Shown piece after piece: positions 1 through 33,091 of a stretch of 33,091 nucleotides of DNA; position 1 is the first letter of the stretch; the number at the start of each line of letters is the position of its first letter. The notes beneath the pieces are model-generated. The model worked only from the letters and a program-made list of their open reading frames with translations, made no database searches and was not told where the DNA came from. Origin of the DNA: Caulobacteraceae bacterium (GTDB lineage: Bacteria; Pseudomonadota; Alphaproteobacteria; Caulobacterales; Aquidulcibacteraceae); the NCBI GenBank assembly GCA_009773335.1, contig WRPF01000054.1, forward strand, positions 1 through 33,091, written 5' to 3'. Both the position numbers and the translations under genes were made by a program.

Positions 1-517
1 CATCGCGCGCGCGCGCCGGCATCGGACCCGCTTCGGCGATGTCGATGCGGTTGCGGCGGAAATCCACAGTAAGCCGCGTGCCGGCGAGATTGTCGGCGCC
101 GAGCATGCCGTCGGCCGCGGCGTGGATGCGGCTCGACACCACCGGCATCTCGACGTCGCGGCGCACGATGCGCCCGACGCGCAGTTCGCGCACCCGCGCC
201 AGCGGCGCCGATTCCGATCCCGTCACGCCGTGCACGACGGCGCGCGCCGCGCCATTGGCGTCGATCCCGAGGGCGCGCGCGGTCTCGGGCGCAAGCACCG
301 TGCGGTTGGCGCCGGTATCGACGATGAACAGGAACGGCCCCTGCCCGTTGAGCCAGACCGGCGCCATGATGCGGCCGATGCCGTCCCGGGTGGTGGGCGC
401 GGCATAGATCACCGGATCGGTCGCGGGCGCGCCGGGCGGTCGTGAACGCTCCGCAGCGCCCGCCTCCGCGCACGCCAGCAAAAGCACGGCCCACAGCACA
501 GTCACGATCCGGCGCAT
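1..517 (-). CDS. Retropepsin-like aspartyl protease lipoprotein (3' end outside window)
   Basis: The minus-strand frame opens with ATG at 517 and stays open to the window edge, so the C-terminus is missing. The N-terminus is a short hydrophobic segment ending in LLLAC, a lipobox-like signal, which suggests an envelope-anchored protein. The diagnostic motif is FIVDTGANRTVL at about residues 62–73, the D-T/S-G active-site loop of single-domain retropepsins, followed by a GMLGADNL segment typical of the second half of the fold. Bacterial members are thought to act as homodimeric periplasmic proteases; the substrate cannot be told from sequence. The gene is divergent from the DUF2167 gene across 134 bases. 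Family assignment is firm, function inferred. Confidence 0.8.
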   Translation of the reverse strand, partial: MRRIVTVLWAVLLLACAEAGAAERSRPPGAPATDPVIYAAPTTRDGIGRIMAPVWLNGQGPFLFIVDTGANRTVLAPETARALGIDANGAARAVVHGVTGSESAPLARVRELRVGRIVRRDVEMPVVSSRIHAAADGMLGADNLAGTRLTVDFRRNRIDIAEAGPMPARARD

Positions 518-651
518 CTTGCGGCTCCGCTCCCTGAAGGCACCTTGCACCCAGCGGGCGGGTGCGCAAAGCGCTGTTCGACAAAGCGCCGCCGCCTCTC
601 GCCAAGGACCGAACGGCTGGCTAGATTTCGGCTTTCTGGTGGGGGGACATC

Positions 652-1647
652 ATGACACGATCGATCATTCTCGCGAGCGCCGCCGCGTCGGCGCTTCTCC
701 TGTGGACGCCGATCGGCGCCGAAGCGCAGACGCCCGAGGCGACACAGTCGGCGCCTGCAGAAGACGCGACGTCGGCTATCGACGCCGCAACCGCCGCCCC
801 TTCGCCTTCCGACGCCGAACGGCTCGCAGCGGCGAAGGCGTTCTATGACAGCCTCGACCGCAAGATCGGCCGTATCGAAATCGTTGGCGGCAAGGTGGCG
901 CTGACGGTGCCGGAAACGCACTACTTCATCGGCAAGGAAGATGCGCGCCGCGTGATCGTGGACACGTGGGGCAATCCGCCGGAGGCCGTCACCGGCGTAG
1001 AAGGCATGATCTTCGAGCGCGACGGCAATCCGATGCTCGACAGCTGGGGCGCGGTGGTCGAGTACAGCGCGGACGGCCATGTCGCCGACAACGACGCCGC
1101 CACGATCGACTACGCCAAGCTCCTCGCCGACATGCAGCGCGATACCCGGGACGGGAACAAGGCGCGCGCCGATGCGGGTTACGACGCCATCGAACTCGTC
1201 GGCTGGGCCGAGACGCCGCGCTACGATCAGGCCTCGCACAAACTCTACTGGGCCAAGGCGCTGCAGTTCGCGGGCGCCTCGTCCCAGACACTGAACTACG
1301 ACATCCGCGCGCTCGGCCGCGACGGCGTGCTGGTGATCAGCTTCATTTCCGGGATCGACGCCCTGCCGTCGATCCGCGCGGCGGCGCCGGCGGTGCTCGC
1401 CATGCCGCAGTTCGCCGCCGGCGCGCGCTACGAGGATTACAAGGAAGGCGTCGACAAGAAAGCCGCCTACGGAATCGCCGGCCTGATCGCCGGCGGGGCC
1501 GCCGTGGCGCTGGTGAAGAAGGCCGGACTCCTCGGGCTGATCCTCGCGTTCGGCAAGAAGTTCATTGTGCTCGCCATCGCTGGCGCGGCGGGACTGTTCG
1601 GCGTGATCGGGCGCATGTTCGGCAAGAAGAAGGAGCCTGTCGAATAA
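652..1647 (+). CDS. DUF2167 family membrane protein
   Basis: This 331-residue protein has a signal peptide (hydrophobic core about residues 4–22, likely cleavage near GAEAQ). It carries the DUF2167 hallmarks: the block around residues 165–200 with YAKLLADM, a GY…IELVGWAE stretch and YD…HKLYWAK, then LNYDIRALGRDGVLV. Two C-terminal hydrophobic stretches (about 267–283 and 290–315) end in a lysine-rich tail, so it is probably exported and anchored in the inner membrane by its C-terminus. DUF2167 proteins have no established biochemical function. The ATG at 652 follows a strong GGTGGGGGG ribosome-binding site. Length is normal for the family. Confidence 0.88.
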   Translation: MTRSIILASAAASALLLWTPIGAEAQTPEATQSAPAEDATSAIDAATAAPSPSDAERLAAAKAFYDSLDRKIGRIEIVGGKVALTVPETHYFIGKEDARRVIVDTWGNPPEAVTGVEGMIFERDGNPMLDSWGAVVEYSADGHVADNDAATIDYAKLLADMQRDTRDGNKARADAGYDAIELVGWAETPRYDQASHKLYWAKALQFAGASSQTLNYDIRALGRDGVLVISFISGIDALPSIRAAAPAVLAMPQFAAGARYEDYKEGVDKKAAYGIAGLIAGGAAVALVKKAGLLGLILAFGKKFIVLAIAGAAGLFGVIGRMFGKKKEPVE

Positions 1648-1732
1648 GCCGTCCCTTCCGCAACGAAACCCTCCATTTCCGTTCGACAGGCGCGCGCCCG
1701 ACGCCGTAACCTCGCGAAAACAGGAGGAACCC

Positions 1733-2137
1733 ATGAAACTCGAAGGCGGATGCTATTGCGGAAACCTGCGCTACGAGGCGGAAGGCGAGCCGATGATGAA
1801 GGCCCAGTGCCATTGCCGCGAGTGCCAGTACATCACCGGCGGCTCGCCGAACGTCTTCATCGCCATGCCGATTCCGGGCTTCAAGTATACGAAAGGCGCG
1901 CCGAAGGCCTTCACCCGCACCGACATCCCCCGCCCGGTGACGCGCGAGTTCTGCCCGGACTGCGGCACGCATGTGGTCGCGCGTTCACAAGGCTTTCCTG
2001 CGGTGATCCTCAAGGCTGGATCGCTCGACGACCCCAGGCAGTTCGACGGGCCGCAGATGGCGATCTTCACCTGCGATGCGCAGTCCTTCCATCGCATCCC
2101 CGAAGGCATCCCGACGTTCGACAAGCTGCCGGGCTGA
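1733..2137 (+). CDS. GFA/CENP-V domain zinc protein
   Basis: This 134-residue protein has the full set of zinc ligands of the GFA (Mss4-like) fold: CYCG at residues 7–10, CHCREC at 26–31 and CPDCGTH at 74–80. Family members include glutathione-dependent formaldehyde-activating enzyme, but most small stand-alone ones have no proven substrate, so only a zinc-binding, possibly thiol-adduct-handling role is supported. ATG at 1733 follows AGGAGGAAC. Reading on past its stop in the same frame reaches the tail of a different protein (next entry), which suggests a deletion junction here. Confidence 0.85.
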   Translation: MKLEGGCYCGNLRYEAEGEPMMKAQCHCRECQYITGGSPNVFIAMPIPGFKYTKGAPKAFTRTDIPRPVTREFCPDCGTHVVARSQGFPAVILKAGSLDDPRQFDGPQMAIFTCDAQSFHRIPEGIPTFDKLPG

Positions 2138-2236
2138 GCCCATGGCTATGATGTGACGAACTTCCATTCTCCCTCGCGCGATCTCGCGATGGAGCGCATG
2201 ATCGCGTTCTTCGCACAGCATGGAGGCCCATCATGA
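2138..2236 (+). pseudogene. C-terminal remnant of a dienelactone hydrolase-like protein
   Basis: In the same frame as the GFA gene and directly after its TGA lies an open stretch of 32 codons ending in TGA at 2234–2236. It begins AHGYDVTNFHSPSRD and continues AMERMIAFFAQH, which resembles the last segment of dienelactone hydrolase-type alpha/beta hydrolases (catalytic His in a GHGF-like context, then an A…W/MER…AFF helix). There is no start codon and no other part of the enzyme, so this looks like a deletion scar. The stop overlaps the next gene's ATG (ATGA), a relic of translational coupling. Family recognition rests on a short stretch. Confidence 0.45.
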
Positions 2237-2634
2237 GTCTCGACCACGTCTCCGTCGGCGTCGCCGACATGCAGCGCTCCAAGGCGTTCTACGACGCCGT
2301 GCTCGCCAGGCTCGGGATCGGGCCGGTGATGCCGGTCGAAATGGGCGGTCAGCTTGTCGGGGTCGGCTATGGCGACACGCCGGCGAAGCCTGACTTCTGG
2401 ATCCAGTTTCCGGTCAACGGTCAGCCCGCCACGCAGGGCAACGGCGTGCACGTCGCCTTTCACGCCGATACGCGCGCGAAGGTCGATGCGTTCCACGCGG
2501 CGGCGATGAAGCTGGGCGGCCTCGACGAAGGCGCGCCCGGCCTGCGCCCCCACTACCACCCGTCGTACTACGGCGCCTTCGTGCGCGACCCCGACGGCAA
2601 CAAGATCGAGGCCTGCTGCCACGCGCCGGAATAG
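2233..2634 (+). CDS. VOC (glyoxalase/bleomycin resistance-type) family protein
   Basis: This 133-residue single-domain protein has two βαβββ modules: LDHVSVGVADMQRSKAFYD at the N-terminus with the first metal-ligand His, and FVRDPDGNKIEACCH at the C-terminus with the ligand Glu. Known relatives include glyoxalase I, extradiol dioxygenases and thiol-transferring resistance proteins; the substrate is unknown. ATG 2233 overlaps the stop of the hydrolase remnant, so it was probably once translated downstream of that enzyme. Preceding AGCATGGAGG can serve as ribosome-binding site. Confidence 0.82.
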   Translation: MSLDHVSVGVADMQRSKAFYDAVLARLGIGPVMPVEMGGQLVGVGYGDTPAKPDFWIQFPVNGQPATQGNGVHVAFHADTRAKVDAFHAAAMKLGGLDEGAPGLRPHYHPSYYGAFVRDPDGNKIEACCHAPE

Positions 2635-2658
2635 CCCGGCGGCTGGGACAGAACCTGC

Positions 2659-3561
2659 ATGAGCCCGCCCATGATGACAGGGCCCGCCATGCGCAACCAG
2701 ACAGCAATGATCCAGAATGAGACGGTTCGCGGACGCCGGTCGCCGGTCGCCGGTCCGACGAGGTTCAACCTGACGGTGGCGGGCTGCCTCGCCCTCGCAG
2801 CCGCGCTCGCCTTTGCGTCCATGCGCGAGCCGCTCTTCACCTCGCGCATCGCCCTCTTCGTGCTCGCCGCGCTGTCGGCTGGCGCGCCGTTCCTCTTCCT
2901 GGCGATCAGCCGGGCCCGCGAGCGCCGCGAACGGATCGCCAGCGAGACCGCCCGCGCGAAACGGCAGGACCAGACCCGTCGCGAAATCCGCCGCACGGTG
3001 GAGGCGAACCTGTCCCAGCTCAACGAGCATCGCGCCGCCAACGACGACGCGTTGGCCTGGCGCAACGCCGTCGCACGCTTCGCGGCCGCAACCATCTTTC
3101 CGAACGTCTCGCACGAAATTCCCGCGTCCGAACGGGAGATGTGGGTGATGGAGATCCTGGTTTTCGCCGAAGCGCTCACCGTGAAGCCGGCGACGTCGGC
3201 CGCGCCGCTATCCGACGTTGCGCGCGCCTTCATCGACGACTGTGCGCAACAGATCGCCGGCGCAGGATGGGAAGTCTCCGCGAGCGGCGACCGTTTGACC
3301 GGGCGCCTCGGCGAGAGCCGCGCCCTCTTCCAGTGCCTGCATGGGCAGGCGCCGGTCGACGAAGACGCTGTCGACGCCTTTCTCGCCTGCCTTGACGCCG
3401 TCGCGAGCCGCGGCGCCATCGTCGCCAACCAGCCCTTTACGCCTGCGGCCCTGCAGAAGGCGCGCGCCAGCGGCATCGGCCTGATCAGGCCCGAGCATGT
3501 CCCGGCATTCCTGGAGTGGGCGTCCGGCGCCACGGACGCGCCGGGCCGCGCCGCCGGCTGA
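2659..3561 (+). CDS. Membrane-anchored protein with degenerate Mrr-like (restriction endonuclease fold) domain
   Basis: This 300-residue protein has two hydrophobic segments (about residues 37–53 and 63–84), a charged, probably coiled-coil stretch (85–130), a helical middle, and a C-terminal domain (about 187–290). The C-terminal part follows the Mrr_cat layout: AGWEVSASG, then ALFQCLHGQ where active enzymes have QxK, then GAIVANQPFTPAALQKARASG and GIGLIRPEH, matching the usual iiVTts.Ft..A…A…gi.LId strand-helix end. The catalytic Lys is replaced by Leu (QCL, 225–227) and no clear metal-binding Asp precedes it, so nuclease activity is unlikely. A role in binding DNA or sensing at the membrane is possible. 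The start could also be ATG 2689. The family call is by motif order only. Confidence 0.6.
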   Translation: MSPPMMTGPAMRNQTAMIQNETVRGRRSPVAGPTRFNLTVAGCLALAAALAFASMREPLFTSRIALFVLAALSAGAPFLFLAISRARERRERIASETARAKRQDQTRREIRRTVEANLSQLNEHRAANDDALAWRNAVARFAAATIFPNVSHEIPASEREMWVMEILVFAEALTVKPATSAAPLSDVARAFIDDCAQQIAGAGWEVSASGDRLTGRLGESRALFQCLHGQAPVDEDAVDAFLACLDAVASRGAIVANQPFTPAALQKARASGIGLIRPEHVPAFLEWASGATDAPGRAAG

Positions 3562-3582
3562 GGGCGGCGGCCAGTCGAAGCC

Positions 3583-4179
3583 TTAGCGCAGCTGGTCCAT
3601 GCTGGTGATGATGGAGCCGACAAGGCCGTAGTCCTTGGCCTCGTCCGCCATCATCCAGTAGTCGCGATCGGTGTCGGCCTTGATGCGCTCCAGCGTCTGG
3701 CCCGTGGCCGCCGCGAAGATCTTGTTCAGACGCTCGCGCATGCGCAGGATTTCCCGCGCCTGGATCGCGACGTCCGACGCCGCGCCGCCCACGCCGCCGC
3801 GCGGTTCGTGCAGCAGGAAGCGGGTGTTGGTCAGCGCGTAGCGATCCTGACGATCCGCCGCGCAATAGATGAGCGCGCCTGCGGAAGCGGCCCAGCCGGT
3901 GGCGAGCATGCGCACCTTCGGCTTCACGAACCTGATCATGTCGTGGATCATGTCGCCGCTCTCGACGTGGCCGCCGGGCGAGGAGATCACGAAGGTGATC
4001 GGGTCGTCCTTGTCGGCGGCGAGCGCCAGCAGCGAGTCACAGACCCGCTTGGCCTGGCGGTCGTTGATCTCGCCGGTCAGCGTGATGATGCGGGCGCTGA
4101 ACAGCGCCTTTTCCGCGGCGATCCCCGGCAGGGCCGGCATTTCTTCGGGCTTGGGTTCGTCTTCGAGACGGATGGACAT
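3583..4179 (-). CDS. ClpP-type serine protease (ATP-dependent Clp protease proteolytic subunit family)
   Basis: This 198-residue protein carries the ClpP catalytic elements: PGGHVESGD (oxyanion region, 68–76), GWAASAGAL with Ser99, FLLHEPRGG with His124, and the Asp-containing ADTDRDYW segment (168–175) before EAKDYGL. The usual SMG after the nucleophile is SAG here, and the N-terminus lacks a canonical ClpP propeptide. It therefore looks like one of the extra ClpP-like paralogues rather than the main housekeeping subunit. The start at 4179 was chosen because GGAAAGG lies just upstream; a longer open frame reaches 4251 without a ribosome-binding site. It is divergent from vapBC. An SppA-like role is less likely given the length. 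Confidence 0.85.
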   Translation of the reverse strand: MSIRLEDEPKPEEMPALPGIAAEKALFSARIITLTGEINDRQAKRVCDSLLALAADKDDPITFVISSPGGHVESGDMIHDMIRFVKPKVRMLATGWAASAGALIYCAADRQDRYALTNTRFLLHEPRGGVGGAASDVAIQAREILRMRERLNKIFAAATGQTLERIKADTDRDYWMMADEAKDYGLVGSIITSMDQLR

Positions 4180-4275
4180 GGGAGCCTTTCCGGAGGGCTT
4201 TGGCCGGGCGTTGGAAGGTTCTGAGATGGACGGCTGCGGGGGTCTGCGCAAGAGGGACCCCGTGCATTGATTTTC

Positions 4276-4289
4276 GCATCATATGATGC
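4276..4289. promoter_or_regulatory. Perfect 14-bp palindrome, candidate VapB operator
   Basis: GCATCATATGATGC is a perfect inverted repeat 12 bases before the vapB start, and a related half (ATGATGCAT) lies immediately downstream at 4296–4304. Type II antitoxins with ribbon-helix-helix folds typically bind such palindromes to autorepress their operon. The assignment is from position and symmetry only. Confidence 0.55.
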
Positions 4290-4301
4290 CATTTATGATG
4301 C

Positions 4302-4511
4302 ATGCGCACAACGGTCACCCTCGACGACGACCTCCTCGCTACGGCGGAAGCCTATACCGGCATCAAGGAGCGCAGCGCCCTCATTCGAGAGGCGCTTCGA
4401 CGCCTTGTGCAGCAGGAAGCCGCACGCCGGCTCGTGTTGCTCGGCGGGAGCGACCCGAACGCCACCATGCCGCCCCGCCGACGTTGGCCGTCCGATGCTT
4501 CCGACACGTGA
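4302..4511 (+). CDS. vapB: VapB-type antitoxin
   Basis: This 69-residue protein starts MRTTVTLDDDLLATAEAYTG and continues SALIREALRRLVQQEAARRL, the ribbon-helix-helix pattern of VapB/DUF2191 antitoxins. The C-terminal tail is proline- and arginine-rich and would wrap the toxin. Its TGA stop overlaps the GTG start of the PIN toxin (GTGA), so the two are translationally coupled. There is no good Shine–Dalgarno before ATG 4302. The complex probably autoregulates through the upstream palindrome. Confidence 0.85.
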   Translation: MRTTVTLDDDLLATAEAYTGIKERSALIREALRRLVQQEAARRLVLLGGSDPNATMPPRRRWPSDASDT

Positions 4512-4873
4512 TCCTCATCGACAGTTCTGTCTGGATTGATCACCTGCGACGCGCTGAGAAAGGCGTGCTTGCCCTGGCCCGCGACGAGAGCATGCTGACT
4601 CACCCCTTCATCATCGGCGAACTCGCGCTCGGGTCGATCAAGGATAGGGGCGCCGTGATCGCCGCCTTGCAGAAATTCCCACAAGCGCCGGTCGCCACCG
4701 ACGACGAAGTGCTGTCGCTGATCGAGACCCACGCGCTGCATGGAACCGGCGTCGGTTTCGTAGACGCCCATCTGCTCGCCGCAACACTGCTCGCGCAGGC
4801 GACGATCTGGACTTCGGACAAGCGCCTCGCTGCGGCGGCGCGGCGCCTTGGCGTCGCTGCGCCGATGGCCTGA
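4508..4873 (+). CDS. vapC: VapC-type PIN domain toxin
   Basis: This 121-residue PIN-domain ribonuclease starts at GTG 4508, overlapping the antitoxin stop. The acidic catalytic set is complete: Asp5 in LIDSSVWID, Glu38 in IIGELALG, Asp86 in GFVDAHLLA and Asp104 in WTSDKRL. VapC toxins cleave tRNA or rRNA when freed from VapB; the target of this one cannot be predicted. It ends four bases before the convergent response-regulator gene. Confidence 0.88.
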   Translation: MILIDSSVWIDHLRRAEKGVLALARDESMLTHPFIIGELALGSIKDRGAVIAALQKFPQAPVATDDEVLSLIETHALHGTGVGFVDAHLLAATLLAQATIWTSDKRLAAAARRLGVAAPMA

Positions 4874-4876
4874 TCC

Positions 4877-6358
4877 TCAGCCCGCCAGACGGCTCTCGTC
4901 GAGACCGTATTCGCGCAGCTTCCGGTAGAGCGTGGAGCGGCCGATGCCGAGACGGCGCGCGATCTCGCTCATGTGGCCGGCGTAGTGCTCGATGGCGAAG
5001 GCGATGAGGTCGCGCTCGACTTCCTCAAGACGGCGCAGATGTCCGCCCTCGTCGAAGATCGGCACCGGCGGGGCGTGCTGCTCGATGATCGTCACCGTCA
5101 TCGGCGCGGACGGCGCTGCGTCGTTGGCAGGCTCGTGGGCGCCCATCGGCAGGGCGTCGTTCGCCGCCGTCAGCGCACGCGGCTTGACGCCCGCGATCTG
5201 CGGGAAATCTTCCGGCTGCAACAGTTCGCCTTCGCAGAGCACCACCGCGCGAAACACGGAGTTCTCCAGCTGGCGCACGTTGCCCGGCCAGTCGAAGCCG
5301 TAGAGCATGTCGAGCGTTTCCTGCGCGCAGCCACGCACGGCGCGGCCTTCCTCGGCGTTGAACCGCGCGACGAAGCGCGTGACCATCGCCGGAATATCCT
5401 CGCGGCGATCGCGCAGCGGCGGCGCCTCGATGGGGAACACGTTGAGGCGGTAGTAGAGATCTTCGCGGAAGCGGCCTTCGGCGACGAGCTTCGCGAGATC
5501 CTTGTTGGTCGCCGAGACGATGCGCACATCGACCTTCACCGGCCGCTTGCCGCCGACAGCGTCCACTTCGCCTTCCTGCAGCACGCGCAGCAGTTTCACC
5601 TGCATGTCGAGCGGCAGTTCGCCGACTTCATCGAGGAACAGCGTGCCGCCGTGGGCTTCCACGAACTTGCCGGGATGCTTTTCCACCGCGCCCGTGAAGG
5701 CGCCCTTCTCGTGGCCGAAAAGGATGGATTCCACGAGATTTTCCGGGATGGCGCCGCAGTTCACCGCGATGAACGCACGGCCCGCGCGTTCCGATGAGCC
5801 ATGCACGGCGCGCGCGAGCAGTTCCTTGCCGACGCCGCTTTCGCCCGTGACCAGCACCGGGATGTTTGAGCGCGCCGCACGCTCGCCCATGCGCACGACC
5901 TGCTTCATCGCCGGCGCATCGGCGACCATGTCCGTAAAGGTGAGAGCGCCCGCAGCCTTCTTCTTCAGGCGCGTGACTTCAACCTTCAGGGTGGAGAGTT
6001 CGAGCGCATTGCGGATCGAGACCATGATGCGTTCGGGGCTTGCGGGCTTCACGAAGAAGTCCGTCGCGCCCGCCTGCATCGCCTGCACGACCGTGTCGAT
6101 GCCGCCCGTCGCGGTCAGCACGATGCACGGCAGGCCCGGACGGCGCATCCGGATTTCCTTCAGCGCCTCAAGCCCGTTCAGGCCCGGCATCACGAGATCG
6201 AGCAGCACGAGATCGACGGACGGATCGTCCTCGATCACCTGCACGGCCTTGCGCCCGTCTGCGGCGGTCTTCGTGTTCAGGCCGTTGCGCTCGACCACCG
6301 CCTGCAGCATGCGACGCTGCGCGGGATCATCGTCGGCGATGAGGATCGTCTTGGCCAT
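4877..6358 (-). CDS. Sigma-54-dependent response regulator (NtrC/ZraR type)
   Basis: This 493-residue regulator has three domains. The receiver (about 3–118) has the acidic pocket DDD at 9–11 and phospho-acceptor Asp54 in LLDLVMPG. The AAA+ sigma-54 activator domain (about 142–375) has Walker A GESGVGKE at 172–179, the sigma-54 contact loop GAFTGA at 219–224 and Walker [10 protein letters not shown]. The Fis-type helix-turn-helix is at the C-terminus ([19 protein letters not shown]). All key residues are present, so it should activate sigma-54 promoters on phosphorylation. No cognate histidine kinase is adjacent. ATG 6358 was chosen because the receiver begins there; GGTGG lies upstream. Confidence 0.93.
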
Positions 6359-6543
6359 GGTCCACCATATCTGTCGTGGGCGCCTCTGATGGGCGCCGTT
6401 GTCAGCTTTCTTAAACGGAGGTTCCAAAGGTCGCGTTAAAATGGGACAGAAAAAACCAATTCTTTTCGTTGGTTAACGCCCGTGAACGCTTTGCCACGGC
6501 GATCCCGCGGGACGCAGGCCCGCCGCCGCCCTATCTAGTCGGC

Positions 6544-7902
6544 ATGAGTGAAGACACGCCCAAGGACCCCGAACGCAACCGCCTCGCCGCCCGCGCCGGG
6601 CGCTTTGCGAGCGTGGGCGCAAATACGGCGGGGGCTGTCGCCTCGGCGGGGTTTTCGGCGCTGTTCGGCGGCGATGCGGCGGACAGGCAGATCGCCATGG
6701 CGCTGAAGGCCGCCCTCGGGCGCACCAAGGGCCCGCTCATGAAGGTCGCGCAGATGATGGCGACCATCCCGGACTTCCTGCCCCCCGAATACGCCGAGGA
6801 ATTCGCGCAGCTGCAGATGAACGCGCCGTCCATGGGTTGGCCCTTCGTGCAGCGGCGCATGCGCGGCGAGCTCGGCGCGGACTGGGAGGCGAAGTTCTCA
6901 AGCTTCACCCGCGAAGCCGCCGCCGCAGCGTCCCTTGGCCAGGTCCACCGCGCAGTCACCGCCGACGGTCGCGATGTCGCGTGCAAGCTTCAGTATCCCG
7001 AGATGGCGAGCGCGGTGGAAAGCGACATCGGCCAGATGCAGGGCATCATCGGCCTCGTGAAGCGGATGAACCGCCTCGTCGATCCCACGGAAATGGGCCT
7101 AGAGATCGCCGATCGCCTCCGCGAGGAACTCGACTACGAACGCGAGGCCAAACACATCGCGCTCTACCGGCTGATGCTGGAGGGCGACGACACGATTGTC
7201 CCGCCCGCGCCCGTGCCGGAGCTGTCGACGAAGCGCCTGCTGACGATGACGTGGCTCGAAGGCCGTCCGCTGAAGAGCTTCCTCGACGCCGATCAGGACA
7301 CCCGCAACCGCATCGCGACGCTTCTCTTCCGCGCCTGGTGGGGGCCGATGTCGCGCTACGGCGTGATCCACGGCGACCCGCACCTCGGCAACTACACCTT
7401 CACCGACGACGCGCGCGCGCTGAACCTCCTCGACTTCGGCTGCGTGCGCATCTTCCCGCCGCGCTTCGTGCAGGGCGTGGTGAACCTCTACCGCGCGCTC
7501 GACGCAAATGATCAGGACGCCATCCGCCAGGCCTATGCGGACTGGGGTTTCGGCGACTTGAGCGACGGTGCGGTCGAGGCGCTCACCATCTGGGCGCGCT
7601 TCATCTACGGGCCAATGCTGGACGACCGCGTGCGCCGCGTGGCCGAAGGCGTGAGCCCCGGCATGTACGGCCGCGCGGAAGTCATGGACGTGAAGCGCCG
7701 GCTCATGGAGCACGGTCCGGTCGCGATCCCGCGCGAGTTCGTGTTCATGGACCGCGCCGCCATCGGCCTCGGCGCGGCGTTCCTGCATCTGGATGCCGAG
7801 ATGAATTTCCGGGCGCTGTTTGAAGCGCAGATCGAGCAGTTCGAATTGGAGGCCGTGGGAGTGAGACAGGCGGAAGCGCTTGCGACGGTGGGGCTGGCCT
7901 GA
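6544..7902 (+). CDS. AarF/ABC1/UbiB-family atypical kinase
   Basis: This 452-residue protein has the ABC1 signature set: the KxGQ-like extension as KVAQMMATIPDFLPPEY, the alanine-rich loop AAAASLGQVHRA replacing a normal P-loop, the Lys in VACKLQYP, EELDYEREAKH, the catalytic HGDPHLGNYTF and the metal-binding LLDFG. Relatives (UbiB, COQ8/ADCK) support ubiquinone synthesis through an ATPase or small-molecule kinase activity, but bacterial paralogues of this length differ from UbiB and the role is uncertain. Gly of KxGQ is Ala here. ATG 6544 was preferred over an upstream TTG. It is divergent from the response regulator. Confidence 0.85.
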   Translation: MSEDTPKDPERNRLAARAGRFASVGANTAGAVASAGFSALFGGDAADRQIAMALKAALGRTKGPLMKVAQMMATIPDFLPPEYAEEFAQLQMNAPSMGWPFVQRRMRGELGADWEAKFSSFTREAAAAASLGQVHRAVTADGRDVACKLQYPEMASAVESDIGQMQGIIGLVKRMNRLVDPTEMGLEIADRLREELDYEREAKHIALYRLMLEGDDTIVPPAPVPELSTKRLLTMTWLEGRPLKSFLDADQDTRNRIATLLFRAWWGPMSRYGVIHGDPHLGNYTFTDDARALNLLDFGCVRIFPPRFVQGVVNLYRALDANDQDAIRQAYADWGFGDLSDGAVEALTIWARFIYGPMLDDRVRRVAEGVSPGMYGRAEVMDVKRRLMEHGPVAIPREFVFMDRAAIGLGAAFLHLDAEMNFRALFEAQIEQFELEAVGVRQAEALATVGLA

Positions 7903-8065
7903 TCGACACGGGAGCGTTATTGGCCCAATCCAGACATTCGGACCATTCATGCGAGGGCCGCGCGCGAGGTTAGGATGCAACCTAGAAGCCGACGTTGGGT
8001 CGTTTGGTTCTTGGCAATCGGCGAAAACCAGACTTACGCGAGGCGCTCCACCCCAACCTCACAAA

Positions 8066-8214
8066 ACTCAGTCATTCCGGGGCGGCCGGAGGCCGAACCC
8101 GGAACCCAGGGGACTGGGTTTTAGTGTTTCGACTTGTGCGTTCGTTTCACGCTTGAACCCCTGGGTTCCGGCTCTCCGCGAAGCTGCGCTTCGCTCCGGC
8201 CGGAATGACTGAGT
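8066..8214 (+). repeat. Long palindromic repeat, copy 1 (149 bp)
   Basis: The ends are a perfect 15-bp inverted repeat (ACTCAGTCATTCCGG and its complement) that extends outward with one mismatch. Inside lies a second inverted pair around GGAACCCAGGGG / CCCCTGGGTTCC with an asymmetric centre (ACTGGG on the left, CTTGAA on the right). It starts 163 bases after the AarF-type gene and lies just beyond the GIY-YIG gene's stop. The stretch from 7903 to 8065 shows nothing recognisable. Confidence 0.85.
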
Positions 8215-8235
8215 CTTGTTGTCCCCGCGGATTTC

Positions 8236-8571
8236 CTATTGGCCCCAGACATCGTCGTCGCGCAGATCGCGCGGCAGCATGAGGTCGCGCTCCAGGTCGA
8301 GCCATTGCGGATTGGCTTTTTCGATCAGCGCGATTTTCCACGCGCGCCGCCAGCCCTTGATCTGTTTCTCCCGCGCGATGGCGACATTGATATCGTCGTG
8401 CCGCTCGAACCACACGAGCCGCCTGCAACCGTACTTGGCGGAAAAGCCCGAGAATTCGCGGCGTCGATGCTGCCCGGCGCGCGTGAGGAGATCGCTGGTG
8501 ACGCCGAGATAGAGCGTGCCGTTGCGTTCGCTCGCGACGAGATACACCGCTATGAAGTCGTAGCGAGCCAA
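8236..8571 (-). CDS. GIY-YIG family small nuclease
   Basis: This 111-residue protein has the GIY-YIG core: Tyr10 in FIAVYLVAS, Tyr21 in GTLYLGVTS, Arg31 in LLTRAGQHR and catalytic Glu68 in AIAREKQIKGW, followed by the conserved WRRAWKIALIEKANP segment of the UvrC-URI-like COG2827 group. The TTG start at 8571 was chosen because GGGGGA precedes it and the domain starts right after. The same frame is open further upstream to an ATG at 8760 with a good GAGGAA site, but that extension only translates the neighbouring repeat. The gene is enclosed by two palindromic repeats of one family in opposite orientation. A role in moving or trimming those repeats is inference. Confidence 0.8.
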   Translation of the reverse strand: MARYDFIAVYLVASERNGTLYLGVTSDLLTRAGQHRRREFSGFSAKYGCRRLVWFERHDDINVAIAREKQIKGWRRAWKIALIEKANPQWLDLERDLMLPRDLRDDDVWGQ

Positions 8572-8596
8572 CTCAAATCCCCCGCCACATTTAACG

Positions 8597-8718
8597 CTGT
8601 CATTCCGGCCGGAGCAACGCGGAGCGTTGCGCAGAGCCGGAACCCAGGGGTTCAAGCGCTCTATCTCGCCCAGTCCCCTGGGTTCCGGATCAGCGCTTCG
8701 CGCTGTCCGGAATGACAG
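8597..8718 (-). repeat. Long palindromic repeat, copy 2 (122 bp, inverted relative to copy 1)
   Basis: The ends are a perfect 12-bp inverted repeat (CTGTCATTCCGG and its complement). The inner GGAACCCAGGGG / CCCCTGGGTTCC pair is the same as in copy 1, but the asymmetric centre is reversed: TTCAAG is on the left and CCCAGT on the right. Copy 2 therefore lies in the opposite orientation and directly upstream of the GIY-YIG start. Confidence 0.85.
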
Positions 8719-8735
8719 AGATATTTGATGTGGCG

Positions 8736-8764
8736 CCATTGACTTTTGTCCTATGTTCATGTTT
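8736..8764 (+). promoter_or_regulatory. Candidate sigma-70 promoter for the rpmE leader
   Basis: TTGACT, 17 bases, TTTTAT gives four to five matches in each hexamer to the sigma-70 consensus. It is the only such pair I noticed between repeat copy 2 and rpmE. On the opposite strand the same stretch holds a GAGGAA ribosome-binding site and ATG at 8760. Weak evidence. Confidence 0.3.
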
Positions 8765-9206
8765 TATTTCCTCATCGCTTCCGCATGGAGGGCGGCCGGC
8801 CACCGTTCGACGGCGCGGGAGCGATGTGAGCGAGCGTGACGAGCCTGCGGGACTAAGGGGTCACATGATCCCCCAACCGCAGGGGTCCGGGGCTCCGGCG
8901 ACGAACGCGCCGGTCCCGCACGCCGCCGGCCAGCCGCCTGGGGGTTGAAAATCCAGACCCGATCGCGGCCGTCGGCGCCCAACGCCCACGGGGACGCGGA
9001 GCGGACTGCGATCTCTCATGACCCCTGCCGCCGAAAGGCGGATGCGCGGAACGATCCGCGTCCCCTGCCCTCCATTCTGGGCATGAAGTGCGAACCCGCA
9101 TCGGCGGACGCTGATGCATGGGTGGAGCGCCTTTTCACCGTCCGCCCTTGCGCATCAACAGCCGAACGGCTATCAGCCCCGCCTTCACCGAGACCGCGAG
9201 CGCCCC
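8765..9206 (+). other. Gene-free GC-rich leader before rpmE
   Basis: These 442 bases hold no convincing protein-coding frame. They are rich in self-complementary segments, for example a hairpin CGCGGA-ACGA-TCCGCG near 9050–9066 and an AGCCG-AA-CGGCT hairpin near 9163. No tmRNA, RNase P, SRP or riboswitch motif was recognised. It may be a structured 5' leader of rpmE or an unrecognised small RNA. Confidence 0.35.
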
Positions 9207-9434
9207 ATGAAGTCCGAAGGCCACCCCGACTACCACTTCATCACTGTCCAGATGACGGACGGGACGACCTACAAGACCCGCTCGACCTACGGGGCCGAGG
9301 GCGCGACGCTGGCGCTCGACATCGATCCCAAGACCCACCCGGCGTGGACCGGCGGCAACGCCCAGATGATGGACCGCGCGGGCCGCGTCTCGAAGTTCAA
9401 CGACAAGTTCGGCGGCTTCATGCGCAAGAAATGA
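9207..9434 (+). CDS. rpmE: 50S ribosomal protein L31
   Basis: This 75-residue protein begins [19 protein letters not shown] and contains [13 protein letters not shown] and [12 protein letters not shown], the L31 signature. It lacks the CxxC zinc pair, as usual for the alphaproteobacterial form. It is part of the large ribosomal subunit at the inter-subunit bridge. ATG 9207 was chosen over an in-frame upstream start because L31 begins there. The stop codon lies at the edge of a GC-rich inverted repeat and a terminator follows. Confidence 0.95.
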
Positions 9435-9446
9435 CCGCCGACGGCG

Positions 9447-9486
9447 GTCATTCCGGACGGCGAAGCCGATCCGGGATCTCGTGACA
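9447..9486 (+). repeat. Fragment of a TCATTCCGG-type repeat
   Basis: Right after rpmE, GTCATTCCGGACGGCGAAG begins like the arms of the two palindromic repeats at 8066 and 8597 and continues CCGATCCGGGATCTC. Only one arm is recognisable, so this is either a half element or a member of a related family. Confidence 0.5.
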
Positions 9487-9500
9487 CAGCATCCCCACCG

Positions 9501-9530
9501 AACGCCGCTCCCTATGGGGGCGGCGTTTTT
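9501..9530 (+). terminator. Rho-independent terminator of rpmE
   Basis: AACGCCGC at 9501–9508 pairs with GCGGCGTT at 9520–9527, and T residues follow directly. It lies 66 bases after the rpmE stop. Confidence 0.85.
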
Positions 9531-9595
9531 CGTTTGCGCCTCCCGCGTTGCGCCCGATCGGCCGAAGTGCGATCTCACGACGATCGGAGGGTTCC

Positions 9596-10504
9596 ATGAA
9601 ACGGTTTCTGACTGTCGCCGCAGCGCTTGGCTTGGCCGCGTGCGCAACGGCCCCCGCCGCCCCGGTCGCGACGGCGCCGAAGACCACCGCCGAGATCCTC
9701 GCCGCGAGCCCCGCCGCCGACTGGCGCACGCTCGATCTCCCCGCCACGCTTGTGATGACCCTCGCGGGCGGACGCACGGTGGTGATCGAACTCAACACGA
9801 CGTTCGCGCCAAAGACCGCCGCCAACATCCTCACGCTCGCGCGCCAGCAGTATTTCGACGGCCTCGCTGTGCTGCGCGTGCAGGACAACTTCGTCACCCA
9901 GTGGGGCGATCCCGACGGCGAGACCGATCACCCGAAACCGCTCGGCGCGGCGGCCGCGCGCATTCCGGCGGAATTCTCGCGCGATCGCGCGGCAGGCCCG
10001 TTCGTGAAGCTGCCCGACGGCGACGGCTTTGCGCCGGAAGTGGGTTTCGTCGGCGGCTTTCCCGTCGCGCGCGATCGCAACGCCGCCTGGCTCACGCACT
10101 GCTATGCGATGGTCGGCGCCGGGCGGAACAACGACCCCGACAGCGGGCCGGGCTCGGAGCTCTACGTCGTCATCGGCCACAGCCCCCGCCAGCTCGACCG
10201 CAACATCACGCTTGTCGGCCGCGTCGTGCAGGGCATGGAGCATCTCGCGGCGCTGCCGCGCGGCACAGGCCCCCTCGGCTTCTACGAACAGCCCGCGCAG
10301 CGCACGGCCATCGAGAGCCTGCGCATCGCCTCCGAGCTCCCCAGCGGCGGCGCTGCGGGGCGGCTTGAAGCGCTGAGCACGACGAGTGCGACCTTCACCG
10401 CCCTTATCGAGGCGCGCCGCAACCGTCGCGACGACTGGTACAAGGTTCCCGCCGGCCACATCGACCTGTGCAGCGTGCCGCTGCCGGTGCGCGCGAAGCC
10501 CTGA
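9596..10504 (+). CDS. Cyclophilin-type peptidyl-prolyl isomerase lipoprotein
   Basis: This 302-residue protein has a lipoprotein signal (LGLAAC, Cys about residue 16) and a cyclophilin-like domain from about residue 45: [50 protein letters not shown], and late [12 protein letters not shown]…[11 protein letters not shown]. Classical cyclophilins have FHRV…QGGD, here altered to LRVQ…QWGD, so isomerase activity is uncertain. Insertions relative to the 160-residue core are normal for this family. ATG 9596 follows GGAGGG. It is likely inner-membrane-anchored and periplasmic, assisting folding of exported proteins. Confidence 0.85.
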
Positions 10505-11560
<1,056 letters not shown>

Positions 11561-11671
11561 GACGAAGGGCGCCGCCCCGTGCGGGAGCGCGCTTGACGCT
11601 CCCGCCGGTTTCCGCCTGAAAGACGTTACATTTCTTGAGCTTGACGCCGCCTCGCGCGGCAGGAGAACGGC

Positions 11672-13594
11672 ATGGCGTTTCATCGGTTTGCACGGGCGCT
11701 CGCGGGCGCGGCCTTTCTCGCGCTCGCAGTCCCGGCAAGCGCTGTGGCGCAACATGCACTTCCGGCGATCCCCGCCCCGCGCGATGTCGCATATCCGGGC
11801 ACGGTGACGCTGGCGGTCGATGCGACCGACGTGACGCGCGGCATCTTCCGCGTGTCCGAGACGCTGCCCGTCGCCGGCCCCGGCCCGCTGACGCTGCTCT
11901 ATCCGGAATGGCTACCCGGCAACCATTCGCCGCGCGGGCCGATCGACAAGGTCGCGGGGCTTACCATCACCGCAGGCGGACGCGCACTGCCGTGGCTGCG
12001 CGACCCGGTGAACGTCTTTGCGTATCACGTGGACGTGCCGGCCGGCGTCTCGTCGCTCGACATCCGCTTCCAGTTCGTCTCCCCGGTCGCCACGGCGCAA
12101 GGCCGGGTCGTCGCGACGCCGGTGATGCTCAACCTGCAATGGAACGCCGTTGCGCTTTATCCCGCCGGCTACAACACGGCGCGCATTCCGTTCGCCGCGC
12201 GCGTCACGCTGCCCGACGGCTGGAAGCAGGCCTCCGGCCTCGACGTGAAAGCGACGACCGGCGCCACGACGACCTTCGAGACGACGGACTTCACCACGCT
12301 TGTCGATTCTCCGATGTTTGCGGGCAAGTATTTCCGCCAGATCGATCTCGATCCCGGCGCGCGCGCGCCGTTCCGGCTGAGCATGATCGCCGACCGGCCC
12401 GACCAGCTTGAGGCGACCGACGCGCAGATCGCGCCGCACCGCAATCTTGTAAAGCAGGCCTATGCACTCTTCGGCCCCGGCCGTTTCGCGCACTACGATC
12501 TGCTGCTCACCCTGAGCGAAACGATGGGCGGGATCGGGCTGGAACACCTGCGCTCGAGCGAGAACGGACGCGGCGCAAATTACTTCACCGAATGGGACGC
12601 AACGCCCGCCGGACGCGATCTGCTCGCGCACGAACTCACGCACTCGTGGAACGGCAAGTGGCGCCGCCCTGCCGGCCTCGCGACGCCGGATTTCGCCACG
12701 CCGATGCAGAACCACCTGCTGTGGGTCTACGAAGGCCAGACGCAATACTGGGGCAACGTGCTGACCGCGCGTTCCGGCCTGCACACGAAGGAGCAGGCGC
12801 TGCAGTCGCTGGCGCTGGTCGCTGCGACCTACGACAACCGTGTCGGCCGCGCGTGGCGCTCGCTTGAAGACACCACGCATGAGCCGATCATCTCCAGCCG
12901 CCGCCCGCAGCCGTGGCGCTCGTGGCAGCGCCCGGAAGACTATTATTCTGAAGCCCAGCTCATCTGGCTCGACGCCGACACGCTGATCCGCGAACGCACG
13001 CGCGGCGCACGCTCGCTCGACGACTTCGCCAGGCGCTTCTTCCGCGCACCGGAGCCCGGCCTTACGGAATCTCCTTACACATTCGAGGATGTCGTCGCGG
13101 CGCTGAATGCGGTCATGCCCTACGACTGGGCGAGCTTCCTGCGCACGCGCATCGATGCGGTGGGCGGCCCTGCGCCGCTCGATGGCCTCGCGCGCGGCGG
13201 CTGGCGCCTCGTCTATGCGGAAGAGCGCACGGATTTCCAGAAGGCCTCGGAGAAGCGCGCAAAGAACGCCGACTTCATCTACTCGCTCGGCTTCGTCGTC
13301 GGCGAGGACAAGAAGCTCACCGAAGTGCTCTGGGACAGCCCGGCGTTCAACGCTGGTCTCACCGTGGGCGTGGAGATCGCGGCGGTGAACGGCACGGCTT
13401 ACGACGCCGACGGCCTGCGCCGCGCGATTACGGCGGCCAAGGCCGACGGCAAGCCTGTAGAGCTGCTGGTGAAGGCGGGTGACCGCTATCGCACGGTCTC
13501 GATCGCCTACGCGGGCGGCCTGCGCTATCCGCGCCTCGAACGGATCCCCGGCACGGCGGACCGTCTGAGCGCGATCCTCGCCGCGCGGCGATAA
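11672..13594 (+). CDS. M61 family metallopeptidase with PDZ domain
   Basis: This 640-residue exported protein has a signal peptide (residues 1 to about 26, ending AVAQ). An N-terminal β-rich domain contains LLYPEWLPGNHSPRGPI. The zinc site is HELTH at 320–324 with the third ligand Glu354 in VYEGQTQYW, and a C-terminal PDZ domain (about 530–600) has SPAFNAGLTVGVEI. This is the glycyl-aminopeptidase-like M61 architecture. All catalytic residues are present. It is likely a periplasmic or outer peptidase working with the exported amidohydrolases encoded downstream. ATG 11672 has an AGGAGA site. Confidence 0.93.
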   Translation: MAFHRFARALAGAAFLALAVPASAVAQHALPAIPAPRDVAYPGTVTLAVDATDVTRGIFRVSETLPVAGPGPLTLLYPEWLPGNHSPRGPIDKVAGLTITAGGRALPWLRDPVNVFAYHVDVPAGVSSLDIRFQFVSPVATAQGRVVATPVMLNLQWNAVALYPAGYNTARIPFAARVTLPDGWKQASGLDVKATTGATTTFETTDFTTLVDSPMFAGKYFRQIDLDPGARAPFRLSMIADRPDQLEATDAQIAPHRNLVKQAYALFGPGRFAHYDLLLTLSETMGGIGLEHLRSSENGRGANYFTEWDATPAGRDLLAHELTHSWNGKWRRPAGLATPDFATPMQNHLLWVYEGQTQYWGNVLTARSGLHTKEQALQSLALVAATYDNRVGRAWRSLEDTTHEPIISSRRPQPWRSWQRPEDYYSEAQLIWLDADTLIRERTRGARSLDDFARRFFRAPEPGLTESPYTFEDVVAALNAVMPYDWASFLRTRIDAVGGPAPLDGLARGGWRLVYAEERTDFQKASEKRAKNADFIYSLGFVVGEDKKLTEVLWDSPAFNAGLTVGVEIAAVNGTAYDADGLRRAITAAKADGKPVELLVKAGDRYRTVSIAYAGGLRYPRLERIPGTADRLSAILAARR

Positions 13595-13609
13595 TTCTTC
13601 GACGATCCG

Positions 13610-13629
13610 GCGCAAGCTCTTGCTTGCGC
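13610..13629. terminator. Perfect hairpin after the M61 gene
   Basis: GCGCAAGC-TCTT-GCTTGCGC forms an 8-bp perfect stem with a 4-base loop 16 bases after the stop codon. No T tract follows on the plus strand (AAAAA comes later), so it may be a weak terminator or an RNA-stabilising hairpin between the two genes. Confidence 0.4.
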
Positions 13630-13682
13630 TCGGAAAAAGCCCTGAGATGGCTCCAAGGGCGATACAGCTTCGGGGTGAAACC

Positions 13683-15116
13683 GTGCGTGCATTCCTTCCG
13701 GCCGTGACGGCCATCCTTGCGAGCCTCGCGCTCGCGGCTTGCGCCACGACGGGCGCGAGTGAAACGCCGAAGCCCGAAACGGCGGCGACGCCGGCGCCTT
13801 TTGCGTCCACCTATGTGGCGAAGCCCTCGACGCCCACGATCATTCGCGGCGGCACCGTTCTCGACGGCGACGGCAATGAACTCGCCAACGCCGACGTGCT
13901 AATTGTTGACGGCAAGGTCGCCGGCGTCGGCACGAACCTGACGGCGCCCGCCGGCGCTACTGAGATCGACGCGCGCGGCAGGTTCGTCACGCCGGGCATC
14001 ATCGACGCGCACTCGCACCTCGGCGTCTATCCCTCGCCTGGCCTCGACGCGACGTCTGACGGCAACGAACTCACGCATCCAAACTCCGCGGAAGTGTGGG
14101 CCGAACACTCTGTGTGGCCGCAGGATCCCGGCTTCACCCGCGCGGTCGCCGGCGGCATCACCACGCTCCACATCCTGCCTGGCTCCGGCAATCTCTTCGG
14201 CGGTCGCGGCGTGACCCTGCGTCCCGTGCTCGGCGCGCGCACGATGCAGGAAATGAAATTTCCGGGCGCGCCCTACTCACTGAAGATGGCGTGCGGTGAA
14301 AACCCGTCGCGCGTCTATGGCGAGCGCGACCAATCGCCGGCCACGGGCATGGGCAATGTCGCGGGCTATCGGCAGGCGTTCGCAGAGGCGCAAGCCTACG
14401 ACCGCAAGTGGAAGGAATATCGCCGCAAGCTCGCCGAACGCGCTGAAGCCAAGGAGCCGGAAGGCGACCCGCCGGAACCGCCGGACCGCGATCTCGCGCT
14501 GGAAACGCTTGCGGGCGTGCTGAACGGCGAGATCCGGCTGCAGTGGCACTGCTACCGCGCCGATGAAATGGCCGTGGCGCTGGATGTAGCGCGTGAGTTC
14601 GGCTTCCACGTTTCGGCATTCCATCACGCGGTGGAAGCCTACAAGATCGCCGATCTGCTGGCGCGCGAGAACGTGTGCGCCGCCATGTGGGCCGACTGGT
14701 GGGGCTTCAAGCTGGAAGCCTACGACGGCATCCGCGAAAACATTCCCTTCGTGCACGCGCGCGGCGCCTGCGCGATCGTGCATTCCGACAGCGAAGTGGG
14801 CATCCAGCGCCTGAACCAGGAAGCCGCGAAGGCGCTGGCCGACGGGCGGCGCGCGGGCGTGCAGCTTTCGCGCGGCGTCGCGTGGACGTGGCTGTCGCGC
14901 AATCCGGCGCGCGCACTAGGCATTGACGACAAGACAGGCACGCTCGCCGTCGGCAAGGCGGGCGACGTGGTCGTGTGGTCCGCCGATCCGCTGACGAGCT
15001 ATGCGGTTGCAGAGCGCGTCTACATGGACGGCGCGCTTGTCCTTGAACGTGGACGACCGCGCGATCCACCGTCCGACTTTGAACTTGGCCAGACCTACCG
15101 GGAGCGCGCGCAATGA
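13683..15116 (+). CDS. Exported amidohydrolase family lipoprotein
   Basis: This 477-residue protein starts at GTG 13683, which gives a lipoprotein signal (SLALAAC, Cys20); ATG at 13647 in the same frame would bury it. It has the amidohydrolase layout: an N-terminal β-sandwich strand GGTVLDGDGNELANADVLIVDG, then PGIIDAHSHLG with metal ligands His110 and His112. Further in-barrel histidines occur around AFHHAVEA and IVHSDSE, and it ends GTLAVGKAGDVVVWSADP. It resembles imidazolonepropionase/prolidase-like secreted amidohydrolases. The substrate is unknown, possibly small peptides. Its TGA overlaps the next gene's ATG, so both are translated together. Confidence 0.87.
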   Translation: MRAFLPAVTAILASLALAACATTGASETPKPETAATPAPFASTYVAKPSTPTIIRGGTVLDGDGNELANADVLIVDGKVAGVGTNLTAPAGATEIDARGRFVTPGIIDAHSHLGVYPSPGLDATSDGNELTHPNSAEVWAEHSVWPQDPGFTRAVAGGITTLHILPGSGNLFGGRGVTLRPVLGARTMQEMKFPGAPYSLKMACGENPSRVYGERDQSPATGMGNVAGYRQAFAEAQAYDRKWKEYRRKLAERAEAKEPEGDPPEPPDRDLALETLAGVLNGEIRLQWHCYRADEMAVALDVAREFGFHVSAFHHAVEAYKIADLLARENVCAAMWADWWGFKLEAYDGIRENIPFVHARGACAIVHSDSEVGIQRLNQEAAKALADGRRAGVQLSRGVAWTWLSRNPARALGIDDKTGTLAVGKAGDVVVWSADPLTSYAVAERVYMDGALVLERGRPRDPPSDFELGQTYRERAQ

Positions 15117-16366
15117 ACCTCCGCAACGCACTCCTCGCAGCGCTCGCAGCTCTGGCTGTCGCCACTCCTGCATCGGCGCAATCCATCCTGATCAAGGGCG
15201 GCCGCGTCGTCACCAACGCCGGCGCGATCCTCGAACGTGGCGATGTACTCATCACGAATGGCCGCATCGCATCGGTCGGCGTCAGCATCACGGCCCCGCG
15301 CGACGCCCGCGTGATCGACGCGACGGGCAAGTGGGTGACGCCGGGCGCCTTCGCGGCCATGAGCGAAGTGGGCCTGAGCGAAATCTCGGGCTCCGGTGCG
15401 CCGAACGACGCCAACATCGAAGGCGACAAGATTTCCGCCGCCGCGGACGCAGGCCGCGCCTTCGATCCCACCGTCACCGCCGTCGCGGTCACGCGGCTTG
15501 AAGGCGTCACGCGCGCAGCGATCGCACCGACGGCGTCGGGTTCCATGTTTTCGGGACGCGGCGCACTGGTGTCCCTCGACGGCGGGCGCGACAGCGTCTT
15601 CCGGCAACGGGCCTTCCAGGTGCTTGAACTCGGCGAAACCGGCGCAGGCCGCACCGGCGGCTCGCGCGCGGCGCTGTGGCCGATGCTCGAAGCCGCGCTC
15701 CGCGATGCGCGGGAGTATCCGGCGCGGTATCGCTCGGGTCAGGGTGGCGCAGTGCTCAACGAGATCGATGCTGCGGCGCTGCAGCCCTTCGCGCGCGGAG
15801 AAGGCCTCTTCCTCGTCCACATCGAGAGCGCCTCCGACATCCGTGAGCTCATCCGCTTCAAGCGCGCCAATCCGGCGCTGAAGTTCGTCATCCACGGCGG
15901 CGCCGAAGCGTGGCTTGTCGCCGACGAACTCGCGCGCGCGAAGATCGCGGTCATTCTCGATCCGCTCGTCAACCTGCCCGACCGCATGGAACGGCTGGCC
16001 GCGCGCGCCGACAACGCCGCCCTGCTCCACCGCGCCGGCGTCATGTTCGCCATCGCGCCGGGACCGGGCACGGTCGATGCCCATCAGGCGCGGCTGGTGC
16101 TGCAGCTCGCAGGCAACGCCGTCGCCAACGGCCTGCCATGGGACGCGGCGTTCGCTGCAGTCTCGAAGGCGCCTGCGGACATCTTCGGCGTGGGCGGGCA
16201 ACTGGGCTCGCTGTCGGCAGGCCGCACGGCGGATGTCGTCGTCTGGGACGGCGACCCTCTCGAAGTGGCCAGCGCGCCGACGGCGGTGTTCATCGCCGGT
16301 CGCGACATGCCGCTCGTCTCGCGCCAGACGCGCCTGCGCGACCGCTACAACCCCGCTGCGCGCTGA
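15113..16366 (+). CDS. Amidohydrolase-like protein lacking the HxH metal site
   Basis: This 417-residue protein has a signal peptide ending TPASAQ. It shares the fold layout of its upstream neighbour: SILIKGGRVVTNAGAILERGD at the start and LGSLSAGRTADVVVWDGDP at the end. At the position of GIIDAHSHLG it reads PGAFAAMSEVG (78–87), so both metal-binding histidines are replaced, and few barrel histidines remain. It is therefore probably catalytically inert, or uses a different chemistry, and may act as partner subunit of the active paralogue. ATG 15113 overlaps the upstream stop (ATGA), supporting stoichiometric production. Confidence 0.82.
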   Translation: MNLRNALLAALAALAVATPASAQSILIKGGRVVTNAGAILERGDVLITNGRIASVGVSITAPRDARVIDATGKWVTPGAFAAMSEVGLSEISGSGAPNDANIEGDKISAAADAGRAFDPTVTAVAVTRLEGVTRAAIAPTASGSMFSGRGALVSLDGGRDSVFRQRAFQVLELGETGAGRTGGSRAALWPMLEAALRDAREYPARYRSGQGGAVLNEIDAAALQPFARGEGLFLVHIESASDIRELIRFKRANPALKFVIHGGAEAWLVADELARAKIAVILDPLVNLPDRMERLAARADNAALLHRAGVMFAIAPGPGTVDAHQARLVLQLAGNAVANGLPWDAAFAAVSKAPADIFGVGGQLGSLSAGRTADVVVWDGDPLEVASAPTAVFIAGRDMPLVSRQTRLRDRYNPAAR

Positions 16367-16481
16367 CCGCGCGAATCGGCGCGAGCCGCGACGGGCTTGA
16401 CGACACACGTCGGGGCCTTCAGCACGCATTGGCGGACGACCATGCCTCTTGCCAGGTCGGGAACTGCACCGGGGAAGACAC

Positions 16482-17186
16482 ATGTCCATCGCGCGCTTCG
16501 CATCGTGGGTTCACAAGTGGCTGGCGCTGCTGGTCGGGGTACAGATCCTGTTCTGGGTAGCGAGCGGGCTCTTCTTCACGCTCTACCCGATCGAACAGAT
16601 CCGCAGCGAAAACCTGATCCACAAGGTCTCGCCCCGGGCGCTCGACATCGCCGCGATCGGATCGCTTGAGACAATGCGCGACGCGAGCGGCCGACCGCCG
16701 ATCAAACTCGCCATCGAACAACGCGACATGGGCCAGGTCATCGTCGCGGAATTCGCCGACGGCCCGCCTGCCCTCTTCGACGCCGCGAGCATGAAGGCGC
16801 TTTCTCCGGTCGACGCGCAGACGGCTACGCGCATCGCACGAGGGCATGTCACCGTGAAATCCGCGCCGACGTCGGTCACGCGCATCGAGGCGGAAACACC
16901 GGAGTATCGAGGGGCCCTGCCCGCGTGGCGGCTCCAGTTCCGCGAAGGCGGTCTTGCCGTCTATGTCGCCGTCAACACTGGGGCGGTCACGGCGCGGCGC
17001 TCGGACCTCTGGCGGCTCTACGATACGCTGTGGGCGCTTCACATCATGGACTGGCGCGACCACGAGAACTTCAATCACCCGCTGATCATCATCACGGCGG
17101 CGCTGACGCTGATCTCGACAATCGCCGGGATCGTCCTGCTGCCGTTCCGGATCCGGTTTCGCCGGCGCGCGGAACGCGGCGCCTGA
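16482..17186 (+). CDS. PepSY domain membrane protein
   Basis: This 234-residue protein has an N-terminal membrane segment (about 12–34: WLALLVGVQILFWVASGLFF), a periplasmic part with a PepSY-like module (about 125–180: APTSVTRIEAETPEY…YVAVNTGAV) and a C-terminal membrane segment (about 200–222). The conserved DTLWALHIMDWRDHENFNHP resembles PepSY-associated TM proteins, where His residues can serve in metal or haem-linked reduction. Function is unknown. ATG 16482 follows GGGGAAGA. It may be cotranscribed with the preceding amidohydrolases across 115 bases. Confidence 0.83.
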   Translation: MSIARFASWVHKWLALLVGVQILFWVASGLFFTLYPIEQIRSENLIHKVSPRALDIAAIGSLETMRDASGRPPIKLAIEQRDMGQVIVAEFADGPPALFDAASMKALSPVDAQTATRIARGHVTVKSAPTSVTRIEAETPEYRGALPAWRLQFREGGLAVYVAVNTGAVTARRSDLWRLYDTLWALHIMDWRDHENFNHPLIIITAALTLISTIAGIVLLPFRIRFRRRAERGA

Positions 17187-17770
17187 AGCGGATAGCGATG
17201 CTTTCGGGTTCTGGAAAAGCCCTTCGCGTCCCATGGAGCGCAGGAGCAGACGTCCGCGCTGAAATTGCGTCCGACCGGAACGCGCCTCAGGCGGCGATGC
17301 GTCCGCGCCCGATCGGACAGACCCGCCAACCTTCATCTGGAAGCCGCCATTTCCGACCTCTGCCATCATCCACAGCGATGATTGAACTCACGCTGCGAGC
17401 GAAGCGGCGACACATCGTTTGAAACACTCCCGAAGCCAGGCGAGCTCGGCATCGGCCTCCCTGCGACGGTTCCAGATCATCACGAGTTCGAGGTCCGGCA
17501 CCGGCAACGGCGACGGTCCGATATGTCATGCGCAAGCCGGCGATCAGGAAAGCCCGACCGACCGGAGCATCGCAACCGCCCTGCCCCATAAGCCTCCACC
17601 AATACCGGCGACCACTTCTATCCCGCCGCCTTGTCCAAAAATCGGACTTCAGCTCTCCCTCTCTCAAGCGGACATTGCGGGACCCATGCTTCGCTCCACG
17701 CCGATCGCAGGTTTCGCTTTTCTCCTCCGACACGCGCGTCAGATATCGAAGATGAAGGCGACACGATGAG
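17187..17770. other. Intergenic stretch with decayed sequence
   Basis: Between the PepSY gene and the convergent glycosyltransferase lie 584 bases with no intact gene. The only recognisable content is the tail of a LysR-type regulator on the minus strand (17388–17525, separate entry). The rest is of lower coding quality on all frames and may be older remnants. Confidence 0.5.
17388..17525 (-). pseudogene. C-terminal remnant of a LysR-type regulator
   Basis: On the minus strand a frame ending in TGA at 17388 reads PVPDLELVMIWNRRREAD followed by ELAWLRECFKR. This is the pattern of the last β-strand and helix of LysR effector-binding domains (P.L.LvliwHRRR.aDpal.WLR). It is closed upstream by a TGA at 17526–17528, and I find no continuation with confidence in other frames. 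It is most likely a decayed regulator. Confidence 0.4.
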
Positions 17771-18820
17771 TTAGCGCTTCGCGTCGAGCGGGTGGGCGAC
17801 ACCCCGCACTTTCGGCGCACCGGCGAGCCGTTTTGCGACGATGCCAATGCGGCCGGCGAGCGCGGTCGCATCATGATGTCGCAGGAATTCCGCGAGACGG
17901 CGCGGCTGGTTCGCTGTCGTTGAAAATGCGCCGTAGGCGCGGCGCAGCGGCGCGCGGAATGCGCCGGCCTGCCCGGCTTCCATGTGCGCACCGATTTTCG
18001 CGGCCCAGCGGAGCTTTTCGGTCGCCCACCATTCCAGGACTTCTTTCTGCAGCGCATCGAGCGCATCGAAATCCTCACCCATGCGCGCGATGAATTCCCG
18101 GGCTTCACGCCAGGTGCGGAAGCCGGGGATCGGATGTGGGCCGAGCAGCGCGCGATAATAGTCGAAGCCGTTCGGGTGCGGTGCAATCGGGATCGCGCCG
18201 TATTCGAGCGCTTCCCAGAACCGCCAGGTCTCGATCACCACATTCCCCATCGGCGCCGGCGCGAAGGATGCGTCGCGCATCACCTCAACATAGCGCTCGC
18301 GTGGAAGAAGCGGCTCGCCGCGGTGCGCATCGGGTATGGCGAGGAAGCCGCGCGGCGTCTCACCCATCTCGCGCGCAAGCGCCGCGCGCGCCGCATTGCG
18401 CAGGCCGATGAAGGCCCACAAATGCGCGCGCTTCGATGCGGGCTTCACCGTGTCCGCACGGTTGAGCCCCGGCGGAAAGCCGAGCGGAAAGGTGAGTACG
18501 CCGGGCGTGTCGAGCCACGGCGCGTGGTAGTTGCGAAGCACCCAGCCGAATGACGCATAGAGCCGGTAGTTCCCGCGCAGGAACTCGTCGCCGAGATGCG
18601 CCATCCCGCAATCGCCCGCGCGCTCCACGGCCTCAAGCCATGCCGCTGGCGGCGCTGCCGTGCCGAGCGCGCCGGCGAAGACATAGAGTGCGCCGGACGT
18701 GACGCGCACGAAGGCAGGATCGTCGCGCCAGCTAAGCGGACGCCCTCCGAGCAGCGTCGTCAGCCACTCTTCCTCGACAAGGCGGCCCTCATAGCAGCGC
18801 ACGATTTCAAGAGGTTGCAT
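17771..18820 (-). CDS. Exostosin/GT47-like glycosyltransferase
   Basis: This 349-residue cytosolic-looking protein has no signal peptide. Its pattern is that of exostosin/RXYLT1-like transferases: [10 protein letters not shown], then a Lys/Arg-rich strand [20 protein letters not shown], a middle [19 protein letters not shown], and the donor-binding [18 protein letters not shown] (R…EAL..G.IPV in the family). The tail is rich in basic residues. It probably adds a sugar to a cell-surface glycan. It is divergent from a UDP-glucuronate decarboxylase gene, which suggests UDP-xylose as a possible donor (inference). ATG 18820 is preferred over the further upstream start. Confidence 0.65.
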
Positions 18821-18983
18821 GCGTCGCCCGTATACGTGGCGCAGGCGCCCGGAATCAAGGCGCATCGCCAACGAGACAATGGCGGTTCGCGCAATCGGGG
18901 CGCCTGACTGGGGAAGTCTGTTGTTGCGGATGACACGGTGTGCCGTTTACGCGACAGCGGCGCGACCGCGTGGGGAGACAGGC

Positions 18984-19946
18984 ATGGCGAACTGCAAGCG
19001 AGTGCTGGTGACGGGCGGCGCCGGTTTCATCGGATCGCACCTCTGCGAACGCCTCATCGCCCGCGGCGATGCCGTCATGTGTCTGGACAATCTCTACACA
19101 GGCGCGGAAGCGAATATTGCGCATCTGCGCGATCATCCTGCGTTCGCATTCCTGCACCAGGATGTCTGCCAGCCGACGACGATAGAGGTCGACCGGATCT
19201 ACAATCTCGCCTGTCCTGCCTCTCCCGTGCACTACCAGCGCCATCCCGTGCAGACGACACGCACGAGTGTGCTCGGCGCAATCAACATGCTCGATCTTGC
19301 GCTCGCGGCAGGCGCACGCGTGCTGCAGGCCTCGACGTCGGAAGTGTACGGCGATCCCGCCGTGCATCCGCAGCCGGAAACATACTGGGGCAACGTCAAC
19401 ACGATCGGCCCACGCGCCTGTTATGACGAGGGCAAACGCTGCGCCGAGACGCTCTTCTTCGACTATCGCCGGCAGCACGGCCTGGAGATCCGCGTGGCGC
19501 GAATCTTCAACACTTACGGACCCCGCATGCAGCCCAACGACGGTCGCGTCGTGTCGAACTTCATCGTGCAGGCCCTGCGCGGCGCGCCGATCACCATCTA
19601 TGGCGACGGCCGCCAGACGCGGGCCTTCTGCTATGTGGACGACATGGTCGATGGCCTTCTGCGTCTCATGGAGACGCCTGAGCCGGAGACCGGCCCAATC
19701 AATCTCGGCAATCCCGTCGAGACTACGATGCTCGAACTCGCCGAACTCGTGATCGAACTCACCGGCGCGCGCAGCAAGCTCGTCCACCTGCCCTCGCCCG
19801 AGGACGATCCGCGACAGCGCATGCCCGTCATCGACAGGGCGCGCGATGCGTTGGGCTGGACTCCGTCCACGCCGCTGCACACGGGCCTTGAGCGCACGGT
19901 CGCGCATTTCGACGCGATGCTGAGAAGCGGACCGCCCGTACTGTGA
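18984..19946 (+). CDS. UDP-glucuronate decarboxylase-like SDR (UDP-xylose synthase type)
   Basis: This 320-residue extended SDR has the NAD-binding motif [10 protein letters not shown] at 10–19 and the UXS-type stretch [13 protein letters not shown]. It also has STSEVYGDP with the catalytic Ser/Thr, YDEGK with Tyr147 and Lys151, and [16 protein letters not shown] and the YDEGKR context separate UXS from dTDP-glucose dehydratases and epimerases. The reaction would be UDP-glucuronate to UDP-xylose with CO2 release. ATG 18984 follows GGGGAGA. It faces away from the glycosyltransferase gene across a 163-base shared promoter region. Confidence 0.9.
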
Positions 19947-20131
19947 ACTGTCAGGAATTCAGCCCTGAGGATTGCTTTCCGCCATCTGAACCGGCTTTCT
20001 GACGCTTCACAATTTCTGCCGGTCGGGCTGCACCCGGTTTCACGGACATCGAGTCAGGTGTTTCGCGGGATCGCAGACACGATACGGGACGGCGAAGGCG
20101 TTCACACGCGCGTTCAGGCCTGAGGCGGTGC

Positions 20132-20157
20132 GGAACCCCGCCAATCCTTCAAACGTT
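20132..20157 (+). promoter_or_regulatory. EcfG-type stress promoter for the OmpA-like gene
   Basis: GGAAC at 20132–20136, 17 bases, CGTT at 20154–20157: a full match to the consensus of the alphaproteobacterial general stress sigma factor EcfG. The gene starts 47 bases after the -10 element. Bases 19947–20131 hold nothing else I recognise. Confidence 0.8.
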
Positions 20158-20204
20158 AACCTCTCGAATGGCCGGATCGGCCAACGATGTCGAAGGAGGC
20201 GGGC

Positions 20205-20711
20205 ATGTTTCATCGGATCATTGCGGCAGCGATCGCCGTCGGCGCTATGGGCGGCGCTACTCTCGCGTTTGGGCGCAATCAGCACCTGACGTCGCATGAA
20301 CTGGCGCAAACACCGCACCCGGCTGACTCCGGCGCCTTCGTCAGGTGCCAGCCCGTCACTTTCCGGATCTACTTCGAGCCTGGCTCTTCACACCTAAATC
20401 GCGAGGCAGGCGACGTGATCGACAGCGCGTCGCGCCACGTCGCGGCGTGCGACGGCGTTCAATTCCAGCTCGCCGCCGATCCCCATCAGATAGCCAGCCC
20501 AGCAGACAGACGTCGCGCATCCGCGCGCAGCGTCGTCATACTTTCCGCTTTGCGGAGCAAGGGCGTCTTCGGCGAAGTCTATGTCGCGCCTCTCGGCAAG
20601 GCGACGACCGGGATCGACGAAACTGCGGGTCCAGACTTTGTGGAGGTCGGCATCACCCCAACCCGCGCGCCGCTGTTGATATCGAGCAAAGCGCGCCAAA
20701 CCGAGATCTAG
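20205..20711 (+). CDS. Periplasmic OmpA-like domain protein
   Basis: This 168-residue protein has a signal peptide (hydrophobic residues about 4–22). The mature part carries FRIYFEPGSSHLNREAGDVID, then a helix and VQFQLAADPHQ…RRRASARSVVILSALRSKG, which follows the OmpA C-terminal peptidoglycan-binding layout (F..gS..L…a…i, then R.a…l). Several of the usual NxxLSxxRA residues are altered, so binding is uncertain. ATG 20205 has a strong GAAGGAGG site. It lies behind an EcfG promoter, so it is probably an envelope stress protein. Confidence 0.65.
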   Translation: MFHRIIAAAIAVGAMGGATLAFGRNQHLTSHELAQTPHPADSGAFVRCQPVTFRIYFEPGSSHLNREAGDVIDSASRHVAACDGVQFQLAADPHQIASPADRRRASARSVVILSALRSKGVFGEVYVAPLGKATTGIDETAGPDFVEVGITPTRAPLLISSKARQTEI

Positions 20712-20759
20712 GGCCGCCAGCAGGCAATCTCCGCTCAGGGGTCGCGAAGATTCCATCTC

Positions 20760-22061
20760 TCAAACGCCCTCCAGTGTCTTGAGCAACCTCGCGATAGGTA
20801 TGGTCGCGAAGTTCGAGAACGTGTCGGACACTGCATAGGGCAGAATGATCCGCCCGTTGTGGCGCATGGCGCCGCAGGTATACACCACATTGGGCACGTA
20901 CCCTTCGCGCTCGGACGGGATTGGGCGCACAAGCGGCTCGCGTGACCGCGCGAGAACCTTCGCAGGATCCCTCTTGTCGAGCAGCACTGCGCCAATCGAA
21001 TATCTGCGCACCGGGCCAACGCCGTGGGTCAGCAGCAGCCAGCCTTCATCCAGTTCGATCGGCGCGCCGCAGTTACCGATCTGCATGAACTCCCATGGGA
21101 ATTTCGGTTGCAGGAAAACCTGGCCGCCCTCCCAGTGATCCATGCGGTCGGAGGTGATCAGGTGAAGGTTTTCATTGTCCTGCCGGCCAACCATGACGTA
21201 CGCGCCGTTCAGACGCCTTGGAAACAGCGCCATGCCCTTGTTGCGCGAGGCGCTTCCCGAGAGCGGCGTCATCCGGAACGAGACGAAATCGGTTGTCTCG
21301 ATCAGCTCCGAGCGGATCGCCCTGCCACTGTAGGCGGTGAATGTCGCGTAGTAGATCCGTTTGCCGTCGTCATCGAACTCCACAAAGCGCGCGTCCTCGA
21401 TGCCGTTGGACTGCGCGTCAGTGATCGGAAAGATCACATGCTCGCTGATGTCCTGCCCGGGATGGAACGCAAGGTCGATGGTGTCTCCCGCCGGTCCGGA
21501 CGTGCGCGACACGACCCGCGGGATCCATGCGAAGCGGGTCGTGGGGTCCACAGACACCTGCCCCTCTGCGGTGATGACGCCTGACCGGAAGGTGAGCGAC
21601 GACACATGACCTTCGCCGACCGCCCGGAGACTCAAGATAAAGCGGCGCCCGCCCGCGGGCGCGCCGGACTGATCTGGATGCGCCACGATGCTTGGATTGA
21701 AGAGAGCCGCAGCCTCGAAAGAATACTCGTGCATGAAATATGCGCCGACAAGTTGGCGCTGCACCTGCGAAAACTTCTTGTGCGCCTGAAGCGCCTCCTC
21801 CATTTCGCCCGCCCGCGCCTCAAACACCGCCAGAAGGTCGCGGTGCCTGCCGACAAAGTTCTCAACCACATCCGCGAGCAAGCTTGCGGCGGTCACATCG
21901 TCAAGCGCCAACACGCGATCCACGACATGGTTTGCGCGATTTTTATCCGTTGGATTTAGATCACGCGGCTCGGTCGTCGGCTTGAACGGACGCACGACGA
22001 CACGGGCAGGATCAGGCCGCAGATAAAGCGCCTGGCGTTTCAGGAAGGTTGCGTCGGACAA
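20760..22061 (-). CDS. GH130 family glycoside phosphorylase
   Basis: This 433-residue protein has the GH130 five-blade propeller motifs: LFNPSIVAHPDQ, GIEDARFVEF (general-acid region), NKGMALFPRRLNGAYVMVGRQD, IGNCGAPIELDEGWLLLTHGV and GYVPNVVYTCGA. Known members phosphorolyse β-mannosides to mannose 1-phosphate. An N-terminal helical extension of about 90 residues resembles that of the larger GH130 subgroup. The start is TTG 22061 after GAGGCG, 30 bases downstream of the glycosyltransferase stop, so the two form an operon for making and recycling a short glycan. No signal peptide, so it is cytosolic. Confidence 0.85.
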   Translation of the reverse strand: MSDATFLKRQALYLRPDPARVVVRPFKPTTEPRDLNPTDKNRANHVVDRVLALDDVTAASLLADVVENFVGRHRDLLAVFEARAGEMEEALQAHKKFSQVQRQLVGAYFMHEYSFEAAALFNPSIVAHPDQSGAPAGGRRFILSLRAVGEGHVSSLTFRSGVITAEGQVSVDPTTRFAWIPRVVSRTSGPAGDTIDLAFHPGQDISEHVIFPITDAQSNGIEDARFVEFDDDGKRIYYATFTAYSGRAIRSELIETTDFVSFRMTPLSGSASRNKGMALFPRRLNGAYVMVGRQDNENLHLITSDRMDHWEGGQVFLQPKFPWEFMQIGNCGAPIELDEGWLLLTHGVGPVRRYSIGAVLLDKRDPAKVLARSREPLVRPIPSEREGYVPNVVYTCGAMRHNGRIILPYAVSDTFSNFATIPIARLLKTLEGV

Positions 22062-22091
22062 TTTCGCCTCGTTTTAAAAAAAGTGCGACGC

Positions 22092-24380
22092 TCAGGCGCG
22101 CTGTAAGGATGCCAATGGCTCATGGAGAGGACGATCATCGCTGACGCGCACGAGTTGCCGGATCTCGGCGAGGCTGAACAGGTAAGAGACAACTGACTCT
22201 CCGCCCCGGTTTTCGTTGGCGCGATCGGGATGCAAGCCATCACGGCAGCTGCCCGTGCCCGGATCGACGAGTGAGATGCCCAGATCGTTGGCGCCCAGGA
22301 ACCAGTCGAAGGCGCGTTTGGCCTCGGTCTTCCAGGCGACATCGCCATCGGCGCGCCACGCGGCAAGGCACGCGGAGATCGTTGCGGTCGCCTCAAGCGG
22401 TTGTTGATCGAACGCCCTCGGTGCGGCGCGGCTATCGCCGAAGCTCCCCGATCCGACAGGTCGAAATTGCCCCTCGGGATTCTTCTGCATCGACATGAGC
22501 CAGCGTAGCGATCGAAGACCTGCATCGACATAGGCAGGCCGTCTACACGCCAAACCCGTCACGAGCAACGCCTGCGGCAACCGGGCGTTGTCGTACGAAA
22601 GCCCTTCCTCGAACCAGGTCCAGTCCCCGCTCTCAACCGCCGCGAGGACGACCATCAGCCTGTCAGCCAGACGAGTGCGAAGTCGCTGGGCATCCAGGTC
22701 GTCGGCGTGCGCGCCGCAATAGGCGTCGAGGCCCAGCAACGCGAAGGCCAACGCCCGGGGGGATTGGAAACTGTCCACGACCGGCGACGCTTCCGCGAAC
22801 AGCGCGCTTGCCCAGCCTCGACGCGATACACTCACGTCATCGCGGGCGCATACGCCCAATGCCCACACGGTCCGCCCGTGACTGTCTTCCGACCCGCAGT
22901 CCTCGAGCCAGCGCCGGTCGAACGACATGAAGTTGCGGAACCGCCTGCGATCGGGATTCCAGGCGTGCTGAACAAACGCGGAAAACTGCGCACTGAGCTT
23001 TTCCGGAAGGTGCTGTTCACCGGAAACGCCAAGCGCGCACGCGAGCAGCAACGCGCGCGCATTGTCATCGACGCAATACCCGTGCGCACGATCAGGTACG
23101 CAATGCACAGCGTGCTGATACAGCCCCACGCTGTCACACATGGACAGCAAGTGGTTGAAGCGCATCTCGGGAGGCTCCGCCGTGGCGCGGACAGGCGCCT
23201 TTCGCCACGATCTCGCGAGCACACGCAGGCGGCTTTTGTCGATCACATCCGAGAAAGTCGCTGCATAGGCATCCGCCGTGCGCGCCCAGGTCATGGAACG
23301 ACTGCACTGATAGGCGCGCGCGCGCATCGCTTCGCGACGCGCGGGGTCGATCAGCAGGTCACGTATCTCCTTGCCGATCGCCGCCGAGTCACCGAAAGGC
23401 ACCAGAATCCCTCGTCCATCCGCCAGCAATTCCCGGGCATGCCAGTATGGCGTCGACACCACAGCCTTGCCGAGCCCGAAACTGTAGGCCAGCGTGCCTG
23501 ACGTCATCTGCGCCTCGGAAAGGTAAGGCGTCACGTACACATCGCACATCGAAATGAAGTCGAGAAGGGTTTCGCGATCGACGAACTGATCGAGAAATAT
23601 CACCTGATCACGAACGCCGAGTTCCTTTGCGCGCGCAACAAGACGTTCGCGGTAGGCCTCGCCCTCACGACGCACGAGATTGGGATGCGTCGCACCCAGC
23701 ACCACGTAGATTGCATCCGGGCAATCGGCGATGATCGACGGCATCGCATCGATCATGACTTCGATACCCTTGTTGGGCGACAGGAGACCAAACGTCAGGA
23801 TGACGGACTTTCCTGCGAAGCCGCGACGCACCTTCGCCTCGTGTGGTTCTGCATACGCCACATCCGGGATGCCGTGTGGAATGACTTCAATCTTGTCGGT
23901 CGGCGTCTGGTAGACCGTCTGCATCAACTGGCGGCCCTTTTCCGCCATCAGGACGATCCCGGACGACGCGGTCGATATCTGCTCCACCATGTCCCGCTGC
24001 AGCGAGGACGGATCCGCGAGCACGGTGTGAAAGGTCGTGACAATCGGCATTTTCAGTCGCGACAGCAACGCAAGCACGTTGCGCCCCGCCTCGCCTCCAA
24101 AGATGCCGAACTCATGCTGCAGGCAGACGATGTCGAACTTCCCCCGGTTCAGCCAATCCGCTGCGTCGACATAGTCGGACAAGATGTCGTCCCGCACCTG
24201 GCGGCCCACGCTCTTCGGGTACGCGTATGTCTGCCCATGATCGGTCATGGCGAGGACGGACGTTTCGATATCGGGCCGCGACTGGGACACGGCCTGTTGA
24301 AGATCAGTTGTGAATGTCGCGATCCCGCATCGACGGGGAAGCGAGTTCCCGATGAATGCAATGCGATTCAAATTGTTCAT
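22092..24380 (-). CDS. GT4 glycosyltransferase fused to an α/α-toroid domain
   Basis: This 762-residue two-domain protein has a GT-B glycosyltransferase (about 1–400). It starts RIAFIGNSLPRRCGIATFT and contains LQHEFGIFGG, TFGLLSPNKGIEVMIDAMP and the donor-site region SGTLAYSFGLGKAVVSTPYWHA. The second half (about 430–750) is helical with DDNARALLLA, SHGRTVWALG, DWTWFEEGLSYDNARLPQAL and repeated hairpins typical of six-hairpin glycosidase-like toroids. ATG 24380 begins the GT domain directly. It is followed by GH130, and the pair resembles mannosylation/phosphorolysis modules. The specificity is inferred only. It may be read from the upstream csbD stress promoter. Confidence 0.8.
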   Translation of the reverse strand: MNNLNRIAFIGNSLPRRCGIATFTTDLQQAVSQSRPDIETSVLAMTDHGQTYAYPKSVGRQVRDDILSDYVDAADWLNRGKFDIVCLQHEFGIFGGEAGRNVLALLSRLKMPIVTTFHTVLADPSSLQRDMVEQISTASSGIVLMAEKGRQLMQTVYQTPTDKIEVIPHGIPDVAYAEPHEAKVRRGFAGKSVILTFGLLSPNKGIEVMIDAMPSIIADCPDAIYVVLGATHPNLVRREGEAYRERLVARAKELGVRDQVIFLDQFVDRETLLDFISMCDVYVTPYLSEAQMTSGTLAYSFGLGKAVVSTPYWHARELLADGRGILVPFGDSAAIGKEIRDLLIDPARREAMRARAYQCSRSMTWARTADAYAATFSDVIDKSRLRVLARSWRKAPVRATAEPPEMRFNHLLSMCDSVGLYQHAVHCVPDRAHGYCVDDNARALLLACALGVSGEQHLPEKLSAQFSAFVQHAWNPDRRRFRNFMSFDRRWLEDCGSEDSHGRTVWALGVCARDDVSVSRRGWASALFAEASPVVDSFQSPRALAFALLGLDAYCGAHADDLDAQRLRTRLADRLMVVLAAVESGDWTWFEEGLSYDNARLPQALLVTGLACRRPAYVDAGLRSLRWLMSMQKNPEGQFRPVGSGSFGDSRAAPRAFDQQPLEATATISACLAAWRADGDVAWKTEAKRAFDWFLGANDLGISLVDPGTGSCRDGLHPDRANENRGGESVVSYLFSLAEIRQLVRVSDDRPLHEPLASLQRA

Positions 24381-24491
24381 CGACGTGACTCCGCGCAACC
24401 GTGTGTCGAAGCGATCGACTGCGGCAGCAGAGGCCACAATCCGCAAGTGGGGCGTCACGAGCGCAAGTGCAACCGTCCGTCGTCGAATGCG

Positions 24492-24520
24492 AGGGCGCTG
24501 CATACGAGATGCAGCGCCCT
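24492..24520. terminator. Strong hairpin between csbD-like gene and glycosyltransferase
   Basis: AGGGCGCTGCAT pairs perfectly with ATGCAGCGCCCT over 12 bp around the loop ACGAG. It lies 24 bases after the csbD-like stop (minus direction). No T tract follows on either strand, so it may only attenuate transcription into the glycosyltransferase or stabilise the short stress mRNA. Confidence 0.5.
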
Positions 24521-24543
24521 TCGTCTGATCCAGGCGGAAGGCG

Positions 24544-24744
24544 TCAGCTGTGGCGCCCGATGAACTCGTCAAACTGTTTTTCGGCGTCTTCCTTGACCAG
24601 CCCGTAGCGCTCCTTCAGGCGGCCGACAAACTCGTCGCGACCGCCACGCGCCACGGCGATGTCATCGTCGGTCAGGAGGCCCCACTGCTTTTGCGCGGCT
24701 CCCTTGACCTGATCCCATTTTCCTTCGACCTGCGTCCAGTTCAT
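24544..24744 (-). CDS. CsbD family stress protein
   Basis: This 66-residue protein starts MNWTQVEGKWDQVKGAAQ and contains RDEFVGRLKERYG and AEKQFDEFIGRH, the CsbD-like pattern. CsbD proteins are abundant, small, hydrophilic and stress-induced, with no known biochemical function. ATG 24744 has a GGAGAT site. An EcfG promoter lies 48 bases upstream, fitting a classic effector of the general stress response. Confidence 0.92.
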   Translation of the reverse strand: MNWTQVEGKWDQVKGAAQKQWGLLTDDDIAVARGGRDEFVGRLKERYGLVKEDAEKQFDEFIGRHS

Positions 24745-24791
24745 GAAAATCTCCATGTAAAAAATAGGGGGCGATCGGCTCCCGGTCTGGA

Positions 24792-24817
24792 AACGATTCA
24801 GCGCCCAGACCAGTTCC
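24792..24817 (-). promoter_or_regulatory. EcfG-type stress promoter for the csbD-like gene
   Basis: On the minus strand GGAAC (24817–24813), 17 bases, CGTT (24795–24792). It sits just downstream of the histidine-kinase stop codon, so the kinase operon and this unit are separate transcripts. Confidence 0.85.
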
Positions 24818-24826
24818 GCGAAAGCG

Positions 24827-25801
24827 TCATCCTTGCACAGCTCCTTCACGGTCTGCGGCAGGCAGGGTGAGGCGTGTCGTCAGGGGCTGATCGGGATCCT
24901 GAGACACGGTCGCGCCGAGTTCTCGCGCCAGATCAAGGATCAGGCGGCGTCCTGAGAGGGACGCCACTCGCGTGTCGCCCGCATCCGAGGATGAAATCGA
25001 CAAGACCACCATGCCATCATCCTGCTCCAGCAAGGACAAGGCAATCGTCGTCCGCGTATCTGCGCGCGCGCGCTCCACGGTGGCCGTCAGGCACTCGGCG
25101 ATAAGAAACGCCATGGGCGCCGCAAGATCTACAGAGACACGGACCGGCGCCAGCGCGAGCGCAAGGTCGATGATCTCGCCGCGCGCGCCGATCGCTGCGC
25201 GTCCGATTTCGGCGACAAGCTGATCGAGGCGGACGTCATGCACCTCCCCCGAGGCGTAGATCTGGCTTTGAGTCAGCGCCAGGAGCTGGACGCGCGCCCT
25301 CGCGCGGGCCAAGGCCAATTTTTGATCTTCATTGTCCGAGTCGCGCGCCTGAATGGACAGGATGCTCAGCACAACCTGCAGATTGTTCATCACCCGGTGA
25401 TTGACCTCACGCAGCAACACACGCTGCTCCTTGAGTGCCAGGGCGACGCGTTCCTCCCGGCCGCGGATCGCGCCGGCCATCACCAGAAGCGAATTTCGCA
25501 GGGAAACGAGTTCCGACGGCGGGTCGTCGGACGCCTCGACGATCTGGGGCGTCTCACCGCGCGCGTAGGCGTTGGCGGCGCCCTCAAGCGACAGCAGCGG
25601 ACGGGCTACAAATACGTGTGCGCTCGCCGACGCGGCGATCGCCGCAACCAGCCACAGCGTGACCGGTGTGACTTCGCCGGCATGAAGGGCCTGCAACCCG
25701 CTGGGCGCCAGCGTTGCGCCAAGAATCAGCGCCACGCGCCCGCGCAACGAGCGCCAGGGCATGAGATTTCGACGGGCCTTCGCCGCCTTCCAGCGCGTCA
25801 C
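24827..25801 (-). CDS. Membrane histidine kinase of the general stress response
   Basis: This 324-residue kinase has two N-terminal membrane segments (about 22–38 and 48–66), a HAMP-like linker (VARPLLSLEGAANAYARGE) and the HisKA_2 dimerisation motif LLREVNHRVMNNLQVVLSILS with phospho-acceptor His135. The ATPase domain is degenerate: the N-box region reads LIAECLTATVERA rather than the usual E…NA.KH, so kinase activity may be weak. Its start overlaps the ecfG stop by four bases, so it belongs to the nepR-ecfG operon, where PhyK-type kinases that phosphorylate PhyR are often found. The short periplasmic loop suggests sensing at the membrane. Confidence 0.85.
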   Translation of the reverse strand: MTRWKAAKARRNLMPWRSLRGRVALILGATLAPSGLQALHAGEVTPVTLWLVAAIAASASAHVFVARPLLSLEGAANAYARGETPQIVEASDDPPSELVSLRNSLLVMAGAIRGREERVALALKEQRVLLREVNHRVMNNLQVVLSILSIQARDSDNEDQKLALARARARVQLLALTQSQIYASGEVHDVRLDQLVAEIGRAAIGARGEIIDLALALAPVRVSVDLAAPMAFLIAECLTATVERARADTRTTIALSLLEQDDGMVVLSISSSDAGDTRVASLSGRRLILDLARELGATVSQDPDQPLTTRLTLPAADREGAVQG

Positions 25802-26379
25802 CAGACGCGGGCCACAGGCTCGCCGGACTGCCGCCCGGAATCCGAGTCATCTCCCTCGGGCGCATCGTTTCCATCAAATACGGCCTGCAGGCGGCGACGT
25901 CCCCGGTTGACCCTGCTTTTGATCGTTCCGACGGCGCAGCCGCAGACGCTGGCCGCTTCGATGTAAGAGCAGCCAGACGCACCCACCAGGGTCAGCGCCT
26001 CGCGCTGTTCCAGCGGCAATTTCGCAAAGGCGACCTTGAAGTCCTCGAAATCGAGCTTGCCGTTCTGCCGGGGCGGATCGCTCAGCCGGGCGGCGTACGC
26101 GCCGTCCACGTCCTCGACCTCCCGACGACGCTTGCGAATGTCGGAGTAAAACGTGTTGCGAAGGATGGTGAACAACCACGGTCTCAGGCGCGTTTCAGGG
26201 TCGAAGCGGTGAATGTTCGCCAGCGCCTTGACGATGCAGTCCTGGACCAGATCGTCGGCGCGCGCCGGATTGCGCGCCAGAGACCGGGCGAAGTTCCGAA
26301 GATGCGGAAGCATGGCGACGAGGTCTCGCTTGAAGTCAAACGCGACCGGCGCTGCGGGCGTCTGCGCGATGTCATGCAT
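25798..26379 (-). CDS. ecfG: General stress response ECF sigma factor EcfG
   Basis: This 193-residue ECF sigma factor has region 2 (about 25–90: HLRNFARSLARNPARADDLVQD, then RPWLFTILRNTFYSDIRKRRRE) and region 4 (about 110–165: LPLEQREALTLVGASGCSY, then VCGCAVGTIKSRVNRGRRRL). Identity follows from its overlap with nepR and divergence from phyR. It is held inactive by NepR and released when phosphorylated PhyR binds NepR. The ATG at 26379 overlaps the end of nepR by eight bases. Six EcfG-type promoters in this window include its own. Confidence 0.95.
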   Translation of the reverse strand: MHDIAQTPAAPVAFDFKRDLVAMLPHLRNFARSLARNPARADDLVQDCIVKALANIHRFDPETRLRPWLFTILRNTFYSDIRKRRREVEDVDGAYAARLSDPPRQNGKLDFEDFKVAFAKLPLEQREALTLVGASGCSYIEAASVCGCAVGTIKSRVNRGRRRLQAVFDGNDAPEGDDSDSGRQSGEPVARVW

Positions 26380-26602
26380 CTGGATCGCGCTCCTTCAGAC
26401 CTTCCAGCTCATCGAGGAGCTGCTTCAGATCGGCAGGAATGGGCTCGGCGGCGACCTCGTCGTAGACGCGCCGCAAGTTTCGCGTGATGGGGTCGGGATT
26501 GTATTCGACGTGCGCGGAAAAGTTGCGCCCGCCCTGTCCGCGATCGCGGGTTGGTTTGTCTCCCAAAATCGAGATCTCCGGATTGACGTTGCGCGGGTCC
26601 AT
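26372..26602 (-). CDS. nepR: Anti-sigma factor NepR
   Basis: This 76-residue protein has the NepR core IGxxLRxxYDxxxxEPIPxxLxxLLxxL, here ITRNLRRVYDEVAAEPIP then ADLKQLLDELEGL. The N-terminus is disordered-looking. NepR sequesters EcfG, and phospho-PhyR binds it through a sigma-like domain (partner switch). It is the first gene of the nepR-ecfG-kinase operon, 43 bases below an EcfG promoter. Confidence 0.93.
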   Translation of the reverse strand: MDPRNVNPEISILGDKPTRDRGQGGRNFSAHVEYNPDPITRNLRRVYDEVAAEPIPADLKQLLDELEGLKERDPDA

Positions 26603-26645
26603 GACATGCGCCCTTTATGCGACTGGGAATAGCTGCAATCGTCGA

Positions 26646-26671
26646 AACGCGCGCTCAAGCGAATTTGTTCC
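26646..26671 (-). promoter_or_regulatory. EcfG-type promoter of nepR-ecfG
   Basis: On the minus strand GGAAC (26671–26667), 17 bases, CGTT (26649–26646). It gives positive autoregulation of the sigma factor operon. The -35 element is eight bases from the divergent -35 element of phyR. Confidence 0.88.
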
Positions 26672-26679
26672 CTCTCGAT

Positions 26680-26705
26680 GGAACCTTTGTGTTGTGCTCG
26701 GGGTT
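26680..26705 (+). promoter_or_regulatory. EcfG-type promoter of phyR
   Basis: GGAAC at 26680–26684, 17 bases, GGTT at 26702–26705, one base off the CGTT consensus. The phyR start is 93 bases further on. It stands back to back with the nepR promoter. Confidence 0.75.
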
Positions 26706-26798
26706 GAACGCATTGAGCACAATCGCCGGGGACACTACGCCGCCGCCGCTCCCTATGTTCCGGCAGGTCACGCCGCCTTGCGCTTCACGGAGTCCAGC

Positions 26799-27584
26799 AT
26801 GACGACACCTCACTCCATCGCCGCGCATCTGCCGCTGCTGCGCCGCTATGCCCGCGCATTGACCGGCTCCCAGACGAGCGGCGACGCCTACGTGGCCGCC
26901 ACACTGCGGGCGCTGATCGCCAGCGACGAAGCGCTCGACCCCGACCTTCCCGAGCGTGTGGCGCTCTATCACGTCTTCTACACAATATGGACGAACGGAC
27001 ATGTGGAGCCGGGGCCAAGCGACGAGACCGGCGCTGCGGCCAAGGCCCAGGAACGTCTGGCGGCGCTCACGCCGCGCGGGCGCCAGGCTCTGCTGCTGAC
27101 AACCGTTGAGGGTTTCAGCACGGCGGAAGCGGCAAGAATTTTCGGCGCCGATGTTGCCGCGATCGAGGCGCTTGTCACCGAAGCGCGGGCGGAAATCGCG
27201 CGACAGACACACGCCCGCGTGCTGATCATCGAGGACGAAGTGCTGATCGCCATGGATCTGCGCGATATCGTCTCCCAGCTCGGGCATACCGTCGTCGCCA
27301 CAGCAGATACCGCCGCACGGGCGGTCGCGGCGGCTGGAGTTCACGGACCGGACCTCATCCTTGCCGACATCCATCTCGCCGACGGGTCTTCCGGGATCGA
27401 AGCGGTGAGCGAAATCCTGTCGCGCGTCTCCGTGCCCGTGATTTTCATCACAGCGTTCCCCGACCGCCTGCTGACCGGCGAGCGCCCGGAGCCCACATTC
27501 CTCATCGCCAAGCCCTATGCGGAGGATACCGTGCGCGCGGCGGTCAGCCAGGCGCTCTTCTTCAGTTCAACCGCCGCGATGTAG
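26799..27584 (+). CDS. phyR: Stress response regulator PhyR
   Basis: This 261-residue protein has an N-terminal sigma-like domain (about 5–130: LLRRYARALTGSQTSGDAYV, then LTPRGRQALLLTTVEGFSTAEAA) joined to a C-terminal receiver (about 140–257) with the acidic pair in IIEDEVLIAMD, phospho-acceptor Asp190 in LADIHLADG and Lys in IAKPY. This inverted order is diagnostic of PhyR. When phosphorylated it binds NepR and frees EcfG. ATG 26799 follows CGGAG. It is transcribed divergently from nepR. Confidence 0.96.
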   Translation: MTTPHSIAAHLPLLRRYARALTGSQTSGDAYVAATLRALIASDEALDPDLPERVALYHVFYTIWTNGHVEPGPSDETGAAAKAQERLAALTPRGRQALLLTTVEGFSTAEAARIFGADVAAIEALVTEARAEIARQTHARVLIIEDEVLIAMDLRDIVSQLGHTVVATADTAARAVAAAGVHGPDLILADIHLADGSSGIEAVSEILSRVSVPVIFITAFPDRLLTGERPEPTFLIAKPYAEDTVRAAVSQALFFSSTAAM

Positions 27585-27651
27585 ACCACGTCAGGCGCTG
27601 AAACGGCCCTCCGCAACATCAAAGTGTTTCTTCGCAGGGATTTCCGCCGGC

Positions 27652-28695
27652 TCAAGCCGCCGCGAGCACGCCACCAAACTCCGCGTGCGTGATGGCGACG
27701 GACGTGCCGTTTGCGTTGGCGACGGTCTCGATGCGCGCCTGCATCTGCTCGGCGAGCGCGGCGACGATGCTGGTGCCAAGGCCGACTTTCACGGGTGTCG
27801 CGCTGCCGTTGGGCTTGCCGATCCCGTTGTCGGAGACCGTCAGGCGCCAGTCCGGTCCGATCGTCTCGTAGACCACCGCAACGAAGCTTCCCTTGTGGTC
27901 GACGGGAAACGCATGCTTCAGCGCATTGATCATCAGTTCCGTGACGATCAGCCCGATGCTGACGGCGTCGGTGGAACTCATCCGTCCCTCGCTCGCACGC
28001 ACGTCCACCCGGATCGCCTGCCCTTCGCCGATCATCGAGTCACCGAGGCTCGTACACAGCTGTGTAAGGTAGGAACGCAGCTCGATCGTCGCGACGCCAA
28101 GCGTCGCCTGGAGATGCTGCTGGACCGCCGCAACCGCAAGTACGCGCTTGTGGGCGTCGCGCAGATGCTCGCGCGTTTCCTCCGACGTGACGCTGCGGGC
28201 CTTCAGCAACAGGATGCTGGCGATGATCTGCAGGCTGTTGGCCACCCGATGCTGCATCTCCTGCAACAGCAGGTCTTTTTCCACGAGCAGCTGGTCCCTG
28301 TGCCGCTCCACCGCGCGGCGCTCGGTGATGTCTTCGATGGCCAGCAGGATCGAGGTATGGCGCCCCTCCGCGTAGAACACCTTGCGCGCGTTCAGGATCA
28401 TGTCGCGCCGACTGAGGTCCGGCCAGTTCAGTTCGACGTTGAACGCCTCCATCGGAGCCTGCCCGCCCGTGATCCCCGTCAACAGCGTGCGCAGCGCGGG
28501 AATGTCCCACTGGCCATCGCCGAGCGTGAAGAGCGAATGGCCCGTCGTGTCAAGGTGATCGCCGCCAAAGTGCGTGTAGTAGGAGCGGCTGGCGGCGATC
28601 ACGCACTAGTCTGCGTCCAGCACCAGAAGCGGTTCCCGGATCGTATCGACGATCGCCTGCGCCAGATCATGGTCGAACTCGACGCTTCTGGTCAT
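27652..28695 (-). pseudogene. PAS–HisKA_2 sensor histidine kinase interrupted by an amber codon
   Basis: The natural start is ATG 28695 (MTRSVEFDHDL), leading into a PAS domain (AIVDTIREPLLVLDAD). Codon 30 is TAG (28608–28606), after which the frame continues CVIAASRSYYTHFGG through the rest of PAS and the HisKA_2 motif EMQHRVANSLQIIASILLLKA with phospho-acceptor His149. The ATPase domain follows with N-box ELMINALKHAF and DNGIGKP. Apart from the stop the gene looks intact. A GTG two codons after the stop could restart a protein of 316 residues lacking the first PAS strand. It resembles cytosolic kinases feeding PhyR and lies tail to tail with phyR. Sequencing error, recent inactivation and reinitiation are all possible. 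Confidence 0.8.
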
Positions 28696-28794
28696 CCCGC
28701 CTGCCGACACCTCACATAATTTCGGATTGGTCGGCACCTTGCGCTCTATCCGATGCAATAGCGAATCATCACGCATCGACGGGTCCGCGGCAAT

Positions 28795-29037
28795 TCAAAC
28801 AGCAGGCGGTGGGTCGAGGAGGCCCTGCGCCAACGCAACCTCGCGCAAACGCGACGGCTCTCCGCCCGCCATCCCCTCGTTGGCTGCCTCCGCGAGCCCT
28901 TCGGCGTCGCGCCGCCAGGCGTCGAGCACCCGGCGCTTCTCGTCCGTGGACAGGGCGTTGTCGTGAACGACCTGAAGCGGCGTTTCGTAGGCCGTCTCCG
29001 GACTACGCAACTTTTCATCGAAGTTCGGCATTTTCAT
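28795..29037 (-). CDS. Small conserved-looking protein of unknown function
   Basis: This 80-residue protein starts at ATG 29037 (MKMPNFDEKLRSPETAYETP) and contains VVHDNALSTDEKRRVLDAWRRDA then LAEAANEGMAGGEPSRL. It looks like a soluble, helical, acidic protein; a D..L….EKR..L..W..DA pattern recurs in short alphaproteobacterial proteins of unknown function, often near stress genes. It overlaps the upstream gene by 23 bases, so the two are coupled. Confidence 0.65.
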   Translation of the reverse strand: MKMPNFDEKLRSPETAYETPLQVVHDNALSTDEKRRVLDAWRRDAEGLAEAANEGMAGGEPSRLREVALAQGLLDPPPAV

Positions 29038-29239
29038 CGGCGTCCACCGCAACGAGATTGAAAGTCCGGGACCCGGAGAACGCATCCGGTCTGTCGTCAT
29101 GTTTCAGCACTGGTATCGAGGAGCCCGTCGCCTCAAGGATCGTCGACACGGCCAGACCGCAGGCACGGTGCTCCGTGATCGCGTCAGCGGCCTCATTGTC
29201 CACGCTTGGCCCGTGAATAATTCTGCTCAGCCAGTTCAT
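29015..29239 (-). CDS. Small hypothetical protein in the stress island
   Basis: This 74-residue protein starts at ATG 29239 with an AGGGAGAT ribosome-binding site. It reads MNWLSRIIHGPSVDNEAAD and ends NLVAVDADENAELR. No domain is recognised. Upstream on the minus strand GGAAC (29293–29289) is followed 17 bases later by GCTT rather than CGTT, a weak candidate stress promoter. Coupling to the next gene supports that it is real. Confidence 0.55.
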   Translation of the reverse strand: MNWLSRIIHGPSVDNEAADAITEHRACGLAVSTILEATGSSIPVLKHDDRPDAFSGSRTFNLVAVDADENAELR

Positions 29240-29340
29240 ATGCGATCTCCCTGTTGCGCGGAACAGGAAGCCAGTGACCCGGTCGAAAGTTCCCCGTCGA
29301 CGCCGAACCCGTGAACCAGGCGGCGACTTCGGGACGTTTT

Positions 29341-29365
29341 GGAACCGAGCGCCATCGCCGGCGTT
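29341..29365 (+). promoter_or_regulatory. EcfG-type promoter of the DUF1328 gene
   Basis: GGAAC at 29341–29345, 16 bases, CGTT at 29362–29365; the gene starts 54 bases later. Confidence 0.82.
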
Positions 29366-29419
29366 GGTTCCACAACGGTCCCGCAGACACGGTTCTGCAG
29401 GATCATCGGGAGACCTGAA

Positions 29420-29596
29420 ATGCTGCGCTACACACTCGTCTTCCTGGTGATCGCCATCATCGCTGGCGTTCTCGGTTTCGGCGGCATCGCCGCTGCGTCG
29501 GCCGGCATCGCCAGGGTCATCTTCATGGTGTTCATCGTGCTGTTCGCGGCGAGCGTGCTGTTGAGTGTCGTCCGGAAAAGCCCGCCGGCAGTCTGA
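29420..29596 (+). CDS. DUF1328 (YtjA-like) small membrane protein
   Basis: This 58-residue protein is almost entirely two membrane segments: [20 protein letters not shown], then a [11 protein letters not shown] turn and [19 protein letters not shown]. This is the DUF1328 pattern. It is a small inner-membrane protein of unknown function, commonly stress-induced in Alphaproteobacteria. Behind an EcfG promoter. ATG 29420 follows GGGAGA. Confidence 0.88.
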
Positions 29597-29619
29597 TTTC
29601 GCATTGTCGTAGCATCCCC

Positions 29620-29644
29620 GGAACCTCCCACGTGGTCGGGCGTT
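29620..29644 (+). promoter_or_regulatory. EcfG-type promoter of the glycine-zipper gene
   Basis: GGAAC at 29620–29624, 16 bases, CGTT at 29641–29644; the gene starts 40 bases later. The site is nearly symmetric: on the minus strand GGAAC (29646–29642), 16 bases, GGTT (29625–29622). Confidence 0.82.
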
Positions 29645-29684
29645 CCGTCCTTGGAAGGGGCGCCTGTCCTCCCCGGAGATCCAG

Positions 29685-30005
29685 ATGAAAACATACATCG
29701 CAATATTCGCGCTCGCGGCGTTGACCGTCGCCTGCGGCACAAATCCCGGGACGCGCGCAGCGACCGGCGCCGTCATCGGCGGGGTTGCAGGCGCCGCCAT
29801 CGGCAACAATGTCGGCGATGGCGATGCCGGCCGCGGCGCGGCCATCGGCGCCATCGGCGGCGCTGTCGTCGGCGCGGCGACAACGCCCTCGACGCAGGCG
29901 CCGAACAATCGCCGCGAACGCTACGACGAACGCAGCCGGCGTTATTACTTCTACGATCCAGGCACTGGACGGTACTTTTACGAAAACGGCCAGCCCTACC
30001 CGTAG
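29685..30005 (+). CDS. Glycine-zipper lipoprotein
   Basis: This 106-residue protein has a lipoprotein signal (LAALTVAC, Cys about 17) and a glycine-zipper segment (about 27–65) with repeated GAVIGGVAGAAIG and GAAIGAIGGAVVG. The tail is tyrosine-rich (RRYYFYDPGTGRYFYENG). It is likely an outer-membrane lipoprotein of the 17-kDa/YMGG type, stabilising the envelope under stress. ATG 29685 follows GGAGA and an EcfG promoter. Confidence 0.85.
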   Translation: MKTYIAIFALAALTVACGTNPGTRAATGAVIGGVAGAAIGNNVGDGDAGRGAAIGAIGGAVVGAATTPSTQAPNNRRERYDERSRRYYFYDPGTGRYFYENGQPYP

Positions 30006-30369
30006 CCGTCCCTGACGCCCCCGGAAACCCGCCTTCAGGGGCCTCGACAATCGTCGGGGCCCTTGTCTTTCAGGCGGGCCTGCGCGGCACGCTTGGTCTT
30101 ATGGGCCGGGCGACCCGCGCGCGCGAGGACACCCGGGCCCGCGTCAAGATATTTCATCAAAGCCGGGCGGCGTACACGCCCATTGGACACCGTACACGGT
30201 GTCCTTTATCTTGCCCTACACCGTGCTTTTGCTCTCAAGGCGAATTTTGTTTGGGATTTCTGTTTATAGGCGAGCGATCAGGACCAAATGCGAAGACGCA
30301 GCGCTCTATTCCGCTGCACTGGCTCGGCCGACATAATATTCGCGGCCCCCGCCTCACCGAAATAAGCGC
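30006..30369. other. Boundary between stress island and toxin locus
   Basis: These 364 bases contain no gene. They hold a weakly paired GC-rich segment near 30035–30065 (possible terminator of the glycine-zipper gene), hairpin repeat X (30185–30253) and a perfect 14-bp palindrome AATAAGCGCTTATT at 30361–30374 that overlaps the stop codon of the ankyrin gene. A+T content rises from here rightward. Confidence 0.5.
30185..30253 (-). repeat. Hairpin repeat X
   Basis: A perfect 9-bp stem (GGACACCGT-AC-ACGGTGTCC, 30185–30204) is followed by CTTTATCTTGCCCTACAC and a GGCGAA block. The whole stretch is clearly related to repeat Y at 31909–31977. Both lie just downstream of a putative immunity gene on the minus strand. 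Confidence 0.65.
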
Positions 30370-30975
30370 TTATTCCCCGGCCAGATCGTCGAGCGTCGGC
30401 AGGATGCGCACCGGTTGCGGTTTGCCTTGACGGTCCGCCACCGCTTGCGCCTGCGTCAGGATTTCCGCCGTCTTCGCCGGATCGCCGCCGGCCAGATGCG
30501 CGGCGATGACCGCAGCCACCTCCGGCGCACCATGCAGCAGCGCGAAATTCGCGACGTTCTTGCCGTTGGCGTATTCGATGGTCGCGTCCAGACCATGATC
30601 CAGGAGCAGCCGCGCGACCGCCGGCGATTTGCTGCGGATGGTCGCGAACATCGGATTGGAGGATTCGTTTGGACCGCGAAGATCCGCCCGCGCGCCATGT
30701 TCGAGCAGGTAGGCCACCACGGCGGGATCGCCGCTGTCGGCCGCACAGCAGATCGGAAAGTTATCATGATGGTTGAGCCGATTGACGTCCAGCCCTTGCT
30801 CCACCAGATGGCGGACGATCTCCAACCGCCCTTCGCTCGCCGCCAGATCGAGCCAGCTGCCAAACGGCGTTTCATAGTGCAGCGTTTCAGGGTGTTCGGC
30901 GAGCAGGGTTGTTACCGCGCCCAAATCTCCGTCCATGATGGCGTCACCAAGCGCCGGAAAGAACGTTATCTCCAT
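30370..30975 (-). CDS. Ankyrin-repeat protein, putative immunity protein
   Basis: This 201-residue protein has about four ankyrin repeats: PALGDAIMDGDLGAVTTLL, then SWLDLAASEGRLEIVRHLVEQG, CCAADSGDPAVVAYLLEHGA and SPAVARLLLDHGLDA. There is no signal peptide. ATG 30975 was chosen because GAGGAG lies ten bases upstream. It follows the displaced toxin tip by 25 bases in the same direction. Ankyrin proteins are a known class of immunity proteins in polymorphic toxin loci, so this role is likely but inferred from position. Confidence 0.8.
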   Translation of the reverse strand: MEITFFPALGDAIMDGDLGAVTTLLAEHPETLHYETPFGSWLDLAASEGRLEIVRHLVEQGLDVNRLNHHDNFPICCAADSGDPAVVAYLLEHGARADLRGPNESSNPMFATIRSKSPAVARLLLDHGLDATIEYANGKNVANFALLHGAPEVAAVIAAHLAGGDPAKTAEILTQAQAVADRQGKPQPVRILPTLDDLAGE

Positions 30976-31000
30976 CGCTATTTCGCTCCTCAAATTCTAG

Positions 31001-31579
31001 CTACTGCCCCGCATACAGGCTGCGCCCCTGCGCCTCGCCCCCGTGCTTGCTCAAGACTGTGACAACTTGGCGGTAGGTTGGATTTGGCCCCAACGCCCGC
31101 AAGTCTGTCACCACCGCCCGCAGGGGCGCCGTCGTGTGCATGCCCGTGAAGGGATTGGAAGCCCAGGTGAGATTTTCGACGCCGCCTATGGGATCAATGT
31201 CGACGCTCTGCAGGATGTCAAATGGGGACGGTCGCTTTTTGCAGCGATACCGGTGAGGTGATACTGTGGCCAATCGAAAGAAGCTGGTGTCGGCAACGAA
31301 AATGGTGACCGTCCCCGCGCGCCCATACCGGAACCCCGCCGTCGGCCGCGCGTTCAGATCCCGCGCCAGCGCCTGCGCGTAGTCGGCCCGCGACGGCCCG
31401 TCATTGCCCACATCGCCGATGCGGTGGCCGTTGAAATAATAATAGAGCTGGCGCGGCCCGAGCGTCTCCCGCGGCGTGCCCGGCCGCAGCGCCTCCTCGC
31501 GCACCATCACCTGACCGTAGGCGTCGTTGGTGTAGGTCAGCGTGCGCGGCTGCGCGTCCTGCGTCTCTGCCTTCAGCAG
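31001..31579 (-). pseudogene. Displaced Rhs/YD-repeat core fragment with toxin tip
   Basis: The frame opens right after a TAG (31582–31580) without a good start and reads TLTYTNDAYGQVMVREEAL, then QLYYYFNGHRIGDVGNDG and SRADYAQALARDL. This is the characteristic junction of YD-repeat carriers ahead of their C-terminal LysM/toxin region. At the point where the carrier should continue (RYGR…) it enters the 93-bp element, then a tip ending GPNPTYRQVVTVLSKHGG and LYAGQ. The tip belongs to no family I know. The earliest usable start is GTG 31510. It is an orphan cassette that can be spliced onto a full carrier by recombination. Confidence 0.7.
31224..31316 (-). mobile_element. 93-bp element with terminal inverted repeats, copy A
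   Basis: The ends are a perfect 10-bp inverted repeat (GGGGACGGTC / GACCGTCCCC), with looser pairing for about eight more bases. At 93 bp it is exactly 31 codons and is open in the frame of the host gene, adding GTVTIFVADTSFFRLATVSP and HRYRCKKRPSP. Identical to copy B at 32999–33091, with six further identical bases (TCAAAT) on the left. Confidence 0.8.
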
Positions 31580-31600
31580 CTATGTGGAAATCTTTTTTAC

Positions 31601-31660
31601 AGGCGATAGCGTGCGATGACAGGCGTTGGCGTGCCTCAGCAGGCGATGACAGGCGTCAGC
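31601..31660. repeat. Six imperfect 10-bp tandem units
   Basis: Six consecutive decamers, among them AGGCGATAGC, AGGCGTTGGC, AGGCGATGAC and AGGCGTCAGC, keep exact 10-base phase, about one helical turn. The array starts 20 bases beyond the broken start of the displaced toxin fragment. Confidence 0.6.
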
Positions 31661-31661
31661 G

Positions 31662-31808
31662 TCACTTCATGGCCACTGCACGGGCGGTGAAGGTCTCCGC
31701 GTCGATTTTGAATGGGCGATCGTTGTCATTGCCTGCGTCTCCGGTGTGATGGGACGTCCAGTATAAACCGAGATCAGACCCAGCCGGATTGATTTCACCG
31801 CCGTTCAT
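31662..31808 (-). CDS. Short open frame of unknown significance
   Basis: A possible 48-residue protein from ATG 31808: MNGGEINPAGSDLGLYWTSH, then GDAGNDNDRPFKIDAETF. It has no ribosome-binding site and no recognised family. Its amino-acid make-up looks protein-like, so it may be the remnant of a toxin tip or immunity gene. The surrounding 31580–31996 stretch otherwise holds only repeats. Confidence 0.3.
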   Translation of the reverse strand: MNGGEINPAGSDLGLYWTSHHTGDAGNDNDRPFKIDAETFTARAVAMK

Positions 31809-31908
31809 GGCGCGCATGGGCGCGCGGCGCGCGACGTGGGGGAAAGCAGGCGCGGCTTTCCCCCTATTCCGCGCGGCGGTGACTCGTGGCGGGGATAACA
31901 AGCACTTA

Positions 31909-31977
31909 GGGTGCCGCGCACGGTGCCCTTTATCTTGCACTACACAGTGTCTTCTTTTTTCGGGGCGAACTTCTTCA
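31909..31977 (-). repeat. Hairpin repeat Y
   Basis: Related to repeat X: a GGTGCCG…CGGTGCC stem with wobble pairs, then CTTTATCTTGCACTACAC and a GGGCGAA block. It begins 20 bases downstream of the stop of the putative immunity gene on the minus strand. Confidence 0.65.
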
Positions 31978-31996
31978 ATTGGAGTTCATCGAAGGC

Positions 31997-32581
31997 CTAG
32001 CGATCCTGCTCAGTCTTCATCCACTGATCGTAGCCGAGTTCTTCGGTCATCCCGTCTGCCCGTACGGTCTCGACTTTCGTCTGCGCCGGATCAAACGCGG
32101 ACCAGGTATAGCCCTCTTCGTTGATCAGCCGCGCAGCGCCCGGACCCATGAAGTCGAATTGATTGATCGGCTCCCAATGCGCTTTCAGCCAAGCCTTGAT
32201 CTGCGTGAAGGCCTTGCCGATCTCGGCGTACTCAGGCCCCTTCTTCAGCATGTAGGCATGGTATCGGAGGTGGGCAGCGATCAAAACCTTTCCATTGAGC
32301 TTTGGAGGCTCCCATTCGATCAGCGGTTGAGCAGCAGGCGAATAGTGGGGATAGGGGAGCGTGTCCGACGCCACTACCTGTTCAATCGGTCGCAGTGAAA
32401 GCAACCTAAGATGATCGGCATTGATGGCACTTGGCGAAAGACTGACCTGACCACCCGGCCTTTCCGGTAGCACGCAAAGCCCAATGCGCCACAGTTCGGA
32501 TCGAAAGTTCTCTTCGTCCTCAATGTTCGCTACGTAGTAGATATCTTCGTACATGCGCTTAACCCTATCAGCGGCACCCAT
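31997..32581 (-). CDS. Putative immunity protein for the PD-(D/E)xK toxin
   Basis: This 194-residue protein reads MGAADRVKRMYEDIYYVANI at the start and contains HLRYHAYMLKKGPEYAEIG and WLKAHWEPINQFDFMGPGA. There is no signal peptide, membrane segment or recognised domain. Its ATG shares a base with the toxin stop (TAATG), the tight coupling expected of an immunity gene. The role is inferred from position. The base composition is visibly more A+T-rich than in the first 30 kb, suggesting recent acquisition. Confidence 0.7.
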   Translation of the reverse strand: MGAADRVKRMYEDIYYVANIEDEENFRSELWRIGLCVLPERPGGQVSLSPSAINADHLRLLSLRPIEQVVASDTLPYPHYSPAAQPLIEWEPPKLNGKVLIAAHLRYHAYMLKKGPEYAEIGKAFTQIKAWLKAHWEPINQFDFMGPGAARLINEEGYTWSAFDPAQTKVETVRADGMTEELGYDQWMKTEQDR

Positions 32582-33091
32582 TAATGCCCAGCTCTAACTA
32601 CCGGCACAATCTCGACGGGAATTCCGGTGCTCTGCTGAAGTCTTTGCTGCCGTGAAAGCACGAGCCGATCCGTCGGCTTCGTCTCAAATTCGAAGATTCG
32701 TCGCTCACTGCCTCGAGTTGCCAAAATATCTGCCCAACGGTACTTGCCTTTGTACGATCCTGGGAAACGGGCTTCAAACGCTACTCGATAGCCTGCACGC
32801 TCTAACTCCATCGCCTTGGTTATCGTAGCCACCCGCGTTTCCAATACACCCCATTTTTTGAAGGCCATCCCTGAATCAGCTACGAACAAATCCCCGAAAC
32901 GGATAGTAGTGCTAGGCGAAGCTCCTTGCATGACGGCCGGATCGAACCCGGCGGCAAGCATCCTCTCCCTAAGGGCAGCATCTGTAACGCCCTCAAATGG
33001 GGACGGTCGCTTTTTGCAGCGATACCGGTGAGGTGATACTGTGGCCAATCGAAAGAAGCTGGTGTCGGCAACGAAAATGGTGACCGTCCCC
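32581..33091 (-). CDS. PD-(D/E)xK-type nuclease toxin tip of a polymorphic toxin (5' part outside window)
   Basis: The frame is open to the window edge. It begins inside copy B of the 93-bp element and continues EGVTDAALRERMLAAGFD. The C-terminal part has KAMELERAGYRVAFEARFPG, then KYRWADILATRG and RRIFEFETKPTDRLVLSRQQ, ending GIPVEIVPVV. Glu in the first helix, Asp in WADIL and ExK in FETK match the restriction endonuclease-fold active site. Such domains are frequent tips of Rhs-type toxins that cut target-cell DNA. The carrier is not visible, but the Rhs-type core before copy A suggests the same here. An internal TTG at 33048 is an unlikely true start. Confidence 0.7.
   Translation of the reverse strand, partial: GTVTIFVADTSFFRLATVSPHRYRCKKRPSPFEGVTDAALRERMLAAGFDPAVMQGASPSTTIRFGDLFVADSGMAFKKWGVLETRVATITKAMELERAGYRVAFEARFPGSYKGKYRWADILATRGSERRIFEFETKPTDRLVLSRQQRLQQSTGIPVEIVPVVRAGH
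32999..33091 (-). mobile_element. 93-bp element with terminal inverted repeats, copy B
   Basis: Identical over its whole length to copy A (31224–31316), in the same orientation and the same reading-frame phase of the host gene. The window ends exactly at its outer end, so the flank on that side cannot be compared. Confidence 0.8.

Follow-up and report, generated by a model that had tools for sequence, protein, structure and literature searches.

A short GIY-YIG nuclease gene between inverted pairs of REP-like hairpins: a candidate nuclease–repeat cassette in Caulobacteraceae and other bacteria

Results

The locus

The window, by which we mean the whole analysed stretch of 33,091 nucleotides from a Caulobacteraceae bacterium, carries a GIY-YIG nuclease gene situated between two copies of a palindromic element, and this cassette is placed between a gene for a UbiB/ABC1-type kinase and rpmE (Table 1). 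The distance between gene and repeat amounts to 26 bp on the side of copy 1 and to 27 bp on the side of copy 2. Each copy is itself an inverted pair of hairpin units with the organization GTCATTCCGG..CCGGAACCCAGGGG – spacer – CCCCTGGGTTCCGG..CCGGAATGAC, and in folds computed with DNA parameters a unit reads GTCA – TTCCGG (inner hairpin) CCGGAA – CCCAGGGG, the GTCA head and the CCCAGGGG tail being unpaired. Copy 1 is identical to the reverse complement of copy 2 in 102 of 114 aligned bases and to copy 2 in direct orientation in 89 of 99, and since the reverse complement gives the better fit the two copies are inverted with respect to each other. The inverted-repeat score around the gene (locus L120) compares with a maximum of 29 in 92 intervals of the same length slid along 19 kb of the contig, which bears out the claim of the earlier note that the nuclease gene is bracketed by inverted copies of a long palindromic repeat.

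Table 1. Features of the cassette and its neighbours (positions in the window)
Feature	Position	Strand	Evidence
Complete cassette: GIY-YIG gene with a repeat pair on one side and an inverted one on the other	8071..8716		inverted-repeat score 90
GIY-YIG nuclease gene, 111 aa, TTG start, stop at 8236-8238	8236..8571	-	PF01541, E 1.1e-11
Copy 1 of the palindromic element, 139 nt, 3' side of the gene	8071..8209		hairpin units in inverted orientation, separated by a spacer of 45 nt
Copy 1 hairpin unit: unpaired GTCA head, TTCCGG..CCGGAA stem, inner hairpin, CCCAGGGG tail	8071..8112	+	DNA-parameter fold
Copy 1 hairpin unit, inverted	8158..8209	-	DNA-parameter fold
Copy 2, 118 nt, 5' side of the gene, orientation opposite to copy 1	8599..8716		sequence alignment
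Copy 2 hairpin unit	8599..8650	+	DNA-parameter fold
Copy 2 hairpin unit, inverted	8675..8716	-	DNA-parameter fold
Neighbour outside the cassette: UbiB/ABC1-type kinase gene	6469..7902	+	PF03109, E 1e-52
Neighbour outside the cassette: rpmE, ribosomal protein L31	9114..9434	+	PF01197, E 3e-22

The surroundings of the cassette contain further repeated DNA. A stretch of 83 nt just outside copy 1 (7938-8020) has a 100% copy on contig C64 of the same genome and a 90% match over 100 nt in genome G038. The gap between the cassette and rpmE is repetitive (8770-9073): pieces of 30–230 nt match five other contigs of the own genome as well as places in G028, G029, G046 and others, and one of the copies has a Y1 transposase gene (L306) at a distance of 0.7 kb. 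Rfam gave no match to 8770-9073 at the gathering score and nothing in a scan of 7500-9600. About 13 bp past the stop codon of rpmE there is a single GTCATTCCGG hairpin (TCATTCCGGACGGCGAAGCCGATCCGGGA, 9447-9475), which perhaps acts as a terminator.

The nuclease

PF01541 is the sole Pfam domain found in the window protein, for which NCBIfam offered no usable name; many of its relatives begin with MARY... In 18 aligned sequences, the window protein included, Y10, Y21, G23, R31, H35, and E68 are invariant. A larger alignment of 54 rows (the window protein and 53 of 80 loci, 14 of the 80 having stops in the matched stretch and 13 more being omitted against redundancy) retains Y21, G23, R31, H35, and E68 as invariant positions and Y10 in at least 90% of the rows. 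The two conserved tyrosines, the arginine, the histidine, and the glutamate are presumably the catalytic residues of the GIY-YIG fold.

The nearest protein in a profile search is UPF0213 BH0048 (E 2e-9). An AlphaFold model of the window protein (mean pLDDT 88.5) has UPF0213, SLX1, and UvrC-N as its nearest solved structures, all of them weak matches and none with E <0.001, those to SLX1 having E values of 0.04 and above. SLX1 is a nuclease for branched DNA, an activity that would fit a hairpin or cruciform substrate. From the SLX1-like fold of the model we infer that such structures are plausible substrates of the window enzyme.

The dN/dS ratio was between 0.03 and 0.16 in all 38 gene pairs with a defined value and was undefined in five more; these pairs are more than 80% identical and free of stops, many of them share members, and many have a dS near or above 1. 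Such low ratios indicate selection for a working protein and thus, as judged from the substitutions, the GIY-YIG gene is maintained by purifying selection. Decayed copies of the gene exist as well (e.g., L103).

Repeat units in the own genome and in the collected loci

The own genome, a draft of 285 contigs and 4.04 Mb, contains 35 exact copies of CCGGAACCCAGGGG and 71 copies of GTCATTCCGG, versus 0 and 1 for the respective controls, a reversed pattern in the case of CCGGAACCCAGGGG. A search for the opposite-orientation layout in loci collected from the genome yielded 17 distinct complete unit pairs, six of which are exactly 100 bp long with a spacer of 16 nt. When the layout was not imposed, 26 of the 33 adjacent gene-less units found elsewhere in the loci were arranged with their heads outward, one was reversed, and six had the same direction. 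The units closest to genes are head-outward in 30 of 52 cases, the remaining arrangements numbering 10, 7, and 5; with the definition used for the gene-less units the figure is 25 of 47. Hence head-outward is the commonest layout for gene-less pairs and also for the nearest units around the genes.

The repeats vary from locus to locus, many of them being hairpins of the form (C)GTCAT.CC..GG..CCA upstream of the gene and the reverse of it downstream. Yet the left and right repeats of a given cassette agree even where the cassettes of one genome have different repeat families, as in the own genome and in the locus pairs L146/L189 and L157/L161. Seven PF01541 genes are present in the own genome, and the window-type repeat brackets, within 1.5 kb, only the gene described here. 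Another member of this subfamily in the genome (C169, 58% identical) has copies of a different hairpin repeat on its two sides, and its flank score is modest (36).

The gene is bracketed by repeats in most of the relatives examined

For the flank test the 350 bp to the left of a gene were compared with the 350 bp to its right in inverted and in direct orientation, and intervals of the same length slid through the locus were used as control; score thresholds of 40, 50, and 60 were set in the first analysis, and 36 was added after the output had been seen. In the family set, which comprises 53 genes from 31 of 60 genomes, inverted matches of at least 40 were found for 24 genes and for none of 2,101 slid intervals, direct matches of at least 40 for 27 genes and four intervals, and matches of at least 36 in either orientation for 34 genes. 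The loci of the named-genome set were picked by protein similarity alone, and one of 80 (L127) was dropped because of a short flank. Here the inverted arrangement was found for 58 of 79 genes (14 of 6,526 intervals), the direct one for 39 (60 intervals), and either of them for 67.

In the pooled set inverted scores of at least 40 were obtained for 82 of 132 genes versus six of 1,127 other open reading frames of the same loci (1 of 398 for those of at most 600 nt), and matches in either orientation for 100 of 132 versus 21 of 1,127 (6 of 398), the control frames having been called by a simple longest-ORF method. Hairpin units of the type GTCA..CCA are present on both sides of 52 of the 132 genes and of three of the 1,127 other frames. 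Some of the 132 loci are orthologous (nine sphingomonads have one site in common, three have another, and there are further pairs), so that the effective sample is smaller. A class-wide sample, made up of the best-scoring locus per genome in 30 of 123 gene-bearing genomes and including the own-genome gene C169 that is already in the family set, gave 23 of 30 in either orientation and 17 of 30 inverted.

According to the record titles the hosts include alpha-, beta-, gamma-, delta-, and zetaproteobacteria, Planctomycetes (with a Scalindua), and an Omnitrophus. In a plasmid collection 32 records match the protein, and six of the eight loci that were opened are bracketed (L312-L316, L318); a gene on a Rhizobium plasmid (L311) has no bracket and a repeat pair downstream only, and a gene on a Spirosoma plasmid (Bacteroidota, L317) has a score of only 34 and a hairpin pair upstream. 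At score 40 no matching repeats on both sides were found for 32 of the 132 genes, among them members of the window clade such as L068-L074, and in at least one of these (L072) repeat pairs are confined to a single side.

Two further arrangements were seen among the loci. The genes L089, L108, L139, L149, and L174 lie between long direct repeats of more than 100 nt that include non-hairpin DNA, as if the whole repeat array had been duplicated upon arrival of the gene. In two species of genus g2 (L108, L109) the cassettes seem, as judged by eye, to adjoin one and the same gene in opposite directions, as though flipped by recombination between their own inverted repeats.

Abundance of the repeat in genomes with and without the gene

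The gene has a patchy distribution, being present in 31 of the 60 genomes of the family and in 123 of the 385 of the class, with several copies in some genomes. Those 16 genomes of the family that encode a close homologue have a median of 54 copies of GTCATTCCGG, compared with a median of 10.5 for the remaining 44 (p 1.5e-6), and within a single genus the values are 54 in 12 genomes with such a homologue and 21 in 18 without it (p 0.001); the bit-score cut for a close homologue was chosen after the table had been seen, and these genome correlations ignore phylogeny. On the level of the class, five or more copies of the generic pattern GTCATYCC-N6-36-GGRAYCCA are found in 58 of the 123 gene-bearing genomes and in 20 of the 262 others (Fisher p 3e-18, phylogeny ignored), and ten or more in 47 and 11 of them, respectively. 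Counted by family, with the labels f1 to f174 taken as the families sampled, the figures are 41 of 76 families with the gene and 7 of 98 others.

No match to the generic pattern was found in 37 of the 123 gene-bearing class genomes, and some genomes of this kind carry other hairpins (L212, L225, L230, L233). Conversely, 11 class genomes have at least ten copies and no gene. A laxer search (E<=1e-3) still found none in nine of them and distant matches in the remaining two (best E 3e-13 and 6e-12), and the family genome G049 has 177 repeat copies and no gene match. Thus, the repeats are able to outlive the GIY-YIG gene or to do without it.

The earlier note had named equal abundance of the repeat in genomes lacking the gene, together with unflanked gene copies elsewhere, as findings that would speak against its reading. 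Neither is what we see, as the repeat is commoner where the gene is present and the other copies of the gene are mostly flanked as well. The resemblance to REP elements and their RAYT transposases, with a GIY-YIG enzyme in place of the transposase, which the note had also put forward, therefore holds for the anatomy and the distribution, although repeat-rich genomes without a detected gene do exist.

Presence and absence at conserved sites

We refer to two sphingomonad sites by gene names that reflect our own reading of the flanks. In the gap between mdh and sucD the cassette is present in L135, L153, and L161 and a bare repeat pair in L130; L134, L141, and L146 have neither, and L144, L148, and L177 have other DNA. 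In the gap between odhB and lpd nine sphingomonad loci contain the gene, whose presence could not be detected in L135, L153, and L161. At a site in genus g2 the cassette is found in G006 and G008, the gene of G008 being decayed; G004 has other hairpin repeats and no gene, and G001, G003, and G005 have neither (G002 and G007 gave no match, G009 only one flank). The site of the window itself has the UbiB-type gene followed by another gene, without a cassette, in two congeneric genomes, and in a genome of another genus it has repeat pairs of another type together with a GIY-YIG gene. Finally, the gltA–lpxB site is occupied in Sinorhizobium meliloti Ak57, and Sinorhizobium sp. C101 has there a collapsed hairpin and one unit without the gene.

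We found no insertion with a clean target-site duplication, the flanks being too diverged except in one close-strain case. In this case Sinorhizobium medicae L337 differs from L335 and L336 (98% identity) by 161 bp near a GIY-YIG remnant, at a place delimited by half of a hairpin and by a complete one. We considered this as an insertion and rejected it: the half hairpin that is left and the AGCC shared at the junction indicate that the difference is probably a repeat-mediated deletion.

Gene-less repeat loci with apparent remnants of the nuclease gene

Three repeat loci harbor apparent remnants of a GIY-YIG gene, each scored against 20 shuffles. In S. meliloti Ak57 a pair beside the intact cassette encloses the leader and the last 26 codons of the gene (score 111, shuffle maximum 43). 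In the own genome a pair of 180 bp on contig C77 encloses RDFYEGFPLPRHMRE, which is similar to the C-terminus RDLYEDFLLPRHLRQ of a relative (58 versus 45), and in S. medicae the DNA after a hairpin looks like the start of the gene, as judged by eye, fused to its end (56 versus 41). These are the positives among 24 segments in a targeted scan which did not count the intact cassette and left 36 candidate repeat pairs under 130 bp unscored; one segment was borderline (50 versus 42) and 20 showed nothing clear. Hairpins close both sides of the remnants at L314 and L327, and L332 has an intact hairpin on its upstream side only. An earlier and general scan, of 48 spacers, missed the three positive places and gave no remnant above the null (best 42, null maximum 47), and a tblastn search for partial genes returned mostly read-through into repeats. 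Gene remnants within repeat loci are as expected of MITE-like deletion derivatives, and to judge by their contents some bare pairs look like derivatives of cassettes that have arisen by internal deletion.

A second GIY-YIG subfamily and the Y1 transposases

A second GIY-YIG subfamily, represented by a gene on contig C101 of the own genome, is present in seven of the 60 family genomes with one gene each (L299-L305), two of which (L302, L303) were already among the 53 and 132 genes as L118 and L119. It is accompanied by TTCGACAAGCTCAG hairpins, TTCGACA(A/G)GCTCAG, on both sides in five of the seven genes and on one side in two. Thus, there are at least two GIY-YIG clades, each with a repeat of its own.

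The own genome has five Y1 transposase genes, and none of them has a window-type repeat within 350 bp, so that a RAYT as mobiliser of the window repeat was rejected. One of these five Y1 (HUH) transposase genes (L309, C164:50214-50447) lies in a long inverted repeat with a score of 112 that is unlike the window repeat and is apparently a separate TIR-type element of the same genome.

Discussion

In our judgement the association between the gene and the repeats is beyond reasonable doubt. As to its meaning, we consider it reasonably probable that the loci are widespread REP–nuclease cassettes in which an SLX1-like GIY-YIG nuclease acts on its own REP hairpins and spreads them by means of host repair. 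The enzyme would recognise the REP hairpin, either single-stranded or extruded as a cruciform, and nick next to its head (GTCA) or its tail (CCA), both of which are unpaired. To our knowledge, no transposition chemistry has been described for stand-alone GIY-YIG enzymes of this class. As GIY-YIG enzymes hydrolyse DNA without a covalent intermediate, repair of the break would fall to the host, with another REP locus as the template, and in this way the hairpin pair would spread, occasionally together with the gene. A cassette that underwent internal deletion would become a bare pair that could still be used in trans. The most likely account of the gene-less hairpin pairs is that they are dispersed non-autonomous relatives of the cassette.

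The main rival to nuclease-driven mobilisation is homing, in which the nuclease gene would be a free-standing element that lands in pre-existing REP pairs, the repeats being its targets and multiplied by something else. GIY-YIG enzymes include the classic homing endonucleases, as the accessible text of a survey of the superfamily states (PMC1564403), and one would then understand that repeats occur without the gene, that gene-bearing and gene-less pairs are both head-outward, and that L130 has a bare pair at the mdh–sucD site where other sphingomonads have the cassette. However, the window protein differs from typical homing endonucleases in that it has only 111 aa and no further Pfam domain, the repeats flanking one cassette resemble each other even though the repeat families differ among the cassettes of one genome, and the repeats are scarcer where the gene is absent. 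We regard homing as rather unlikely.

Less likely still is a role in host housekeeping or defence. The nuclease would in this case resolve hairpins or cruciforms at the repeats or act against phages, and the gene would be kept between repeats for its regulation, for example by a terminator or by mRNA processing. The weak matches to SLX1-like folds and the strong purifying selection are in agreement with such a role, as are reports, in the accessible parts of the respective papers, that Caulobacter crescentus has three genes of this kind, one of them with an SOS box (PMC1839093), and that a phage regulator represses two Caulobacter GIY-YIG genes (PMC10688885). On the contrary, the patchy presence, the multiple copies, the decayed gene L103, and the presence or absence at otherwise conserved sites look selfish.

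We find it very improbable that the repeats are mobilised by a RAYT or another transposase with the GIY-YIG gene as an accidental companion. Y1 transposase genes are at hand in the own genome, but the window repeat is missing from the 350-bp flanks of all of them, the available text on CGTC repeats links no transposase to these (PMC3733652), and recurrence in 100 of 132 loci with differing repeats is not expected of an accidental companion. Chance or an assembly artefact at repeats, which a draft of 285 contigs might suggest, is practically negligible, as the cassette lies inside a 33-kb contig, the same layout is found in large contigs and in complete plasmid records, and the control rates are near zero.

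Returning to the mobilisation of REP hairpins by the nuclease, a broader statement may be considered, to which we give an even chance: short GIY-YIG nucleases may be a second, independent solution to REP mobility, with several subfamilies (at least the GTCA..CCA and the TTCGACAAGCTCAG clades) each driving its own repeats by hairpin cutting and host repair. If this is true, there is a class of non-autonomous mobile elements powered by a hydrolytic, structure-specific nuclease and not by a transposase, and the CGTC REPs, both in Alphaproteobacteria and in other phyla, would be accounted for. The association further suggests a role for many small proteins annotated as ‘UvrC-like’ or ‘GIY-YIG nuclease family’, as well as a rule by which more pairs of nuclease and repeat may be found.

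Comparison with known systems

With insertion sequences and their MITEs the cassettes have in common a gene-bearing form and internally deleted derivatives, the latter with intact ends in the targeted scan (L314, L327) and not seen in the general scan, but the ends of the cassette are hairpins and not plain terminal inverted repeats. Free-standing GIY-YIG homing endonucleases of the I-TevI type are alike in being nuclease genes able to spread via break repair; the window gene differs from them in that it encodes no extra domain, is intergenic and not intronic, and is bracketed by dispersed repeats. The window protein shares the GIY-YIG fold and the core residues (two Tyr, Arg, His, Glu) with the SLX1 and UPF0213 nucleases, but it has no domain beyond this one and the genes reside in REP cassettes.

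REPs are common repeats of bacterial chromosomes, and their CGTC superfamily has no known mobilising enzyme. In the available text of their description these are short hairpins with an unpaired head of the GTC type and a CCA tail, often in opposed pairs, which predominate in Alphaproteobacteria and are apparently without a dedicated transposase, and the authors consider that the mobilising enzyme might have vanished early (Di Nocera et al. 2013, PMC3733652). The window units have an unpaired CCCAGGGG tail of the CCA type and the opposed pairs. Their heads, however, are AGTC or TGTC and not CGTC in all four units, an inner hairpin takes the place of the loop of 4–5 nt, and in contrast to the stem of 8–9 bp that starts from a paired AT the A at the first stem position is unpaired. 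CGTC heads do occur in several relatives (L131, L155, L156, L164). By these features the window repeat stands close to the CGTC-tagged REP superfamily without being a member in the strict sense, and many of the cassette repeats belong to the CGTC type or lie near it.

A link between GIY-YIG genes and REPs did not appear in our literature search, which covered mainly titles and abstracts and left out most subscription journals and all preprints, so that its absence is unproven. The string ‘giy’ does not occur in the accessible text on CGTC REPs (PMC3733652), nor does ‘palindrom’ in that of the 2006 survey of the GIY-YIG superfamily (PMC1564403), and ‘giy’, ‘nuclease’, and ‘transposase’ have no occurrences in the accessible text of a 2025 REP survey.

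The closest parallel is the REPtron, that is, GTAG-type REPs with their RAYT. In both systems a single small nuclease gene is flanked by REP hairpins, gene-less pairs are dispersed, and, as the available text describes for the RAYT side, one genome may hold several repeat families, each with a gene of its own, and repeats may persist without the gene (PMC3733652). The nuclease genes studied here are flanked by REP-like palindromes in most loci, as in REPtrons, but only PF01541 matches are found, the enzyme is unrelated to the Y1/HUH transposases, and the head is GTCA-like and not GTAG. As the enzyme is not a HUH transposase, the cassette would work like a REPtron without being one, and the GIY-YIG nuclease would have the role of the RAYT of GTAG-type REPs. 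We propose the SLX1-like nuclease as a strong candidate for the partner of CGTC-type REPs, RAYT-like in its role and from an unrelated enzyme family. With a gene that recurs between the repeats, co-varies with them, and leaves remnants among them, the question of the CGTC mobiliser becomes directly testable.
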